Assembly (NCBI RefSeq): GCF_013407955.1
Contig: NZ_JACCBU010000001.1
Location: forward strand, 5,890,001 to 5,954,000
Length of the DNA: 64,000 bases
Reading direction: 5' to 3'
Source of the DNA: Microlunatus parietis
GTDB lineage: Bacteria > Actinomycetota > Actinomycetes > Propionibacteriales > Propionibacteriaceae
Below, in pieces: positions 1 through 64,000 of this stretch; the stretch's first letter is position 1, and each line of letters starts with the position of its first letter. The position numbers and the translations under genes are program-made. Under the pieces are notes generated by a model, which saw only the letters and a program-made list of their open reading frames with translations, was not told the DNA's origin and ran no database searches.

Positions 1-666
1 AGCAGCTACGACGGGTTCGTGCTGAGCGTGGTCGCCGGCGACCGTGATGATCTTGAACGGCTGCGGATCGACACCCCGGTCGTGCTGATCGGCGAGCGCG
101 CCGTGCCAGCCCGGTTCGATCATGTGCTGATGGACAACGTCGACGGTGCCCGGCAGGCCACCGAGCTGCTGCTGCGGACCGGCGCCCGGCGGATCCTGCT
201 GCTGGGCGGCAGCTCGTCGCGCCGGCAGACCATGGCCGCGCTGCGGACCCGCGGCTACCGCACGGCGCACGCCGACGCCGGGCTGCCGGTGCATCCGGAG
301 CTGATCGTGCCGTCGCCGCTGCGGGTCGCCGACGGCCATCGCGTGGTCCGGGACTTGCTCGGGTCCGGGGTCGACTTCGACGGCGTCTTCGCGCTCACCG
401 ACGCCGCCGCGTACGGAGCTCTGCGGGCCCTCGCCGACGCCGGGATCACGGTGCCCGACCAGGTGCAGGTGATCGGCTTCGACAACCTCCGGACCAGCGC
501 CTACACCGTTCCCGCGCTGACCTCCGTCGAACCGGACAACGAGGCGATGGCCGACGCGATCTGCACCCTGCTGGTGGAGCGGATCGCCCAGGGTTCGACC
601 CCCGCGCCGGCCCGGGTCGTGATGCCTCCGGCCACCATCGTCCGTCGAGCCAGCACCCTGGCCTGA
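1..666 (+). CDS. LacI/GalR-family transcriptional regulator, C-terminal part (5' truncated by window edge)
   Basis: The reading frame is open from the first base and closes with TGA at 664-666. It covers the effector-binding half of a LacI-type repressor (type 1 periplasmic-binding fold). Typical pieces are VVLIGER early on, a DNVDGARQATELLL segment, the RRILLLGG strand, DGVFALTDAAAYGALRALADAGITVPDQVQVIGFDNL and the closing PALTSVEPDNEAMA. The N-terminal helix-turn-helix lies outside the window, so the target operator cannot be deduced. The ligand is probably a sugar, but this is inference from the family. A GC-rich hairpin follows the stop, and the next gene has its own promoter-like sequence, so this is probably the last gene of its unit. 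Confidence 0.9.
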   Translation, partial: SSYDGFVLSVVAGDRDDLERLRIDTPVVLIGERAVPARFDHVLMDNVDGARQATELLLRTGARRILLLGGSSSRRQTMAALRTRGYRTAHADAGLPVHPELIVPSPLRVADGHRVVRDLLGSGVDFDGVFALTDAAAYGALRALADAGITVPDQVQVIGFDNLRTSAYTVPALTSVEPDNEAMADAICTLLVERIAQGSTPAPARVVMPPATIVRRASTLA

Positions 667-687
667 CTCGGTCGCGCCGGCCCTCTC

Positions 688-709
688 CGCGGGAACTCGT
701 TTTCCCGCG
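688..709 (+). terminator. Hairpin after the LacI-type gene
   Basis: CGCGGGAA at 688-695 and TTCCCGCG at 702-709 form a perfect 8-bp stem with a 6-nt loop. It lies 21 bases after the regulator's stop. No clear T-tract follows, which is common for actinobacterial terminators. Its terminator role is inferred. Confidence 0.45.
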
Positions 710-723
710 TCTCGGCGGCGGGT

Positions 724-729
724 TAGGAT
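724..729 (+). promoter_or_regulatory. Candidate -10 box (TAGGAT) for the ABC exporter operon
   Basis: TAGGAT matches the TAnnnT -10 consensus of actinobacterial housekeeping promoters. It sits about 60 bases before the first start codon of the exporter pair, giving a leader of roughly 50 nt. No convincing -35 box is visible. No ribosome binding site stands out before the start, so the exact start stays open. Confidence 0.35.
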
Positions 730-789
730 CGTTGGGTTTCGTCATCGTCGACGGGCTCCCGTCGTTCTCGTACTTCTTCCTGGGTGTTC

Positions 790-2928
790 ATGACTCTCTC
801 CACGTCGCCGTCTCGATCGTCGTCCTCCCGTACCGCGAAAGGCCCGACGGCCGACGGCATCGCCGCGGCACCGTCGGCGGGTGTCGTCTTCCGCGAGGGA
901 CTCGGGCGGTTGTTCTCGGCGTGCTGGGAACGTCGGCTGATCTTCATTCCGTCGGTGCTCTCCGGCGTCGCGTTCGCCCTGCTGCAGGTGCTGACGTCCA
1001 CGGTGATCGGCCAGGTGACGCAGGACGTCATCGTGCCGTCGTTCGAGTCCGGGAATCCGGTTCCGGGCGCCGTTGCCGCGGCGGGGTTGCTGGTGGCGGG
1101 GATCGCGGTGCTCCGGGCGGTGACGGTGGTGGGCCGGCGCACGCTCGCCTCGGTGACGCAGTTCCACCTGATCGCCGACTACCGGTTGCGGCTGACCCGG
1201 CGGCTGTCCGAGCTGCCGTTGCTGTGGCATCGGCGCCAGTCGACCGGCACGCTGCTGTCGACGATGTATTCCGACATCGAGGCCACCTTCTTCGCCATCG
1301 CGCCGTTCCCGTTCGCCCTGGCGACGCTGGCCATGCTGGCGTACGCGGTCGTCGTGGTGGCCGGCATCGACCCCGTCCTGTTGCTGATCATGGTCGTCAC
1401 GGTGGCGATCCTGATGGCGCTGAACATGATCTTCCAGGCCAAGGCGGCGCCGATCGCGCTGGAGTCGCAGCGGCTGCGCGCCGAGGTCTCCGAGATCGCG
1501 CACGAGTCGTTCGACGGCGCAGGAGTGGTGAAGTCACTGGGCCGGGAGGACGCCGAGGAGGTACGGTTCGTCGACGCCGCCGACCGGCTGCGCCGCAACG
1601 GCATCCGGCTCGGCTACGTCCGCGGCTGGTTCGACCCGGTCATCGACGCGCTGCCCAACGTGGCGATCCTGCTGGTCACGCTGGTCGGCACCTGGCGGAT
1701 CGGGCAGGGGGCACTGACCACCGGCCAACTGGTGCAGGTCGCCTACCTGTTCACGCTGATGGCGCTGCCGCTGCGCTCGTTCGGCTGGGTGCTCGGCGAC
1801 CTGTCCCGGGTGGTCGTCGGCTGGCGGCGGACCCGGCGGATCCTGACCGCCCGGGACCGGCTCGGGTACGGGACGAGAACGGCACCGGACACCGGCCGCC
1901 CGGCCCGGGTGGAGTTCCAGGGCGTCACCCTCGAATACCGCGACTCGCACTCCGCGACCGGCCGCACCCGGCCGGACGCGGTCGCCCTGCACGAGGTCGA
2001 TCTCACGGCCGATGCCGAGACCGACGGCCGGGTGGTCGCGATCGTCGGTGCCACCGGCTCCGGCAAGTCGACGCTGACCCTGCTGGCCTCCCGACTGCTG
2101 GACCCGACCGACGGCCGGATCACGCTCGACGGGGTCGATCTGCGCGACCTCACCGCCGACTCGCTCGCCGAGTCGGTCGCGCTGGTCCTGCAGCAGGCCT
2201 TCGTGTTCGACTCCAGCGTTCGCGACAACGTCACCCTCGGCGAGAACTTCAGCGACGCCGACGTCCGCTGGGCCCTGCGCATCGCTCAGGCCGAGGGCTT
2301 CGTCGATGCCCTGCCCGAGGGCCTCGACACGGTGCTCGGGGAGCGCGGCGGGTCGCTGTCGGGCGGCCAGCGCCAACGGATCGCCCTGGCCCGCGCGCTG
2401 GTCCGCCGGCCCCGGCTGCTCGTCCTGGACGACGCCACCAGCGCCTGCGACCCGGCCGTCGAGGCCGCCATCCTGGAGGGGATCCACCGCGAGATCACCG
2501 AGACGACGCTGCTGGTGGTCGCCTACCGCAAGTCGACGATCGCGATCGCCAGCCGGGTGGTGTTCCTGGAGAACGGCCGGATCACCGCGACCGGCAGCCA
2601 CGCCGAGCTGCTCGCCGATGTCCCGGCGTACCGAGCCCTGGTCGAGGCGTACGACGAGGCGGCCATCGCCCACGAACTGCTCGAGTCGGAGCGGGCCGAG
2701 CTCGAGGACCGTGCCGCTGCGGCGGCGAGCAACGAACGCGCCCGCGCCGAACGCGAGCGGGCGGACGCCGAGATTGCCGAGCGGAAACGGGCGGAACGGG
2801 AGCGCGCCGAGCGCGAGCACGGGAAGCGGGAGCCGTCGCCCGACGACCCGGAGGTGTGGGTCGAACTGGCCGAGGAGCGGCACCGCACCGACTGCGACGA
2901 CGAGGACCGCCTGATGGAGGAACGATGA
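790..2928 (+). CDS. ABC exporter half-transporter with degenerate ATPase site (heterodimer subunit A)
   Basis: This is a TMD-NBD half exporter of the MDR/lipid-exporter type. An N-terminal membrane domain with about six helices is followed by a nucleotide-binding domain with Walker A GATGSGKS near residue 420 and signature LSGGQRQR near 523. The Walker B reads LVLDDATSACDP, so the catalytic Glu is Asp, and the switch region reads VAYRKST where most exporters have AHRxST. Both changes mark the non-hydrolysing site of heterodimeric exporters. The partner starts in an ATGA overlap at 2925. About 80 residues after the NBD are highly charged (repeated RAERER/AERKRAE), probably a coiled coil. GTG at 784 is an alternative start. 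The substrate is unknown. Confidence 0.9.
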   Translation: MTLSTSPSRSSSSRTAKGPTADGIAAAPSAGVVFREGLGRLFSACWERRLIFIPSVLSGVAFALLQVLTSTVIGQVTQDVIVPSFESGNPVPGAVAAAGLLVAGIAVLRAVTVVGRRTLASVTQFHLIADYRLRLTRRLSELPLLWHRRQSTGTLLSTMYSDIEATFFAIAPFPFALATLAMLAYAVVVVAGIDPVLLLIMVVTVAILMALNMIFQAKAAPIALESQRLRAEVSEIAHESFDGAGVVKSLGREDAEEVRFVDAADRLRRNGIRLGYVRGWFDPVIDALPNVAILLVTLVGTWRIGQGALTTGQLVQVAYLFTLMALPLRSFGWVLGDLSRVVVGWRRTRRILTARDRLGYGTRTAPDTGRPARVEFQGVTLEYRDSHSATGRTRPDAVALHEVDLTADAETDGRVVAIVGATGSGKSTLTLLASRLLDPTDGRITLDGVDLRDLTADSLAESVALVLQQAFVFDSSVRDNVTLGENFSDADVRWALRIAQAEGFVDALPEGLDTVLGERGGSLSGGQRQRIALARALVRRPRLLVLDDATSACDPAVEAAILEGIHREITETTLLVVAYRKSTIAIASRVVFLENGRITATGSHAELLADVPAYRALVEAYDEAAIAHELLESERAELEDRAAAAASNERARAERERADAEIAERKRAERERAEREHGKREPSPDDPEVWVELAEERHRTDCDDEDRLMEER

Positions 2929-4802
2929 AAGCCCCCGCCTCGGAGAGCAGCAGCCTGGTCACTGACCGGAACGCCACCGAAGGCACCATCGCCACCATCC
3001 GGCGCGGCCTGTCGCTGACCCCGGAGGTCGCCCGCGGCCTGTGGCTGACGCTGGTGCTGGCCGTGATCACGACGGCCGGGAAGATCGTCGTACCGGTGAC
3101 GGTGCAGCGGATCATCGACGGCGGGATCGTCGGCGCCGAGGCGATCGACCTGGGGTTCGTCGCCGGCAGCCTCGGTCTCGCGGCCCTCATCCTCGCGGGG
3201 ACGGTGACGGCGAACGTGTTCATGAACCGCCGGCTGTTCCGGGCCTCGGAAACGGCTCTGCGGACGTTGCGTACCCGAGCGTTCCGGCACATCCACGACC
3301 TGTCGCTGCTCACCCAGTCCACCGAGAAGCGCGGCGCGCTGGTCTCCCGGGTGACCAGCGACGTCGACACGGTCAGCCAGTTCATGTCCTTCGGCGGGAT
3401 CATGCTGATCGTGATGAGCCTGCAGGTGGTCATCGCGACCGTCGTGATGGCGATCTACTCGTGGCCGCTGGCGATCCTGACCTGGCTCTGCTTCGTCCCG
3501 GTACTGCTGGCGATGACCAAGATCCAGAAGCGGATCCGGTCCCGCTACCAGATCGTCCGGACCCGGGTCGGCGCGATGCTCGGCTCGGTGTCGGAGGCGC
3601 TGGTCGGGTCCGCGACGATCCGCGCGTACGGCGTCACCGGCCGGACCAACCAGGAGATGGACGGCGCCGTCGCCGAGGTCCGCGGCGCGCAGTTGAAGGT
3701 GCTGCGACCCCAGGCCGTGTCGTTCTCGCTGTCGGAGATGAGCGACGGGTTCACCACCGGCATGGTGATCGTCGTCGGCATCTGGCTGGGCACGTCGACG
3801 GACCTGCTGTCGGTGGGTCAGCTGGTCGCGTTCGTGTTCCTGGTGTCGCTGTTCAGCCAGCCGGTCCGGATGGGCATCGAGATGCTGAACGAGGCGCAGA
3901 ACGCGGTGGCCGGCTGGCGCCGGGTGCTCGGCGTGATCGACACCCCGGCCGACGTCAGCGACCCCGGCGGCGCCATCGACCCGACGACGGGGGAGCGCGG
4001 CCCGGCCCGGCCCGATGCGCAGCCGTTGCCGGCCGGCCCGCTCGGCATCGAGATCGAGGATCTGCGGTACGCGTACCCGGGCGGGCCCGAGGTCCTGCAT
4101 GGCCTGAACATCTCGATCCCGCCGCGGACCCACGTCGCGATCGTCGGCGAGACCGGCAGCGGCAAGACGACGCTGGCGAAGCTGCTGACCCGGATGATGG
4201 ACCCGACCTCCGGCGCCGTACGGATCGGCGGCATCGAGGTGGACCGGATCCCGTTTGACTCGCTGCGCGGCCGGGTGGTGATGGTGCCGCAGGAGGGCTT
4301 CCTGTTCGACGGCAGCATCGCCGACAACCTCCGCTACGGCCGGCCGGACGCGACCGAGCTGCAGATGCTCGCGGCGATGGAGGACCTCGGCCTGCTGGAC
4401 TGGATCGAGGCGATGCCGCTCGGCCTCGACACCCCGGTGCACCAGCGCGGCGAAGCCCTCAGTGCCGGGGAGCGCCAGCTGGTCGCCCTCGCCCGCGCCT
4501 ACATCGCCGACCCGGACCTGATCGTGCTGGACGAGGCGACCAGCGCCGTCGACCCGGCCTCCGACGTCCGGCTGCAGGCCGCAATCGAAGGCCTGCAGCG
4601 GGGACGGACGACGGTCACCATCGCGCACCGGCTGTCGACCGCCGAACGGGCCGACCTGGCGCTCGTGCTGGACCACGGGCACGTCGTCGAGCACGGCCGG
4701 CACGCCGACCTGGTCGACCTGCCGGACGGCATCTACGCGAGGCTGCACCGGGCCTGGGTGGCCCACCGCACCGGTACGCCGCGGCCCCAACCCGTGCACT
4801 GA
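2925..4802 (+). CDS. ABC exporter half-transporter with canonical ATPase site (heterodimer subunit B)
   Basis: This second half exporter has about 625 residues and starts at the ATG inside the ATGA overlap with subunit A. A six-helix transmembrane domain is followed by an NBD with Walker A GETGSGKT near residue 407, a Q-loop (MVPQEGFLF), signature LSAGERQL near 512, Walker B LIVLDEATSAVDP with the catalytic Glu, and an intact H-loop (TIAHRLSTAE). It therefore supplies the hydrolytic residues missing from its partner, as in TM287/288-type heterodimers. The same frame stays open far upstream, but that part is a shadow of subunit A. Export of drugs, lipids or peptides is possible; the context does not decide. 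Confidence 0.9.
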   Translation: MKAPASESSSLVTDRNATEGTIATIRRGLSLTPEVARGLWLTLVLAVITTAGKIVVPVTVQRIIDGGIVGAEAIDLGFVAGSLGLAALILAGTVTANVFMNRRLFRASETALRTLRTRAFRHIHDLSLLTQSTEKRGALVSRVTSDVDTVSQFMSFGGIMLIVMSLQVVIATVVMAIYSWPLAILTWLCFVPVLLAMTKIQKRIRSRYQIVRTRVGAMLGSVSEALVGSATIRAYGVTGRTNQEMDGAVAEVRGAQLKVLRPQAVSFSLSEMSDGFTTGMVIVVGIWLGTSTDLLSVGQLVAFVFLVSLFSQPVRMGIEMLNEAQNAVAGWRRVLGVIDTPADVSDPGGAIDPTTGERGPARPDAQPLPAGPLGIEIEDLRYAYPGGPEVLHGLNISIPPRTHVAIVGETGSGKTTLAKLLTRMMDPTSGAVRIGGIEVDRIPFDSLRGRVVMVPQEGFLFDGSIADNLRYGRPDATELQMLAAMEDLGLLDWIEAMPLGLDTPVHQRGEALSAGERQLVALARAYIADPDLIVLDEATSAVDPASDVRLQAAIEGLQRGRTTVTIAHRLSTAERADLALVLDHGHVVEHGRHADLVDLPDGIYARLHRAWVAHRTGTPRPQPVH

Positions 4803-4855
4803 CCCAGGCTGACCAGGCTGACAGGTGTCACTGGCGGTGACCCCCGGGTTGTGTG

Positions 4856-5257
4856 ATGCTCAGCGGCGTGTCTCAGCCCGGCACGCCCGTGCCACCGCCA
4901 CCGTTCGCGCGTGGGCCCGGCGCTCCACCGCCGGTGCCGCCGGCCGATCCGTGGACGCGGGAGATCTTCCGCACCCAGATCGTGCGCCTCATCGGTGCAG
5001 CGTCCGGCGTCGCGCTGGCGGTCTTCGCGATCGTCACGTTCTGGATACCGGTGGTCGGTCTTGTGATCAGCCTGACCATCGTGATCTTGCGGCGCTATCA
5101 GATCCGGTTGCGCGACTACTACGCCGCCTACTTCTTGCCCTACGAGTACCCGGAGCAAGGAGCCCTCGATGTCGGCTACGTGCTCGGCCTGGTCGGCGTG
5201 GGGTTGTCCGGCCTTGCCTCCGCGGGATGGCTGATCATCTTCTTCGGCAACCTCTGA
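4856..5257 (+). CDS. Small proline-rich membrane protein of unknown function
   Basis: This is a protein of about 133 residues (GTG at 4853 would add one). Residues 8-35 are rich in Pro and Gly (PVPPPPFARG..., APPPVPPADP) and likely cytoplasmic. Two or three hydrophobic segments follow (IGAASGVALAVFAIVTFWIPVVGLVISLTIVIL; VGYVLGLVGVGLSGLASAGWLIIFF), with an RRYQIRLRDYYAAYFLPYEYPEQ loop between. It resembles the short DUF-type membrane proteins with proline-rich heads found in many actinomycetes. I do not recognise a specific family. It ends 14 bases before the convergent arabinofuranosidase gene and has no operon partner. Confidence 0.7.
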   Translation: MLSGVSQPGTPVPPPPFARGPGAPPPVPPADPWTREIFRTQIVRLIGAASGVALAVFAIVTFWIPVVGLVISLTIVILRRYQIRLRDYYAAYFLPYEYPEQGALDVGYVLGLVGVGLSGLASAGWLIIFFGNL

Positions 5258-5271
5258 TCGCGGCTGGGCTG

Positions 5272-6798
5272 TCAGCTCGCCAGGTCGACCTCGATCGTCG
5301 CGAAGGAGTGCGGCGGGAGGTCGGCGATCAGGTGGCCGTCGGTGACCCGTACCTCCAACTCGACCGGGGCGACCGCGGTGGGCTCGGCGACCGTGTTGTG
5401 GGCCTGCGGCCGGTCGGCGGTGAGGATCCGGCCCCGCGCTGCGCTGACGCTGCCGCCGCGCAGGTCGAAGTCGATCATGGTGCCGGAGTCCAGCGACAGG
5501 TTGCCGGCCGAGATCAGCACGGTGTCGCCCTTCCGGCTGGCGGACGCGGTGACCTGGGCCAGTGCGGTGCCGTCGACATCGATCGTGGCCGGCCCGCCCG
5601 GCTGGTGTACGGCGAGCGAGGCGGCGTCCTGGTGTCCCTTGTTCATCTCGAACACGTGGTAGGTCGGCGTCAGCACCAGGCCGCCCTGATCATCGGTCAA
5701 GATCATCGACTGCAGCACGTTCACGGTCTGGGCGATGTTGGCCATGATCAACCGCTCGGCATGGGAGTGGAAGATGTCGAAGTGCAGCCCGGCCACCAGG
5801 GCGTCGCGCAGCGTGTTCTGCTGCTGGAGGAAGCCAGGGTTGGTGCCCTCGTCGACCTGCCACCAGGTGCCCCACTCGTCGCAGACCAGCCCGACCACGC
5901 CGGCCGGGTCGTAGGAGTCCATCACCGCCCGGTGGGCCTTGATCACCCGGTCGATGTCGGCCGCCTTGATCATGGTCCGGTAGTACTGGGTGTCGTCGAA
6001 GTCGGTGGCGTGCGAGCGATGGATGCCGTCGCCGTCATGGGTGTAGTAGTGGAACGAGATGCCCTGGAAGAAGCCGCGCGGCTTGTTGCCGCAGCCCAGG
6101 CAGCTGACCGCCTTCATCAGGGCTTCGGTCCAGGCGAGGTTGTCGTCGTTGGCGCCGGCGGCGATCCGGTACAGCTTGTTGTCACCATGATCACGAAGGA
6201 ACGTGGCGAACCGGCGAGCCTCGTCGGCGTACGCCTCGGGCCGCATGTTGCCGCCGCAGCCCCAGGCCTCGTTGCCGATGCCCCAGAACGGCACCCGCCA
6301 CGCCTTCTCCCGGCCGTTCGCCTTGCGCTGCCGGACCATCGGGGAGTCGCCGTCGCGGGTCAGGTACTCGACCCACTCGCTCATCTCGCGGACCGTGCCG
6401 GAACCCACGTTGCCGTTGACGTACGGGTCCGCCCCGAGCAGCTCGCACAGCGCCATGAACTCGTGGGTGCCGAAGTGGTTGTTCTCCTCGACGTTGCCCC
6501 AGTGGGTGTTCACCATGATCGGCCGGTCCTGCCGCGGCCCGATCCCGTCCTGCCAGTGGTACTCGTCGGCGAAGCAGCCGCCAGGCCAGCGCAGGTTGGG
6601 GATGTTCAGGGCGCGCAGCGCCTCGACCACGTCGGTCCGGATGCCGCCGACGTTGGGCAGCTCGGAGTCCTCGCCGACCCAGAAGCCGCCGTAGATGCAG
6701 CGGCCGAGGTGCTCGGCGAAGTGGCCGTACAGGTGCCGGTTGATCACCGGGCCGCCGAGGTCGACGTTGATCACGGCGCGGGTGGTCGGTGTGCTCAT
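5272..6798 (-). CDS. Alpha-L-arabinofuranosidase, GH51
   Basis: This is an exo-acting retaining glycosidase that releases alpha-L-arabinofuranosyl residues from arabinoxylan- or arabinan-derived oligosaccharides. It has no signal peptide and so probably acts in the cytoplasm. The acid/base Glu lies in [12 protein letters not shown] (about residue 177) and the nucleophile Glu in [10 protein letters not shown] (about 308). The GH51 landmarks [16 protein letters not shown] and [14 protein letters not shown] are also present. Length (508 residues) fits the family. The ATG at 6798 is preferred over TTG at 6804 because GGAAGGG lies 8 bases upstream. It is divergent from the epoxide hydrolase gene. 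No sugar transporter adjoins it, so substrate supply must come from elsewhere. Confidence 0.95.
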
Positions 6799-6898
6799 GG
6801 GCAAGGCCCTTCCAGGCTAGGTTTGACGTTACACCTTCGCGGGTCAGCCTAACGGCCCGGAGCCCGGATCCGGAAGTGGGGCCGGGCAGGATGGAACG

Positions 6899-8047
6899 GT
6901 GATCGAACCGTTCATCGTCAAGATCGAGCCGGACCGGCTGAATGATCTTCGCCGCCGGATCCGGGACACGCGCTGGCCCGAGCCGGCCACCGCCCCCGGC
7001 CAGGGCCTCGCGCTCGAACGGCTGCGAGAGATCGCCGATCACTGGTCCGAGGAGTACGACTGGCGGCGGCTGGAGGCCGAACTGGCCGGGCACGCCCAGT
7101 TCCGGACCAAGATCGACGACCTCGGCGTGCACTTCCTGCACCAGCGCTCATCGCACCCGGACGCGACGCCGCTGCTGCTCAGCCACGGCTGGCCGGGTTC
7201 GTACCTGGAATTCCTCTCTTGTGTCGGCCCGCTCGCCGACCCGACCGCGCACGGCGGCACGGCTGCGGATGCCTTCCACGTCGTCTGCCCCTCACTGCCC
7301 GGGTACGGGTTCAGCGACCGGCCGAGCTCCGCCGGCTGGAACATCCACCGGATCGCCGCCGCCTGGATCGACCTGATGGACCGGCTCGGCTACCGGCGGT
7401 TCGCCGCCGCGGGCAGCGACTGGGGCACCAGCGTCTCGACCATGATCGCCGCCCAGGCGCCGGATCGCCTGATCGGGATCCACCTGATCCCGCCGCTCGT
7501 CGCGCCGGACCGGTCGCGGCCGTTCACCGGCGCCGAGCAGCGGGCCGTTGATCAACTGGCCGAGCGGTCCCGCACCGGCTCCGCGTACGGCGAGCTGCAC
7601 GCGACCAGGCCGCAGACGATCGGCTACGCGCTGAACGACTCGCCGGTCGGGCTCTGCGCCTGGATCGCCGAGAAATATGAGGAGTGGGCCGATCCGGCCG
7701 GGCCGGGCGTGCCGATCGACCGGCTGCTGGACACGGTCACGCTCTACTGGCTGACCGGGACCGCCGCGTCCAGCGCCCGCCTCTACTGGGAGAGCATCGG
7801 CGAGGTGAGCCGGTGGTTCACCGAGGCCACGGCGGACGTGATCATGGTCCCGACCGGCGCCTCGGTCTTCCCGGCCGAACTGCCGCGGCCGTCCCGCCGC
7901 TGGGCCGAGCGACGGTTCCCCGACCTGCGCTACTGGGGCGAACCGCCGGCGGGCGGTCACTTCGCCGCGCTCGAGGTGCCGGACCTCTATGTCGCCGAGC
8001 TGCGCGCTTCCGTCGCCGCGATCCGGTCCGGCTCGCGGTCCGGCTGA
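6899..8047 (+). CDS. Epoxide hydrolase (EHN-domain alpha/beta hydrolase)
   Basis: This enzyme of 382 residues has the N-terminal EHN segment of microsomal-type epoxide hydrolases (IEPFIVKIEPDRLNDLRRRIRDTRWPEP). The alpha/beta-hydrolase core follows: oxyanion motif HGWPGSY at about residue 96, nucleophile Asp in GSDWGTS (about 174), and the late His in PAGGHFAALE. It would hydrolyse an epoxide to a diol through an alkyl-enzyme ester. Start is GTG at 6899. A CAGGAT box ends 6 bases before it and no Shine-Dalgarno is visible, so the mRNA may be leaderless. The physiological substrate is unknown. It is convergent with the isomerase gene that ends at 8060. Confidence 0.9.
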   Translation: MIEPFIVKIEPDRLNDLRRRIRDTRWPEPATAPGQGLALERLREIADHWSEEYDWRRLEAELAGHAQFRTKIDDLGVHFLHQRSSHPDATPLLLSHGWPGSYLEFLSCVGPLADPTAHGGTAADAFHVVCPSLPGYGFSDRPSSAGWNIHRIAAAWIDLMDRLGYRRFAAAGSDWGTSVSTMIAAQAPDRLIGIHLIPPLVAPDRSRPFTGAEQRAVDQLAERSRTGSAYGELHATRPQTIGYALNDSPVGLCAWIAEKYEEWADPAGPGVPIDRLLDTVTLYWLTGTAASSARLYWESIGEVSRWFTEATADVIMVPTGASVFPAELPRPSRRWAERRFPDLRYWGEPPAGGHFAALEVPDLYVAELRASVAAIRSGSRSG

Positions 8048-8059
8048 CCACGGCGGAAG

Positions 8060-8956
8060 TCACTCCTCGTCACGGTAGGGGAGTCGTGGGTCGACCGGCT
8101 GGTCCGGCCAGGTGCCGCGGACCCAGGCGTGGGCCGGGTCGTCGGTGATCAGCCAGGCCCGTTCCGGGTCGGGCCCGGCCATCACGTTCAGGTAGTACAG
8201 GTCGTAGCCGGGCGCCGCGACGGCCGGCCCGTGGTAGCCGTACGGGACGAGGGCGATGTCGCCGGTCCGCACCATCGCGTTGATCTCGATCTCGCCGGCC
8301 GGCGAGGAGTAGCTGCTGAACAGGCCGAAGGCGCTCTCATGATCAACTTCGGCACCGGCCTCGGGAGCCGCCTCGAAGTAGTAGATCTCCTCCAGCCGGG
8401 ATTCGTGTCCCGGCACGTGGTCGTCGTGCTTGTGTGCCGGGTACGAGGACCAGTTGCCCGCCGGCGTGATCACCTCGCAGACGATCAGCCGGGCCGCGTC
8501 CAGCGTGCCCGGCGTGCCGAAGTTGTGCACCTGCCGGCTCGCGGCGCCGGCACCACGCAGCTCGACCGGGGTGTCGGCGGCAGCGACGTGCCGGAGCGGC
8601 CGGACCTCGGTGGTCGGCGACGTCGCCACGGCGACCCGACCGGTCCCGGTGATCGTCCCGGTGCTGCCGGCCGGCAGATAGAGTACGTCGGTCGGCCCGG
8701 CGAAGACGGAGCGCCGCCCGGCCAGCCTGGTCTCGCCGGCGACCCCGTCCACCTGATGGCTGACGGTGAACGAGCCGGCGAGCGGTACGACGATCCGCTC
8801 CACGCCCGTCCGGTCCAGTGGCAGGACGGCCTGGTCCGTGAGGTCGGCGACATCGAGGCCGGTGTGCTGCCAGCCGGGCAGGGTGTCGTCCACGCGGCTC
8901 TGCCAGCCGTCCCGGGCGAGCGTTCCGCGCCGGTGGAACCAGCGGTCCTGGCTCAT
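8060..8956 (-). CDS. iolB: 5-deoxy-glucuronate isomerase (IolB family)
   Basis: This is a bicupin of 298 residues that isomerises 5-deoxy-D-glucuronate in myo-inositol catabolism. The family signature is clear: ITPAGNWSSYPAHKHD, then EEIYYFE, and a C-terminal VPYGYHGPAVAAPGYDLYYLNVMAG. The His residues of the metal-binding cupin are present. Oddly, no other inositol gene (iolC, iolD, iolE, iolG) lies nearby. Instead the gene sits 25 bases downstream of an HpaB-like hydroxylase on the same strand and is probably cotranscribed with it. Either this is a displaced inositol gene or the cupin isomerises a ring-cleavage or sugar-acid product in another pathway. Family assignment is firm; pathway is not. 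Confidence 0.88.
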   Translation of the reverse strand: MSQDRWFHRRGTLARDGWQSRVDDTLPGWQHTGLDVADLTDQAVLPLDRTGVERIVVPLAGSFTVSHQVDGVAGETRLAGRRSVFAGPTDVLYLPAGSTGTITGTGRVAVATSPTTEVRPLRHVAAADTPVELRGAGAASRQVHNFGTPGTLDAARLIVCEVITPAGNWSSYPAHKHDDHVPGHESRLEEIYYFEAAPEAGAEVDHESAFGLFSSYSSPAGEIEINAMVRTGDIALVPYGYHGPAVAAPGYDLYYLNVMAGPDPERAWLITDDPAHAWVRGTWPDQPVDPRLPYRDEE

Positions 8957-8981
8957 CCGATCCGCCTTCCTGCCGAGTTGA

Positions 8982-10436
8982 TCAATCCGTCCGGGCCAGC
9001 AGCTCCCGGACGCGGGCCCGGGCCGGTTCGCGATCGTAGCTGTTCACCAGTGCCCCGGCCATCCGCACCGGGTCGCCGAAGAAGTAGTACTCGTACTGGG
9101 CCTGCCGGGACGCGAAGCCCGACATCGACGCGTCGAAGGCGAGCCGGTACAGCTGGGCCCGGCTCTCGGCCGGCAGCAGCTTCGCCTGCAGGTACTGGTC
9201 GATGTCGTCGCGGGCACCGGAGGAGAGGTCGGCCTCGCTCGGTGCCGCCAGCAGCCCGGAGGCGCAGAACTTCCGGATGATCGCGGGGAATCGCTGCGAG
9301 GCCCGAGGGAACCAGTTCCGGGCCGCGTTCAGCGAGCTCCACTTCGGCGTCATCATGCCCCACCGGTTCGGCGCGGCGTCGGCCTCGGCCGCCCGCAGCA
9401 GCGCCTTGCCGATCTCCACGTCGATGATCAACTCGGCCAGGTCCTCCTGGATGTGCTGGTAGCCGTCGATCGCGATCGAGGAGGCGATCTCCGACGCCAG
9501 CCCAAGGAAGAACTCGCTCTTGGCGATCGTTCGGGTCACCACCTGCTGGGTCATCAGGGCGGTCGCCCCGGTCTCGGTGTAGAACGCGTTGCACAGTTGG
9601 GGATTGCCGAGCATGAAGACCCGCTCCGCCGGCACGAACACGTCGTCGAAGATCACCATTGCGTCCATCTCCTCGAACCGCGACGCCAGCGGCTCGTCGA
9701 ACGTGGAGCCGCCGTGGTGCAGCGAGGTCCGGCACAGGTAGCGCAGGCCGGGCGTGTCGTTCGGGATCGCGAACGCGAAGCTGTACGGGATGTCCCGGTC
9801 GGTGCCGCGCAGCAGGGTGGACGGGAAGACCAGGATCTCGTCCGCGATCGGCGCCACGGTGGCGAGCATCCGGGCGCCGCGGACCACGATCCCGTCCGGT
9901 CGCTCCTCGATCACCTGCGCGGCGACCTTGCCGCCCATCTGCTCCGAGCCGGAGACCGCCCGGTTGGACTGCGGCGGGATCAGCGTGTGCGTGGTCAGAA
10001 GATCATTTTCGCGTACGTACTCGTAGTAGGCCCGGATCCTTTCCCCGTAACGGGGATCGGCCTGGTCGAACCAGTCCGCGGCCGCGGCCAGCGCGGTCAG
10101 CGCCGCGTTCAGGTAGTCGGCGGTCCGGCCCAGGAAGCCGTGGGAGTAGTCGGCCCAGACGCGGGCCGCCTCCCGGCGGTGCACCAGGTCCTCCTGGGTC
10201 CGCGGGATCAGGAACGAGGCGCTGACCGGCTCGCCGCTGCTCGGCGAGGGGTACGTCAGCGCGGCGGCATGCTCCGGGTCGTGCTGCAGGTCGTACAGCT
10301 TCGCGTAGCTGCGGGCGACTCCGGCGAACGCGGGGTGCTCGGCGACGTTCTCGCTGACCTGCTTGCCGTCGATGGTCAGGTGCGGCCGCATCGAGTTGAT
10401 CTTGTCCAGGAACTGTTGTCCGGTCCGGATGGCCAT
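8982..10436 (-). CDS. 4-hydroxyphenylacetate 3-monooxygenase-like flavin hydroxylase (HpaB family, oxygenase component)
   Basis: This FADH2-dependent aromatic hydroxylase has 484 residues. It starts IRTGQQFLDKINSMRP and continues with RSYAKLYDLQHD, PRTQEDLVHRR, the ISYAF-like FAFAIPNDTPG strand and FDDVFVPAERVF, all typical of HpaB/HpaH-type enzymes. The ATG at 10436 is chosen over an upstream start because AGGAG lies 7 bases before it. Its reaction would ortho-hydroxylate a phenol such as 4-hydroxyphenylacetate, matching the homoprotocatechuate operon at 18-24 kb. The small flavin reductase (HpaC) that supplies FADH2 is absent from the window. It is divergent from an IclR regulator gene, which probably controls it. 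Confidence 0.85.
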   Translation of the reverse strand: MAIRTGQQFLDKINSMRPHLTIDGKQVSENVAEHPAFAGVARSYAKLYDLQHDPEHAAALTYPSPSSGEPVSASFLIPRTQEDLVHRREAARVWADYSHGFLGRTADYLNAALTALAAAADWFDQADPRYGERIRAYYEYVRENDLLTTHTLIPPQSNRAVSGSEQMGGKVAAQVIEERPDGIVVRGARMLATVAPIADEILVFPSTLLRGTDRDIPYSFAFAIPNDTPGLRYLCRTSLHHGGSTFDEPLASRFEEMDAMVIFDDVFVPAERVFMLGNPQLCNAFYTETGATALMTQQVVTRTIAKSEFFLGLASEIASSIAIDGYQHIQEDLAELIIDVEIGKALLRAAEADAAPNRWGMMTPKWSSLNAARNWFPRASQRFPAIIRKFCASGLLAAPSEADLSSGARDDIDQYLQAKLLPAESRAQLYRLAFDASMSGFASRQAQYEYYFFGDPVRMAGALVNSYDREPARARVRELLARTD

Positions 10437-10468
10437 GCCCGCTCCTCGCTGAGTAGGTTGTTCCCATA

Positions 10469-10485
10469 TAGAACACACTGTTCTA
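10469..10485. promoter_or_regulatory. 17-bp palindrome, probable IclR operator
   Basis: TAGAACA at 10469-10475 and TGTTCTA at 10479-10485 are perfect inverted repeats around a 3-bp spacer. The site lies midway between the divergent hydroxylase and IclR genes, where an IclR-type autoregulated operator is expected. A second palindrome directly adjoins it. Confidence 0.6.
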
Positions 10486-10499
10486 GTATCGGACGATAC
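10486..10499. promoter_or_regulatory. Second adjoining palindrome (GTATCG-GA-CGATAC)
   Basis: Six-base arms GTATCG and CGATAC are separated by 2 bp and abut the previous palindrome without a gap. Tandem dyads fit the cooperative binding of IclR dimers of dimers. This may also overlap promoter elements of the regulator gene. Confidence 0.45.
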
Positions 10500-10543
10500 G
10501 CCCGGAGTGGGGCGTGGGCAACCCGAACCGGGAAAGGAGCGGG

Positions 10544-11257
10544 GTGGCTGATCAGAAACCTGCGGCCGCGCACTCCCAGACCCTGTCCCGCGGGCTGCGG
10601 GCGCTGGAGATCCTGGCCGAGGCGAGCGAGCCGATCAGCATCGCCGAACTCGCGGCCGCGCTCGGCCTGCACCGCTCGATCGCGTACCGGATCCTGCGCA
10701 CGCTCGAAGATCACCGACTGGTGCTCCGGGACGACCGCGGACTGCTGCTGCTCGGGCCGCGGATGGCGGCCCTGGCCCGCGGTGTCCAGCGCAGCCTGCA
10801 GGCGGCGGCGCTGCCCGAGCTCACCGCCGCGGCGCGGGACCTCGGGATGACGGCTTTCCTGGTGGTGTTGGATTCCGACGAGTGCGTCACGCTGGCCAGC
10901 GTCGAGCCGCCGCCCGGTCCGGCGACCATCGCCCAGCGGCCCGGGACGCGGCATTCGATCATGGTCGGTGCTCCCGGCCTGGCGATCCAGAGCGTGCTCA
11001 CCGACGACGAGTGGGCCGGGCTGGGGCTCGGGCGGGCGCGCCGTCCGGAGGCGTCCGAGGCCGCGCGGCGCGGCTACGCGACCAGCCGGGACGAGGTGGT
11101 GCCCGGGCTGGCCGCGGTCGCCGTGCCGCTGCGGCTCCCGGGCCACGCGCCGGCCGCACTGGCCGTCGTGCACGTGGCCGGCCGCGAGCGCGACCCGGCA
11201 CCGGTCGGCGCCCGGCTGGCCGAGGCCGCCGACCGGATCCGGGGCGAACTCGGCTGA
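10544..11257 (+). CDS. IclR-family transcriptional regulator
   Basis: An N-terminal winged helix (SQTLSRGLRALEILAEASEPISIAELAAALGLHRSIAYRILRTLEDHRLV) is followed by the IclR effector domain (ATIAQRPGTRHSIMVGAPGLAIQSVL ... RGYATSRDEVVPGLAAVAVPL). This architecture controls aromatic and sugar-acid catabolism in actinomycetes. The GTG at 10544 is preferred since GGAAAGGAG lies just upstream; an in-frame GTG at 10514 would add ten residues. It is divergent from the hydroxylase-isomerase pair, with two palindromes between, and probably regulates them and itself. The ThDP-enzyme gene downstream begins 142 bases later and could be part of the regulon. Confidence 0.9.
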   Translation: MADQKPAAAHSQTLSRGLRALEILAEASEPISIAELAAALGLHRSIAYRILRTLEDHRLVLRDDRGLLLLGPRMAALARGVQRSLQAAALPELTAAARDLGMTAFLVVLDSDECVTLASVEPPPGPATIAQRPGTRHSIMVGAPGLAIQSVLTDDEWAGLGLGRARRPEASEAARRGYATSRDEVVPGLAAVAVPLRLPGHAPAALAVVHVAGRERDPAPVGARLAEAADRIRGELG

Positions 11258-11399
11258 CCCGCGAAGCTGGGCGGCAAGGGTTATAGTCGGCAGTGTCCGG
11301 CGGAATTGGCGTCGTTGCTCGAAAAAGGGGCAATAGCCCGGCTGCGTACCGGTGAGACATATACGGATCTGATCCTCGTCGTCGAGAGAAGGCCCGTTC

Positions 11400-13064
11400 A
11401 TGTCGAACGTCTCCGAACACGCCGCTTTCGTCCTCGCCGCCCACGTCTCCGACGTCTTCGGGGTGATGGGCAACGGCAACGCCTATCTCCTCGATGCGCT
11501 GTCGCGGACCCGGACCCGGTTCACCGCAGTCCGGCACGAAGCCGCCGGGGTCGCCGCCGCCGACGCCTACGTCCGGGCCTCCGGTCGGCTCGCCGCGGCC
11601 ACCACGACCTACGGCCCGGGCTTCAGCAACGCGATCACGCCGCTGGCCGAGGCGGTCCGGGCGCAGGTCCCGCTGATCTTGATCACCGGTGCCGAACCGA
11701 CCACCGGCCGGCAGCCGTGGGACGTCGACCAGACCGCGCTGGCCGCCGCGGTCGGGGCGCGCACCGTCACCGTCGGCGCCGGGTCGGTGGTCGCCGACCT
11801 CTCCGAGGCGATCGGGTACGCCCTCGCCGCGCGGAGCCCGGTCGTGGTCGCGCTGCCGTACGATCTCGCGACGGCCGATGCCGGCCGGATCCCCACCCTG
11901 CCTGGGATCCCGGCGCCGGTGCCGGTCCCGCCGGCCGCCGGCGAGCTGGATCGCCTGGCGGAGTTGATCAACGCTGCGGAACGGCCGGTGATCTTGGCCG
12001 GACGGGGTGCCTGGCTGGCCGGTGCCGGTCCGGACCTGACCCGGCTGGCCCAGTCGATCAAGGCCCCGGCGGCCACGACGGCGTTCGCCCGTTCGTTGTT
12101 CGGCCCGGTCCCCGATCACCTCGGGATCGCCGGCGGGTTCGGCACCCGGCGCTGCACGGCGGCGTTCGCGGCGGCCGACCTGGTGCTCGTGGTGGGGGCC
12201 GGCCTGAACCAGTTCACCACCCGGTTCGGCCACCTGTTCGGCCCGCACGCCCGGGTGCTGCAGGTCGACCTCGCGGCACCCACCCAGCCCCGGGTGGACC
12301 TCGCGGTGCGGGCCGACGCGGCCCTGGCGGTGCGGGACCTGCTCCGGCTGGTCCGGCCGCGTGATCATGACGTCTGGACGGCGGCGCACCCGGAGGTGGC
12401 CGCGGCCGTCGAGCCCGAGTTGCCCGCGACGCCGGGCGGGCTGTCGCCCGACGGCCGGCTCGACCCGCGCCGGCTGGCCCAGCGGCTGGACGCGATCCTG
12501 CCGGAGGACCGGACGGTGGTCACCGACGGCGGTCACTTCCTGGAGTGGGGCCCGCGGTATTGGCGGATCGGCGGGCCGGACCGGTTGATCATGGTCGGTA
12601 CCGCGTACCAGACCATCGGTCTGGGACTGGCCAGTGCCGTCGGCGCGGCCCGCGCGCGGCCGGAGTCCACGGTCGTGCTGGCCTCCGGCGACGGCGGGGC
12701 GTTGATGGGCCTGCCCGATCTCGAATCGCTGGCCCGGACCGCCCGCCGTGCCGTGATGATCATCTTCGACGACGGTGCCTACGGCGCCGAGGTGCACCAG
12801 TACGGCAGCCTCGGGCTGGACCAGGGTCCGATGCGGATCGGTGAGGTCGACTTCGCCGGCCTCGCCCGCTCGGTGGGAGCCGCCGGCCGCACCGTACGCA
12901 CCCTCGATGATCTTGACGATCTGGCCGGCTGGCTGGCCGGCCCGGCGACCGGGCTCTATGTCGCCGACTGCCGGATCTCGACCAGCGTGGTCGCGCCGCA
13001 CATGCGGGAGGTGCAGGCGGCCCGCCGGATCCCGGCCGACCGGCTGGAGCCGGTCGGCCGGTGA
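11400..13064 (+). CDS. Thiamine diphosphate-dependent enzyme (acetolactate synthase/decarboxylase-like)
   Basis: This ThDP enzyme of 554 residues has the three-domain layout of acetolactate synthase and benzoylformate decarboxylase. The cofactor-activating Glu lies in FTAVRHEAAGVAAADAY (about residue 48), a central nucleotide-binding-like domain follows, and the diphosphate-Mg motif is GDGGALMGLPDLESLARTARRAVMIIFDDGAYG in the last third. It is shorter than IolD (about 640 residues) and lacks an obvious fit to it, so I do not call it iolD in spite of the iolB gene nearby. Start ATG at 11400 has GAGAGAAGG upstream. Substrate is unknown; a 2-oxo acid is likely. Confidence 0.85.
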   Translation: MSNVSEHAAFVLAAHVSDVFGVMGNGNAYLLDALSRTRTRFTAVRHEAAGVAAADAYVRASGRLAAATTTYGPGFSNAITPLAEAVRAQVPLILITGAEPTTGRQPWDVDQTALAAAVGARTVTVGAGSVVADLSEAIGYALAARSPVVVALPYDLATADAGRIPTLPGIPAPVPVPPAAGELDRLAELINAAERPVILAGRGAWLAGAGPDLTRLAQSIKAPAATTAFARSLFGPVPDHLGIAGGFGTRRCTAAFAAADLVLVVGAGLNQFTTRFGHLFGPHARVLQVDLAAPTQPRVDLAVRADAALAVRDLLRLVRPRDHDVWTAAHPEVAAAVEPELPATPGGLSPDGRLDPRRLAQRLDAILPEDRTVVTDGGHFLEWGPRYWRIGGPDRLIMVGTAYQTIGLGLASAVGAARARPESTVVLASGDGGALMGLPDLESLARTARRAVMIIFDDGAYGAEVHQYGSLGLDQGPMRIGEVDFAGLARSVGAAGRTVRTLDDLDDLAGWLAGPATGLYVADCRISTSVVAPHMREVQAARRIPADRLEPVGR

Positions 13065-13078
13065 TCAACAACGAGTGA

Positions 13079-14203
13079 TCAGGCCCGGTCGGCCCAGTGG
13101 CCGAGGCCCTCGAAGCGGTACTGCATCACGTGGTAGATGCTGTTGTCGCCGGTGTTCCACTGGCTCACGGTGAGGTGCACGTCGTTCAGCCGCGAACCGG
13201 GGATGATGTAGCTGCCGTACAGCTGGGCCAGGTGGTTGACGTCCTGGTTGCCCCAGCTGGTGCCGTGCAGCATGGTGAACTTCGGCGTCGTCCGGAGATC
13301 CTGCGTCGGGTGGTCGAGCACCTGGCAGTCGATCCGGTAGCGCGGCCCGTCGAACCAGGTGTGCAGCCACTTGTCGCCGAACCGGCGCAGCGAGTTCTCG
13401 CCGATGATGTCGTCCGACAGCGGCGTCGGCTCGGCACCCCAGCGCCAGCGGCCGTTCTTCTTGCCCCACGGCTGGTACTTCTCCGGCTGGGTGATGTGCC
13501 ACGGCCGGACCCGGTGCAAGATCATCGTGCTCTCGCGGAGGAACTCCGAGGTGTAGACGTAAAGCCAGCCGTCCGCGCCGATGTCCCAGCTGGCCAGCTG
13601 CCAGCGCTTGTCGTACGCGGCACCCGGGAACCTGGCGCCGGAATCCTCCCAGTTCTCGCCGTTGTCCTTGGAGACCCAGATCCCGCTCCAGATCACGTTG
13701 CCGAAGCCCTGGTTGACCACGGCGTGCAGGTAGATCTTGTTGCCGATCGTGATCACGTCGGACGGGATGATCGTCGAGATCTCGTCCCCGTGCTCGTACG
13801 GGATCAACTGCTTGGCCCAGTCGCCGCCCGGCGTCCCGTTGAACTCGACACCGGTAGCGAGATTGCGGGTGCTCGACCAGAGCGCGGTGGGGGAGCGCCA
13901 GTTCTCACCCCAGGCGGGCCCGAAGCTGTCGCCGAAGACATAGATGCTGCGGCCGTCCGGGCACCGGGCCACGGCACCGAGGTCGACCCAGTGCAACCCG
14001 AACTTGCCGGTGATGTCCGGCCCGGTGAGATTCTTGACCTTGGTGATCTTGACGCCGTCGACGATCACCGAGCCTTCGTCGGCGGCGGCCGGCTGGACGA
14101 GGCCGGCCGCAAGTCCGGTGCCGGCCAGACCGGCGGCGGCGCCGCCGAGCAGGCGGCGACGAGAGATGGGATGCGGAGCACGATGAACTGGATGCGGGGG
14201 CAT
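13079..14203 (-). CDS. Secreted Tat-exported DUF4185 protein (possible arabinan-active hydrolase)
   Basis: The protein has 374 residues. A twin-arginine signal (ISRRRLLGGAAAGLAGTGLAAG, about residues 13-35) precedes a beta-propeller-like DUF4185 domain with short repeated motifs (YVFGDSFGPAWGENWRSPTALWSS; IPSDVITIGNKIYLHAV; WVSKDNGENWEDSG; NQDVNHLAQLYGSYIIPGSRLNDVHLTVSQW). From general knowledge, DUF4185 includes enzymes that cleave the D-arabinan of mycobacterial cell walls (GH183); whether this member does so is inference. Start ATG at 14203 has GAGGAAG at a suitable distance. Its upstream region holds a LacI-type dyad and a 29-bp palindrome. It is convergent with the ThDP-enzyme gene. Confidence 0.75.
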   Translation of the reverse strand: MPPHPVHRAPHPISRRRLLGGAAAGLAGTGLAAGLVQPAAADEGSVIVDGVKITKVKNLTGPDITGKFGLHWVDLGAVARCPDGRSIYVFGDSFGPAWGENWRSPTALWSSTRNLATGVEFNGTPGGDWAKQLIPYEHGDEISTIIPSDVITIGNKIYLHAVVNQGFGNVIWSGIWVSKDNGENWEDSGARFPGAAYDKRWQLASWDIGADGWLYVYTSEFLRESTMILHRVRPWHITQPEKYQPWGKKNGRWRWGAEPTPLSDDIIGENSLRRFGDKWLHTWFDGPRYRIDCQVLDHPTQDLRTTPKFTMLHGTSWGNQDVNHLAQLYGSYIIPGSRLNDVHLTVSQWNTGDNSIYHVMQYRFEGLGHWADRA

Positions 14204-14226
14204 GGGCTCACTTCCTCGGGGTCCAT

Positions 14227-14238
14227 GAAATCGTTTTC
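14227..14238. promoter_or_regulatory. LacI-family operator-like dyad (GAAATCGTTTTC)
   Basis: The sequence fits the GAAAnCGnTTTC pattern with a central CG that many LacI/GalR repressors bind. It lies 24 bases upstream of the DUF4185 start and is placed to control that gene. The cognate repressor is not evident. Confidence 0.4.
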
Positions 14239-14280
14239 GGTCACGGTACGATCACGCGCCCGGCCGCGTCAACAGGCCCG

Positions 14281-14309
14281 CCAGTTTTTCACGTAACGTG
14301 AAAAACTGG
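14281..14309. promoter_or_regulatory. Perfect 29-bp palindrome between the transporter and DUF4185 genes
   Basis: CCAGTTTTTCACGT (14281-14294) and ACGTGAAAAACTGG (14296-14309) are exact inverted repeats with one base between. The site is 78 bases upstream of the DUF4185 start and 54 bases past the stop of the transporter gene on the same strand. A 1-nt loop and the lack of a T-run make a terminator less likely than a repressor operator, though termination cannot be excluded. Confidence 0.55.
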
Positions 14310-14363
14310 CTCTTTACCATAGAAGTTTCTCTGGTATTGCGACAGGAAGTGTGGGGTAGTGGG

Positions 14364-15728
14364 TCAGGAGAGGATCGTGGCGCCGCGGGACTGGGCCGCT
14401 TCGTTCTCGGGGCCGAGCGGGATGCCGGTCCGGTCGCGGAGCAGGAACGTCGCCGCCGCCGCGATGATCGTGAGCCCGGCCAGGTAGACGCCGACCGCGT
14501 TGGTGGTGTGGAACTGCTGCACGAGGGCGGTGGCGATGGTCGGGGCGAAGGCGCCGCCGAGGATGGCGCCGATCGCGTACGAGATCGCGACGCCGGAGAA
14601 CCTGATCGAGGCCGGGAACAGCTCGGCGAAGAACGCGGCCTGCGGCCCGTACGTGAGCCCGTTGCCGATCGTGAACAGGGCCAGGCCGAGCGCGAGGAAC
14701 CAGAGATTGCCGGTATCGACCAGCCAGAACATCGGGAACACCGTGATCAACTGACAACCCCAGCCGATCAGGTACGTGGTGCGCCGGCCGATCCGGTCCG
14801 ACAGCCCGCCGGCGATCCAGGTGCAGAGGCCCCAGACGACGGCCGACGCCGTGACGGCGAGCAGCACCGGCGCCCGGTCCAGGCCGAGCGGGCCGTCGGG
14901 ATTCGTCGCGTAGTTCTGGATGTAGCCGCCGGTGGTCATGTAGCCGGCCGCGTTGTTGCCGGCGAACGTCAGCGCCGCCAAGATCACGATCGGCGCGTGG
15001 AACCGGAACAGGCGGGCGATCGGCAGCGACGCCTGCTCGCGCCGTTCGGCGATCTCGGCGAACACCGGACTCTCCGCGACCCGGCTGCGGACCACGATCC
15101 CGACGATGATCAACACGACACTGATCAGGAACGGCACCCGCCAGCCCCACGCCGCGAACGCCTCGCCGGGGGCGATCATGGCCATCAGGGCCATCGCGCC
15201 GGATGCGGCGAGCAGGCCGAGCGGCGGACCGAGCTGCGGGAAGGCGCCGAACCGCCCGCGCCGCTCGGCCGGGGCGTGCTCCACCGCCATCAGCACGGCG
15301 CCGCCCCACTCACCGCCGGCCGAGAGTCCCTGCAGGATTCGCAAGATCAACAGCGCGACCGGCGCGATCACGCCGGCCTGGTCGTATGTCGGCAGCAGCC
15401 CGATCAAGGTCGTGGCGCCGCCCATCAGGATCAGAGTCACCACCAGCATCGCCTTGCGGCCGATCCGGTCGCCGAGATGGCCGGCCAGGAAGGCGCCGAG
15501 CGGGCGGAACAGGAAGCTCACGCCGACCGAGCCGAACGACAGCAACAGCGCGATCTGATCGCCGGCCGGCCGGAAGTAGAGCTGGGCGAACACCAGGCCC
15601 GCGGCGCTCGCGTAGATGAAGAAGTCGTACCACTCGATCGTGGTGCCGATCGTGGTGGCCAGGGCGACCCGGCGACGCTCGGCGGCGTTCGTCCGGGTCG
15701 GGTCCGCAGGATGGGTCGGGGACGCCAT
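14364..15728 (-). CDS. MFS transporter, metabolite:H+ symporter (MHS) type
   Basis: A 12-helix major facilitator of 454 residues. MHS-family landmarks are IGTTIEWYDFFIYASAAGLVF at the N-terminus, the GHLGDRIGRKAMLV loop 2-3 motif, LRILQGLSAGGEWGGAVLMAVEHAP in helix 4-5 and the mirror motif GGLSDRIGRRTTYLIG in the second half. MHS members carry organic acids, osmolytes or aromatic acids such as shikimate, alpha-ketoglutarate and proline. Here import of a small acid is likely; the exact solute is open. Transcription runs away from the Y RNA/rsr locus. Possible signals of its promoter lie between 15729 and 15800, but none is clear enough to call. Confidence 0.9.
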   Translation of the reverse strand: MASPTHPADPTRTNAAERRRVALATTIGTTIEWYDFFIYASAAGLVFAQLYFRPAGDQIALLLSFGSVGVSFLFRPLGAFLAGHLGDRIGRKAMLVVTLILMGGATTLIGLLPTYDQAGVIAPVALLILRILQGLSAGGEWGGAVLMAVEHAPAERRGRFGAFPQLGPPLGLLAASGAMALMAMIAPGEAFAAWGWRVPFLISVVLIIVGIVVRSRVAESPVFAEIAERREQASLPIARLFRFHAPIVILAALTFAGNNAAGYMTTGGYIQNYATNPDGPLGLDRAPVLLAVTASAVVWGLCTWIAGGLSDRIGRRTTYLIGWGCQLITVFPMFWLVDTGNLWFLALGLALFTIGNGLTYGPQAAFFAELFPASIRFSGVAISYAIGAILGGAFAPTIATALVQQFHTTNAVGVYLAGLTIIAAAATFLLRDRTGIPLGPENEAAQSRGATILS

Positions 15729-15925
15729 CAGCCCTCCTGATCATCGGTGATCTTTACCCAGACACTAAGGGATCGGGCCGAAATCCGCTGGTGACCGACC
15801 GGCACGGGCCGTACGCTGAGCGGGCAGAAAGCTCAATACGGGCGGTCCGGAGGGGACCGAAGGTGATCGGTTATCGCTGAGAACGACCCCGGTCCCACAA
15901 CCTTGTCCCCTCCCCGCCGTTCTGT

Positions 15926-15948
15926 CGGCACAGACGGGCTCTGTGCCG
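15926..15948 (+). other. Strong hairpin just upstream of the Y RNA
   Basis: CGGCACAGA (15926-15934) and TCTGTGCCG (15940-15948) make a perfect 9-bp stem with loop CGGGC. It ends 6 bases before the outer Y RNA helix. It may be the 5' end of a longer transcript, or a separate structural element. Nothing ends on the plus strand just before it, so it is not an obvious terminator. Confidence 0.5.
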
Positions 15949-15954
15949 GTTGAT

Positions 15955-16102
15955 CGGTGGTCCTCAGACCGTAGACAGTCCGTTACCTCAGGGTCCAGAG
16001 GTCGCGGGTTCGAGTCCCGCCGGCGGAACATGGCTTCCGCTGTAGCTCAGTGGCAGAGCGGTGGAATATCCGGGTTGTCGATTCCTTGTCTGAGGGCCAC
16101 CG
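15955..16102 (+). ncRNA. yrlA: Bacterial Y RNA (YrlA type) with tRNA-like domain
   Basis: The region folds as one long hairpin capped by a tRNA-like head. Outer helix: CGGTGGTCCTCAGAC (15955-15969) pairs along 15 bp with 16088-16102, one G-U. Inner helix: GACAGTCCG (15974-15982) with CGGGTTGTC (16071-16079), 9 bp with two G-U; a further TCCA/TGGA contact is at 15994-15997/16062-16065. The head has tRNA parts in permuted order: T-arm GCGGG-TTCGAGT-CCCGC (16004-16020), acceptor strand CGGCGGA (16021-16027), 8-nt loop, acceptor strand TCCGCTG (16036-16042), TA, then D-arm GCTC-AGTGGCA-GAGC (16045-16059). YrlA RNAs are known to bind Rsr by the stem and mimic tRNA with the head. The position 32 bases before rsr fits. 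Transcript ends are not known. Confidence 0.85.
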
Positions 16103-16134
16103 CCGACGTATCGAGGTGCAGGAGGGAGATGATC

Positions 16135-17757
16135 ATGACGTACGGTTCCGATCCGCTGACCCGGATCTCGACCCGGCGGACGCCGCAGTCCCGGCCGGCG
16201 ACGCCGGACCAAGTGCCCAACCACGCCGGTGGACACGTCTTCGAGATCACCCCGGAGCAACGGCTGCGGCGGTTCTTGATCATCGGCACCGACGGCGGCA
16301 CCTACTACCAGGACGAGGCGGAACTGACCCGCGAGAACGCGCAGGTCGTGATCGACTTCGCGGCCGAGGACCCGGTCCGGCTGGTCGAGATCGTTCGCGA
16401 GGTGTCGCTGGCCGGGCGGGCGCCCAAGCAGAACCCGACGATCTTCGCGTTGGCCGTGGCCGCCGCGGCGGACCGGCCGGAGGGTCGGGCGGCCGCGTTC
16501 GCGGCGATGCCTGAAGTGCTGCGTACCGGGACCCACTTGATGCTGTTCGCCAAGTACGTCCAGCAGTTCCGCGGCTGGGGCTCCGGCCTGATGCGGGCCG
16601 GTCGCCGCTGGTACGAGGCAAAGGACATCGACGCGCTGACGTACCAGTTGGTCAAGTACCGCAGCCGGGAGGGCTTCAGCCAGCGCGACCTGCTGCGGCT
16701 GATCCACCCGAAGACCGATGATCAACTACGGAACGCCCTGTACCGCTGGGTGACCCAGGACGAGCTGTCGTACCAGTTGCCCAGGCTGGTGCACGGCTTC
16801 GTCGCCGCCCAGGCCGCCGCGTCCGCCGCGGACTGGGTCCGGTTGATCAAGGATTACGGGTTGTCCTGGGAGATGCTGCCAGACGCCGCGCTGACCGAGC
16901 GCGAGGTCTGGCAGGCCCTGGTCGAGGTCGGTCTGCCGATGACCGCGCTGATCCGGCAGCTGCCCCGGTTGACCCGGCTCGAGGTGATCGGCAACGCGTT
17001 GCGTGACGGCGATCGCACCATCGACGTCGTGGCGCAGCTCACCGATCCGGAGCTGCTGAGCCGGGCCAGGATCCATCCCTTCAACGTGTTGGTCGCCCTG
17101 CGCACCTATGCCGCCGGCCGGTCCTTCCGCGGCTCGTCGACCTGGACCCCCGCCCGGCCGGTGCTGGATGCGCTGGACGCGGCGTTCTACGCGTCGTTCG
17201 GCAACGTGGTGCCGGCGAACCGGCGGACCATGATCGGCTTGGACGTGTCCGGCTCGATGGGTGTCACGATCGCCGGCAGCCCGCTGACCGCGCGGGAGGC
17301 CTCGGCGGCGATGTCCATGATCACCGTCGCCACCGAGCCGAGGACAGCGGTCTACGGGTTCACCGCGGGCGGTGCCGGTTGGCGTTCGGCCGCCCTGACC
17401 GAGCTGGCGATCGGGCCGCGGCAACGGCTGGAGAACGTGATCGACAGCGTGTCCCGGCTGCCGTTCGGCGGCACCGACTGCGCACTGCCGATGATCAAGG
17501 CTCTGGAAGACGGCCTCGAGGTCGACACCTTTATGATCCTGACCGACAACGACACATGGGCTGGGCAGATCCATCCGCACCAGGCACTTCAGGCCTATCG
17601 ACGTGAAACAGACATAGCGGCTCGACTGGTGATCTGGGCAATGACTTCGTCTGGATTCTCGATCGCTGACCCAGCAGATCGAGGGATGATGGACCTCGTT
17701 GGCGTGGACTCGGCGTCTCCTCAGCTGGTGGCAGACTTCTCTCGTGGCGACATCTGA
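16135..17757 (+). CDS. rsr: Ro60 orthologue Rsr: TROVE domain plus vWA domain, Y RNA-binding ring protein
   Basis: This is a 540-residue orthologue of the Ro 60-kDa autoantigen. The HEAT-repeat TROVE ring covers about residues 25-330 (ITPEQRLRRFLIIGTDGGTYYQDE; AGRAPKQNPTIFALAVAAA; LMLFAKYVQQFRGWGSGLMRA; YRSREGFSQRDLLRLIHPK). The vWA domain has an intact MIDAS: IGLDVSGSMG (about 367), FGGTDCALPM (about 444) and LTDNDTWAG (about 469). Bacterial Rsr binds Y RNA and works in stress-linked RNA decay and rRNA maturation, for example with PNPase. Start ATG 16135 is set by GGAGGGAG ending 6 bases upstream. After about 17,560 the codon use turns less GC-rich, and the end overlaps the endonuclease gene. 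Confidence 0.95.
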   Translation: MTYGSDPLTRISTRRTPQSRPATPDQVPNHAGGHVFEITPEQRLRRFLIIGTDGGTYYQDEAELTRENAQVVIDFAAEDPVRLVEIVREVSLAGRAPKQNPTIFALAVAAAADRPEGRAAAFAAMPEVLRTGTHLMLFAKYVQQFRGWGSGLMRAGRRWYEAKDIDALTYQLVKYRSREGFSQRDLLRLIHPKTDDQLRNALYRWVTQDELSYQLPRLVHGFVAAQAAASAADWVRLIKDYGLSWEMLPDAALTEREVWQALVEVGLPMTALIRQLPRLTRLEVIGNALRDGDRTIDVVAQLTDPELLSRARIHPFNVLVALRTYAAGRSFRGSSTWTPARPVLDALDAAFYASFGNVVPANRRTMIGLDVSGSMGVTIAGSPLTAREASAAMSMITVATEPRTAVYGFTAGGAGWRSAALTELAIGPRQRLENVIDSVSRLPFGGTDCALPMIKALEDGLEVDTFMILTDNDTWAGQIHPHQALQAYRRETDIAARLVIWAMTSSGFSIADPADRGMMDLVGVDSASPQLVADFSRGDI

Positions 17758-18166
17758 GGAGATTGCCTGGCTTGCAGGCATCTTGGAGGGCGAGGGCAGC
17801 TTCTATCTGCAACGTGATCGCGGGATCTATCTCTACCCGCGCGTGGTTGTGAGCATGACCGACGAGGATGTCATTCAACGCGTGGCAGACCTGTTCGGCG
17901 CCAAGATCTACAAGGTTCCTGTCTCGCCGAGGTACCCAGCCCGAAAGCAACAATGGCGAGCAGTCGCGACGGGCCAGCGGGCGGTCCGGTTGATGAAGGA
18001 GATCCGGCCGTTGATGGGTAAACGGCGTGGTGCGAAGATCGACGAAATCATTGCCTACTGGGAATCACAGCCAGAGCCAAATGCCCTGCGATCTGAGTAC
18101 TCCAAGAGCCAGGCGGCTGGTAAGCGTCGAGACGAAGCTGGCCGGTTCGTGGTCGGAGACGCGTGA
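17744..18166 (+). CDS. Single-motif LAGLIDADG homing endonuclease
   Basis: A protein of about 140 residues with one LAGLIDADG motif, WLAGILEGEGSF at residues 9-20, including the metal-binding acidic residue. The alphabetabeta core follows (YPRVVVSMTDEDVIQRVADLFGAKIYKV ... WRAVATGQRAVRLMKEIRPLMGKRRGAKIDEII). Single-motif enzymes act as homodimers on near-palindromic sites. The GTG start lies 14 bases inside the end of rsr, so the two are likely translated together. The frame is also open back to a TTG at 17699. Base composition is clearly lower in GC than the neighbours, and rare codons are common, which signals transfer. No intron or intein splicing motif was seen, so it would be a free-standing endonuclease. 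Confidence 0.85.
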   Translation: MATSEEIAWLAGILEGEGSFYLQRDRGIYLYPRVVVSMTDEDVIQRVADLFGAKIYKVPVSPRYPARKQQWRAVATGQRAVRLMKEIRPLMGKRRGAKIDEIIAYWESQPEPNALRSEYSKSQAAGKRRDEAGRFVVGDA

Positions 18167-18211
18167 AGAATCTGGTCTGCTGATCACAAGCAGAGTTTGG
18201 TTAGCATGATA

Positions 18212-18217
18212 TACGAT
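18212..18217 (+). promoter_or_regulatory. Candidate -10 box for a leaderless start of the homoprotocatechuate operon
   Basis: TACGAT is followed by exactly 7 bases and then the ATG at 18225. This is the usual spacing for a leaderless transcript that starts at the A of the start codon. No Shine-Dalgarno precedes 18225. An in-frame ATG at 18240 has GGAGG only 2 bases away, which is too close. Confidence 0.35.
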
Positions 18218-18224
18218 CTGAACT

Positions 18225-19754
18225 ATGATTTCGGAGGCGATGACGCCGTTGCCGTTCCGGGCACTGCCGTACGACGACGGCGGGGCCGGGCTGCCGTATC
18301 CGAGCAAGATCATCGCGGTGCATCTCAACTTCGAGTCCCGGGCCGCGGAGCGCGGCAGGCGGCCGGAGCAGCCGTCGTACTTCCTCAAGCCGGTGAGCTC
18401 GTTGGCCTCGTCCGGCGGGGTGGTGGAGCGGCCGGCGGGCACCGAACTGCTGGGCTTCGAGGGCGAGATTGCGCTGGTGATCAAGGAGACGACGCGCCGG
18501 GCCACGCCGGAGCAGGCCTGGTCCCGGGTGGCCGGCGTGACGGCTGCAAACGACCTGGGTGTCTACGATCTTCGGTACGCCGACAAGGGTTCCAACCTGC
18601 GGTCCAAGGGCGGTGACGGGTTCACCCCGATCGGCCCGGCGCTGATCCCGGCGGACCGGATCGATCCGGGCCGGCTGCGGCTGCGCACCTGGGTGAACGG
18701 CGAGCCGGTGCAGGAGGACGACACCGGCGCGTTGATCTTCGACTTCGCCCGCCTGGTCGCCGACCTGTCCCAGTTGATCACCCTCGAGGCCGGCGATCTG
18801 ATCTTGACCGGGACGCCGGCCGGCGCTTCGGTGATCATGCCCGGTGATCGGGTCGAGGTCGAGGTGGACGCGCCGAGTGGGCCGACGACCGGACGGTTGC
18901 TCACCACGGTGAGCGCGGGTGAGGTGCCGCTCGCGGGCTACGGGGCCGGCCCGAAGGTGGACGACGCGACCCGGGCCGACGCATGGGGGAATGGTGCGGG
19001 ACGGGCCCAGGCCCTTCGACAGGCTCAGGGCGCGCCGGGGAACGAGGCTCAGGGCGCGGAGGGACCCCTCACGGAGGAGGTCCGGGCTGCGCTGGGCCGG
19101 GTGGGCACTGCGACGCTGAGTTCCCAGCTGCGCAAGCGAGGTCTGGACAACGTCAGCATCGACGGCGTGGTCGCGCTCCGGTCCGGCGAACGGTTGCTCG
19201 GGATCGCGCGGACGCTCCGGATGGTGCCGCTGCGGGAGGATCTGTTCAAGAGTCACGGCGGCGGCTACAACGCGCAGAAGCGGGCCGTGGACACGCTGAA
19301 CCCCGGGGACGTGCTGGTGATAGAGGCCCGCGGCGAGCCGGGCACGGGGACGATCGGTGACATCCTCGCGCTGCGGGCGAAGGTGCGCGGCGCGGCGGGT
19401 GTGGTGACCGACGGCGGGGTTCGTGATCATGATGCGGTCGCCGAGCTCGGCCTGCCGGTCTATTGCGCCGGCGCTCATCCGGCCGTGCTGGGCCGGCGGC
19501 ACGTCCCGTGGGACGTCGACCAGACGATCGCCTGCGGCGGCACCACGGTGCAGCCGGGCGACGTGATCATCGGGGACGCGGACGGTGTGCTGGTCATCCC
19601 GCCCGGTCTGGTCGCGGAGGTCGCGGCCGACGCCGTCGAGCAGGAACGGCAGGAGACCTTCATCGCCGAGCAGGTCGCCGCCGGCGAACCGGTGGACGGG
19701 CTGTATCCGATGAACGAGGCCTGGCGGGAGAAGTACCGGCAGTGGCGACCATGA
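18225..19754 (+). CDS. Fusion of fumarylacetoacetate hydrolase-family domain and RraA-like domain
   Basis: This 509-residue protein has two enzyme domains. The FAH-family half (about 1-245) shows SSGGVVERPAGTELLGFEGEIALVI with the metal-binding Glu pair, AANDLGVYD and LILTGTPAG. The RraA-like half (about 285-505) shows GAAGVVTDGGVRDHDAVAELGLPVY, the active-site region of RraA-type aldolases/decarboxylases. In the homoprotocatechuate pathway HpaG, a fusion of two FAH domains, does OPET decarboxylation and HHDD isomerisation. Here the second FAH half is replaced by RraA, so a similar bifunctional role is inferred. The linker (about 245-285) carries an interspersed palindromic repeat. It begins an operon with ATGA-type overlaps. 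Confidence 0.8.
   Translation: MISEAMTPLPFRALPYDDGGAGLPYPSKIIAVHLNFESRAAERGRRPEQPSYFLKPVSSLASSGGVVERPAGTELLGFEGEIALVIKETTRRATPEQAWSRVAGVTAANDLGVYDLRYADKGSNLRSKGGDGFTPIGPALIPADRIDPGRLRLRTWVNGEPVQEDDTGALIFDFARLVADLSQLITLEAGDLILTGTPAGASVIMPGDRVEVEVDAPSGPTTGRLLTTVSAGEVPLAGYGAGPKVDDATRADAWGNGAGRAQALRQAQGAPGNEAQGAEGPLTEEVRAALGRVGTATLSSQLRKRGLDNVSIDGVVALRSGERLLGIARTLRMVPLREDLFKSHGGGYNAQKRAVDTLNPGDVLVIEARGEPGTGTIGDILALRAKVRGAAGVVTDGGVRDHDAVAELGLPVYCAGAHPAVLGRRHVPWDVDQTIACGGTTVQPGDVIIGDADGVLVIPPGLVAEVAADAVEQERQETFIAEQVAAGEPVDGLYPMNEAWREKYRQWRP
19009..19029. repeat. Interspersed palindromic repeat inside the FAH-RraA linker
   Basis: A 21-bp imperfect palindrome beginning GCCCTTCGACAGG and ending CTCAGGGC. 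A copy with one mismatch lies at 46358-46378 in the opposite orientation. A partial echo (GAGGCTCAGGGCGC) follows at about 19040-19053. This word is a familiar dispersed repeat of high-GC genomes. It is translated here as part of the flexible linker (ALRQAQGA). Confidence 0.7.
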
Positions 19755-20440
19755 TCGACTCCGGGGCACCGGAGACCTCGAAGGCTCAGCGGGCGTACAC
19801 CTGGCTGGCCGGCAAGATCGCCGACGGCAGCTACCCGCCCGGCTACCGGCTCGTCCTCGCGGCACTCGCGAACGAATTGGAGATCAGCGTCGCACCGGTC
19901 CGGGAGGCCATCCGGATGCTCGAGGCGGAGGGCCTGGTTCGCTACGCCAAGAACGTCGGGGCGCAGGTCGCGATGCCCGATCCGGCCGAGTACGTCGACG
20001 TGATGCAGACCCTCGGTGCGTTGGAGGGGATCGCCACCGGGCTGGCGCTGCCGCTGATCACCGACGATGATCTTGATCACGCCCGCGAACTGAACGCGGC
20101 GTTGCAGCGAACCCTGGACGACTTCGACCCGCCCGAGTTCACCCGGCTCAACCTGCAATTCCACGAGGCCCTGTTCCACCGCTGCCCGAACCGGCACCTG
20201 CTGGACCTGATCCGGCGCACCCGAACTCGGCTGGCCGGGTTGCGCGACTCGACGTTCAGTTTCGTCCCCGGCCGGGCCCGCCGGTCGGTGGCCGAGCACG
20301 AGAAGTTGATCACCGCGATCAGCGCGGCCCGCGACGACCCGAAGGGGAGCAGCGCCGCCGTCGAGGCGGCCGTCCGCGAACACCGGGACGCGACCCTGCG
20401 GGCGTTCCTCGACCACAGCAACGGAAAGGCGGCACGATGA
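19751..20440 (+). CDS. GntR-family regulator (FCD/FadR-like) inside the homoprotocatechuate operon
   Basis: A 229-residue regulator with an N-terminal winged helix (SKAQRAYTWLAGKIADGSYPPGYRLVLAALANELEISVAPVREAIRMLEAEGLV) and a helical FCD effector domain with candidate metal-binding His/Asp residues (TRLNLQFHEALFHRC; SVAEHEKLITAI). The start is the ATG in the ATGA overlap with the fusion gene; an in-frame GTG at 19742 would add three residues. It lies second in the operon and its own stop overlaps the next ATG. It probably senses an aromatic acid or ring-cleavage product and controls the operon that encodes it. Confidence 0.88.
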   Translation: MIDSGAPETSKAQRAYTWLAGKIADGSYPPGYRLVLAALANELEISVAPVREAIRMLEAEGLVRYAKNVGAQVAMPDPAEYVDVMQTLGALEGIATGLALPLITDDDLDHARELNAALQRTLDDFDPPEFTRLNLQFHEALFHRCPNRHLLDLIRRTRTRLAGLRDSTFSFVPGRARRSVAEHEKLITAISAARDDPKGSSAAVEAAVREHRDATLRAFLDHSNGKAAR

Positions 20441-21369
20441 GGTTTCGCAGCGACCCGGTGCGGATCCGGGGCTCGCTCGCGCCGGTGATCACCCCGTTCG
20501 CCGAGGACGGGTCGGTCGACCGGCAGAGCCTGACCCGGCTGGTCGAGTGGCAGCTCGAGCAGGGCTCGCACGGGATCTCGATCGGCGGCTCGACCGGCGA
20601 GCCCAGTGCGCAGACGATCGCCGAGCGGGCCGAGGCGATCCGCCTGGTCGCCGGTACCGTGGCCGATCGGGTGCCGTTCGTGCCGGGCACCGGCAGCGCC
20701 AAGCTGGACGAGACCCTCGAGCTGACCGCCGCCGCCCGGGAGGCCGGGGCGGACGCGGTGTTGATCATCACGCCCTACTACGCGCGGCCGACCCAGGAAG
20801 CCTTGTACCGCTGGTATTCCGCGGTGGCGCGGGAGTTCCCGGACCTGCCGGTGATCGCGTACAACGTGCCGAGCCGGACCGCCGTCGATCTTGCTCCGGA
20901 GACCGTGGCCAGGCTGTTCACCGACCTGGACAACTTCGTCGGGATCAAGGAGACCACCAAGGACTTCGAGCACTTCTCCCGGGTGCTGCACCGGTGCGGG
21001 CCGGAGCTGCTGGTCTGGTCCGGGATCGAGCTGCTCTGCCTGCCGCTGCTCGCCCTCGGCGGCGCCGGTTACATCAGCGCGACAGCCAACCTGGCGCCCG
21101 CCGCCTGCGCGGCCATGTATCAGGCCTGGACCGATGGTGATCTTGCCGAGGCGCGCCGGATCCACTACGGCCTGCACCCATTGGTGGATCTGTTGTTCAC
21201 CGAGACCAACCCGGCCCCGGCCAAGCTGGTCCTGCAGCAGCGCGGCCTGATCGCCTCCGCTCACGTACGGCCGCCGCTGATCGAGCCGACCGAACCCGGC
21301 CGGACCAAGATCGCCCAACTGCTGGCCGAGGGCGCCGAGTTCCTCAGTCCCGTCGAAGGAGGAAGTTGA
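20437..21369 (+). CDS. DapA/N-acetylneuraminate-lyase-family aldolase of the homoprotocatechuate operon
   Basis: A class I aldolase of 310 residues. Family marks are SIGGSTGEPSAQT near the N-terminus, the catalytic Tyr in IAYNVPSRT and the Schiff-base Lys in VGIKETTKDF. True DapA makes dihydrodipicolinate, but the operon suggests a catabolic role. The homoprotocatechuate pathway ends with the aldolase HpaI, which is not seen here, so this protein may cleave or process its open-chain dioic acid intermediate. That role is inference. Translation is coupled on both sides: ATGA overlap with GntR at 20437 and a TGA that touches the ribosome binding region of the dehydrogenase gene. Confidence 0.8.
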   Translation: MRFRSDPVRIRGSLAPVITPFAEDGSVDRQSLTRLVEWQLEQGSHGISIGGSTGEPSAQTIAERAEAIRLVAGTVADRVPFVPGTGSAKLDETLELTAAAREAGADAVLIITPYYARPTQEALYRWYSAVAREFPDLPVIAYNVPSRTAVDLAPETVARLFTDLDNFVGIKETTKDFEHFSRVLHRCGPELLVWSGIELLCLPLLALGGAGYISATANLAPAACAAMYQAWTDGDLAEARRIHYGLHPLVDLLFTETNPAPAKLVLQQRGLIASAHVRPPLIEPTEPGRTKIAQLLAEGAEFLSPVEGGS

Positions 21370-21371
21370 TC

Positions 21372-22868
21372 ATGAACGACAGGAAGCCGGCCGACCTGCC
21401 GGACCACCTGCGCCACTTCATCGGCGGCAAGCCCGTGGACAGCGTCGACGGCGGCACGTTCGAGGTGCTGGACCCGATGACCAACGAGGCCTACCTGACC
21501 GCGGGCGCCGGTCAGGCCGAGGACGTCGACCGCGCCGTCGGCGCCGCCCGGTCCGCCTTCACCGACGGGCCGTGGCCCGGGATGGTCGCCCGGCAACGCG
21601 CCACGATCCTGAACAAGATCGCCGACGCCGTCGCGGCCCAAGATCAACGACTCGCCGCCTGGGAGACGTACGACACTGGCCTGCCGATCACCCAGGCCCT
21701 CGGCCAGGCCCAGCGGGCCGCCGAGAACTTCCGCTTCTTCGCCGACCTGATCGTGGCCCAGTCCGAAGACAGCTATCAGGTGCCGGGCCGCCAGCTGAAC
21801 TACGTGCACCGCAAGCCGGTCGGCGTGGCCGGCTTGATCACGCCCTGGAACACGCCGTTCATGCTGGAGAGCTGGAAGCTCGCCCCGGCCCTGGCGGCCG
21901 GCTGCACCGTGGTGCTGAAGCCGGCCGAGTTCACGCCGCTGTCGGCCAGCCTGTGGCCCGAGATCTTCGCCGAGGCAGGCGTTCCCGACGGTGTCTTCAA
22001 CCTGGTCAACGGGATCGGCGAGCAGGCCGGCGACGCCCTGGTCGCGCACCCGGACGTGCCGTTGATCTCGTTCACCGGCGAGTCCGCTACGGGACAAACG
22101 ATCTTCGCCCGCGCCGCGCCGATGCTGAAGGGGCTGTCGATGGAGCTGGGCGGCAAGTCACCGGCGATCGTGTTCGCCGACGCGGATCTCGACGCGGCGC
22201 TCGATTCGACCCTGTTCGGCGTGTTCTCGCTGAACGGCGAACGCTGCACGGCCGGCAGCCGGATCCTCGTCGAGCGCCCGATCTACGACGAGTTCTGCGC
22301 CGCATACGCCGAGCGGGCGAGCAAGATCATCGTCGGTGACCCGAGTGACCCGGCGACCGAGGTCGGCACCCTGGTGCACCCGGAGCACTGCGCCAAGGTC
22401 CTGTCCTATGTCGAGCTGGGCCGGACCGAGGGCCGGCTGCTGGCCGGCGGCGGCCGGCCGCCCGGACTTGATCAAGGAAACTTCGTCGCCCCGACCGTCT
22501 TCGCCGACGTGGCTCCGGAGGCCCGGATCTTCACCGAGGAGATCTTCGGGCCGGTGGTCACGCTGACCCCGTTCGACACCGAGGCCGACGCGCTGCGGCT
22601 GGCCAACGCCGTCAAGTACGGCCTGGCCGCCTACCTGTGGACCAGCGATCTCGAGCGCGGCCACAACCTCGCGCACCGGATCGAGGCCGGCATGGTCTGG
22701 CTGAACTCGCACAACGTGCGTGACCTGCGAACCCCGTTCGGCGGCGTCAAGGCGTCCGGGCTCGGGCAGGAGGGGGGCAGGCGGTCACTCGACTTCTACA
22801 GTCACCAGCAGGCCGTCCACGTCAGCCTCGGTCCCGCGCACACCCCGCGGTTCGGAGCCCGATCATGA
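21372..22868 (+). CDS. hpaE: 5-carboxymethyl-2-hydroxymuconate semialdehyde dehydrogenase
   Basis: This NAD-dependent aldehyde dehydrogenase oxidises the semialdehyde made by HpaD. It has 498 residues. Landmarks are GLITPWNTPFMLESWK (cofactor site), the general-base Glu in MELGGKSPAIVF, the catalytic Cys in LNGERCTAGSR, and IFTEEIFGPVV. The C-terminal run WLNSHNVRDLRTPFGGVKASG is characteristic of the HpaE subgroup. ATG at 21372 is chosen because AGGAGGAAG lies 6 bases upstream; an in-frame TTG at 21366 is weaker. The stop overlaps the hpaD start (ATGA). Subfamily call is good, and the ring-cleaving enzyme next door supports it. Confidence 0.9.
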   Translation: MNDRKPADLPDHLRHFIGGKPVDSVDGGTFEVLDPMTNEAYLTAGAGQAEDVDRAVGAARSAFTDGPWPGMVARQRATILNKIADAVAAQDQRLAAWETYDTGLPITQALGQAQRAAENFRFFADLIVAQSEDSYQVPGRQLNYVHRKPVGVAGLITPWNTPFMLESWKLAPALAAGCTVVLKPAEFTPLSASLWPEIFAEAGVPDGVFNLVNGIGEQAGDALVAHPDVPLISFTGESATGQTIFARAAPMLKGLSMELGGKSPAIVFADADLDAALDSTLFGVFSLNGERCTAGSRILVERPIYDEFCAAYAERASKIIVGDPSDPATEVGTLVHPEHCAKVLSYVELGRTEGRLLAGGGRPPGLDQGNFVAPTVFADVAPEARIFTEEIFGPVVTLTPFDTEADALRLANAVKYGLAAYLWTSDLERGHNLAHRIEAGMVWLNSHNVRDLRTPFGGVKASGLGQEGGRRSLDFYSHQQAVHVSLGPAHTPRFGARS

Positions 22869-22894
22869 TCAACACCGCCATGATCAACACCGCC
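22865..22894 (+). repeat. 15-bp tandem duplication at the hpaD start codon
   Basis: ATGATCAACACCGCC at 22865-22879 is repeated exactly at 22880-22894. Both copies give a possible ATG start in the same frame. Only the first ATG overlaps the hpaE stop. Confidence 0.9.
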
Positions 22895-23932
22895 CCGGAC
22901 ATCCTGCGCTGCGGGTACGTCGAGCTGGTCGTCTCCGATCTTGCCGCGGCCCGCGAGTTCTACGTCGACCTGCTCGGGCTGGTGATCACCAAGGAGACGC
23001 CGGACACGCTCTACCTGCGCACGCTGGAGGAGTTCATCCACCACAACCTGGTGCTGCGGGCCGGCCCGGTCCCGGCCGCGGCGGCGATCGCCTTCCGGGT
23101 CCGTACCCCCGAGGATGTCGATCTTGCCGAGGCCCACTACCGCGACCTCGGCTGCCCGACCCGGCGCGCGGCCGGCGGCTTCGTGGACGGGGTCGGCGAC
23201 GCGGTCCGGGTGGTCGACCCGCTCGGATTCCCGTACGAGTTCTTCCACCAGGTCGAGCACGTCGAGCGGCTGACCTGGCGCTACGACCTGCACCGGACCG
23301 GCTCCCTCGCCCGGCTCGATCACGTCAACCAGGTGACACCCGACCTGCCGGCCGGAATCGCTTATCTGGAAGGGATCGGCTTCCGGGTCACCGAGGACAT
23401 CCGGGACTCCGACGGGGTCACCTATGCGGCCTGGCTGCGCCGCAAGCCGACCGTGCACGACGTCGCCCTGACCGGCGGCGACGGTCCGCGGCTGCACCAC
23501 GTCGCGTTCGCCGCGCACGAGTCGCACCAGATCCTGGCCGTCTGCGACCGGCTCGGCGCACTGCGCCGCTCCGACTGCATCGAGCGCGGACCGGGCCGGC
23601 ACGGCGTCTCCAACGCGTTCTATCTCTATCTGCGGGATCCGGACGGGCATCGGGTCGAGCTCTACACGCAGGACTACTACACCGGTGACCCGGACAACCC
23701 GGTCGTCACCTGGGACGTCCACGACAACCAGCGCCGCGACTGGTGGGGCAACCCGGTCGTGCCCAGCTGGTACGCCGAGGCCTCCGCCGTCCTCGACCTG
23801 GACGGCAACCCGGTGCCGAACCGGCCGCGCGCCGACCCCGCCGAGGCCGCGGTCACGATCGGCGCGGACGGCTTCTCCTACACCAGGGCCGAGGGGGAGG
23901 AGCGCGGCTTCAAACTGGGCGACCAGGTCTGA
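22865..23932 (+). CDS. hpaD: 3,4-dihydroxyphenylacetate 2,3-dioxygenase (homoprotocatechuate extradiol dioxygenase)
   Basis: A type I extradiol dioxygenase with two vicinal-oxygen-chelate modules, 355 residues, close in length and pattern to the Brevibacterium and Arthrobacter enzymes. Probable metal ligands are His in LARLDHVNQV (about 153), His in LHHVAF (about 211-212) and Glu in GHRVELYTQDYY (about 265). The C-terminal lid reads YTGDPDNPVVTWDVHDNQRRDWWGNPVVPSWY. It opens the ring of 3,4-dihydroxyphenylacetate using Fe(II) or Mn(II). The coding start is duplicated: ATGATCAACACCGCC occurs twice in tandem at 22865-22894, giving MINTAMINTA. It ends the operon. Confidence 0.92.
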   Translation: MINTAMINTAPDILRCGYVELVVSDLAAAREFYVDLLGLVITKETPDTLYLRTLEEFIHHNLVLRAGPVPAAAAIAFRVRTPEDVDLAEAHYRDLGCPTRRAAGGFVDGVGDAVRVVDPLGFPYEFFHQVEHVERLTWRYDLHRTGSLARLDHVNQVTPDLPAGIAYLEGIGFRVTEDIRDSDGVTYAAWLRRKPTVHDVALTGGDGPRLHHVAFAAHESHQILAVCDRLGALRRSDCIERGPGRHGVSNAFYLYLRDPDGHRVELYTQDYYTGDPDNPVVTWDVHDNQRRDWWGNPVVPSWYAEASAVLDLDGNPVPNRPRADPAEAAVTIGADGFSYTRAEGEERGFKLGDQV

Positions 23933-23960
23933 CTCCGGCCGGCTCTCCCGCTCGGATGAC

Positions 23961-24317
23961 TCAGCGCACCGCGCCGGTCCGCCCTTCGTGATCATCCTCG
24001 GCCGGCAGCGAGCACTCCACGCCGGTCCAGTCCGCGTCCAGCAGTTCCGGGGGCAACTCCGGCAACAGCTCGTCCTGCCAGGGAACCGAGGTGTACCTGT
24101 CGGTCAGATAGTGCTCGAGCATCGTCTGAAATGCGTCGATCGCCTCCGCCCGGGTGTCGCACGGGGACCGCGTGATCCAGCCACGCCGGCTGGTTCCGCC
24201 GACCTGCAGGAAGACGCGGTCGTACAGCACCAGCATGACGAATTTCGTGCCGAACAAGCCGCGGCGTTCGACCCGGGCTGTCCGGTGGAACCGGATCAAT
24301 TCACCGCCATTCTCCAT
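23961..24317 (-). CDS. Small WGR-like protein of unknown role
   Basis: A protein of about 118 residues if it starts at the ATG at 24317; the frame stays open to 24485 but that part looks non-coding. The middle (KFVMLVLYDRVFLQVGGTSRRGWI ... DTRAEAIDAFQTMLEHYLTDRYTSV) follows the pattern of WGR domains, a basic-strand WGRIG-like turn then an EAxxxF helix and a Lys/Tyr-rich end, but the WGR triplet itself is altered, so this is tentative. The tail is acidic (ELLPELPPELLDADW). It is convergent with hpaD and divergent from the phytase-like gene. Confidence 0.5.
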   Translation of the reverse strand: MENGGELIRFHRTARVERRGLFGTKFVMLVLYDRVFLQVGGTSRRGWITRSPCDTRAEAIDAFQTMLEHYLTDRYTSVPWQDELLPELPPELLDADWTGVECSLPAEDDHEGRTGAVR

Positions 24318-24394
24318 GGCTGGACGGTAATCGGAAATCGGTGTGAGGGTGGCAGAACCGGTCGCCGGCCTGACCGTGCCCGGACCCCACGTTC

Positions 24395-24416
24395 GTTCAC
24401 CTTCCGTTCGGCGGGC
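24395..24416 (+). promoter_or_regulatory. PHO-box-like direct repeat before the phytase-like gene
   Basis: GTTCACCTTCC (24395-24405) is followed at once by GTTCGGCGGGC (24406-24416). Two 11-bp units that begin GTTC resemble the PhoP operator of Streptomyces (units with GTTCACC). The first unit matches fully and the second only in part. The gene downstream is a phytase-like secreted protein, which makes phosphate control plausible. Confidence 0.35.
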
Positions 24417-24457
24417 GGGGCTTTGCTGTGCCGTACCACTGAACTCGGGAGGATCAC

Positions 24458-25570
24458 GTGCGCTGGAAGAACCTGCTCGCAGCAACCGTTGCGCTCGCCA
24501 CTGTCGCCCTCGGCGGCGCCCTGGCCCCGCCGCAGCCCGCGGCGGCCCAGTACGGACCGCCGTCCGGCGGCGTCTGCTCGGCCGACGCGCGGTTGCTCGG
24601 CTTCAGCGACAGCCTGGACAAGACCACCTACGAGGGCCAGCCGGTCGCCGGGCTGTCCGCCCTCTCCCTGACCAGGCCGGGTCACGCCCTCGCGCTGGTC
24701 GACAACGTCGCGACCACGCCGGCCCGGGTGTTCGGGCTGGAGCTCGACGCCCGCCGCGGCAAGCCGGAGGTCGAGGTGGAGAGCCTGACGATCCTGCGGC
24801 GCGCGGACGGCACACCGTATACGGGGGCCGACTTCGACGGCGAGGGTCTGGTCGTGGAGCGTGGCGGCCGGTCAATCCTGGCCAGCTCGGAGCGGGAGCC
24901 GTCGATCCGGCGGTTCCGGCTGGCCGACGGCAAGGAGACGGCCTCGCTGGCGGTACCGGAGCGGTTCCGAGTCGCGCCCGCCGGTGAGGCGGCGACGAAC
25001 GCCACCTTCGAGGCGCTGGCCGCGAGCCGCGACGGCCGCACGCTGTTCGCGGGCATGGAGGGGCCGCTGGCCGCGGACGGCACGGACGCCGACGGCCGCT
25101 CGCGGAACCGCATCCTCGAGTACGCCGGCAAGCCGGGCCGGGACTACCGGGTCGCGGCCCAGTACGGCTACCGCACCGATCCCGGGCTGTCCCTGGTCGA
25201 GCTCGCCGTCGCGGACCGGGACCAACTCGTCGCACTGGAGCGCGGCTACACGCCGGGCGTCGGCAACACGATCAAGGTGTTCACTGTCTCGCTGCGGCGG
25301 GCCACCGACGTCACCGACCGGGCCTCGCTGGCCGACGCCCCGGACCGGACGTACCTGAAGAAGGACCTCCTGTTCGACCTGGCCGAGTGCCCGCCGTCGG
25401 GCGCCGTCGCGAAGCAGCCGCAGCCCAACCCGCTGCTGGACAACGTCGAGGGGATGGCGCTCGGCGGCTGGCTGCCGGGCCGCGGCCGGCAGCTGTACCT
25501 GATCTCCGACGACAACTCGGGCGCCAGCCAGATCACCCGCTTCTACTCGCTCGCGGTCGACCTGCGTTAG
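24458..25570 (+). CDS. Secreted esterase-like/phytase-like beta-propeller protein
   Basis: A 370-residue protein with a Sec signal (MRWKNLLAATVALATVALGGALAPPQPAAA, cleavage near residue 30). The rest fits the phytase-like (esterase-like activity of phytase) propeller: PVAGLSALSLTRPGHALALVDN, GADFDGEGLVVERGGRSILASSEREPSIRRF, NATFEALAASRDGRTLFAGMEGPL, GLSLVELAVADRDQLVALERGY and the closing NPLLDNVEGMALGG ... LYLISDDNSGASQITRFYSL. Start GTG 24458 has GGGAGGATCAC before it. Members of this family are outer or secreted proteins of uncertain activity, probably phosphoesterases. A PHO-box-like repeat upstream supports a link with phosphate supply. Confidence 0.8.
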   Translation: MRWKNLLAATVALATVALGGALAPPQPAAAQYGPPSGGVCSADARLLGFSDSLDKTTYEGQPVAGLSALSLTRPGHALALVDNVATTPARVFGLELDARRGKPEVEVESLTILRRADGTPYTGADFDGEGLVVERGGRSILASSEREPSIRRFRLADGKETASLAVPERFRVAPAGEAATNATFEALAASRDGRTLFAGMEGPLAADGTDADGRSRNRILEYAGKPGRDYRVAAQYGYRTDPGLSLVELAVADRDQLVALERGYTPGVGNTIKVFTVSLRRATDVTDRASLADAPDRTYLKKDLLFDLAECPPSGAVAKQPQPNPLLDNVEGMALGGWLPGRGRQLYLISDDNSGASQITRFYSLAVDLR

Positions 25571-25587
25571 GGCCCTAAGCTGACCGG

Positions 25588-26811
25588 GTGGATCCAACAC
25601 TCATCTGGTACGTGGTCGGCGGCATCCTGCTGGCGGCGGTGGTCATCGTCGGTTTCGTCGCGGTCGGCCGGCGGTCGGCCCTGCGCCGGGGCCGGGACCG
25701 GGCCGAGCTCCCGAGCGAGTCCACGACCGGCGGTACCGTCACGGCGCCGCCGGAGGACGAGACGGAGGTCGTCGAGCGGCCCAAGGCCGCGCCACCGGAG
25801 CCCACGACCGCTGAGCCGGCCGAGACGGCCGAGCCGGCGGTGGCCGAGCCGGTCGCTCCGGAGGTGGAGCGGCCGGAGCCGCGGCAGAGCCGGCTGGCCC
25901 GGCTGCGCCGGCGGCTGGCCGGATCGAGCAATGCGCTCAGCCGCGGCCTGCTCACGTTGCTGTCCCGGGACCGGATCGACGAGGAGACCTGGGAGGACTT
26001 CGAGGACACGCTGCTCACCTCCGACCTCGGCGTCGGCCCGACCACCGAGCTGGTGGAGACGCTGCAGACCCGGTTCCGGGTGGACGGCATCTCCGACCCG
26101 CACCAGGCCCGTGGGATCCTTCGCGAGGAGTTGATCAAGTTGGTCGACCCGTCGCTGGACCGCAGCCTGGCCACCCAGCGCGGCGAGACGCCGGCCGTGG
26201 TGCTCGTGGTCGGGGTCAACGGGACCGGCAAGACGACCACGGTCGGCAAGCTGGCCCGGGTGCTGGTCGCCGAGGACAACGATGTACTGCTCGGTGCCGT
26301 CGACACGTTCCGCGCGGCCGCCGCGGACCAGCTGCAGACCTGGGGCGACCGGGTGGGCGTTCCGACGGTACGGGGAGCGGAGGGCGCCGATCCGGCCAGC
26401 GTCGCGTTCGAGGCGGTCCAGGCCGGCATCGAGCAGGAGGTCGACACGGTGCTGATCGACACCGCCGGCCGGCTGCACACCAAGGCCGGTCTGATGGACG
26501 AGCTGGGCAAGGTGAAACGAGTCATCGAGCGGCAGGCACCGGTCACCGAGGTGCTGCTGGTGCTGGACGCGACCACCGGCCAGAACGGGCTCACCCAGGC
26601 CCGGATCTTCGCCGAGGTGGTCGACGTGACGGGGATCGTACTGACCAAGCTGGACGGCTCGGCCAAGGGCGGCATCGTGATCCAGGTGCAACGCGAGCTC
26701 GGCGTACCGGTCAAGCTGGTCGGCCTCGGCGAGGGCGCCGACGACCTGGCCCCGTTCGAGCCTGAATCGTTCGTCGACGCTCTGCTGGAGACCCCGGCCG
26801 CCGCTGCATAG
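25588..26811 (+). CDS. ftsY: Signal recognition particle receptor FtsY
   Basis: This is the SRP receptor GTPase that docks Ffh-ribosome complexes at the membrane. It has 407 residues. An N-terminal hydrophobic anchor (LIWYVVGGILLAAVVIVGFVAVG) is followed by an acidic Pro/Glu-rich A region, then the NG domain: GTP motifs GVNGTGKTTTVGKLA (about 208), DTFRAAAADQL, DTAGRLHTK, and TKLDGSAKGG. The GTG start lies 6 bases after TAAGCT, a -10-like box, and no Shine-Dalgarno is seen, so the transcript may be leaderless. A perfect 12-bp palindrome TTAGGGCCCTAA (25567-25578) spans the previous stop and the promoter. Ffh lies 29 kb away. Confidence 0.96.
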   Translation: MDPTLIWYVVGGILLAAVVIVGFVAVGRRSALRRGRDRAELPSESTTGGTVTAPPEDETEVVERPKAAPPEPTTAEPAETAEPAVAEPVAPEVERPEPRQSRLARLRRRLAGSSNALSRGLLTLLSRDRIDEETWEDFEDTLLTSDLGVGPTTELVETLQTRFRVDGISDPHQARGILREELIKLVDPSLDRSLATQRGETPAVVLVVGVNGTGKTTTVGKLARVLVAEDNDVLLGAVDTFRAAAADQLQTWGDRVGVPTVRGAEGADPASVAFEAVQAGIEQEVDTVLIDTAGRLHTKAGLMDELGKVKRVIERQAPVTEVLLVLDATTGQNGLTQARIFAEVVDVTGIVLTKLDGSAKGGIVIQVQRELGVPVKLVGLGEGADDLAPFEPESFVDALLETPAAAA

Positions 26812-26839
26812 TCACGCGGAAGCCTGCCGCCGAGGACCT

Positions 26840-28864
26840 TTGGCGACAACCCAGGCGAATCGATGGGCCGCGGCACTCCGGGCAGTATCGTCAGGCCATG
26901 GTCAGCGGCCCAGCGTGGGCGGCGGTCAAGCGGGGGAGCGATCCCCCGAATTCGAGGAAGAACTCGGTCGGATCAGCCGGCAGCTCGGCCAGCTGGCACG
27001 TGATCTGACCGCACTGCAGGCGAGGCATGCGCGGGCTGCGGGTCCCGCCGAGCCCCGCGATGCGGGCCGGGACGCCTTCCCGCCGCCGCATCCCGGCCTG
27101 CCGGGCCAACCGCACGCCGTCCCAACAAGCCCACCGACGTCGGCAGGGTCCGGGCCGGGCCAGTACGCGTGGGCTCCGCCGGATCAGACCCGGCCGGCCG
27201 CAGGTACGGGATCGCCGACCTCGCCCCAGCCGGGCCAACCCCAGCACTTTCCGCTCGGGCCGTTCCCGCCCGGCCAGGTTCCGCCCGGGCAGCTTCCGCC
27301 GCTGATCCCGCCGCTCCGGCCGCCCTGGGGGCGGCGCGAGGGGATCGTGGCTCGGCTGCTCACGATCGCGGGCTCGCTGGTGCTGCTGGTCGGGATCGCG
27401 TTCCTGCTGGTGCTGGCGATCCAGGCCGGCCTGTTCGGACCGGTGCCGCGGGTGATCACCGGCTCGGCCGTCTCGGCCGCCCTGATCGGTACCGCCCTGC
27501 TGCTGCGGCGCCGGCTGCCGACCAACCCGGGCCCGATCGCGCTGGCCGCCTGCGGCATCGCGGGCGGCTATCTTGTGGTCGTCGCGGTGGCGTCGATCTA
27601 CGCCTGGGTGCCGTTCTACGTCGGGCTGGCGATGGCCACCCTGCTGGCCGTGCTCGGCTGCCTGCTGGCGCACCGCTGGAACAGCCAGACGCTCGCGGTG
27701 ATCGTTCTGGTCGGCGTGATCCTGCTCGCCCCTGGCGTCGGGTTGGACCGGCCGTGGACGGCGGCCGCCCTGCTGGTGCTGCTGTCCGGCGTGATCACGT
27801 TGCTGCAGCTGGATCGGCGCTGGCCCGTCGTGCACTGCGTCCGGGTGGCGCCGACGGCCCTCGTGTTGATCACGTTGGCCGGCACCCGGTGGACCCAGGA
27901 GAACTTCGACATCACCTGGTTCGGTGCGGCCCTGACGACCCTGTTCGCGCTGCTCGTGGTCGCGGTGGAGTACGTGCTGCTCCGCTGCCACGGCGATCAC
28001 CCCGGCCTCGGGACGATCTCGTCGATCATGATCGGGATCGCCCTGCTGACCCCCATGATCGCGGTACGGGTGCTGCTGGAGGACGTCCGGGCCGACGTCT
28101 GGCTGCTGGCGCTCGCCGTGGTCTGGTGCGGGTTCGCCGTCCTGCTCCGTACCCCCGGGCGCCGAGCTGTCTTGATCAGCGGCGCAGCGCTGACCGCGGC
28201 CGTCGGCGTGGCCGGGTTCGATCAGGTCGGCCTGGTCGGCGCAACGTTCATGATCATCGCGGCGACACTGCTGGCGCTCGGCGGCGCCGGAGTGGACCGG
28301 GTCGTCGGCTGGGTCGGCGTCGGCGCCGGCCTGGACGCCTTCCTGTTCTACCTGGCCGTCCTGCCGGGGCTGGTGATCACCGACAGCGCCCTGCCGACTG
28401 TGTGGGACCTGTCCGCCTCCTGTGCGGGCGTCCTGGCCGCGGTCGCCGCGGGATCCTTCGTACGCCGCGTGGCGAGCCACTCCGACGTGCGCGCGCCGAT
28501 GGCCGTGGTCTGGGTCTGTGCCATGATCACCGGCACCGGAGTCCTGGTGATCACCGGCCGGATCGTCGGCGCCGCCCTCGGTGATCGTCAACTGGGCTTC
28601 CTGATCGGGCATGCGGCGGCGACGTTCGGGTTGATGATCGTCGCCAGCTGGTTGCTGCTGCGCAGCCTGGCCAGGGTAGGCCGGGGCCTGGTCGGCGGTT
28701 TGATCACCGCGGGCGTCGCCGTCGCCAAGTTGCTGATCTTCGATCTGGCCACCCTCGACGGGATGATCAGAGTACTCGCGTTCGTGGCCACCGGGGTGGT
28801 GTTACTGGCACTTGGAACGTTTTACGCAAGGGCATGGAGCGCCGCCCGCTCGGGGTCCGGATGA
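26840..28864 (+). CDS. Large polytopic membrane protein (DUF2339-like)
   Basis: About 650-674 residues. The N-terminal 60 residues include a probable coiled coil (EFEEELGRISRQLGQLARDLTALQARHA), followed by a Pro/Gly/Gln-rich cytoplasmic linker to about residue 165. Then come roughly a dozen or more closely packed hydrophobic helices (LLTIAGSLVLLVGIAFLLVLAIQAGLFG; ALAACGIAGGYLVVVAVASIYAWVPFYVGLAMATLLAVLGCLLA; and more) to the end. This layout is that of DUF2339 proteins, whose function is unknown. The start is unclear: TTG at 26840, GTG at 26915, and an out-of-frame ATG at 26898 with a good -10 box are all candidates. Confidence 0.75.
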   Translation: MATTQANRWAAALRAVSSGHGQRPSVGGGQAGERSPEFEEELGRISRQLGQLARDLTALQARHARAAGPAEPRDAGRDAFPPPHPGLPGQPHAVPTSPPTSAGSGPGQYAWAPPDQTRPAAGTGSPTSPQPGQPQHFPLGPFPPGQVPPGQLPPLIPPLRPPWGRREGIVARLLTIAGSLVLLVGIAFLLVLAIQAGLFGPVPRVITGSAVSAALIGTALLLRRRLPTNPGPIALAACGIAGGYLVVVAVASIYAWVPFYVGLAMATLLAVLGCLLAHRWNSQTLAVIVLVGVILLAPGVGLDRPWTAAALLVLLSGVITLLQLDRRWPVVHCVRVAPTALVLITLAGTRWTQENFDITWFGAALTTLFALLVVAVEYVLLRCHGDHPGLGTISSIMIGIALLTPMIAVRVLLEDVRADVWLLALAVVWCGFAVLLRTPGRRAVLISGAALTAAVGVAGFDQVGLVGATFMIIAATLLALGGAGVDRVVGWVGVGAGLDAFLFYLAVLPGLVITDSALPTVWDLSASCAGVLAAVAAGSFVRRVASHSDVRAPMAVVWVCAMITGTGVLVITGRIVGAALGDRQLGFLIGHAAATFGLMIVASWLLLRSLARVGRGLVGGLITAGVAVAKLLIFDLATLDGMIRVLAFVATGVVLLALGTFYARAWSAARSGSG

Positions 28865-28967
28865 TCATCACCGGCGTGTCGTGTGGCGTTTCTCACTCGG
28901 TGAGCGGGCCCGGCGCGGGCGCGGACCTTATCTTCCGGGCCTGTGCAAGGTCCACCGTTGGTAACAA

Positions 28968-28996
28968 TTGCTCAATTCGTCAATCGATTTTATGCA
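28968..28996 (+). promoter_or_regulatory. Candidate sigma-70 promoter for the oligopeptide-type ABC operon
   Basis: TTGCTC (28968-28973) and TATGCA (28991-28996) are separated by 17 bp. This AT-rich patch is unusual for the window. Transcription would start near 29003 and give a leader of about 95 nt, which holds a possible 35-codon leader ORF and a hairpin. Confidence 0.4.
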
Positions 28997-29018
28997 GGAT
29001 CGTTCTGAGGGGGTAAGA

Positions 29019-29126
29019 ATGGGCCTCAAGGGGCAGCCCTCTTGCGGGACTGCCCTTCGCCGTACCCTGACGAAGATTCAGCAACGATGGAGGACCAATG
29101 ATGGCTTCCCAGCACTCTCGCCGTAG
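29019..29126 (+). CDS. Possible 35-residue leader ORF overlapping the binding-protein gene
   Basis: ATG at 29019 follows GAGGGGGTAAGA, a good ribosome binding site, and the frame runs MGLKGQPSCGTALRRTL... to TAG at 29124-29126, past the start of the binding-protein gene. Within it GGGGCAG (29028-29034 region) can pair with CTGCCC, forming a stem of about 8 bp. This could be a translationally coupled leader or chance; no similarity is recognised. Confidence 0.25.
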   Translation: MGLKGQPSCGTALRRTLTKIQQRWRTNDGFPALSP

Positions 29127-31224
29127 CTTCCTCTACGGCTCCGCTCTGCTGGCCGGTGCGGCGGCCCTGAGCGCCTGTTCGCCCGGTGGTGGCGGAACCA
29201 GTCCTGGTGGTGGCACCGACCAGAGTCCCGGCGGCTCGGACGCGGTCGGATCCTTCACCGAGGTGTTGCCCAAGCCGGAGAAGTTCCAGCAGGCGCCGAA
29301 CATCGACAGCAGCCTGCCGCCGGTGGAGGAGCGGCTGCCGGAGAACCCGTACGTGGTCCCGCACAAGTGGATCCAGCCGGGCAAGTACGGCGGCGTCATG
29401 AACATGCAGGTCCTGGCGACCCAGGGCGCGATCAAGGCGGAGTCGGACCGGAACTTCTTCTACGGCCACTCGCCGCTGCGCTGGCTCAACGACGGCAAGG
29501 ACGTCGGCCCGGGCCTGGTCGAGAAGTGGGAGTCCAACGACGACGCGTCGGAGTGGACGTTCTTCTTCCGGAAGGGCCTGAAGTGGTCCGACGGCGAGCC
29601 GTTCAAGATCGACGACATCCTGTTCTGGTGGGAGGAGTTCATCCTCGAGCAGAAGATGGCCCAGACCCCGCCCGACGAGGCCCGCTCCGGCAAGGGCACG
29701 CTGGCCGAGTTCACCAAGGTCGACGACTCCACGCTGAAGATGACCTTCGACGCCCCGGCACCGCTGACCGCGGACCGGATGGCCATGTGGGTGAACGGCA
29801 ACATCGGCAAGAACGGGCCGATCTGGATCATGCCGAGCCACTACCTGAAGCAGTTCCATCCCAAGTACGGCAAGAACGTCCCGGAGAACTGGGACACGGT
29901 CGGCGGCCTGATGGAGTCCAAGGGCGACTGGCACCGCAACCCGGACTGCCCGACGCTGATCGGCTACAAGTGCAAGTCGTTCGACAACGCCCGCGGCGTG
30001 GTGCTGGAACGGAATCCGTACTACTGGGCCGTGATGCCCAACGGCGACCAGCTGCCGTACCTCGACGAGATCCAGATCAACGCCGTCACCGATCCGGAGG
30101 CCGGCAAGCTCCAGGTGCAGCAGGGCGCGGTCGATTTCTGCAACGGCAACTACAACCAGATCTCGCTGAACGACGTCCAGGGCCTGCGCGACTCCGCCGA
30201 GCGCGCGAACACCGAGATCATCCTCTGGGACAGCGGTTCGGGTACCGGCTCGATCTTCTTCTTCAACTACGACTACTCCGAGAAGGAACTGCGCGACGTC
30301 ATTCGGATGCCGAAGTTCCGGCAGGCGATCTCGCACGCGTTCAACCGCGACGCGGTCCGCAAGTCGGTCTACTTCAACACCGGCGAGCCGACCACCGGCA
30401 CGTTGAGCCCGAAGGCGATCGAGTATTCGATCAACGACACCGGCAAGAAGGCCTACACCGACTGGCGGGACGCCTACGTCGCGTACGACCCGGAGAAGGC
30501 GAAGGCCCTGCTGGAAGAGATCGGGATCAAGGACTCCGACGGTGACGGGATGCGCGAGCTGCCGAACGGCAAGAAGCTCACGCTCCGGCTGGACACCACG
30601 GCCGACTCCTCCCAGGAGCACAAGACCAAGGACAACCAGCTGGTCGCCGACCTGAAGGCCATCGGGCTCGAGATGCAGATCAACCCGATCGCCCCGCAGA
30701 CGTACGACGACCGGTGGAAGACCGGCAAGCTGATGGGGCACAGCAACTGGGAGGTCGGCGACGGACCGAACCACCTGGTGTACCCGCAGTGGATGGTGCC
30801 GATCGAATACACCCGCTGGGCGCCCCTGGAGGGTCAGTGGTACCAGCAGCTCGGCACCAAGACGGCCGGCACCGAGCTGGACAAGGACCCGTGGGAGCGG
30901 ACGCCGCCGCGGATGGAGCCGGAGGCCGACGGCCCGATCAAGAAGCTCTGGGACCTGTACGACCAGAGCAAGGTCGAGCCGGACGAGACCAAGCGGCACC
31001 AGTTGGTCTGGGACATGATCAAGATCCACATCTCCGACGGCCCGTTCTTCATGGGTTCGGTGGCGAACTACCCGCAGGTGATGATCGTCAAGAAGGACCT
31101 GCGGAACGTGCCGAAGCGGGAGAACCTCGCCCAGGGCGGCGCGGTCAACCCGTGGATCCACCCGACGCCGGCGGTCTATGACGCGGAGACCTGGTTCTGG
31201 GAGGACCCGACCCAGCACGCCTGA
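29101..31224 (+). CDS. ABC transporter substrate-binding lipoprotein, peptide/nickel (DppA/OppA, family 5) type
   Basis: A solute-binding protein of 707 residues, larger than usual for the family. Its signal combines a twin-arginine motif (SRRSFLYG) with a lipobox (ALSAC, Cys about residue 25), so it should be a Tat-exported lipoprotein. Family-5 marks are TFFFRKGLKWSDGEPFKIDDILFWWEEF, APAPLTADRMAMWV, YWAVMPNGDQLPYLDEIQI, FRQAISHAFNRDAVRKSVYFNTGEP and KDNQLVADLKAIGLEMQI. Large members of this type often bind oligosaccharides rather than peptides, so a glycan ligand is possible. GGAGG lies 7 bases before ATG 29101, which favours it over ATG 29098. First gene of a five-gene transporter operon. 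Confidence 0.92.
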   Translation: MASQHSRRSFLYGSALLAGAAALSACSPGGGGTSPGGGTDQSPGGSDAVGSFTEVLPKPEKFQQAPNIDSSLPPVEERLPENPYVVPHKWIQPGKYGGVMNMQVLATQGAIKAESDRNFFYGHSPLRWLNDGKDVGPGLVEKWESNDDASEWTFFFRKGLKWSDGEPFKIDDILFWWEEFILEQKMAQTPPDEARSGKGTLAEFTKVDDSTLKMTFDAPAPLTADRMAMWVNGNIGKNGPIWIMPSHYLKQFHPKYGKNVPENWDTVGGLMESKGDWHRNPDCPTLIGYKCKSFDNARGVVLERNPYYWAVMPNGDQLPYLDEIQINAVTDPEAGKLQVQQGAVDFCNGNYNQISLNDVQGLRDSAERANTEIILWDSGSGTGSIFFFNYDYSEKELRDVIRMPKFRQAISHAFNRDAVRKSVYFNTGEPTTGTLSPKAIEYSINDTGKKAYTDWRDAYVAYDPEKAKALLEEIGIKDSDGDGMRELPNGKKLTLRLDTTADSSQEHKTKDNQLVADLKAIGLEMQINPIAPQTYDDRWKTGKLMGHSNWEVGDGPNHLVYPQWMVPIEYTRWAPLEGQWYQQLGTKTAGTELDKDPWERTPPRMEPEADGPIKKLWDLYDQSKVEPDETKRHQLVWDMIKIHISDGPFFMGSVANYPQVMIVKKDLRNVPKRENLAQGGAVNPWIHPTPAVYDAETWFWEDPTQHA

Positions 31225-31272
31225 TCCGAGTGTTGATCATGACCGGACGAGCCTGACTGGGAGGGCACCGAC

Positions 31273-32256
31273 GTGTTCATCTTCGTTCTCCGGCGGCTGA
31301 TCTACGCGGTATTCACGCTGGCCGTGATATCGCTGGTCGCCTTCTTCATCATCGAGTTGGCGCCGGGTTCGGCGATCACCGACGAGATCTCCCGGCTGCG
31401 AGCCCAGGGCAACAACGTCTCCGATCAGATGGTGGCGGCCATGGAGGAGCAGTACGGGATCAACGACCCGTTCTTCGTGAAGTACGGGAAGTGGGCGCAG
31501 GGCTTCTTCACCGGCGACTTCGGCCAGTCGTTCGCGTTCCGGCAGCCGGTGAGCGATCTGATCTGGAGCCGGCTGGGCCTGTCGGTGGCGTTGTCGCTCG
31601 GCGCGCTCATCGTCGCCTGGGTGATCGCGATCCCGGTCGGCGTCTACTCCGCGACCCACCGGTACAACCTGCCGGACAACGTGATCACCGTGATCCAGTT
31701 CGTCGGCGTCGCGGTGCCGGAGTTCCTGCTGGCCCTGGGGGTGATGAGCGTGGCCAGCGCGTCCGGGATGGACGTCGGAGGGCTCAACTCCAACGAGTAC
31801 CGCAACGCCCCGTTCAGCCTGGCGAAATTCCTCGACATGCTGGCCCACATGTGGATGCCGCTGGTCGTGATCGCCGTGGCCAGCACGGCCTGGCTGTCCC
31901 GGGTGATGCGGGCCAACCTGTTCGACGTGCTCGGCCAGCAGTACATCCAGACGGCCCGGGCCAAGGGCGTCGCCGAACGCCTCGTGATCTGGAAGCACGC
32001 GGTACGCAACGCGCTGCATCCGCTGGTGATGACCTTCGGCACGACTCTCTCGGCCTTGATCTCCGGTGAGGCGATCATCTCGATCGTCTTCGGCCTGCCG
32101 ACGACGGGCCAGGCGCTGCTGCAGTCGCTGATCGTCAAGGACACCTACGTGGCGGCAACGCTGCTGGTCCTGCTGTCGGCGCTGCTGGTCGTCGGCAACC
32201 TGATCTCCGACATCGCGCTGACCATCATCGACCCGCGGGTCAAGGCGACGGACTAG
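31273..32256 (+). CDS. ABC transporter permease, DppB type
   Basis: An inner-membrane permease of 327 residues. It begins with the DppB/OppB opening (VFIFVLRRLIYAVFTLAVISLVAFFIIELAPGSA) and has a long extracytoplasmic first loop. Six helices are predicted, and the EAA cytoplasmic loop reads QQYIQTARAKGVAERLVIWKHAVRNALHPLVM. Start is GTG 31273, with GGGAGGG about 10 bases upstream. It forms a heterodimer with the DppC-type protein encoded next. Confidence 0.92.
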   Translation: MFIFVLRRLIYAVFTLAVISLVAFFIIELAPGSAITDEISRLRAQGNNVSDQMVAAMEEQYGINDPFFVKYGKWAQGFFTGDFGQSFAFRQPVSDLIWSRLGLSVALSLGALIVAWVIAIPVGVYSATHRYNLPDNVITVIQFVGVAVPEFLLALGVMSVASASGMDVGGLNSNEYRNAPFSLAKFLDMLAHMWMPLVVIAVASTAWLSRVMRANLFDVLGQQYIQTARAKGVAERLVIWKHAVRNALHPLVMTFGTTLSALISGEAIISIVFGLPTTGQALLQSLIVKDTYVAATLLVLLSALLVVGNLISDIALTIIDPRVKATD

Positions 32257-32265
32257 GGGGAAGCC

Positions 32266-33402
32266 ATGACGGGAACACTTCAGCTTGCCGAGTCCAGTTC
32301 CGAGGGCGGCGCCGAGGGCATGTCCGGCTCGCCGGACAGCAAGGTCGGTGAGATTCCGCAGTGGCGGTTGATGGTGCGCCGGTTCCGGCGCAGCAAACTG
32401 GCCGTCATCAGCGTGATCATCCTGCTGTTCATGTATCTGGTGGCGGCGTTCGCCCCCTTCCTCTCGCCGAACGATCCGCAGGAGGTCAGCCCGGACTTCA
32501 AGTACGCGTCGCCCAGCGCCTGGACGCTCAACGGCGGTCCGGGGATCTGCCGGGTCACCCAGGAGATCGACCCGGTCAACATCTCGACGACGTACGTGAC
32601 GAACTGCGACGACCCGATCCGGATCAACCTCTTCGGCCAGGGCTGGGAGTACAAGCTGTTCGGCGTCATTCCGGCCGACCGGCACCTGTTCACGGTCGAC
32701 GAGAGCCAGGGCCGGGTGGTGGTGTTCGGCGCCGACGGCAACGGCCGGGACGTCTTCAGCCGGACCCTGCACGGATCCCAGATCTCGATGACGATCGGCC
32801 TGCTCGGCGTCGCGATCGCGACCGTGCTGGGGGCGGTGATCGGGACGATCTCCGGCTACGCCGGCGGCGTGACGGACAACATCATCCAGCGGATCATCGA
32901 GATCATCATGTCGATCCCGACGCTGCCGCTGTGGGCCACCATGGCCGCGGTGCTGCCGTTGGACATGCCGGTGACGGACCGCTACTTCATGATGACGATC
33001 ATCCTGTCCCTGGTCACCTGGACCGGTCTGGCCAGACAGGTCCGCGGCAAGGTGATGGGGTACGCCCACGCCGACTACGTCGCGGCGGCCCGCTCCGCGG
33101 GATCGTCGGGGTTCCGCATCGTCGGGACCCACCTGATGCCGAACGCGACCAGCCACATCGTCGCCGTGGCCATGCTGTCCATCCCGGCCACGATCCTGGC
33201 CGAGACCTCGCTGTCCTTCATCGGCATCGGGATGCTCGAACCGGCGATCAGCTGGGGCGTGCTGCTCAAGGACGCGTCCCGGATCGACGTACTGCAGCAG
33301 TTCCCGTGGCTGCTGGTCCCGGGTCTCGCGGTGATCATCGTGATCACCTGTTTCCAACTCCTCGGTGACGGTGTCCGCGATGCCGTCGATCCGTACAGCT
33401 GA
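32266..33402 (+). CDS. ABC transporter permease, DppC type
   Basis: A permease of 378 residues. A hydrophilic N-terminus of about 40 residues is followed by the usual DppC opening (RRFRRSKLAVISVIILLFMYLVAAFAPFLSPNDP), a large periplasmic loop of about 100 residues with FTVDESQGRVVVFGADGNGRDVFSRTLHGSQISMTIGLLG, and five further helices. The EAA loop reads HADYVAAARSAGSSGFRIVGTHLMPNATSHIV. The start ATG 32266 follows GGGGGAAGCC by a short gap, 9 bases after the previous stop. The insert between helices 1 and 2 is longer than in DppC of enterobacteria, as in oligosaccharide-type systems. Confidence 0.92.
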   Translation: MTGTLQLAESSSEGGAEGMSGSPDSKVGEIPQWRLMVRRFRRSKLAVISVIILLFMYLVAAFAPFLSPNDPQEVSPDFKYASPSAWTLNGGPGICRVTQEIDPVNISTTYVTNCDDPIRINLFGQGWEYKLFGVIPADRHLFTVDESQGRVVVFGADGNGRDVFSRTLHGSQISMTIGLLGVAIATVLGAVIGTISGYAGGVTDNIIQRIIEIIMSIPTLPLWATMAAVLPLDMPVTDRYFMMTIILSLVTWTGLARQVRGKVMGYAHADYVAAARSAGSSGFRIVGTHLMPNATSHIVAVAMLSIPATILAETSLSFIGIGMLEPAISWGVLLKDASRIDVLQQFPWLLVPGLAVIIVITCFQLLGDGVRDAVDPYS

Positions 33403-33424
33403 CCGAGAGAAGGCAGGAGCCAAC

Positions 33425-34558
33425 GTGACTTCAACGGAGAACGGCAACAGCGACGCGATCATCTCCGTCCGCGATCTGCGGGTGCAGTTTCCCACCACGC
33501 TCGGCGTCGTCAACGCCCTGAACGGCGTCAGTTTCGACATCCCGCGGGGCAAGGTGGTCGGCATCGTCGGGGAGAGCGGCAGTGGCAAGAGCGTGACCGC
33601 GCGAGCGATCATGCAGATCCTCGAGCCGCCGGGCAAGATCACCGAGGGGTCGATCGACTTCCGCCGCAGCGCCGACGGGCAACAGGTCTCGCAGATGCTG
33701 GTCGGCGAGGACGTCGACCTCGGCTCGGCGGAGACCGCGTCGGGCGGGGTCGAGATCACCAAGCTCGACCCGCGCAGCTCCGCGATGCGTGCGCTGCGCG
33801 GGAACGAGATCGCGATGATCTTCCAGGAGCCGATGACCTCGCTCAACCCGGTGTACACCGTCGGGTCGCAGATCGAGGAGGCCATCCTGCTGCACCAGAC
33901 GCCGGACAAGCAGGTGGCCAAGGAGCAGGCGGTCGAGATGCTGCGCCAGGTCGGCATGCCGAACCCGGAGCGGATCGCGAGGTCGTACCCACACGAGCTG
34001 TCCGGCGGCATGCGGCAGCGGGCCATGATCGCGATGGCGCTGTCCTGTCATCCGTCGCTGTTGATCGCGGACGAGCCGACCACGGCGCTGGACGTCACGA
34101 CCGAGGCCCAGATCCTTTCCCTGATGCGCAAGCTGAAGTCCGAGATCGGGATGTCGATCATGTTCATCACGCACAGCATGGGCGTGGTCGCCCAGCTGTG
34201 CGACGAGGTGATGGTCATGTATCTCGGCCGGGTGGTCGAGCGGGCCTCGGTGGACGAGATCTTCTACAACCCGAAGCATCCCTACACGAAGGCGCTGCTG
34301 CGGTCGATCCCGCGGATCGGGTCGGCCGAGCATCAGCCGCTCGAGGTGATCAAGGGCTCCATCCCGGACCCGTACACGACGGTGACCGGCTGTGCGTTCC
34401 ACCCGCGTTGCCCGGCCTTCATCGGTGATGTCTGCGTCGACGTCATCCCGGAGGAGACGCTGCTCGCGGGCCCGACGACGCACGGGGTGCGCTGTCACCT
34501 CTATTCCGACCAGACGGCCGGCGCGCCCGAGCCCGCGAGCACCGGAGGTGCCCGATGA
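33425..34558 (+). CDS. ABC transporter ATP-binding protein, DppD type
   Basis: An ATPase of 377 residues. Motifs are Walker [11 protein letters not shown] near residue 45, Q-loop [24 protein letters not shown], signature [17 protein letters not shown], Walker [20 protein letters not shown], and the C-terminal oligopeptide-type extension with a Cys cluster ([18 protein letters not shown]) that may hold an iron-sulphur cluster. An insert of about 35 residues separates the first strands ([34 protein letters not shown]). GTG at 33425 is chosen since CAGGAG lies 7 bases upstream; the frame is open farther back into the previous gene. The end overlaps the next ATG. Confidence 0.93.
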
Positions 34559-35658
34559 CCGAAGCGGAGACCGCGCAGCGACCGGTGACCGACGAACCGC
34601 TGCTGGAGGTCATCGACCTCAAGAAACACTTCCCGATCAAGGGCGGCCTGCTGCGCCGTACGGTCGGCGAGGTCAAGGCGGTCGACGGCGTGAACCTCAC
34701 TGTCAACCGCGGCGAGACGCTCGCCGTGGTCGGCGAGTCGGGCTGCGGCAAGAGCACCACGGGCCGCACCATCCTGCGGCTGGAGCAGCCGACCGACGGC
34801 CAGGTGATCTTCCACGATTCTGAGCTCGGCGCGGTGAACGTGGAGAGCGCGGACCGCCGCACGATGGAGCGGATCCGGCCGAAGATGCAGATCATCTTCC
34901 AGGATCCGTTCGCCTCGCTCGATTCCCGGATGACGGTCGGCCGGGTGATCGCCGAACCGCTGCTGATCAACAAGGTGCTGAAGGGCCAGGCGCTGCGCGA
35001 CCGGGTGGCCGAGCTGCTGAAGCTGGTCGGCCTGCGGCCGGAGCACGCCAGCCGCTACCCGCACGCGTTCTCCGGCGGCCAGCGGCAGCGGATCGGGATC
35101 GCCCGGGCGATCGCACTGAACCCGGAGTTGATCATCTGCGACGAGCCCGTCTCCGCGCTCGACGTGTCGGTGCAGGCCCAGGTGATCAACCTGCTGGAGG
35201 ACCTGCAGGACCGGCTCAAGCTGACCTACATGTTCATCTCGCACGACCTGTCCGTGGTGGAGCACATCTCGGACCGGGTGGCGGTGATGTACGTCGGCCG
35301 GGTGGTCGAGACCGGCACCACCCGGGAGCTGTTCTACAAGCCCAAGCACCCGTACACGGAGGCCCTGCTGTCGGCGCTGCCGCAGCCGGACCCGCGGAAC
35401 CGGACCGAGGCGGTGCCGCTGACCGGCGACGTGCCGAGCCCGGCCAACCCGCCGTCGGGCTGCTACTTCCACACCCGCTGCCCGTACGCACAGGAGATCT
35501 GCTCCACGGAGACGCCGCCGCTGCGCGACATCCCGGACGAGACGGCGGGGCCGGGCGTCACTCGCCAGGCGGCCTGTCACTTCGCCGAGCAGCTCGACCT
35601 GAAGGGGGCGCTGGTACCTTCGGCGGAGACCGCCGGCGGAACAGCCGAGGCACGATGA
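34555..35658 (+). CDS. ABC transporter ATP-binding protein, DppF type
   Basis: The second ATPase of the system, 367 residues. Walker A is [19 protein letters not shown]-loop [24 protein letters not shown], signature [21 protein letters not shown], Walker [28 protein letters not shown], and H-loop [28 protein letters not shown]. The C-terminal Cys motif ([15 protein letters not shown]) matches its partner. It begins in an ATGA overlap with the DppD-type gene. Together with its partner it powers uptake of the solute carried by the large binding protein. Confidence 0.94.
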
Positions 35659-35671
35659 AGGAGCCCGAGGC

Positions 35672-36256
35672 ATGAAGGAGCACGGTGTGATGACGGGTGA
35701 GCCCAAGATCAGGACCGGACGGCCGCAGTTCACCGGGATCACCACGTACGACGATCCCCAGGGACGGTTCGCCTTCCGCCACCCGTGGGGTTGGCACCGG
35801 TCCGAGTTGGAGGGCCGGGACGGCGTGATCGTGCGGCCCGAGGCCGATGATCAGGCCACCTATTTCGCGGTGGCGGTCACGCCGCTGGAGGTCAGCGTGG
35901 TGGCGGCCGACCTGCCGACGCTCCGGGAGGGTTTCGAGGCGGGGCTGGGTGAGCTCGCCGACGTCGAGGTCGAGGCGGCCGACGACCAGACCTACAACGA
36001 CATCGTCAAGATCGAACGAACCTTCACGTTCACCGAGGACGGGCAGCGGCGGAAGCGCCGGATCTGGGCGATGCACGCCGACAAGTGGCAGTTCCTGGTC
36101 GCCTATCAGGGCTCCACGGTGGAGGAGTACCACTACTGGCTGCCGATGGGTAACTACTGCTTCACCGCGTTCACCCTGCCGCAGGCCCTCTGGTTCGCCA
36201 CCGACCCCGAGCTCCGCGGCGGCCCGCCCGCTGACGGCGACCCCGCCAACCCGTAG
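35672..36256 (+). CDS. Conserved hypothetical protein downstream of the ABC operon
   Basis: A soluble protein of 194 residues without signal peptide. Its pattern (TTYDDPQGRFAFRHPWGWHRSELEGRDGVIVRPEADDQATYFAVAVTPLEV ... LREGFEAGLGELADVEVE ... YNDIVKIERTFTFTEDGQRRKRRIWAMHADKWQFLVAYQGSTVEEYHYW) resembles the PsbP/DUF1795-like fold, in which a short opening strand with a Pro-x-x-Trp turn is followed by alternating strands; this is a tentative reading. It lies 13 bases after the DppF-type gene and is likely in the same operon. ATG 35672 has GGAG upstream; ATG 35690 is an alternative. Function unknown. Confidence 0.65.
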   Translation: MKEHGVMTGEPKIRTGRPQFTGITTYDDPQGRFAFRHPWGWHRSELEGRDGVIVRPEADDQATYFAVAVTPLEVSVVAADLPTLREGFEAGLGELADVEVEAADDQTYNDIVKIERTFTFTEDGQRRKRRIWAMHADKWQFLVAYQGSTVEEYHYWLPMGNYCFTAFTLPQALWFATDPELRGGPPADGDPANP

Positions 36257-36801
36257 CAAGCGGTGCGGCCCAGGATCTGCGTCGTACAGCACCCGACCTC
36301 ATCGACTGGACCCAAAGGGCAGCTCCCGGGCACGTTTGGTTGCCCTTAGCGTCCGCTCGATGTCGGACACGATCGAGCCGGGGCCGCGAACGACGCGCCG
36401 GGCTCTTCGGGAACCGCGGCCCGCAAGGTCACTCGGCGGCCCGGCGGCGGTGATCCCTCAAGTGGCGCAGAATTGCGTCTCGACCACTCCGTCAGGGGCT
36501 GGGCGCTGAGCCGCACGTCCTCGCCGGTGACCCTTCTGCTGAACACCCGGGCGTCGACCGGGCCGGGCGACTGGGCCTGGGTGCGGCCCCTGACTCGACG
36601 AAGCCGTGCCGAGCGGACGCTTCACCCGCGATTTCGCTCCAATCCACCGGACCCCCGATCCGCCGGACAAGGAGTCCACTCGGCGTGCCGCCAAGGGAAC
36701 GACTGGCCTGCGGCTGAGTTGCTCTCTCGGTCGACCTCACGTCGGTGGGGTTGTCGACACTCCCGCGCCCGCACCGCCTGCGCCGGTGAAGCCGATCGAG
36801 G
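36257..36801. other. Gene-free stretch, holds dispersed repeat copy A
   Basis: I see no convincing gene between the small hypothetical protein and the end of the HAD gene. Open frames here are short and lack ribosome binding sites and typical third-position bias. The left third holds copy A of the ~110-bp dispersed repeat. Scattered shorter matches with the 60.5-62.5 kb region (for example CGCCGGGCTCT at about 36396 and 61346) suggest related remnants. Confidence 0.6.
36271..36380 (+). repeat. Dispersed ~110-bp intergenic repeat, copy A
   Basis: This copy matches 61024-61132 at roughly 85% by eye, starting CAGGATCTGCGTCG and including GGACCCAAAGGGCAG and AGCGTCCGCTCG. Both copies can form a hairpin with AGGGCA/TGCCCT arms. 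In this copy the stem gains an outer A-T pair. It begins 15 bases after a stop codon. Confidence 0.7.
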
Positions 36802-37482
36802 TCAGGCCGAACCTTCGAGCAGGGCGGGCAGGTCGGCGACGCTGGGCAGTAGGTGGGTGTGCCGGTGCCGGCCCAGTTCGGCCGCGCCGTACTCACCGGT
36901 GAGGACGCCGATCACCAGGGCGGCGCGGGCGTTGCTGCCGGCGCCGAGGTCGTTCGGCGTGTCCCCGACCGCGGCGACCTCGGCCAGGTCGCGGACCCCG
37001 GTCGCCTCCATCGCCCGGAAGATCAGGTACGGGGCCGGTCGGCTGGCCGGGACCTGATCACTGGTGATCACCGCGTCGATCTCCTCGCCGACCCGCCAGC
37101 CGATCCCGGCCAAGATCGTTTCGGCGATCTTGGCCGAGTAGCCGGTCTGCAGGGCGATCCGGATTCCCGCGGCGCGCAGCCGGGCGAGCGCCTCGGGCAC
37201 CCCGGGCAGCGGCACCGGCGGCGTGTCCTGATACGTGGTCAGCAGTTGATCATGAAAGTCGCAGTAGAGACGGTCCAGTTCGGCGGCGTCGACCGGTGCG
37301 CCGAGGTCGGCCAGCAGCCCGGCCAGCGCGGCCCGCTTGTCGGTGCCGGTCCAGCGGACCATGATCGGGTCCGGTGGCTGCGCGCCGACCCGTTGCGCCA
37401 CCGTGTTGCGCAGCGCCGCATACACCGCGCCGCCGTCGTCGATGGTGGTCCCGGCCATGTCCAGCGCGGCCAACCTGATCAT
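36802..37482 (-). CDS. Phosphonatase-like HAD hydrolase (PhnX-like)
   Basis: A haloacid-dehalogenase-fold enzyme of 226 residues. The nucleophile motif is AALDMAGTTID (DxAGT as in phosphonoacetaldehyde hydrolase), followed by a helical cap, motif II in ALQTGYSAKI, and motif III with VAAVGDTPNDLGAGSNA. It belongs to the group usually called phosphonatase-like, found beside HpnW-like oxidases, and would split the C-P bond or a phosphoryl group of an oxidised aminophosphonate. Start ATG 37482 has AAGGAG 8 bases upstream and overlaps the stop of the GntR gene (ATGA), so both form an operon divergent from the phn transport genes. Confidence 0.85.
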   Translation of the reverse strand: MIRLAALDMAGTTIDDGGAVYAALRNTVAQRVGAQPPDPIMVRWTGTDKRAALAGLLADLGAPVDAAELDRLYCDFHDQLLTTYQDTPPVPLPGVPEALARLRAAGIRIALQTGYSAKIAETILAGIGWRVGEEIDAVITSDQVPASRPAPYLIFRAMEATGVRDLAEVAAVGDTPNDLGAGSNARAALVIGVLTGEYGAAELGRHRHTHLLPSVADLPALLEGSA

Positions 37483-38240
37483 GAGGAAGTCTCCTTGAGG
37501 ATTCGGAAATCGGCACCCGCGCCGTTCGGGGCCGGGCGCTCGTTGTCGATGGTGAAGGTCACCCGGTCCGGGCGGTAGCGGTCGTCGGCGGACTCCAGCG
37601 GCGTGCCATGACTGTCCCGAGCGCAGCGACGCTCGCGGAGCAGCGGAGAACCGACCGGTACGTCGAGCAGCTCGGCGTCGGTCTCGTCGGCGGCGACGGC
37701 GTCGATCGTATGCCGGGCACGACGCAGGTCCACCCCCTGACGGGACAGGTAGGCATAGATCGAGCCGCTGTCGGGGTCCCAGTCGAACAGCAGCCGGCCG
37801 ACCGGTTCGACGAAGCTGCTCCGCTCCAGCAGCGCCGGCTCGCCGTCCATCGTCCGTTGCCGCAACACCTCGACCACGGGCTTCCCGGGATCGAGACCGA
37901 GCACGTCGGCGGTCACCGCGTCGGCGCCGCGGCGGGCGACCTCGATCGTCCGCTGGCCCGGGACCCGGCCGAGCTGCCTGGCCCACGCCGTGAACGACAT
38001 GAACGTCTCGAACGGCTGGCCCAGGGCGGGCGTCCGGACCACCGGTTGTTTGCCCTGGCCGCCACCGATCATGCCCTCGTGCCGCAGCGTGCCGAGCGCC
38101 TGCCGGACGGTGCCCCGGGAGGCTCCGAACTCCTCGCAGAACTGGGCCTCCGATGGCAGCGGGGTCCCCACCGGATAGGTGCCTCGGCTGATCCGGAGCC
38201 GCAGCTCCTCGGCCACGCGGAGATAGAGGGGTTGGCTCAC
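37479..38240 (-). CDS. GntR-family regulator, HutC/UTRA type, of the phosphonate cluster
   Basis: A regulator of 253 residues: winged helix (PLYLRVAEELRLRISRGTYPVGTPLPSEAQFCEEFGASRGTVRQALGTLRHEGMI) plus a UTRA ligand domain (PVVEVLRQRTMDGEPALLERSSFVEPVGRLLF ... PVGSPLLRERRCARDSHGTPLESADDRYRPDRVTFTI). UTRA regulators such as PhnF act near phosphonate genes. It is divergent from the HpnW-phnDCE genes, and two related half-palindromic sites (CTTGTwTAGwC) lie in the gap, one at its own start and one before the oxidase. It probably represses both sides until a phosphonate ligand is present. Confidence 0.88.
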   Translation of the reverse strand: MSQPLYLRVAEELRLRISRGTYPVGTPLPSEAQFCEEFGASRGTVRQALGTLRHEGMIGGGQGKQPVVRTPALGQPFETFMSFTAWARQLGRVPGQRTIEVARRGADAVTADVLGLDPGKPVVEVLRQRTMDGEPALLERSSFVEPVGRLLFDWDPDSGSIYAYLSRQGVDLRRARHTIDAVAADETDAELLDVPVGSPLLRERRCARDSHGTPLESADDRYRPDRVTFTIDNERPAPNGAGADFRILKETSS

Positions 38241-38246
38241 GACTCT

Positions 38247-38257
38247 GACTATACAAG
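38247..38257 (-). promoter_or_regulatory. Candidate GntR site near its own start (CTTGTATAGTC on the minus strand)
   Basis: Read on the minus strand this is CTTGTATAGTC, sharing CTTGTwTAGwC with the palindrome at 38323-38336. It lies 7 bases upstream of the GntR start codon and fits autoregulation. Confidence 0.4.
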
Positions 38258-38322
38258 TACGTCATCCGGTGCCGAGCTGTCGCCGATGAACAGTACGGAA
38301 AGCCTGGTTAATGGTCGGTTAA

Positions 38323-38336
38323 CTTGTTTAGACAAG
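38323..38336. promoter_or_regulatory. Candidate GntR operator before the phosphonate transport operon
   Basis: CTTGT (38323-38327) and ACAAG (38332-38336) flank TTAG, giving a 14-bp dyad in an AT-rich promoter patch 50 bases before the oxidase start. It shares its core with the site at 38247-38257, as expected for two targets of one regulator. Confidence 0.45.
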
Positions 38337-38385
38337 CTGCCGGATTCGATTGACTCGATCTTCCGGAGCGGGCACGTTTGCTGTC

Positions 38386-39525
38386 ATGGAGAGCAACGAG
38401 TACGGATCGGGCCACAGTGAATCGGGCCACAGCGACCTGCTGATCGTGGGGGCCGGCATCGTCGGCCTGGCCCACGCCGTGGCGGCCGCGGAGCGCGGCC
38501 TCCGGGTGACGGTGCTGGAGCGCGACGAACGGGCCGTCGGCGCTTCGATCCGCAACTTCGGCCACATCTGCCTGACCGCCCAGTCGGGCCGGGCCCTCGA
38601 CTACGGATTGGCCGGCCGGCAGCGGTGGATCGACCTGGCCGCGAAGGCCGGTTTCTGGCTCCGCGAGTGTGGCACCGTCGTGGTCGCCCGGGCCGCGGAC
38701 GAGTTCGCGGTCCTGGAGGAGTTCGCCGAACGTCGCGGCGGTGATCAGGTACGGCTGCTGGACCGGGCCGAGGTCGCCGGCCGGCTGCCGCTGCTGGACC
38801 CGGCCACCGTCGGCGGCGCCTGGTTGCCGCTGGATCTTCGGGTCGACCCGCGCCAGGCCGTGCCGGCCCTCGCCGCCTGGCTGGCCGCCGAGGGGGTCCG
38901 GTTCCACTGGGGCGCCCAGGTGCAGCAGGTCGCCGACGGCGAGGTGATCAGCACCGCCGGCCGGTTCACTGCCGACCGGGTGATCATCGCCGTCGGCCAT
39001 GACGTCGACCGGCTTGCCCCCTCCGCCGCTGCCGAGGTCGAACTCCGCCGCTGCCTGCTGCAGATGCTCGAGGTCTGCCCGGACACCCCGGTGCCGGTCG
39101 ACCCTGCCGTGCTCAGCGGGCTCTCCATGCTCCGGTACTCCGGCCTGGCCGACTGCACGGCCGCGACGGCCGTCCGGCAGCGGTTCCAGGAGCAGCGGCC
39201 GGACCTGCTCGACCTCGCGATGAACCTGATGTACACCCAGCGTCCCGACGGGAACCTGGTGATCGGCGACTCCCATGCCTATGCCCGGACCCACCTGCCC
39301 TTCGACGAGGAGGGCACCGCGGAGCTGATCATCGCCGAGGCGCGCCGGCTGCTCGGCACCGACCGGCTGACGGTACGGCGTCGCTGGCGCGGCGTCTACG
39401 CGTCCTCCGACCACACCGACTTCTTGATCACCGACCTCGACCCGGCCACCCGGGTCGTCTCGGTGACCTCCGGCATCGGCATGACGACGGCCTTCGGGCT
39501 GGCGGCCGATGCCCTGACGACCTAG
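38386..39525 (+). CDS. FAD-dependent oxidoreductase of the HpnW/phosphonate-associated group
   Basis: A DAO-type flavoenzyme of 379 residues. The FAD-binding motif is LLIVGAGIVGLAHAVAAAERGLRVTVLERDERAVGASIRNFGHICLTAQSG, followed by RVIIAVGHDVDRLAP and the C-terminal ITDLDPATRVVSVTSGIGMTTAFGLAADAL. Its IRNFGHI segment and position opposite a phosphonatase-like HAD match the oxidases that act on aminophosphonates (HpnW). It would oxidatively deaminate or dealkylate an aminoalkylphosphonate. ATG at 38386 is chosen; the frame is open to 38350 through the promoter patch. It heads an operon with phnD, phnC and phnE. Confidence 0.82.
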   Translation: MESNEYGSGHSESGHSDLLIVGAGIVGLAHAVAAAERGLRVTVLERDERAVGASIRNFGHICLTAQSGRALDYGLAGRQRWIDLAAKAGFWLRECGTVVVARAADEFAVLEEFAERRGGDQVRLLDRAEVAGRLPLLDPATVGGAWLPLDLRVDPRQAVPALAAWLAAEGVRFHWGAQVQQVADGEVISTAGRFTADRVIIAVGHDVDRLAPSAAAEVELRRCLLQMLEVCPDTPVPVDPAVLSGLSMLRYSGLADCTAATAVRQRFQEQRPDLLDLAMNLMYTQRPDGNLVIGDSHAYARTHLPFDEEGTAELIIAEARRLLGTDRLTVRRRWRGVYASSDHTDFLITDLDPATRVVSVTSGIGMTTAFGLAADALTT

Positions 39526-39542
39526 CCACCCAGGGAGAACTC

Positions 39543-40478
39543 ATGATCAACACGACCCGTCCGCCATCCCGACCGCGAACCCTGACCAAGATCATCGCCG
39601 CCGGCATGCTCGTGCTCGGCCTGATCGCGACCGGCGCCTGCTCCGGCGCCGCCACGTCCGCCGCCGAGTCGCCGACCTGCCCCGGCGGCAAGATCAGGTT
39701 CGGCGTCGAGCCGTTCGAGGACCCGGCCAAGCTCGTGCCGGCGTACCAGGTGCTGGCCGGGGCCCTCGGCGAGAAGTTGAACTGCCCGGTCGAACTCCAG
39801 GTGGTGCAGGACTACTCGGCCGAGGTGCTGGCGATGCAGAACGGCAATCTCGAGCTCGCCCAGTTCGGCCCGCTCGGCTACGTCTTCGCCAGCCAGCGCG
39901 CCAACGCCGAGCCGATCGCCTCCTTCGCCGACGCGTCGGGCACCCTGAGCACGTACACGGCGGGCATCTGGGTGCCGAAGGACTCGGCGATCACGGACGT
40001 CGCCGGTCTGGCCGGGCACAGCCTGGCCCTCTCCGACCCGGGCTCCACCTCCGGCGACGCGCTGCCCCGGCAGGCGCTGACCGAGGCCGGCGTCATCGAC
40101 CAGGTGAAGGTCGACTACGCCGGCGGCCACCCCGAGGCGCTGCTGGCGCTGATCAACGGGAAGGTGGACGCGGCGGAGATCAACTCCCAGCAGTTGGCCA
40201 CGGCGACGAAGGAGGGCACGTTCGACCAGCAGGCGTACCGGCGGATCTGGACCTCCGCCGAGATCCCGAACGACCCGATCACGGTCGCCGGTGATCTTGA
40301 CCCGGCCTTCAAGGACGCCGTTCGTACGGCGCTGCTCGAGTTGCCGACCGACAAGGTGGCCGAGGTCGGTGCGTTCCTGGACGTGGAGCCGGGCCCGATG
40401 GTCGAGGTGACCGAGGAGACCTATCGGCCGCTGTTCGAGCTCGCCGAGACGCTCGGCCTGACCGAAGCGGATGTCTGA
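39543..40478 (+). CDS. phnD: Phosphonate/phosphite ABC transporter substrate-binding lipoprotein
   Basis: A binding protein of 311 residues with a lipoprotein signal (KIIAAGMLVLGLIATGACSGA, lipid Cys about 33). PhnD-family marks follow: KIRFGVEPFEDPAKLVPAYQVLAGALGEKLNCPVELQVVQDYSAEVLAMQNGNLELAQFGPLGYVFA and the anion-site run ALSDPGSTSGDALPRQAL. It delivers phosphonates to the PhnC-PhnE transporter. ATG 39543 has GGGAGAAC just upstream, 17 bases after the oxidase stop, so it is in the same operon. Confidence 0.92.
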   Translation: MINTTRPPSRPRTLTKIIAAGMLVLGLIATGACSGAATSAAESPTCPGGKIRFGVEPFEDPAKLVPAYQVLAGALGEKLNCPVELQVVQDYSAEVLAMQNGNLELAQFGPLGYVFASQRANAEPIASFADASGTLSTYTAGIWVPKDSAITDVAGLAGHSLALSDPGSTSGDALPRQALTEAGVIDQVKVDYAGGHPEALLALINGKVDAAEINSQQLATATKEGTFDQQAYRRIWTSAEIPNDPITVAGDLDPAFKDAVRTALLELPTDKVAEVGAFLDVEPGPMVEVTEETYRPLFELAETLGLTEADV

Positions 40479-40481
40479 ACC

Positions 40482-41252
40482 ATGATCGCGACGAAGGAAC
40501 AGACCCCGGTCAGGGAGCCGGTCCCGCAGCCACCGGTGCTGCTGGTCCGGAACCTGTACAAGACCTTCGGCGGCCGGACGGTGCTGGCCGGCTTCGAGCT
40601 GGACGTCGCGGCCGGCGAGCTGGTCGCCCTGCTCGGTGCGAACGGCAGCGGCAAGTCGACCGCGCTGCGCTGCGTCGCCGGGCTGGTGAAGCCGGACGAC
40701 GGCCAGATCGAGGTACGGCGACCGGACGGCGGCGCAGGGGTCGCGATGGTGTTCCAGCAGTTCCATCTGGTCCGCCGGCGCAGCGCGCTCGCGAACGTCT
40801 GCGCGGGCGCGCTCGGCCGGCTCCCGCTGAGCCGGTCCTGGGGCGTCCGGGCCTTCCCGGCTCGGCTGAAGGAGGAGGCGATGGCCTGCCTGGACCGGGT
40901 CGGCCTGGCCGACCGGGCACACATGCCGGCCGGCCGGCTGTCCGGCGGTCAGCAGCAGCGGGTGGCGATCGCCCGGGCCCTGTGCCAGCGGTCTCCGGTG
41001 CTGCTGGCGGACGAGCCGGTGTCCGCCCTCGACCCGGCAGCGGCCGAGCAGGTGATGGCGCTGCTGCGATCGTTGGCCCACGACGACGGGATGGCGGTCG
41101 CCGCGGTCTTGCACCAGCCGGACCTCGCCGAACGTCACGCCGATCGGGTGATCGGGCTGCGCGGCGGCGTGATCACCTTCGACACGCCGGCCGACCGGCT
41201 CGACGGCGGCCAGGTCGCCGGCCTCTATCTTCCGGACGGAGCCCTGTCGTGA
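40482..41252 (+). CDS. phnC: Phosphonate ABC transporter ATP-binding protein
   Basis: An ATPase of 256 residues, standard for PhnC. Walker A is LLGANGSGKSTALRCVAG (about 47), Q-loop MVFQQFHLVRRRSALANVCAGALGRLPLSRS (typical PhnC wording), signature GRLSGGQQQRVAIARAL, Walker [21 protein letters not shown], and H-loop AAVLHQPDLAERHADRVIGL. It starts 3 bases after the phnD stop and overlaps the phnE start by 4 bases (GTGA), giving tight coupling. Confidence 0.93.
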   Translation: MIATKEQTPVREPVPQPPVLLVRNLYKTFGGRTVLAGFELDVAAGELVALLGANGSGKSTALRCVAGLVKPDDGQIEVRRPDGGAGVAMVFQQFHLVRRRSALANVCAGALGRLPLSRSWGVRAFPARLKEEAMACLDRVGLADRAHMPAGRLSGGQQQRVAIARALCQRSPVLLADEPVSALDPAAAEQVMALLRSLAHDDGMAVAAVLHQPDLAERHADRVIGLRGGVITFDTPADRLDGGQVAGLYLPDGALS

Positions 41253-42094
41253 CCACCACCGTGCTGCCGCCACGGCGGCTCCCCGAGCCGTCCCGGCTGC
41301 CCGTACCGCCGCGGCCGCATGCCACCGCGACCATGATCATCGGTGTGGTCGTCACGGCGGTCGTCGTGGCCGCGCATGTGCTGGCCTGGATCGACACTGA
41401 GGTGTCGATCGCCGCTCTCGCCCAGGGCGGCGACGGCATGATCAGATTCCTGGCCGAGGCGCTGCCGCCCGACCTCGACTGGGCGAAGGTGGTGCTGCCG
41501 GGCTTCCAGGCCTGTCTGACCACCCTCTACATCGGCCTTCTCGGCACCACGCTGTCGATCCCGTTCGCGCTGCTGCTGGCCGTGCTCGGCTCGCGGACGA
41601 CGAACCGGAACCCGGTCGTCTATCAGCTGGCCCGCGGGATCATGTCGCTGCTCCGGGCGGTGCCCGACGTCGTCTTCGCGCTGATCTTCGTCACCGCGGT
41701 CGGTCTCGGCCCGTTCCCGGGCGTGCTCGCGCTGATCGTGCACAACGCCGGCGTGATGGGCAAGCTGTGGTCGGAGGCGATGGAGGAAGCCGATCAAGGT
41801 CCGGTCGAGGCCCTTCGGGTGGCCGGCGCCGGCAGCGCCCAGATCGCGCTGCACGCCGTGCTGCCGACGGTGGTGCCGCAGTGCGTGGGGTTGCTGCTGT
41901 ACCGGTTCGACGTCAACGTCCGGTCCTCGCTGGTGCTGGGTCTGGTCGGCGCCGGCGGCATCGGGTTCTTGATCAACCAGTCGATCCAGCTGTTCCAGTT
42001 CGACGCCATGTTCACCTACATCCTGCAGGTGCTGGTGTTGATCATCGTGGTCGACCTGATCAGTATCGCGGTCCGCCGCCGGCTGGCGGTCTAG
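41249..42094 (+). CDS. phnE: Phosphonate ABC transporter permease
   Basis: A permease of 281 residues, chosen to start at the GTG in the GTGA overlap with phnC. A short hydrophilic Pro/Arg head precedes helix 1 (TMIIGVVVTAVVVAAHVLAWI). PhnE features are FLAEALPPDLDWAKVVLPGFQACLTTLYIGLLGTTLSIPFALLLA, LLRAVPDVVFALIFVTAVGLGPFPGVLAL, the EAA loop SEAMEEADQGPVEALRVAGAGSAQIALHAVLPTVVPQ and GLVGAGGIGFLINQSI. Only one permease gene is present, so it probably acts as a homodimer. It ends 4 bases inside the convergent alpha-xylosidase gene. Confidence 0.92.
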   Translation: MTTTVLPPRRLPEPSRLPVPPRPHATATMIIGVVVTAVVVAAHVLAWIDTEVSIAALAQGGDGMIRFLAEALPPDLDWAKVVLPGFQACLTTLYIGLLGTTLSIPFALLLAVLGSRTTNRNPVVYQLARGIMSLLRAVPDVVFALIFVTAVGLGPFPGVLALIVHNAGVMGKLWSEAMEEADQGPVEALRVAGAGSAQIALHAVLPTVVPQCVGLLLYRFDVNVRSSLVLGLVGAGGIGFLINQSIQLFQFDAMFTYILQVLVLIIVVDLISIAVRRRLAV

Positions 42095-44343
42095 CCCGGG
42101 AGATCCAGCACCGCTCGGTTCTCGCTCGCCGCCACGACCCGGTCACCGACCCGCAGCCGCCACGGCCGGTCGGTGCCCCGGGCCGTGGCGGTGAGCGTCC
42201 CTTGTTCCCGGCGGACGGAGAACCGGGCCGGGCCGACCTCGAGTTCGACCTGATCACCGTCGGCGAATTCGTACGCCTGCAAGGTCAAGCCGTCGAGGTG
42301 GTCGTCGGCGGGCCGGTCCCGGCCGGCCCCCCAGGGCAGCACCGTGCCCGGCCGGACGAACAGCGGCAGCGAGTCGAACCCGTACACCTCGCTGTGCCAG
42401 CGCGGGCCGGACAGCCGCTCCCCGGTCAGCGCATGCGTCCAGGTGCCCTCGGGCAGGTAGAAGTCGGCCCGGCCGTCCGCCCGGAACACCGGCGCCACCA
42501 GCAGCCGATCACCCAGCAGGTATTGGGTCTGGACCGCGACGGCGCCGCGATCATGCGGGAACTCGAGCACCATCGGCCTCATGATCGGAATCCCCGAAGC
42601 GTGGGCCTCCTCGCCGAGCTGGGCCAGGTACGGCATCAGCGACAGCTTGAGCCGGGCGAACTTCCGGGTCACCTCGACGGCCTCCTCGTCGAACGCCCAC
42701 GGCACCCGATAGGAGCTGGAGCCGTGCAGCCGGGAGTGCGAGGACAGCAGCCCGAACGCCGTCCAGCGCTTGAAGACGGCCGGATCTGGGGTGCCCTCGA
42801 AACCGCCGATGTCGTGGCTCCAGTAGCCGAACCCGGACAGCGCCAGGGAAAGTCCGCCGCGCAGGGATTCCGCCATCGAGGCGAACGTGGACTCGCAGTC
42901 GCCGCCCCAGTGCACCGGGAACTGCTGGCCGCCGGCGGTCGCCGAGCGGGCGAAGATCACCGCCTCGCCGTCGCCGCGCTCGGAGCGCAGCAACTCGAAG
43001 ACGCACTCGTTGTAGAGCTGGGCGTAGTAGTTGTGCATCCGGGCCGGATCGGAGCCGTCGTGCCAGACCACGCCCTCGCTCGGGATCCGTTCGCCGAAGT
43101 CGGTCTTGAACGCGTCGACACCTTGATCAAGAAGCACCTTCAGCTTCGACGCGTACCAGTCGCGGGCGTCCGGGTTCGTGAAGTCCACCAATCCCATGCC
43201 GGCCTGCCAGAGATCCCACTGCCAGACGTCGCCCTCGGTGGTCCGGACCAGGAAGCCGAGCTCCTTGCCCTCCGCGAAGAGAGCGGAGCGCTGCGCGATG
43301 TAGGGGTTGATCCAGACCGAGATCCGGACCCCCTTCTGTTTCAGCCGCTCCAGCATGCCGGCCGGGTCCGGGAACATCGCCGGGTCCCAGATGAAGTCGC
43401 ACCAGTGGAACTGGCGCATCCAGAAGCAGTCGAAATGGAAGACGCTCAGCGGCAGTTCGCGCTCCGCCATCCCGTCCAGGAACGAGCTCACGGTCCGCTC
43501 GTCGTAGTCGGTGGTGAAGGAGGTCGACAGCCACAGCCCGTACGACCACGCCGGGACCCGGGCCGGCCGGCCGGTCAGCGCCGTGTACTTGGTCAGGATC
43601 TCCTTCGGTGTCGGCCCGTAGATCACGTAGTACTGCAGCGACTGGCCCGCGACCGAGAACTGGGTCCGGGAGACCACCTCGGTGCCGACCTCGAAGCTGA
43701 CCAGGTCCGGGTGCGCGACGAACACGCCGTAGCCGGCGTCGGTCAGGTAGAAGGGCACATTCTTGTACGCCTGCTCGGTGGCCGTGCCGCCGTCGGCGTT
43801 CCAGCAGTCGACGGTCTGGCCGTTCTTGATCAACGGGCCGAACCGTTCGCCGAGCCCGTACACGTGATCATCGATGCCGAGGCTCAGCTGCTCCCGGATG
43901 AAGTGACGGCCGGCGCCGTCGGTGATCGCCCCGACGCTGTTCGGCGTCGACGACGTGAGCACGGTGTCGCCGGCCAGGAAGTCGACCGTCCAGTCGCCCT
44001 CGGTGGCGATCCGGGCGGTCAGCCGGCCGGAGCTGAACATCACCGGGCCGCCGTCCGGCTGGTCGATCACCGGTGCCGGATCGGTCCTGTTGATCATGAA
44101 GTGCGGGCCGCGGTCCCGGCCGCCGGTGAAGTGCTCGATCCGGACCCCGATCACGTCCTCGGCCGGGGTGTCGAAGGTGACCGTGATCACCGGCCGGTTC
44201 AGCGAGTCGCCGCGCCGGCGGAGAGGGCTGGTCGGGGCGAAGACCGTGAGTTTCCCTTCTGCGGTTTCGATCTGGTCGACCGCGCGAGGTTTCAAGATCG
44301 ACACTCCGGGGAGCGTTTGCCAATACCCGTCGGTGAACTTCAT
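42091..44343 (-). CDS. yicI: Alpha-xylosidase, GH31 (YicI type)
   Basis: A cytoplasmic retaining glycosidase of 750 residues that removes alpha-xylosyl units from isoprimeverose and xyloglucan oligosaccharides. The nucleophile Asp lies in VDAFKTDFGERIP (about 414) and the acid/base Asp in HWGGDCESTFASMAESLRGGLSLALSGFGYWSHDIGGF (about 481), both with YicI wording. The N-terminal beta-sandwich (VYGLGERFGPLIKNGQTVDCWNADGGTATEQAYKNVPFYL) also matches YicI rather than alpha-glucosidases. Start ATG 44343 has GGGAAGGGA upstream. It is divergent from a LacI-type regulator gene that probably represses it, and neighbours a sugar ABC transporter and a GH3 enzyme. Confidence 0.93.
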   Translation of the reverse strand: MKFTDGYWQTLPGVSILKPRAVDQIETAEGKLTVFAPTSPLRRRGDSLNRPVITVTFDTPAEDVIGVRIEHFTGGRDRGPHFMINRTDPAPVIDQPDGGPVMFSSGRLTARIATEGDWTVDFLAGDTVLTSSTPNSVGAITDGAGRHFIREQLSLGIDDHVYGLGERFGPLIKNGQTVDCWNADGGTATEQAYKNVPFYLTDAGYGVFVAHPDLVSFEVGTEVVSRTQFSVAGQSLQYYVIYGPTPKEILTKYTALTGRPARVPAWSYGLWLSTSFTTDYDERTVSSFLDGMAERELPLSVFHFDCFWMRQFHWCDFIWDPAMFPDPAGMLERLKQKGVRISVWINPYIAQRSALFAEGKELGFLVRTTEGDVWQWDLWQAGMGLVDFTNPDARDWYASKLKVLLDQGVDAFKTDFGERIPSEGVVWHDGSDPARMHNYYAQLYNECVFELLRSERGDGEAVIFARSATAGGQQFPVHWGGDCESTFASMAESLRGGLSLALSGFGYWSHDIGGFEGTPDPAVFKRWTAFGLLSSHSRLHGSSSYRVPWAFDEEAVEVTRKFARLKLSLMPYLAQLGEEAHASGIPIMRPMVLEFPHDRGAVAVQTQYLLGDRLLVAPVFRADGRADFYLPEGTWTHALTGERLSGPRWHSEVYGFDSLPLFVRPGTVLPWGAGRDRPADDHLDGLTLQAYEFADGDQVELEVGPARFSVRREQGTLTATARGTDRPWRLRVGDRVVAASENRAVLDLPG

Positions 44344-44405
44344 GCCATTCCCTTCCCGATCAGCGGCCTATGATGGTCGTCGTCCAGCAGTACGGAAGGA
44401 GGGTG

Positions 44406-45407
44406 ATGGCCACCATCAACGACGTCGCCCGGGCGGCCGGGGTGTCGACGTCCACCGTCTCCTACGTGCTCAGCGGCAAGCGATCGATCTCGGCCGAGAC
44501 CCGGGCCCGGGTGGAGGAGGCGATCCGCCAGCTGGACTACCGGCCGCACGCCGGCGCCCGCTCGCTGGCCTCCCGGCGGACCTGGACGCTGGCCCTGGTG
44601 GCACCGCTGCGGACCGATGTGAACGTCGGCGTGATCATGAAGTTCGTCACCGGCGTGGCGACCCGGGCCCGTGATCATGAGATGGACGTGCTGCTGCTCA
44701 CCCAGGACGACCCGCGGGGTGTGGAGCGGGCGGCCACCTCGTCGATGGTCGACGCGTTGATCATGATGGACATCGAGGCCGAGGACCCGCGGATCCCCAC
44801 CCTGGTGGAGTTGCACCGGCCGGCGGTGCTGATCGGGCTGCCGGACGACCCGCGCGGGCTGTCGGTGGTGGACCTGGACTTCGAGGCGGCCGGCCGGATG
44901 GCCATGCAGCACCTGCTCGACCTCGGGCACACCGAGGTCGCGTTGATCGGGCCGACCCCGACCGTGCTGGGCCGGCACACGTCGTACGCCGAGCGGCTGC
45001 TGCGCGGCTACCGGAGCTGCGCCGAGGCTGCCGGCACCGAGCCGGTCGTCGAGCCGGCCGAGGCCAGCCACGCCGGCGGCGCCGACGCGGTCGGCCGGGT
45101 GCTCCGCCGGCGGCCGGAGCTGACCGCCCTGGTCGTGCACAACGAGGCCGCGCTGCCCGGCGTCCTGACCGCGCTGGGCGAGGCGGGCCGGCCGGCCGGG
45201 AAGGCGGTCAGCGTGATTGCCCTCTGCCCGGCCGACGTCGCGGTCGGGCAGCAGCTGCCGCTGACCTCGATCGATCTTCCCGCGGTCCGGATGGGCGAGA
45301 TCGCCGTCGACCTGGCGATGGCCCGGATCGAGGGGATCGAGGATCCGGAGATCCGGCTGCTGGTACCGCAGCTGACCGAGCGGGACTCCACCTTCCGGCA
45401 GCCCTAG
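44406..45407 (+). CDS. LacI/GalR-family repressor of the xyloglucan/glucoside island
   Basis: A full-length repressor of 333 residues. The N-terminal helix-turn-helix and hinge read ATINDVARAAGVSTSTVSYVLSGKRSISAETRARVEEAIRQLDYRPHAGARSLASRRTWTLALVAP. The effector domain ends QLPLTSIDLPAVRMGEIAVDLAMARIEG. ATG 44406 is placed behind GGAAGGAGG; in-frame starts farther upstream would add residues with no family match. It is divergent from the alpha-xylosidase gene and convergent with the permease gene. The likely operators are the palindromes at 49056-49075 and 49148-49161, both with a central CG as LacI proteins require. Confidence 0.92.
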   Translation: MATINDVARAAGVSTSTVSYVLSGKRSISAETRARVEEAIRQLDYRPHAGARSLASRRTWTLALVAPLRTDVNVGVIMKFVTGVATRARDHEMDVLLLTQDDPRGVERAATSSMVDALIMMDIEAEDPRIPTLVELHRPAVLIGLPDDPRGLSVVDLDFEAAGRMAMQHLLDLGHTEVALIGPTPTVLGRHTSYAERLLRGYRSCAEAAGTEPVVEPAEASHAGGADAVGRVLRRRPELTALVVHNEAALPGVLTALGEAGRPAGKAVSVIALCPADVAVGQQLPLTSIDLPAVRMGEIAVDLAMARIEGIEDPEIRLLVPQLTERDSTFRQP

Positions 45408-45425
45408 CCCTTGCCTGAGCACGGC

Positions 45426-46412
45426 TCAGCCCTTGATGGCGCCGAAGATCACGCCCTTGGTGAAGTGCCGCTGGACGAACGGGTAGACGATCAAGATCGG
45501 TACCAGCGCCAACACCACCACCGCCATCTTGATCGGCAGGCCGGCGACCGTGCCGGTGACCCGGCTGTCGGAGGCGGTCGGTCCGCCCGGAAGGTTCGCG
45601 CCCTGCAACACGTAGGAACGCAGCACCAGTTGGAGCGGCCACTTCTCGTTGTCGTTGATGTAGAGCATGGCGTTGAAGAAGGCGTTGAAGTAGCCGACCC
45701 CGTAGAACAGGGCGACCACGGCGATCACCGCGCCGGACATCGGCAGCACGATCTGGCCGAGGATCCGCCATTCTCCGGCGCCGTCGATCCGGGCGGCCTC
45801 CAGGATGCCCGGCTCGATGCCCATGAAGAAGTTCCGCAGGATCAGCACGTTGAAGGCCGAAACCGCCGTCGGCAGGATCAAGGCCCAATAGGAGTTGATC
45901 AAGCCCAGGTTGCTGACCAGCAGATAGGTGGGAATCAACCCGGCGCCGAAGAACATCGTGATCAAGAAGATGAACAGGATCGGCCGGTGCCCGAGTGAGT
46001 TCGGCTTGGACAACCCGTACGCGGCCAGAATCGAGACCGTGGTGGAAAGAATCGTGCCGACGGTGGTGATGCCGACACTGACCAGGGCGGCGCGGGTGAC
46101 AACGCCGCCGGACAGGATCTGGACGTACGCCTGCGCGGTCAGCTCTCCCGGGATGACGACCAGGCCGCCGGTCTCGATGGTGTGCGCCTGGGTGGAGAAG
46201 CTGGTCAGCACCACGGTGTAGAGCGGGAAGAGCACCACGAGGACGACAGCGACCAGCGCCACCGCCTTGCCGGCGGAGCCGATCCTGCTGGGCTCCTCGT
46301 CCCAGACCGGGCGCTTCCGCCGCCGGGCCGGTGCTCGTCGAGTCTGCGGGTTCACGTGCCCTGAGCCTGTCGAAGAGCCGGTCGTCGTCGGGTGGGTCAG
46401 TTCGGTGGTCAT
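45426..46412 (-). CDS. Carbohydrate ABC transporter permease, CUT1 (LplC/YtcP) type
   Basis: A permease of 328 residues. A basic hydrophilic head of about 45 residues is followed by six helices: AVALVAVVLVVLFPLYTVVLTSF, ALVSVGITTVGTILSTTVSILAAYGLS, ILFIFLITMFFGAGLIPTYLLVSNLGLINSYWALILPTAVSAFNVLILRNFFMGI, with the EAA loop EPGILEAARIDGAGEWRILGQIVLPMSG, and the usual end HFTKGVIFGAIKG. Its start (46412) overlaps the stop of the upstream permease gene (ATGA). The head contains the interspersed palindromic repeat at 46358-46378, translated as the GSSTGSGHV stretch. It forms a heterodimer with the next permease. Confidence 0.92.
   Translation of the reverse strand: MTTELTHPTTTGSSTGSGHVNPQTRRAPARRRKRPVWDEEPSRIGSAGKAVALVAVVLVVLFPLYTVVLTSFSTQAHTIETGGLVVIPGELTAQAYVQILSGGVVTRAALVSVGITTVGTILSTTVSILAAYGLSKPNSLGHRPILFIFLITMFFGAGLIPTYLLVSNLGLINSYWALILPTAVSAFNVLILRNFFMGIEPGILEAARIDGAGEWRILGQIVLPMSGAVIAVVALFYGVGYFNAFFNAMLYINDNEKWPLQLVLRSYVLQGANLPGGPTASDSRVTGTVAGLPIKMAVVVLALVPILIVYPFVQRHFTKGVIFGAIKG
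46358..46378. repeat. Interspersed palindromic repeat inside a permease N-terminus
   Basis: A 21-bp word starting GCCCTGAGCCTGTCG. It matches the reverse complement of 19009-19029 at 20 of 21 bases. It lies in the hydrophilic N-terminal extension of the CUT1 permease gene, in frame and without a stop. Confidence 0.7.
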
Positions 46413-47332
46413 GATTTCTGGTACACCCCCGATTCGCCGAAGACGTGGGCCAGCTTGTTCGCACCCAGCACCAGCAACAAACTGATCACTCCCTTGGCCA
46501 GGCCCGCGGCGGCGGCGAAGCTCCAGTCGCCGTAGATCACGCCCTGGTAATAGACGTAGGTGTCGATCACCTCCGACACGTCGGAGCCGACCGCGTCGCG
46601 CTGCAGGATCAGTTGCTCGAAGCCGACGCTCAGCGAGTCGCCGAGGCGCAAGATCAACAGCAGGATGATCACCGGCTTCAGCGCGGGCAGCGTGATGTGC
46701 CACATGCGCCGCCAGCGGTTGGCCCCGTCGGCGGCTGCCGCCTCGTGCAACGCCGGGTCGACCGTGCTCAGTGCGGCCAGGAAGATGATGATGCCCCAGC
46801 CGGCGTCCTTCCAGACCGACTGCATGGTGATCAAGATCAGAAACGCATTCGGGTCGGTCATCAGGTCGAAGCCCTGATATCCCTGGGACCGCAACGTCTG
46901 CGCGATCAGTCCGGCGCCGCCGACGATCTGCTGGAAAATCGTCACCACCAGCACCCAGGAGAAGAAGTGCGGCAGATAGACAATGGCCTGCACCGCGGTT
47001 CTGATCCTCGGTGAGATCACGCTGTTCAGCAGCAGCGCCAGGATGATCGGGATCGGGAAGTAGAACACCAACTGGAAGGCGGTGATCGTCAAGGTGTTCT
47101 TGACCGCGTTCAGGAACAGCGGGTTGTTGAACACGCGGATGAAGTTGTCGAAGCCGATGAAGGCGCTGCGGAAGAAGCCCGTGTACGGCGAATACTGCTG
47201 AAAGGCCATGATATTGCCGAGCATCGGCACATACGCGAAGATCGCGAGAAGGACGACCGCGGGCAGGGTCATGATCAACAGCGATCGGTCCTGCCTGAGC
47301 TTGACCCGCCAGGTCCTTCGCCTACTCTTCAT
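46409..47332 (-). CDS. Carbohydrate ABC transporter permease, CUT1 (LplB/YtcQ) type
   Basis: A permease of 307 residues. It reads RSLLIMTLPAVVLLAIFAYVPMLGNIMAFQQYSPYTGFF at helix 1, NAVKNTLTITAFQLVFYFPIPIILALLLNSV and the EAA loop LHEAAAADGANRWRRMWHITLPALKPVIILLLILRLGDSLSVGFEQL, ending LGANKLAHVFGESGVY. The Y-x-P-x-x-G-N opening and FGESG end are typical of LplB-type permeases for oligosaccharides. A clear paralogue lies at 62532-63584. It is translated between the binding-protein gene (14 bases upstream) and the LplC-type gene. Confidence 0.93.
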   Translation of the reverse strand: MKSRRRTWRVKLRQDRSLLIMTLPAVVLLAIFAYVPMLGNIMAFQQYSPYTGFFRSAFIGFDNFIRVFNNPLFLNAVKNTLTITAFQLVFYFPIPIILALLLNSVISPRIRTAVQAIVYLPHFFSWVLVVTIFQQIVGGAGLIAQTLRSQGYQGFDLMTDPNAFLILITMQSVWKDAGWGIIIFLAALSTVDPALHEAAAADGANRWRRMWHITLPALKPVIILLLILRLGDSLSVGFEQLILQRDAVGSDVSEVIDTYVYYQGVIYGDWSFAAAAGLAKGVISLLLVLGANKLAHVFGESGVYQKS

Positions 47333-47346
47333 GGAAAGGCCTCGCC

Positions 47347-48996
47347 CTACTGCTTGTCCAGGATTTCCTGGTAGAACGACCGAAGCTGATCGCCGCCGGC
47401 TGCCTTCCAGGTCTTGATCGCGTCGTCCAACGCGCTGAGCGGCTTCCGGCCGCGGGCGATGTCGGACTCCAGGTCCTCGAACGGCTGGCCGATCGAGGCG
47501 TACTGGCTCGGCTCGGCGATGTTCATGCCGTAGAACAGCGGCTCCGCGGCGAGCTCGCCGGCCCGGTGCTGCCAGGTGCAGTACTCCTCGACGAACCCGG
47601 GATACTGCATGTGGAACTCGGCCACCGGCGGGTCGGCCAGGAAGACGTACGTCGGCTGCAGTTCCTTGGCCGCCAACGAGGTCGGCTCCGGAAGCCCCTG
47701 ATCGCCCTTGGTGTAGTGCACGCCCTCGACGCCGTAGTTGATCAAGTGGAACTCGGTGGTCCCGAACGGGGCGGCGAGGACGTTGGCCAGCTTGAGGATC
47801 TCCTCGACCTTCGCCGGATCATCGCTCTTCTTGATGAACGAGTGCATGCTCGCCCCCGCACCCTTCCAGTACAAGGGTTTGGTCGACTCGTCGGCCGAGA
47901 TCAGATCGAAGGGACGCTGCGAGTAGCTCGGGTTGCCGGCCAGATTGTCCCGCAGTGCCTCGTGCCAACCGCCGAAGCCGTCGAACATGATCAACGCCTT
48001 GCCGGCCTGGAAGCGGCTCTTGCTCTCGTCGTCCTTGCCGGCGACCGCGTCGGGATGCACCAGTCCGGCCTTGAAGACGCCGGCGACCCACTCCAGGGCT
48101 GCCCGGTACTCCTCGGTCTCCACCCGGTGGACCAGACCGTTGTCGCCGAGCTGCCATTTCGAGACGACGGAATAGGCCATCGTGGCGATGTTCCACGGAT
48201 CCTCGGTCGCCCACTGGTTCCCGCCGGGATTGTTGATCTCGACCATCAGGTCGTAGAGGTCCTGGACGGTTTTCACGTCAGGCGTGATGCCCAGCTTCTC
48301 CAGCAGATCGTCCCGGTAGAAGTTCGCGTTTCCGATCGGAGTACCGGGGAACGGCACGCCGTACAGCTTGCCGTTCCAGACGCAGGTCTTCCAGGCATCG
48401 GTGGGAACGTTCGCCAGGTTCGGATATTTCGTCACCGCCTCGCCCGCCAGGTACGGCGTCAGGTCGGTGAACACGTTCTCGACGATCTCGGTACCGAACC
48501 GGGGCGGCTGGTTCCAGCTCGGCACCTGCACCCAATCCGGAACATCCTTGGGCGAGGCCAGCACCGCGGCCAGCTTGTCGCCGTACGTGTTGCCGTCCGA
48601 GATCTGGAAGTTGATCTTGCTGCCCAGGATCGCGTTCACAGCTTCGAAGTACTGGTTCCCGCTGCTCGGCGGAATGGTGCCCCACAAGGGCGTCATCGCG
48701 TTGATCGTGATCCCGGTGCCCGGCGGCTCGGGCACCGAACGGACCAGTTCGGCGGGCATCTTGGTGTATCCGGGCGGGGACCCGTTCTGGCTCGGGACAT
48801 CGGGCTTGGCGTAGTCCACCGGAACGTACTTCGGCAGTACGGCAGCCGCGATCTCGCCGCCCTGCTCGACCGGTGCCGACGGGCCACCCGTGGAGCAGCC
48901 GGCCAGGGCGGACCCGGCGCCGGCGAGGCCGACGGAGGCAAGGAACGAGCGGCGATTCAGCCGACTTCCGGGCACAGTGCCTGCGGTCATGATCAT
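47347..48996 (-). CDS. Sugar ABC transporter substrate-binding lipoprotein (LplA-type, family 1)
   Basis: A lipoprotein of about 549 residues, long as usual for LplA-type proteins. The signal carries a twin-arginine motif (NRRSFLASVGLAGAGSALAGCS) and lipobox ALAGC. Marks of the family include TINAMTPLWGTIPPSSGNQYFEAVNAILGSKINFQI, DVPDWVQVPSWNQPPRF, WKTCVWNGKLYGVPFPGTPIGNANFYRDDLLEKLGITPDVKTVQDLYDLM and FQAGKALIMFDGFGGWHEAL. ATG 48996 has GAGGAAGTG directly upstream; ATG 48990 is also possible. The island lacks its own ATPase, so a shared MsiK-like ATPase is likely used. The promoter region shared with the GH3 gene holds two LacI-type operators. Confidence 0.92.
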   Translation of the reverse strand: MIMTAGTVPGSRLNRRSFLASVGLAGAGSALAGCSTGGPSAPVEQGGEIAAAVLPKYVPVDYAKPDVPSQNGSPPGYTKMPAELVRSVPEPPGTGITINAMTPLWGTIPPSSGNQYFEAVNAILGSKINFQISDGNTYGDKLAAVLASPKDVPDWVQVPSWNQPPRFGTEIVENVFTDLTPYLAGEAVTKYPNLANVPTDAWKTCVWNGKLYGVPFPGTPIGNANFYRDDLLEKLGITPDVKTVQDLYDLMVEINNPGGNQWATEDPWNIATMAYSVVSKWQLGDNGLVHRVETEEYRAALEWVAGVFKAGLVHPDAVAGKDDESKSRFQAGKALIMFDGFGGWHEALRDNLAGNPSYSQRPFDLISADESTKPLYWKGAGASMHSFIKKSDDPAKVEEILKLANVLAAPFGTTEFHLINYGVEGVHYTKGDQGLPEPTSLAAKELQPTYVFLADPPVAEFHMQYPGFVEEYCTWQHRAGELAAEPLFYGMNIAEPSQYASIGQPFEDLESDIARGRKPLSALDDAIKTWKAAGGDQLRSFYQEILDKQ

Positions 48997-49055
48997 CACT
49001 TCCTCGTGATCGGGATCGGGTCGAGCGCCGGCGAGCCGCCGGCATCGGCGACCGA

Positions 49056-49075
49056 CTGTCGAAGCGCTTCGACAG
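49056..49075. promoter_or_regulatory. Perfect 20-bp LacI-type operator
   Basis: CTGTCGAAGCGCTTCGACAG is a perfect palindrome with a central CG, as bound by LacI/GalR repressors. It lies 60 bases upstream of the binding-protein start and about 100 bases upstream of the GH3 start. The nearby LacI-type gene at 44406-45407 is the likely binder. Confidence 0.65.
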
Positions 49076-49147
49076 CGGAAGGCTATGCGGGACGCGGAGT
49101 GTCTGGCAAGAGCCTTCATTCAATTGAGACCTGTGAGAAGATCAGGT

Positions 49148-49161
49148 TCGAATCGATTCGA
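49148..49161. promoter_or_regulatory. Second LacI-type palindrome before the GH3 gene
   Basis: TCGAATCGATTCGA is a perfect 14-bp palindrome with a central CG and shares the TCGAA/TTCGA arms of the first operator. It lies 17 bases before the GH3 start, where bound repressor would block transcription. Confidence 0.6.
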
Positions 49162-49177
49162 CTCTCGAGGAGTTGGC

Positions 49178-51910
49178 ATGGTGGCCGATCCGGTGGCAGC
49201 GTTGCTCGCAGAGCTCAGCGTCGAGGAGAAGCTCGCCCTGCTGCACCAGGCCGTTCCGGCGTTGCCGCGGCACGGCTTGGCCGCCTTCCACACCGGTGCC
49301 GAGGCCGCCCATGGGGTGGCCTGGGAGGGCATCGCGACCGTGTTCCCGCAGCCGGTCGGGATGGCGGCCAGCTGGGATCCGGAATTGCTGCACCGGGTCG
49401 GGGACGTGGTGGGGACCGAGCTCCGGGCCAAGCACGCGGCTGACCCCGGTATCGGCCTGAACGCCTGGGCGCCGGTGGTGAACCCGCTCCGGCATCCGCG
49501 CTGGGGACGCAACGAGGAGGGCTTCTCCGAGGACCCGTGGCTGACCGCCGAGCTGGCCGGCGCCTATGCGGCCGGGATGCGCGGCGATCACCCGCGCCGC
49601 TGGCGGGTGGTGCCGACGGTGAAGCACTTCTGCGGCTACAACAACGAGGCCGACCGCGACGTCAGCGACTCCCAGCTGCGGCGCCGGGTGCTGCACGAGT
49701 ACGAACTGCCCGCCTACCGCGGTCCGATCGCGGCCGGTGCCGTCGGTGCGGTGATGGCGTCGTACAACCTGATCAACGGCCGGCCGGCCCACGTCAGCGC
49801 CGACCTGCTGGACGAACTGCGGTCCTGGACTCCCGACTCGCTGCTGGTCGTCTCGGACGCCTTCGCGCCGGGCAATCTGGCCGACTCGCAGGCCTACTTC
49901 GATGATCATCTTCAGTCGCATGCCGCCGCCCTGCGGGCCGGGATGGACAGTTTCACCGACAACGGCCGGGATTCCGGGCCGACGCTGGAGCGGCTGCGCG
50001 GCGCGCTTGATGCCGGCCTGATCACGATCACCGACGTGGACCGGGCCGTGGAACGGGTGCTGCGGCTCCGGGAGCGGCTGGGCGAGCTCGATGATCATGA
50101 TCCGTACGCGGGCATCGGGCCCGATGATCTTGATCGGCCGCAGCACCGGGAGCTGGCCCGGGAGGCGGCCGCGGCGGGGGCGGTGGTGCTGCGCAACGAC
50201 GGCCTGCTGCCGCTGCCGCCGCGCGGCCGGATCGCGGTGACCGGGCCGTTCGCGCACCGGGTGCTGACCGACTGGTACTCGGGCACCCCGCCCTACACCG
50301 TCTCGCTGGCCGAGGCGCTCCGGGAAGCCGTCGGGACCGACGGCGAGGTCCGGGTCGCCGACGGCGCGGACCGGGTGACGCTGCAGCCGATCGGGCGGGA
50401 CGGCCTGCTCCGCAACCGGGACGGCCGACTGGTGGCCGACGGGCTGACGTCCGAGGACGGGACTCCGGAACCGGCCGCGGTGTTCGCGATCACCGACTGG
50501 GGCCACGGCGTGATCACCTTCACCGCCGACGACGGCCGGCTCTGGACCGTGCCGAAGGGCCGCTGGGTCCGGGCCGAGGCCGAGCGGGTCGGCGGCTGGG
50601 TGGTCCAGGAGAGCTTCCGGCTGCATCGCCACGGCGACGGCACCTGGTCGATCCGTCACCTCGGCACCGGGAAATGGCTGCGGGTCGATGTCGCCGGCGG
50701 GCTGTCCGCGGAGCACCTCGACCTCGCCGACGCGACCCGCTTCCGGCTCGAGGTGATCGTCGACGGCCGGGCCGAGGTCACCGCGGCGGCGGCTTGGGCG
50801 GAGACGGTGATCGTGACCGCGGGCAACGAGCCGCACCTGCTGGGCCGGGAGACCGCCGACCGGCCCGACCTGGCCCTGCCCGAGCCGCAGTCGGCGCTGC
50901 TCCGCATCGCCCGGGCGGTGAACGAGCGGGTGCTGCTGGCGATCGTCTCCAGCTACCCGTACGCGCTGGACGGGGACGAGGCCGGCACGGCGGCCGTCGT
51001 CTGGACCTGCCATGCCGGGCAGGAACTCGGGCACGGGCTGGTCGACGTGATCACCGGCGCCGTCGAGCCGGGCGGCCGGCTGGCGCAGACCTGGCCGGCT
51101 CCGGACAACCGGCTGCCCGACCTGTTCGACTACGACATCATCAGGAGCCGCGCCACCTACTGGTACTCGGACCAGCGTCCCCTGTACGCCTTCGGGCACG
51201 GACTCGGCTACTCCCGGGTCGAGTACGGCGATCTCAAGATCAACTCCGCCGACCCGCCGGACCGCGTGTCGGTGCGGGTCGGCAACGTCGGCGACCGCCC
51301 CGCGGTCGAGGTGGTGCAGGCCTACGTCAGCGCACCGGAGCACCGGCTGCCGTTCCCGCGCCGACTGGCCGGCTGGCGGCGGGTCCGGCTCGAGCCGGGG
51401 GAGAGCCGGATCGTCGAGATCACGCTGCGGCCGGAGGCGTTCATGATCTTCGATGTCACCCGGTCGAAGTCGATCATCGAACGAGGCTCGTACGACATCG
51501 GCATCGGGGCCGCCGCCGACGACCTCCGCGGCACCGTCACCGTGCTGCTGGACGGCGAGGAGGTCGGCCCGCACGACCTGACCACTCCGGTGCCGGCGGC
51601 CGCCTTCGATCACTGCGAGCGGGCCCGGCTGGCGCCGCGGGAACCGTTGCGCGGTGAGATCGTGGCGGCGACGGACGGCATGATCAGCTTCAGGTCGGTC
51701 GACCTCGGCGACCATGATCATCTCGAGTTCCGGGTGCGCCGCTCGGGCCGTGTCGACGGCCGGGTCGAGGTGACGCTCGACGGCCGGTCGCTGGGTTCGG
51801 TCCCGGCCACCGAGACCTGGCAGACCCGGCGGCTGCCGGCGCGCGGACCCGGCGGTGAGCTCCGGCTCCGGCTGGTGCGGGCGGCGGTCGACACGATCCG
51901 GGCCGACTGA
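49178..51910 (+). CDS. Beta-glucosidase/beta-xylosidase, GH3, multidomain
   Basis: An exo-glycosidase of 910 residues. The TIM-barrel domain starts VAALLAELSVEEKLALLHQA and includes GLNAWAPVVNPLRHPRWGRNEEGFSEDPWL, VPTVKHFCGYNNE and the nucleophile Asp in LLVVSDAFAPG (about 228). The second domain (AAGAVVLRNDGLLPLPP) is interrupted near residues 400-530 by an extra beta-rich insert (WSIRHLGTGKWLRVDV), perhaps carbohydrate-binding. A fibronectin-like domain (VSVRVGNVGDRPAVEVVQAYV) and a final CBM6-like sandwich follow. No signal peptide, so it is probably cytoplasmic. Start ATG 49178 has GAGGAG 7 bases upstream. It is divergent from the transporter operon under the same operators. Confidence 0.92.
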   Translation: MVADPVAALLAELSVEEKLALLHQAVPALPRHGLAAFHTGAEAAHGVAWEGIATVFPQPVGMAASWDPELLHRVGDVVGTELRAKHAADPGIGLNAWAPVVNPLRHPRWGRNEEGFSEDPWLTAELAGAYAAGMRGDHPRRWRVVPTVKHFCGYNNEADRDVSDSQLRRRVLHEYELPAYRGPIAAGAVGAVMASYNLINGRPAHVSADLLDELRSWTPDSLLVVSDAFAPGNLADSQAYFDDHLQSHAAALRAGMDSFTDNGRDSGPTLERLRGALDAGLITITDVDRAVERVLRLRERLGELDDHDPYAGIGPDDLDRPQHRELAREAAAAGAVVLRNDGLLPLPPRGRIAVTGPFAHRVLTDWYSGTPPYTVSLAEALREAVGTDGEVRVADGADRVTLQPIGRDGLLRNRDGRLVADGLTSEDGTPEPAAVFAITDWGHGVITFTADDGRLWTVPKGRWVRAEAERVGGWVVQESFRLHRHGDGTWSIRHLGTGKWLRVDVAGGLSAEHLDLADATRFRLEVIVDGRAEVTAAAAWAETVIVTAGNEPHLLGRETADRPDLALPEPQSALLRIARAVNERVLLAIVSSYPYALDGDEAGTAAVVWTCHAGQELGHGLVDVITGAVEPGGRLAQTWPAPDNRLPDLFDYDIIRSRATYWYSDQRPLYAFGHGLGYSRVEYGDLKINSADPPDRVSVRVGNVGDRPAVEVVQAYVSAPEHRLPFPRRLAGWRRVRLEPGESRIVEITLRPEAFMIFDVTRSKSIIERGSYDIGIGAAADDLRGTVTVLLDGEEVGPHDLTTPVPAAAFDHCERARLAPREPLRGEIVAATDGMISFRSVDLGDHDHLEFRVRRSGRVDGRVEVTLDGRSLGSVPATETWQTRRLPARGPGGELRLRLVRAAVDTIRAD

Positions 51911-51930
51911 AGGCCCGAGGTCGATCGCGG

Positions 51931-52839
51931 TCAGCCGAGCTTGCTCAGCTCGCCGAACCGGGAGGTCGCGATCCGGACCAGGTCGGCGATCGGACGGGAC
52001 CGTGAGCCGGCGGACCAGGCGATCGTGATCCGGTACGGGCTCGCGTCGACCACCGGCCGGTAGGCGATGTCGGGGCGCGGGTTGCGTTCGGCCAGCGTGG
52101 CCGGGATCAGGGCGACGGCCTGGCCGAGGCCGATCACTTCGAGCAGTTGGCTCGGATCGCTGACCCGGGGCCCGCCCGGCGGATCCTCGTTCGCGCCGCC
52201 ATCGCCGTCCCGGCCGGTCCAGTACGAGCGCTCCGCCACGGACTCGTCCGGCCACCGCGGGACCGGTTCGCCGGCGAGATCGCGGCAGCGCAGAGCGGTC
52301 CGCCGGGCCAGCGGGTGGCCGGCCGGGACCGCGGCGACCCGCGGCTGACTGGTCAGCGGTTCGAAGTCGAGGCCGCCCAGCTCGAAGGGCGAACTGAGCA
52401 GGGCCAGATCCGCACGGCCCTCCCGGACCAGGTCGGCCTGCGCCCGATAGCCGCTGACCAGGAACTCCACCGGCAGGGCGCCCGGCCGGCCGGCGTAGCT
52501 GTCGGCGATCTGGCGCAGCAGTTCGGTGGGGTGCCCGGGCTTGGCGGTGACGACGACGGTCGGGCTCGGACGAGCCGCCCGGCGCGCCCGCCGGCCCAGC
52601 GAGTCCAGCACGTCCAGCGCGTGCCGGGCCTCCTCGACGAGACCGGCCCCGAAGTCGGTCAGCTGGACCTGCCGGCCGTCCCGGACGAACAGGTCGGCGC
52701 CGAGCCGCCGCTCCAGCTGGCGGATCGCCCGGGACAGCGGCGGCTGGGCCATCCCCAGCCGCTCGGCGGCGCGGGTGAAGTTCAGCTCCTCGGCCACCGC
52801 AACGAAGTAGCGCAGCTCCCGGTCACTCGGCCCGTCCAT
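51931..52839 (-). CDS. LysR-family transcriptional regulator
   Basis: A 302-residue regulator: winged helix RELRYFVAVAEELNFTRAAERLGMAQPPLSRAIRQLERRLGADLFVRDGRQVQLTDFGAGLVEEA and a substrate-binding domain with VVVTAKPGHPTELLRQIADSYAGRPG and LLEVIGLGQAVALIPATLAER. ATG 52839 is chosen. The frame stays open far upstream but that region belongs to other genes. It is divergent from the DoxX gene, and a T-N11-A type inverted repeat overlaps its own start codon. It probably controls the DoxX gene and itself; the inducer is unknown. Confidence 0.9.
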   Translation of the reverse strand: MDGPSDRELRYFVAVAEELNFTRAAERLGMAQPPLSRAIRQLERRLGADLFVRDGRQVQLTDFGAGLVEEARHALDVLDSLGRRARRAARPSPTVVVTAKPGHPTELLRQIADSYAGRPGALPVEFLVSGYRAQADLVREGRADLALLSSPFELGGLDFEPLTSQPRVAAVPAGHPLARRTALRCRDLAGEPVPRWPDESVAERSYWTGRDGDGGANEDPPGGPRVSDPSQLLEVIGLGQAVALIPATLAERNPRPDIAYRPVVDASPYRITIAWSAGSRSRPIADLVRIATSRFGELSKLG

Positions 52840-52854
52840 ACCGGCAGGGTATGG
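52836..52854. promoter_or_regulatory. LysR box overlapping the regulator's own start codon
   Basis: CCATACC (52836-52842) and GGTATGG (52848-52854) are perfect inverted repeats around 5 bp and contain the T-N11-A pattern of LysR sites (ATACC-N5-GGTAT). The left arm includes the regulator's start codon, which suggests direct autorepression. Confidence 0.5.
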
Positions 52855-52932
52855 GACAGGACCAAGCCGGTCTTTCCCAGGAACCGGCCCGGTGCGGCAC
52901 CGTCGAGGGTGAACCCAGCCAAGGAGATCACC

Positions 52933-53430
52933 ATGATCAGCAACTTCCTGACCGACGACAACCGGCAGCGGGCGGCGGACGCCGGCCTGCTCGTGCTGCG
53001 CTGCGCCGCCGGCGCCGTCTTCATCGCCCACGGCTTCGGCGACCTGAGCCAGGAGGGCGGCGTCGGCGTCAACGTGGAGAACTACCGCGGCGCCGGGATC
53101 CCGGTGCCCGAGCTCGCCGCGCCGTTCGGCGCCTTCATGCAGTTCCTCGGCGGCATCGCCCTGATCGCGGGCTTGATCACCAGACTCGCCGGGCTCGGCC
53201 TGGTCGTCGTCATGGCCGGCGCGTTGATCTTCGTCCATCCGGGGCAGCCGCTGGTGCTGGCCGAGGACGGCAGCGGGTCCGGCTTCGCGTTGATCATGGC
53301 CGCGGCGGCGCTGACGCTGGTGCTGACCGGCCCGGGCCGGCTCGCCGTTGATCATGTCCTGGGCCGCCTGATCGGTCCGCGCCGGACGGCCGAGCCCGAG
53401 CTTCAGGGCTTGGGATCGCGGGCGTCGTAG
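52933..53430 (+). CDS. DoxX-family membrane protein
   Basis: A 165-residue protein with four hydrophobic helices: AGLLVLRCAAGAVFIAHGFGDL, PFGAFMQFLGGIALIAGLITRLAGLGLVVVMAGALIFVHPG and FALIMAAAALTLVLTGPGRLAVDHVLG. The opening (LLVLRCAAGAVFIAHG) and the GxxxxxGGxxLxxGLxT core are DoxX. DoxX proteins link to thiol/redox or quinone homeostasis. ATG 52933 has AAGGAG 6 bases before it. It is divergent from the LysR gene, and its last 28 bases overlap the small convergent gene below. Confidence 0.88.
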   Translation: MISNFLTDDNRQRAADAGLLVLRCAAGAVFIAHGFGDLSQEGGVGVNVENYRGAGIPVPELAAPFGAFMQFLGGIALIAGLITRLAGLGLVVVMAGALIFVHPGQPLVLAEDGSGSGFALIMAAAALTLVLTGPGRLAVDHVLGRLIGPRRTAEPELQGLGSRAS

Positions 53431-53639
53431 GCCAGGGACCTCCGTTGGGCGGCGAGCACGACCCCCAGCACGACGACGCACGTGAGGCCGCCGATCACGG
53501 CCGCCCAGTGCTCGCCGAACCAGTTCGCCTCGGCGCCCAGGACCAGCTCGCCGACCTTGCGGCGGTCGTCGGTGTCCACCAGTGCGCCGCCGTACAGGCC
53601 GAGCACGACCAGCGGCACCAGGGCACAGCTCCCGAGCAC
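53403..53639 (-). CDS. Small two-helix membrane protein, hypothetical
   Basis: At least 78 residues with two hydrophobic segments (LGSCALVPLVVLGLYGGALVD and WAAVIGGLTCVVVLGVVLAAQRRS) separated by an acidic/Trp loop (TDDRRKVGELVLGAEANWFGEHW). The GTG at 53639 cuts into the first helix and there is no better in-frame start upstream, so the start is doubtful. It overlaps the end of the DoxX gene tail-to-tail. Composition and third-position bias look like coding sequence on this strand, but I recognise no family. Confidence 0.4.
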   Translation of the reverse strand: MLGSCALVPLVVLGLYGGALVDTDDRRKVGELVLGAEANWFGEHWAAVIGGLTCVVVLGVVLAAQRRSLAYDARDPKP

Positions 53640-53740
53640 ACCGACCGCCAGCGTCGAGCCCGTGATCGCATGCTGACCCGAAATCTATGGCACCGGTTTG
53701 CGTGCCGGACATCCAGGCTCAACCTTGCCCCGGTAGACCG

Positions 53741-54613
53741 ATGATCATGAACGAGTACGGCAGTCAGTACCCGAGCCCCGACTACACGCTGCTCCACCTC
53801 AGCGACACCCACTTCGTCGGCGACGACGAGCGGCTCTACGGCAAGATCGACTGCGACGGGCAGCTGGAGCGGCTGCTGGATCGGGTCCGCGGGTCGGAGA
53901 TCAAGCCGGACGCGATCATCCTCACCGGCGACTTGGCCGACACCGGCCGGCCCGACGCGTACCGACGGCTGCGCGCGCTGGTCGAGCCGTTCGCGGCCGA
54001 GCTGGGAGCCGAGTTGGTCTGGGTGATGGGCAACCACGACCGGCGGCCCGCCTTCCGGTCCGAGCTGCTGGACCTCGAACCGACCGAGGAACCGTACGAC
54101 CGGGTGCATCAGGTCGGTGGCTTGCGGATCGTCGTGCTGGACTCGACCGTGCCCGGCGAGCACTACGGCGACCTGACCGACGACCAGCTGGTCTGGCTGC
54201 GGGACACACTGGGCCGGCCGGCGCCGGACGGCACCCTGCTCGCCCTGCACCACCCGCCGATCCCCAGCCCGGTCGCCGTCGCCGGCACCATCGAGTTGCG
54301 CGAGGAGGGCTGGCTGGCGGCGATGCTGCCGGGCACCGACGTCCGCGGCATCCTGGCCGGCCACCTGCACTACTCGACGACCAGCCTGTTCGCCGGCGTC
54401 CCGGTCTCGGTCGCCTCGGCCACGTGTTACACCCAGGATCTCGGTGTTGCCCACCCCGGGGCGCGGGGCCAGGACGGTGCGCAGGCGTACAACCTGATCC
54501 ACGTGTACGGCGACCGCGTCGTGCACTCCGTGGTGCCGATCGAGGCGTACCCGACGGTGTCGGAATGGACGCCCCGGCTGGAGCAGCGGGAAGGTGTCAG
54601 CGCCTCCGTTTAA
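53741..54613 (+). CDS. Metallophosphoesterase, 3',5'-cyclic-nucleotide phosphodiesterase (CpdA) type
   Basis: A calcineurin-like phosphoesterase of about 290 residues. The five metal-site blocks are in order: LLHLSDTHF, IILTGDLADTGRP, VWVMGNHDRRPAF, LLALHHPPIPSP and GILAGHLHYSTTS. The spacing and wording match the class III cAMP phosphodiesterases of actinobacteria (Rv0805-like). ATG 53741 is chosen, with ATG 53747 as an alternative; no ribosome binding site is clear. It stands alone, followed 9 bases later by the Uma2 gene. It may hydrolyse cyclic nucleotides or phosphodiesters. Confidence 0.88.
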   Translation: MIMNEYGSQYPSPDYTLLHLSDTHFVGDDERLYGKIDCDGQLERLLDRVRGSEIKPDAIILTGDLADTGRPDAYRRLRALVEPFAAELGAELVWVMGNHDRRPAFRSELLDLEPTEEPYDRVHQVGGLRIVVLDSTVPGEHYGDLTDDQLVWLRDTLGRPAPDGTLLALHHPPIPSPVAVAGTIELREEGWLAAMLPGTDVRGILAGHLHYSTTSLFAGVPVSVASATCYTQDLGVAHPGARGQDGAQAYNLIHVYGDRVVHSVVPIEAYPTVSEWTPRLEQREGVSASV

Positions 54614-54622
54614 TCTCAGGTC

Positions 54623-55180
54623 ATGACCGCTCACGCCCAGGCGACCTGGCCCCGGCCCGGCGAGCCGTTCACCAAGGCGCATCTCGAACTACTGCCCGAC
54701 GACGGCAGGCGCTCTGAGCTTCTCGACGGCGTGCTGATCGTGAGCCCGACACCGACCTGGCTGCATCAGCGCGCCCTGCTCAACCTCATGATGCTGCTCC
54801 ACCGCGACTGCCCGCCCGAGCTCGAGGTGCTGCCCGGTCCGCTGAACATCGACATCTCCGAGGACTCCGTGCTGCGCCCGGACCTCCTGGTTGTCCGACG
54901 GGATCGGCTGGGTGAGGTTCACCTGGCTGGAATGCCGGATCTGGTCGTCGAGGTGTTGTCGCCAGAGACGCACCGGTTCGACCTCGACCTCAAGCGAGGC
55001 CGGTATGAGGACGCGGGTTGCCCGAACTATTGGGTGGTCGATCCGGACGCACCCTCGATCGTGATGTGGGACATGGTCGACGGGCGGTATCGGGAGGCCG
55101 GCCGCGCCGAAGGGGACACCGAGTTGTGCCCGACGAGTCCGTACCACGTGGTGGCCAATCCGGCCCGGCTGGTCGACTGA
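54623..55180 (+). CDS. Uma2-family (DUF820) putative restriction-fold nuclease
   Basis: A protein of 185 residues with the PD-(D/E)xK fold of Uma2. Marks are RRSELLDGVLIVSPTPTWLHQRALLNLMMLL, DSVLRPDLLVVRRDRL (PD), DLVVEVLSPETHRFDLDLKRGRYEDAGCPNYWVVDPD (ExK-like core) and a closing strand. Uma2 genes are common, often multi-copy in actinobacteria and cyanobacteria, and of unknown role. It follows the phosphoesterase gene by 9 bases and may be cotranscribed with it. Confidence 0.9.
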   Translation: MTAHAQATWPRPGEPFTKAHLELLPDDGRRSELLDGVLIVSPTPTWLHQRALLNLMMLLHRDCPPELEVLPGPLNIDISEDSVLRPDLLVVRRDRLGEVHLAGMPDLVVEVLSPETHRFDLDLKRGRYEDAGCPNYWVVDPDAPSIVMWDMVDGRYREAGRAEGDTELCPTSPYHVVANPARLVD

Positions 55181-55248
55181 ACGCCGCGGCGGATTGGCCG
55201 CACCGTTAGGCTGGCGGGGATAGGGATCCCTGCACACTGAGGAAGCTC

Positions 55249-56826
55249 GTGTTCGACACACTGCAAGACCGGCTCGCCGCGACGTTCAAGAACCTGCGCG
55301 GCAAGGGCCGGATCACCGAGGCCGACATCGACACGACCACGCGCGAGATTCGGCGGGCGCTGCTCGAGGCGGATGTCGCGCTGGCCGTGGTCAAGGACTT
55401 CATCAGCGCCATCCGGGAGCGGGCCCAGAGCGCTGAGCTGAGCGGTGCGCTGAATCCGGCCCAGCAGATCATCAAGATCGTCAACGAGGAACTGATCAAC
55501 GTCCTCGGCGGCGAGACCCGGACGATCCGGTTCGCGAAGCGGCCGCCGACCGTGATCCTGCTGGCCGGCCTGCAGGGCGCCGGCAAGACCACGCTGGCCG
55601 GCAAGCTGGCGTACTGGCTGAAGGAGCAGGGCCATTCGCCGCTCCTGGTCGCCGCCGACCTGCAGCGGCCGAACGCGGTCGATCAGCTGCAGGTGGTCGG
55701 GCAGCGGGCCGGGGTGCAGGTCTTCGCTCCGGAGCCGGGTTCCGGGGTCGGCGATCCGGTCAAGGTCGCGCGCGACTCGATCGGCGAGGCGGAGCGCAAG
55801 CTCTACGACGTGGTGATCGTCGACACCGCCGGCCGGCTCGGTGTCGACACCGAACTGATGCAGCAGGCCTCGGCGATCCGGGACGCCGTCAACCCGGACG
55901 AGACCCTGTTCGTCGTCAACGCGATGATCGGCCAGGACGCGGTCAACACGGCCAACGCGTTCGCCGAAGGCGTCGGCTTCGACGGTGTCGTCCTCACCCA
56001 GCTCGACGGCGACGCCCGCGGCGGCGCGGCCCTGTCGATCGCGAAGGCCACCGGCAAGCCGATCATGTTCGCCTCCAACGGCGAGAAGGTCGGCGACTTC
56101 GACCTCTTCCACCCGGACCGGATGGCCAGCCGAATCCTCGGCATGGGCGACATGCTCACCCTGATCGAGCAGGCCGAGAAGACGTTCGACGCCGAGCAGT
56201 CGGCGAAGGCGGCGGCCAAGCTGACCAGCAAGGGCGGCGGCGAGTTCGGGCTGTCGGACTTCCTGCAGCAGATGCAGATGGTGCGCAAGATGGGCCCGCT
56301 GTCCAAGATCTTCGGCATGCTGCCGGGGATGGGCGAGATGAAGGACCAGATCGCCGGGATCGACGAGAAGGAAGTCGACCGGATCGAGGCGATCATCCAC
56401 TCGATGACGCCGGCCGAGCGGGACAACCCCAAGATCATCGACGGCTCGCGCCGGGCCCGGATCGCGCGCGGTTCCGGTGTCGAGGTGTCCGCCGTGAACA
56501 GCCTGGTCACCCGGTTCTTCGAGGCCCGCAAGGTGATGTCGCAGCTGGCCAACGGTAAGGGCATGCCCGGGATGCCGGGCATGCCGGGACTGCCCGGAGC
56601 CGCGAAGCGTCCGGCGGCCAAGCAGGGCAAGAAGAACAAGCGCGGCAAGAAGGTCTCCGGCAACCCGGCCAAGCGCGCGGCCGCGGCCAAGGGACAAGAT
56701 CAGCAGGCGGTCGACCCGGCCGCCGCCTTCGGTGCCGGAATGGACCAGGAGCAGCTGGAACAGGCGATCAAGGACTTCCAGCTGCCGCCCGGTCTCGGCA
56801 AGATGATCAACAACCAGGGCAAGTAG
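55249..56826 (+). CDS. ffh: Signal recognition particle protein Ffh (SRP54)
   Basis: The SRP GTPase that binds 4.5S/SRP RNA and signal sequences. It has 525 residues. N domain (FDTLQDRLAATFKNLRGKGRITEADIDTTTREIRRALLEADV), GTPase motifs GLQGAGKTTLAGKLA (about 107), ADLQRPNAVDQLQ, DTAGRL and TQLDGDARGGAAL, then the M domain with FLQQMQMVRKMGPLSKIFGMLPGM and SRRARIARGSGVEVSAVNSLVTRFFEARKVM. The C-terminus has a GMPGMPGMPGLPG run and a Lys-rich stretch (KQGKKNKRGKKV). Start GTG 55249. No SRP RNA gene was recognised nearby. Confidence 0.96.
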   Translation: MFDTLQDRLAATFKNLRGKGRITEADIDTTTREIRRALLEADVALAVVKDFISAIRERAQSAELSGALNPAQQIIKIVNEELINVLGGETRTIRFAKRPPTVILLAGLQGAGKTTLAGKLAYWLKEQGHSPLLVAADLQRPNAVDQLQVVGQRAGVQVFAPEPGSGVGDPVKVARDSIGEAERKLYDVVIVDTAGRLGVDTELMQQASAIRDAVNPDETLFVVNAMIGQDAVNTANAFAEGVGFDGVVLTQLDGDARGGAALSIAKATGKPIMFASNGEKVGDFDLFHPDRMASRILGMGDMLTLIEQAEKTFDAEQSAKAAAKLTSKGGGEFGLSDFLQQMQMVRKMGPLSKIFGMLPGMGEMKDQIAGIDEKEVDRIEAIIHSMTPAERDNPKIIDGSRRARIARGSGVEVSAVNSLVTRFFEARKVMSQLANGKGMPGMPGMPGLPGAAKRPAAKQGKKNKRGKKVSGNPAKRAAAAKGQDQQAVDPAAAFGAGMDQEQLEQAIKDFQLPPGLGKMINNQGK

Positions 56827-56831
56827 GGTCC

Positions 56832-57926
56832 GTGCCGGATCGGCTGCATCTCACCGGCACGCTGCTACCGTCGGACGAGACCAGCGAACTCTGGATCGTC
56901 GACGGAAAGCTCAGCGACACGCCGGTCGCCGGCGCCGTCACGATCATGACCGGCGGCTGGATCCTGCCCGGCCTGGTCGACGCGCACTGCCACGTCGGCC
57001 TGGATTCCGGCGGCGCCGTGGACTGGGCCACCGCCGAGGCGCAGGCGATCGCCGACCGGGACGCCGGGGCGCTGCTGATCCGGGATGCCGGCTCGCCGTC
57101 CGACACCCGCTGGATCGACGACCGGGACGATCTGCCCAAGATCATCCGGGCCGGCCGGCACCTGGCCCGGCCGAAGCGCTATCTGCGCGACTTCGCCGAG
57201 GAGATCGAGCCGGCCGAGTTGATCACCGCGGTGGAGCGGCAGGCGGCGGCCGGCGACGGCTGGGTCAAGCTGGTCGGCGACTGGATCGACCGCGACCTCG
57301 GTGATCTTGCTCCGCTGTGGCCGGTCGAGGTCGCGACGGCGGCGATCGCCCGGGCCCACGAACTCGGTGTCCGGGTCACCGCGCACGTGTTCGGCGAGCA
57401 GGCCACGCATGAGTTGATCATCGCCGGGGTGGACGGCATCGAGCACGGCACCGGCCTGACCACCGAGGGCATCGCGATCATGGCCGAGCGGCAGATCGCG
57501 CTGGTGCCGACGATGATCCAGGTCGGCCTGTTCGAACGGTTCGCGGCGCAGGGGGAGCCGAAGTTCCCCGCGTACGCGAAGCATATGCGGGCCCTGCAGG
57601 CCGGGCATCGCGGGATCCTGGCCGACGCCCGGGACGCCGGAGTGCCGATCTATGCCGGTACCGACGCCGGCGGCTACCAGCCGCACGGACTGATCGGGAC
57701 CGAGATCGCCCGGATGGCCGACGTGATCGGTGCACCGGCGGCTCTGGCCGCGGGTTCCTGGGCGGCACGGCGCTGGCTCGGCCGGCCCGACCGGCCGGTG
57801 CCGGGGGAGCGGGCCGAACTCGTCTGCTACCCGGCCGATCCGCGGGCCGACCCGTCCGTCCTGACCGGTCCGCGCCACGTGGTGCTCGGTCGTACCCACC
57901 GCTTCCTCCCGGGGGCAGGTCGTTGA
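56832..57926 (+). CDS. Amidohydrolase-family metal-dependent hydrolase
   Basis: A 364-residue enzyme of the imidazolonepropionase/prolidase-like branch of amidohydrolases. The metal site is visible: GLVDAHCHVGLD (HxH), Lys region in GDGWVKLVGDW, VTAHVFGEQATHEL, IEHGTGLTTEG and the late Asp in IYAGTDAGGYQPHGL. The enzyme hydrolyses a cyclic amide or C-N bond; the substrate is unknown. GTG 56832 lies 5 bases after the ffh stop, so it is likely cotranscribed with ffh. The end overlaps the next gene by 4 bases. Confidence 0.88.
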   Translation: MPDRLHLTGTLLPSDETSELWIVDGKLSDTPVAGAVTIMTGGWILPGLVDAHCHVGLDSGGAVDWATAEAQAIADRDAGALLIRDAGSPSDTRWIDDRDDLPKIIRAGRHLARPKRYLRDFAEEIEPAELITAVERQAAAGDGWVKLVGDWIDRDLGDLAPLWPVEVATAAIARAHELGVRVTAHVFGEQATHELIIAGVDGIEHGTGLTTEGIAIMAERQIALVPTMIQVGLFERFAAQGEPKFPAYAKHMRALQAGHRGILADARDAGVPIYAGTDAGGYQPHGLIGTEIARMADVIGAPAALAAGSWAARRWLGRPDRPVPGERAELVCYPADPRADPSVLTGPRHVVLGRTHRFLPGAGR

Positions 57927-60538
57927 CCGGTCACCGCCCGCGCCCCGGCCGCCGCGGGGCCGCGACCAGGATCCTGCTGGCGCTGCTGCTGACCTGCGGT
58001 CTGCTCTCCGTACCCGCGGCTGCCCGGGCCGAGGAGGTCGTGGAGACGCCGATCCGGATCGCCGGCACCCCGGAGCCGGCGAGCGAGCCGGCCGGGACCG
58101 ACGGCGGGCCGGTCGAGCTGGACGCCTCCGTGTTCACGACTCGGCCGGGCGAGGCGCAGCCGGCGGTCGTACTCAGCCATGGGTTCAACGGCAGCAAGGG
58201 CGACAGCGCGGAGACGGCCCGGCGGCTCGCTGCGGCCGGCTACACCGTGATCACCTACACGGCCCGCGGCTTCGGCTCCTCCGGCGGCCTGATCCACCTT
58301 GATCATCCGGACTTCGAGGTGGCCGACCTGACCAAGATCATCGACTACGCGGCGACGCTGCCGGAGGTCCAGCGCACCGGCGACAACGACCCGGTGATCG
58401 GTCTGGCCGGGGTCTCGTACGGCGGAGCGGTGACCCTGTTCGGCGGCGCCGATCCGCGGGTGGACGCGATCGCGCCCGCGTTCACCTGGAACAGCCTGCC
58501 GCACGCCCTGTTCCCGCAGTACGCCAGCGACGGCACCCAGGAAGCGCCCGCGCAGGTCGAGTCGATCGACACGGCCGGCGTGTTCAAGGCCCGTTGGGCG
58601 TCGCTGTTCTTCCTCGACACCAGCCGACCCGACGACCCGAACGTGCCGGCCGACCGGTCCCTGTGCGGCCGGTTCTCGCTCGACCTGTGCCGGGCCTATC
58701 TGGAGACCGCCCAGACCGGCCGGCCGAACGCCAGACTGGTGGAGCTGCTCGGCCAGTCGAGTCCGCAGTCCGTGCTGGGCCGGATCAGCGCGCCGACCAT
58801 GATCATCGCCGGCGAGCAGGACACGTTGTTCCCGCTCGATCACGCCGACGCCAACCTGCGTGGACTGCCGGCCGGGACGCCGGCCCGGATGGTCTGGGTG
58901 GACGGCGGGCACGACGGCACCATCGCGCTCGATCCGATGACCGCGGAACTGGAGTCCTGGTTCGGCCGCCATCTGAAGGGGGAGCAGACCGACCCGGGTC
59001 CGGCGTTCGCCGTGGACATCCCGACCGGCCGGGCCAACGGTGCCGACCGGCCGACGGACCGGCTCACCGGTGCCGCCTATCCCGGCCGCGGCGCGCCGGC
59101 GATGGTGACCGGCTCGCTGAGCCTCGACGGCGACGCGCAGCGGATGATCGCGCCGCCCGGCGGGGTGCCGGCGGCGCTGACCAGCCTGCCCGGCCTCGGC
59201 CCGCAGATCGCCTCGTTGACCGGCACCGAGGCGTACCGGATCGGGGTGTTGCCCGGGCAGTCGGTCACCTTCACCAGCGAATCGCTGGACGAACCGCTCA
59301 CCGTGGTCGGCAGCGCGCGAGCACGGATCCGGCTCACGCCGTCGACCACGTCGGCGACCCTGTTCGCCTCGATCTGGGACCTCGGCCCGGACAGTACGAG
59401 TTCGGGGGCGCCGGCGCCCTCCAGCGCGGTCCTGCCCGGGTTGGCCGTCGCACCGATCCGGCTGGAGGGACTCAAGCCGGGCGTGCCGACCGACGTCATG
59501 ATCAACCTGCCGCCGATCGCGCACCGCTACCCGGTCAACCACCGGGCCCAGCTGGTGATCTCCAGCACCGATCAGGCCTACGCACTGCCCGACGAGGCGG
59601 CCGACTACGAGCTGGAACTGCTGGACCGGTCACTGGTGCTGCCGACACTGACGCCGGTCGAGGTGGAGCCGGAGCAGCGGTTCTCGGTGCCGGCCTGGCT
59701 GCCGATCACGGTCGGGGTGCTCGCCCTGGCGGCCCTGGCGGCGATCGGGATCGGCCGGCTCCGCGGCTTCCTGCAGGCCCGCGCCGACGTCGAACGGGCC
59801 GAACTGCGGGACACGCCCCTCGCCGTCGACGGCCTGACCAAGAGCTACCGAGACCGGCTGACCAAGGAGCGGGTGCTGGCGGTTCACGACGTCTCGTTCA
59901 CCGCGGAGCCGGGCCAGGTGGTCGGGCTGCTCGGGCCGAACGGCGCCGGCAAGACCACCACGATCCGGATGCTGATGGGACTGATCCGGCCCGACGCCGG
60001 CCGCGCGTACGTCCACGGCCGCACGGTCCGCCCCGGCGCGCCGGTGCTGCGCTCGGTCGGCGCCCTGGTGGAGGGCCCGGGCTTCCTGCCGCACCTGTCC
60101 GGCGAGGAGAACCTGCGGGCCTACTGGGCCGCCACCGGCCGCCCGGAGCAGGAGGCGAAGTTCGACGAGGTGCTCCGGATCGCCGACCTCGGCACCGCCG
60201 CCCAGCGACGGGTACGCGGCTACAGCCATGGCATGCGGCAGCGCCTCGGCATCGCCCAGGCGATGCTCGGCCTGCCCCAGGTGTTGATCTTGGACGAGCC
60301 GGTGAACGGCCTCGACCCGCCGCAGATCAAGGCGATGCGCGCCGTCCTCGCCGACTACGCCGCCGCCGGCCGGACCGTCCTGCTGTCCAGCCACCTGCTC
60401 GGCGAGGTCGAACTGACCTGCAGCCACGTGGTCATGATGAACCGAGGCCGAGTCGTCCTCGCCGGCTCCGTCGTGGAACTCACCGAACGCCACGACCGCC
60501 CCCTGGAAGAAGTCTTCCTCCGCCTGATCACCCCCTGA
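57923..60538 (+). CDS. Fusion of secreted S15-type peptidase/alpha-beta hydrolase and ABC-transporter ATPase
   Basis: A protein of 871 residues. A signal-like segment (RILLALLLTCGLLSVPAAARA, to about 37) precedes an X-Pro dipeptidyl-peptidase-like alpha/beta hydrolase: nucleophile GVSYGGAV, acid AGEQDTLFPLDHA, base DGGHDGTI. A beta-rich domain (about 370-600) follows, then one membrane helix (WLPITVGVLALAALAAIGIGRL, about 600-620), and a cytoplasmic ATPase with GLLGPNGAGKTTTIRMLMGL, YSHGMRQRLGIAQAM and LILDEPVNGLDPPQ. Start is TTG in a TTGA overlap. The ATPase resembles ABC-2 exporter subunits, whose permease normally follows, but none is encoded after it. Role unknown. Confidence 0.85.
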   Translation: MTGHRPRPGRRGAATRILLALLLTCGLLSVPAAARAEEVVETPIRIAGTPEPASEPAGTDGGPVELDASVFTTRPGEAQPAVVLSHGFNGSKGDSAETARRLAAAGYTVITYTARGFGSSGGLIHLDHPDFEVADLTKIIDYAATLPEVQRTGDNDPVIGLAGVSYGGAVTLFGGADPRVDAIAPAFTWNSLPHALFPQYASDGTQEAPAQVESIDTAGVFKARWASLFFLDTSRPDDPNVPADRSLCGRFSLDLCRAYLETAQTGRPNARLVELLGQSSPQSVLGRISAPTMIIAGEQDTLFPLDHADANLRGLPAGTPARMVWVDGGHDGTIALDPMTAELESWFGRHLKGEQTDPGPAFAVDIPTGRANGADRPTDRLTGAAYPGRGAPAMVTGSLSLDGDAQRMIAPPGGVPAALTSLPGLGPQIASLTGTEAYRIGVLPGQSVTFTSESLDEPLTVVGSARARIRLTPSTTSATLFASIWDLGPDSTSSGAPAPSSAVLPGLAVAPIRLEGLKPGVPTDVMINLPPIAHRYPVNHRAQLVISSTDQAYALPDEAADYELELLDRSLVLPTLTPVEVEPEQRFSVPAWLPITVGVLALAALAAIGIGRLRGFLQARADVERAELRDTPLAVDGLTKSYRDRLTKERVLAVHDVSFTAEPGQVVGLLGPNGAGKTTTIRMLMGLIRPDAGRAYVHGRTVRPGAPVLRSVGALVEGPGFLPHLSGEENLRAYWAATGRPEQEAKFDEVLRIADLGTAAQRRVRGYSHGMRQRLGIAQAMLGLPQVLILDEPVNGLDPPQIKAMRAVLADYAAAGRTVLLSSHLLGEVELTCSHVVMMNRGRVVLAGSVVELTERHDRPLEEVFLRLITP

Positions 60539-61023
60539 CCATCCGCCGACCAGTCACAAAAGCAGGCATTCTGGCGGCGTGTCGCTGCGTTAGTGACCTG
60601 TCGGTGTCGGGTGGCTGGGTGGCGAACGCTCGTACGGGTTCGGCGGGCGGGGCACCGGGTGACCTCGTGGTGCTGTGCGACGACACTAGGCCAGCGAATT
60701 CCGCCGGACCGATCGGTCGAGCATCCGGGTCCGGCTCGACGCCTCCGCGACCGAAGCGGATGCCAGCAGCATCGCGGAGCGGCAAGGCGAGACTCCGTGG
60801 ATGAACTGAGCGGACGCCTTGACCGGGTTTTGAGCCGTTCGGCCGGTCAAGCGGTCCACTCGGCGGCGTACCCGCGGCGATCGTCGCCCGATCCCTCGAC
60901 ACGTGCGGGTAAGAACCCCACGACTGCCGGGGAAAGGGTGGTGCGGCGGGATGCTCGGTGCGAGGCGACTCCGCCGAGTTGGGCCGCAATCTCGCCGAGG
61001 GGCGAGAGATGAACCCGATCTGC

Positions 61024-61132
61024 TCAGGATCTGCGTCGCACCGCATCCGACCTCATCGAGCGGACCCAAAGGGCAGTCCCTGGGCACGTTTGGCTGCCCT
61101 CAGCGTCCGCTCGCTGTCGACACGAGCGAGTC
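61024..61132 (+). repeat. Dispersed ~110-bp repeat, copy B
   Basis: This matches 36271-36380 at about 85% by eye. The hairpin arms AGGGCAG and CTGCCCT are complementary over 7 bp here; in copy A the same place pairs as AAGGGCA and TGCCCTT. Conservation of pairing in spite of changes suggests a structured element. Confidence 0.7.
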
Positions 61133-62341
61133 GGCAGCGCGGTGAGCGCGATGAGCGCGGCCTGCGGCCGGGTTCGGCCCCGCCCGCCGTCACGTTCCCG
61201 CTGGAATGCGACCTGGTCGACGCTGTGGTGAGGTTCGGCCGCGGGTAGTGGCTGTTGCGGAAGGTTGCGGCCGGTTCGGCACCTCGGCCGGACCGGCGGC
61301 GCGGAGCCGCGAAGCTCGGAGTGGGGGGGTCCGGTCTGGAGCGACCCGCCGGGCTCTCCGGGGAGACGCCCAGGACGTCGATATCTCGGCACCTACTGCC
61401 CCGCTCTCCGGCGCCGGCCCACCCCTGAGGTCGTGGGTGAATCTCCGCCGTGACTGGAGCCTGTTGCGGATTCGGTACCGTCGGGCGACGCCGCGAAAGA
61501 TCTTGTTGGTGCGTTGACGTCGTCGAGGGGACGCCCTGACCGCCGAGTCCGCCCGCGCTCAGCGAAGGGGGAGTGGCGCGGATCGCCTCGTGCCGTTGCG
61601 CAACGGGTCAGTGGCACCGGTCCGCTCATGGCGTCCACCTCACGACCCGACCGCTGTGGATTTCCGCCGCGACTGACCGGCTGAAATTCACTCCGATCGT
61701 GCGCCTTGAGCAGGGCAGGGACCCGCAAGATCTTCGGCGATGCTTCTACGGACCGAATTCTGCAGCACCCTCACTGGCCGGGCGGGAACTCACTACCCGA
61801 CCGCGGCCGCCCGACGCTCGACCCAGCACTCCCGCGCCAGCCAGGAAGTCGCCGGCCGACATCGACGGCTGAACGCGGAGGGACGAGAATGCGACTGCGC
61901 TCGCGGTCAGGGCCTGGACTATCGCGCTGCTCGTTGGCGAGCTAGCGGTCGCACCCTCGATGCGGCGATGGCGGCATCGCCGGTCCAAGCCACCCGCCGT
62001 CGCGTTACGTGGCGACTGCCGATTGCGGCGCCGGAGAAGCGTGAGCGAAGTGGTCCGCTGCTCCGGTCGGCGGGCGCGGGTCCGGTCCGTGGCCGCTGGT
62101 GCGTTCCGTGACGGTTGCTCCGGGCGACGACGGTTGCTCACTTCCGCGACGGCTGCTCCAGTCCTCGACCGTGGAACCAGGCTCGGATGCGCACAATGGT
62201 CGCGGAGGGAGGCCAGGGGGTCAGCCTGCCGACAGGTCAATATTGCAGCGACACGCCGCCCAAAACGCCTGCCGTTGTGCCTGGTCGGCGGGTGGGGTGG
62301 TGGGGGCGTAACAGATCATTTACGTGGCCCACCCTTGCTAT

Positions 62342-62357
62342 TTGCAATCGGTTGCAA
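62342..62357. promoter_or_regulatory. LacI-type operator before the second CUT1 permease operon
   Basis: TTGCAA-TCGG-TTGCAA: the arms are perfect inverted repeats around TCGG with the CG near the centre. It lies in an AT-richer patch with TTGCTATT just before it, 175 bases upstream of the permease start. The arms differ from the 49-kb operators, so a different repressor is likely. Confidence 0.55.
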
Positions 62358-62531
62358 TAGCGTGCTGGACGAGACCTGGCGAGGCTCGCGACAGGATTTC
62401 AATCACCGAAATCTCTGTGTTGACAGTCGAATCTCGCCGGGGGAAACTCGGGGCCACCACCCCGCGCGGCGAGCGGGTGGAACCCGGGGCAGCGATGCCA
62501 GGGGTAGACGCTCAGGGAAGAGGGAGGTGGC

Positions 62532-63584
62532 ATGAGCTCGCAGAGGGCCGACGCCGCAATCGGCGCCGGAAACGAGCCGACCAACGCCGAGCTGCAAGCT
62601 CGCGACACGGTCGACGCCGGCCGCGGCAAACCCAAGGGTCGGAAGGCGGGGACGCCGCCGGACCGGCAACTCTCCCTGTTCACCCGGTTCTGGCGCGACA
62701 AGTCCTTGTTGCTGCTGGCGGTGCCGGGGGTTGTGCTGGTGGTGCTGTTCCATTACATCCCGTTGCTGGGCAATGTGATCGCGTTCAAGGACTACCAGCC
62801 GTATCTGGGGATCTGGGAGGCCCCGTGGGTGGGCTTGGAGAACTTCGAGATCATCTTCAACGGTGATCCGTACTTTCTGAACGCGTTGAAGAACACGTTG
62901 ATCATCTCGCTGGTCCAGATCGTGTTCGTGTTCCCGGTGCCGATTGCGTTGGCGTTGCTGTTGAACTCGTTGCTGGGCGAGAAGATCAAGCGGGTCGTGC
63001 AGTCGATCTTGTATCTGCCGCACTTCATGTCGTGGGTGATCGTGGTCGCGATCTTCCAGCACATGCTGGGCAATGCGGGTCTCTACAACACGTGGGCCCG
63101 GCAGAACGATTTCTTCACGATGAACATCATCGGTGAACCGAGCCTGTTCATTCCGTTGATCACCTCGCAGATCATCTGGAAGGACGCCGGGTGGGGCACG
63201 ATCATCTTCCTGGCGGCGATCTCGCGGGTCGATCTTGACTTGTACGAGGCGGTCGCGGTGGACGGCGGCGGGCGGTTACGGCAGTTGTGGCATGTCACGT
63301 TGCCGGCGATCCGTGGCGTGATCATCCTGTTGCTGATCTTGCGGCTCGGTGACGCGCTGACGGTCGGGTTCGAGCAGATCTTCCTGCAGCAGGGGCCGGT
63401 CGGGCTGGAGGCCTCCGAAGTCCTCGACACCTACGTCTACAACCGGGGCATCGTGGGCGGCAACTGGGGTGCGTCGGCCGCGGTCGGGTTGGTGAAGGGC
63501 CTGGTCGGCACAGCGTTGGTGCTGGGGGCGAACAAGGTGGCCCATATCTTCGGTGAACGCGGCGTCTACTCGACGAAGGACTGA
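62532..63584 (+). CDS. Carbohydrate ABC transporter permease, CUT1 (LplB) type, second system
   Basis: A permease of 350 residues. A charged head of about 55 residues is followed by SLLLLAVPGVVLVVLFHYIPLLGNVIAFKDYQPYLGIW, NALKNTLIISLVQIVFVFPVPIALALLLNSLL, the EAA loop LYEAVAVDGGGRLRQLWHVTLPAIRGVIILLLILRLGDALTVGFEQIFL and the end LGANKVAHIFGERGVYSTKD. It is a clear paralogue of the 46-kb permease, from Y-x-P-x-x-G-N to the FGE-G end. ATG 62532 has GGGAGG upstream. It heads an operon whose binding protein is probably beyond the window. Confidence 0.93.
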   Translation: MSSQRADAAIGAGNEPTNAELQARDTVDAGRGKPKGRKAGTPPDRQLSLFTRFWRDKSLLLLAVPGVVLVVLFHYIPLLGNVIAFKDYQPYLGIWEAPWVGLENFEIIFNGDPYFLNALKNTLIISLVQIVFVFPVPIALALLLNSLLGEKIKRVVQSILYLPHFMSWVIVVAIFQHMLGNAGLYNTWARQNDFFTMNIIGEPSLFIPLITSQIIWKDAGWGTIIFLAAISRVDLDLYEAVAVDGGGRLRQLWHVTLPAIRGVIILLLILRLGDALTVGFEQIFLQQGPVGLEASEVLDTYVYNRGIVGGNWGASAAVGLVKGLVGTALVLGANKVAHIFGERGVYSTKD

Positions 63585-63587
63585 ATC

Positions 63588-64000
63588 ATGGCTACGACAA
63601 CCACGTCCTCGCCGCGGAAGCGGCGCAAGCCGGTCACCATCCCGGGCATGTCGCAGAGCGACCGGCTGCGGGCGATCAACGGCGCGAAGCCGCCCAGCAT
63701 CCCGATCCGGATGCTGAAGGGGGTCGTGCTGCTGATCGCGTCGCTGTTGGTGATCATGCCGTTCGTCGCGGTGATCTCGACCAGCCTGGCCGACCAGGAG
63801 CAGATCAACGCCGCCGGCGGTTACGTGCTGTTCCCGACCAACCCGACGTTCGCCGCCTATGAGGCGATCTTTAGGGGCGGGGTGGTGACCCGGGCGACGA
63901 TCGTGTCGATCCTGATCACGGTGGTCGGCTCGGCGCTCTCGGTCACGGTGGTCACGATGCTCGCGTACGCCCTGTCGCGGCCCGGGACGTTCGCGCACCG
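63588..64000 (+). CDS. Carbohydrate ABC transporter permease, CUT1 (LplC) type, 3' truncated by window edge
   Basis: An open frame of 137 codons runs from ATG 63588 to the window end with no stop. It reads MATTTTSSPRKRRKPVTIPG..., then a membrane start (IRMLKGVVLLIASLLVIMPF) and VAVISTSLADQEQINAAGGYVLFPTNPTFAAYEAIFRGGVVTRATIVSI, like the LplC-type permease at 45426-46412 (SFSTQAHTIETGGLVVIPGELTAQAYVQILSGGVVTRAALVSV). It starts 3 bases after the previous stop. The C-terminal half, with the EAA loop, is not in the window. Confidence 0.88.
   Translation, partial: MATTTTSSPRKRRKPVTIPGMSQSDRLRAINGAKPPSIPIRMLKGVVLLIASLLVIMPFVAVISTSLADQEQINAAGGYVLFPTNPTFAAYEAIFRGGVVTRATIVSILITVVGSALSVTVVTMLAYALSRPGTFAH

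Follow-up and report, generated by a model that had tools for sequence, protein, structure and literature searches.

The window analysed here, a stretch of 64,000 nucleotides covering bases 5890001-5954000 of the 7.24-Mb single-contig genome of Microlunatus parietis, is best explained by a Ro60 ribonucleoprotein locus with two Y RNAs in which the 3' end of rsr has been replaced by a homing cassette. It is likely that these two parts hold together, the locus encoding Rsr and two Y RNAs, all in one direction; the cassette part is, on the strength of the sequence, probable. The novel element would probably be the cassette, the YrlA part being of a known kind. Sequences, folds, covariation, breakpoints and the occurrence of the same structure in phage are observed directly; transcription, Rsr binding, cutting and transfer are inferred. 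The main features of the locus are as follows.

15847..15915, + strand: putative second, headless Y RNA, with a Ro-binding-type stem and a small hairpin replacing the tRNA-like head (leave-out covariance model R1, 35.8 bits, E 2.2e-5)
15926..15948, + strand: 9-bp hairpin between the two Y RNAs, a possible processing or termination element (read from the sequence)
15955..16102, + strand: YrlA-type Y RNA with a 15-bp outer helix, a 9-bp inner helix and a tRNA-like head (fold, Rfam, R1, covariation)
16129..17757, + strand: rsr, Ro60 orthologue of 542 aa (Pfam TROVE 141.5 bits, vWA_Ro60 196.6 bits, PDB 2nvo)
17530..17757, + strand: foreign-looking, recoded 3' end of rsr, codons 468-542, beginning just before the codons TDNDTWAG (breakpoint scan, GC profile)
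17744..18166, + strand: LAGLIDADG homing-endonuclease-like gene overlapping the rsr stop (motif, predicted fold, Tribute relative)

Rsr of the window is full length, both Pfam domains exceed their cut-offs, and the protein matches the Rsr of PDB 2nvo with an E of 1.7e-108. Residues D372, S374, S376, T449 and D473, which we take to be those of the MIDAS, are invariant in a seven-sequence alignment, in agreement with the initial annotation, which had described the gene following the RNA as a full Rsr with a TROVE domain and an intact MIDAS. The NCBIfam Rsr equivalog model gives 497.9 bits, below its cut-off of 900, and translation perhaps starts at 16135, which is better spaced from an AGGAGG at 16120. 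Among the best 80 of 152 relatives, the closest rsr is that of Microlunatus speluncae (L005), with 87% protein identity and shared genes flanking rsr. A Ro-like gene of Mycobacterium phage Iota (L193 1498-3158) is annotated as two overlapping ORFs and is possibly split or frameshifted.

The rsr genes of the window and of M. speluncae agree at 78-93% identity per 60-nt bin up to 17508, after which identity drops to 0.73, 0.67, 0.63 and 0.78, with 0.89 over the last 9 nt. A breakpoint scan against M. speluncae, the one relative against which the window break was scored (85% identical before the break), places the change at codon 468 with an lnLR of 18.2, a value reached in none of 300 permutations (maximum 11.3), nucleotide identity being 0.855 before this codon and 0.680 after it. 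Eleven control pairs without the endonuclease gene gave lnLR values of 1.0-7.4, several of them being mildly heterogeneous and none near 18. At the protein level, residues 1-455 are 89% identical to M. speluncae and residues 456-542 74%, the foreign-looking end being closer to M. speluncae than to the Ro protein of Streptomyces phage Tribute (56%). GC content falls from about 70% to 57% at the rsr end and recovers near 18225. Across the break, GC3 falls from 0.92 to 0.61 in the window while it stays high in M. speluncae (0.92 to 0.89), so that the odd rsr end is the window's. Homology between the two genomes resumes only at window position 18210 (L005 5954), M. speluncae having 1.3 kb of other sequence after rsr, and the right-hand junction in the window is for this reason not placeable.

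The low-GC tract of the rsr end runs on into the open reading frame at 17744-18166, which is predicted to encode a LAGLIDADG-type endonuclease. The protein carries the motif as LAGILEGEG and is 46% identical to its relative in Tribute. Its AlphaFold model (pLDDT 90.5, from a 40-row alignment) has 45 matches in the PDB with E <= 0.001, every one either a homing endonuclease or a maturase, at query TM-scores of 0.35-0.60; I-MsoI is the best (E 2.3e-5), and I-DmoI and I-CeuI are among the others. Pfam LAGLIDADG_3 scores 19.8 bits, below its cut-off of 22.5, and the Tribute protein matches PF09062 above cut-off, a relation to intein endonucleases being possible; PHROG 5046 names the family HNH endonuclease, which disagrees with both motif and fold. 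M. speluncae lacks the gene, and among class genomes it was found in the window's own genome only (1 of 246 and 1 of 394). Neither the gene nor the foreign-looking rsr end had been noticed in the initial annotation. Relatives occur in 146 phage records and in four plasmid records, the latter at less than 60% identity. In viral contigs an alignment search yielded 241 relatives, and a single-protein search yielded none. When 190 rsr loci, two of them with less than 300 nt to scan, were searched for a LAGLIDADG motif within 900 nt, five had one: the window, L104 (which is the same place as the window), Tribute, L114 and L116. The association is therefore rare. An intein or group I intron in rsr is unsupported, rsr being one open frame to its stop with the endonuclease gene after it, and the window holding no Rfam match at the gathering threshold. 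Arthrobacter phage Liebe (L112 1992-2387) has a related gene of LAGLIDADG type that overlaps a nucleoside 2-deoxyribosyltransferase gene at its end, and several Arthrobacter phages are annotated in this way; a similar cassette may here sit on a different gene.

The same structure is found in phage. The best phage match of the endonuclease is gene 124 of Tribute (L106), which starts on the last base of the Ro gene 123, and the sister phages Sushi23 and Peebs are without a Tribute-type endonuclease gene; with alleles that have and lack the cassette side by side in sister phages, the cassette is directly testable. The rsr genes of Tribute and Sushi23 agree at 0.95-1.00 per bin up to the bin of the break (0.90) and then at 0.75, 0.73 and 0.68, whereas after the gap left by the endonuclease gene identity returns to 0.95-1.00 (0.88-1.00 with Peebs), and the two sequences align again from the stop codon onwards. 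The break falls at codon 477 with an lnLR of 104.8, identity changing from 0.993 to 0.721. Protein identity is 100% before this codon and 93.2% after it, where only 36% of same-residue codons agree. Codon 477 of Tribute encodes the residue after VDTF and codon 468 of the window the F of VDTF, one alignment column apart.

For three of the best 80 of the 241 viral relatives (L114, L115 and L116), rsr lies directly upstream of the endonuclease gene. L115 has a pair of endonuclease units after rsr and, beyond them, CTGCTGGCCGACCACGCCCGGGGCGACATCTGA, a 33-nt remnant reading LLADHARGDI and a stop. The remnant and the current end of rsr agree at 26 of 33 nt, and the score of 31 for this match is reached by none of 500 shuffles (maximum 29) and by none of 3973 real-sequence windows, for which the maximum is 29, or 23 against the last 33 nt of rsr alone. 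L115 thereby appears, from this sequence match, to keep a displaced scrap of an older rsr end; a displaced rsr end was not found after the endonuclease gene of the window, nor after those of Tribute, L114 and L116.

A mechanism can be proposed in which the product of the endonuclease gene that adjoins the rsr end would cut rsr alleles without that gene, at or near the MIDAS codons. Repair would then bring in from the donor both the rewritten final 75 codons and the endonuclease gene, the outcome being a working, cut-resistant rsr. The pseudo-palindrome expected of a homodimer target ranks third of 600 offsets near the T codon at widths 20, 22 and 24 (z 3.5-4.0, from the 151 usable genes among 166 rsr); at width 21 the lead passes to other centres, and the one at the T codon is not among the best. 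A donor of the window cassette was sought in viral contigs, class genomes and plasmids, and none was found.

Ordinary homologous recombination with foreign rsr DNA, by which the rsr 3' end and the endonuclease gene would have arrived together with the endonuclease playing no part, would leave the same sequence mosaic, and the 340 phage records with rsr homologues offer possible donors; this account is nevertheless unlikely, since the breaks in two rsr genes of distant kinship lie within one codon of each other at one conserved motif, each gene being joined to a member of the same endonuclease family, and L115 carries the displaced rsr scrap.

By analogy, the best reading of the cassette would be a homing cassette that replaces the rsr 3' end in the manner of the yeast WHO elements. 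In Coughlan 2020 (PMC7282813), the WHO elements of Torulaspora and Lachancea yeasts have their endonuclease gene just after the target gene FBA1. They share with the window and Tribute a target 3' end replaced by a diverged copy with the endonuclease gene after it, and with L115 alone a cluster of endonuclease units and what looks there like a displaced old end, but the target here is rsr and not FBA1, the hosts are a bacterium and phages, and the protein is small, with one LAGLIDADG motif and no zinc finger match in Pfam. The cassette structure also fits intronless homing with co-conversion as conducted by the free-standing seg and mob endonucleases of T4-like phages (PMC2988022). The two have in common an endonuclease gene outside introns and near its target, hundreds of bp from the break, with the sequence between co-converted, whereas the T4 enzymes are GIY-YIG or HNH and that of the window is LAGLIDADG, with a break at MIDAS codons common to two distant hosts. 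The balance tips slightly towards a prokaryotic WHO counterpart specialised on the Ro60 gene, which would cut rsr at the codons of the metal-binding motif, move between phage and bacterial rsr, and swap in a rewritten C-terminal coding sequence each time, so that the end of Ro60 would evolve by replacement. If true, the cassette would represent a homing mode for bacteria and phages that needs neither intron nor intein and that rewrites the end of the host gene, and it links phage-borne with chromosomal Ro60 genes. Among the titles and abstract openings listed in literature searches, none names a homing endonuclease at rsr or Ro.

The RNA upstream of rsr at 15955-16102 is made up of the following parts, all on the + strand.

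15955-15969/16088-16102, + strand: outer helix, 15 bp (sequence and fold)
15974-15982/16071-16079, + strand: inner helix, 9 bp by eye and a run of 8 in the MFE structure (sequence and fold)
15994..16065, + strand: tRNA-like head (anticodon-stem pairing, Levitt pair)
15994-15998 and 16061-16065, + strand: anticodon-stem-like arms of the head (pairing in 48 units)
15999-16003, + strand: variable loop of the head
16004-16020, + strand: T-arm with loop TTCGAGT (sequence and fold)
16021-16027/16036-16042, + strand: acceptor, 7 bp with an 8-nt loop (sequence and fold)
16043, + strand: U8 of the head
16045-16059, + strand: D-arm with GG in its loop (sequence and fold)
16050 with 16003, + strand: Levitt pair of G15 with C48 (pair columns in 48 units)

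Sequence and fold bear out the helices, T-arm, acceptor and D-arm described in the initial annotation. At -71.8 kcal/mol, the MFE structure is more stable than any of 200 shuffles, which average -58.2 (z -3.71); it adds one A-U pair to the acceptor, giving 8 bp and a 6-nt loop, and has a competing local hairpin at 15985-16002 at the place of the anticodon-like stem. The best Rfam family for 15955-16102 is YrlA (RF02553) with 39.7 bits and an E of 1.9e-7, below the gathering score of 69, and nowhere else in the 7.24-Mb genome does this model score strongly, the next place reaching 18.6 bits. At the gathering threshold, Rfam finds nothing in the whole window and no YrlA in 19 related loci chosen from 80, each of which has a YrlA-type unit by motif, so that the cut-off seems blind to the window's clade. 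A covariance model built from 45 sequences without the window and M. speluncae (R1) assigns 93.4 bits to the M. speluncae RNA and 87.1 bits (E 6.5e-16) to that of the window. The RNA is therefore YrlA-type, assigned by structure and synteny though it lies below the Rfam cut-off, and the finding extends a known class of which that cut-off missed the window and all 19 related loci tested. Between the best Rfam family, the leave-out model, synteny with rsr and covariation in helices unused for selection, the earlier Ro60/YrlA reading is upheld, the leave-out model being a covariance search of the kind that the initial annotation had suggested. The order of T-arm, acceptor and D-arm, which had been called permuted, is present but not unusual, as it is the normal layout of Rfam YrlA, which places the Y RNA part in a known class, and is seen in 47 aligned relatives that had themselves been selected by T-arm and D-arm.

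Y RNAs are known in bacteria, and Rsr binds their stem in Deinococcus, Salmonella and M. smegmatis (PMC4726728). A review (PMC8394870) describes the tRNA-like domain of YrlA, its modification by DusA and TruB, and a particle with PNPase, and further papers describe a Salmonella rsr-yrlBA-rtcBA operon (PMC7790460) and predict yrlA in some mycobacteria (PMC9569102). Like the YrlA of RF02553 in Salmonella and M. smegmatis, the window RNA has a long stem and a head of T-arm, closed acceptor and D-arm, and it adjoins rsr, as does the YrlA that published work places beside rsr and bound by Rsr; it differs in its score, in having a headless Y RNA beside it, and in its stem motif, which is GAC-CG/TTGTC and not the GGGC-CG/CACGCCC common among relatives. 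Likeness to the Deinococcus RYPER (Rsr/Y RNA/PNPase) extends, in gene content, to an Rsr orthologue, a Y RNA and a PNPase gene, which is present in the window's genome. The outer stems of both Y RNAs would bind Rsr; if the YrlA head acts as in the YrlA RNAs characterised elsewhere, it would offer partner enzymes a surface resembling tRNA.

Covariation was assessed in loci from the best 80 of 152 confirmed rsr relatives, in which 71 YrlA units from 56 sources (window included) were picked by T-stem, D-arm motif and outer stem, eight candidates being dropped. Alignment A1 comprises 48 of these units, the window among them, after 23 were left out by hand as near-duplicates, for doubtful 3' ends or long inserts, or as one apparent tRNA pair. 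Standard pairs occupy 94.9% of its 1755 cells, and changes on both sides occur in 29 of 37 pairs. The alignment has a covariation score of 0.568, as compared with 0.171 (sd 0.008) after shuffling and no more than 0.130 after sliding. Because units were selected by their outer, T and D helices, these are partly ascertained; the acceptor and the inner helix were not used, and double changes affect all seven acceptor pairs and five of eight inner-helix pairs, the inner helix being one of the two in which the initial annotation had suggested looking for compensatory changes. At inner-helix columns 25-139 the window has C-G and 45 sequences have G-C, with only its near relative M. speluncae sharing C-G.

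With the head numbered as a tRNA, positions 27-31/39-43 pair in 188 of 240 cells across the 48 units, as against 114.5 (sd 5.9) shuffled (0 of 1000), the window having four of the five pairs of this anticodon-like stem. At the Levitt pair 15-48, 44 of 48 units have G-C or A-U, versus an expected 24.1 (sd 3.1; 0 of 2000), while 12 other columns tested around it stay at |z| <=2.1, some because they are nearly invariant. U8, A14, G53, U54, U55, C56, R57, A58 and C61 are kept in 48 of 48 units, the T-loop and D-arm letters being partly selected and the statistics ignoring kinship among the units. Support from covariation covers the acceptor, the inner helix, the anticodon-like helix and the Levitt tertiary pair. 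In the YrlA head, a tRNA body is open where the anticodon loop would be and closed at its acceptor end, and the elbow of tRNA is preserved as far as the Levitt pair.

That the rsr locus is a decaying remnant, its Y RNAs no longer made and its Rsr inactive after the end swap, is quite improbable: the lack of an rsr match in all 14 same-genus genomes listed and the departure of the YrlA outer stem from the relatives' common motif would agree with it, but double changes keep the stem pairs, and rsr is open with its MIDAS residues kept. A decayed tandem tRNA pair, in which the T-arm of a first tRNA would precede the D-arm of a second, is hardly credible as the origin of 15955-16102 and was rejected, for although tandem-tRNA junctions resemble the YrlA head (a DNA search matches annotated phage tRNA genes over about 60 nt, and two family genomes with no rsr match, G264 and G291, have head-only R1 matches at model positions 30-108 and 41-104), ARAGORN finds no tRNA in the window, the YrlA score is far above the only match shown from clan CL00001, presumably the tRNA/tmRNA clan, a 12.8-bit tmRNA fragment, the leave-out match covers all 136 model positions with the outer stem included, the acceptor strands covary, and the RNA is syntenic with rsr, an outcome that settles the decayed-tRNA comparison of the initial annotation in favour of YrlA.

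As an element of the Ro60 ribonucleoprotein locus, the stretch at 15847-15915, overlooked in the initial annotation, reads as a minimal Y RNA without a head. The next best place for R1 in the window after the two Y RNAs has 15.4 bits. Among 30 matches to the 5' motif on both strands, only YrlA and 15847-15915 have nine of nine stem pairs; eight other places in the window have 7 or 8, which makes a motif scan with seven pairs alone loose. In M. speluncae, R1 finds the YrlA and not the headless second Y RNA. The hairpin at 15926-15948 has no T run after it and a terminator scan finds none, nor was a sigma-70-type promoter seen at the locus.

Of 80 bacterial rsr loci, 74 have Y RNAs by R1; its 183 matches are all on the rsr strand and include the 45 training units and a few head-only matches at likely tRNAs; the head-only match at L072 1891-1973 looks like a real tRNA pair. 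A further 150 matches are spread over 79 phage or viral rsr sources, 70 of which had been chosen from 80. In the family, full-length R1 matches occur in seven of 57 genomes, all seven belonging to the eight with rsr, and the eighth (G265) has a head-only match alone, on another contig. By the loose motif scan, and in several cases also by R1, many rsr loci hold at least two Y-like units. The motif scan distinguishes three head types: a full tRNA-like head, a T-arm and hairpin without D-arm, and no head at all. Units at L014 2589-2698, L033 2660-2801 and L084 2728-2846 seemingly have a T-arm and hairpin without a D-arm, partial tRNA mimics beside full ones. At L019 2762-2867, in one of the 19 loci without a YrlA match at the gathering threshold, a second Y-like hairpin, although bacterial, reaches the nematode small RNA family RF01656 with 38.9 bits (cut-off 38).
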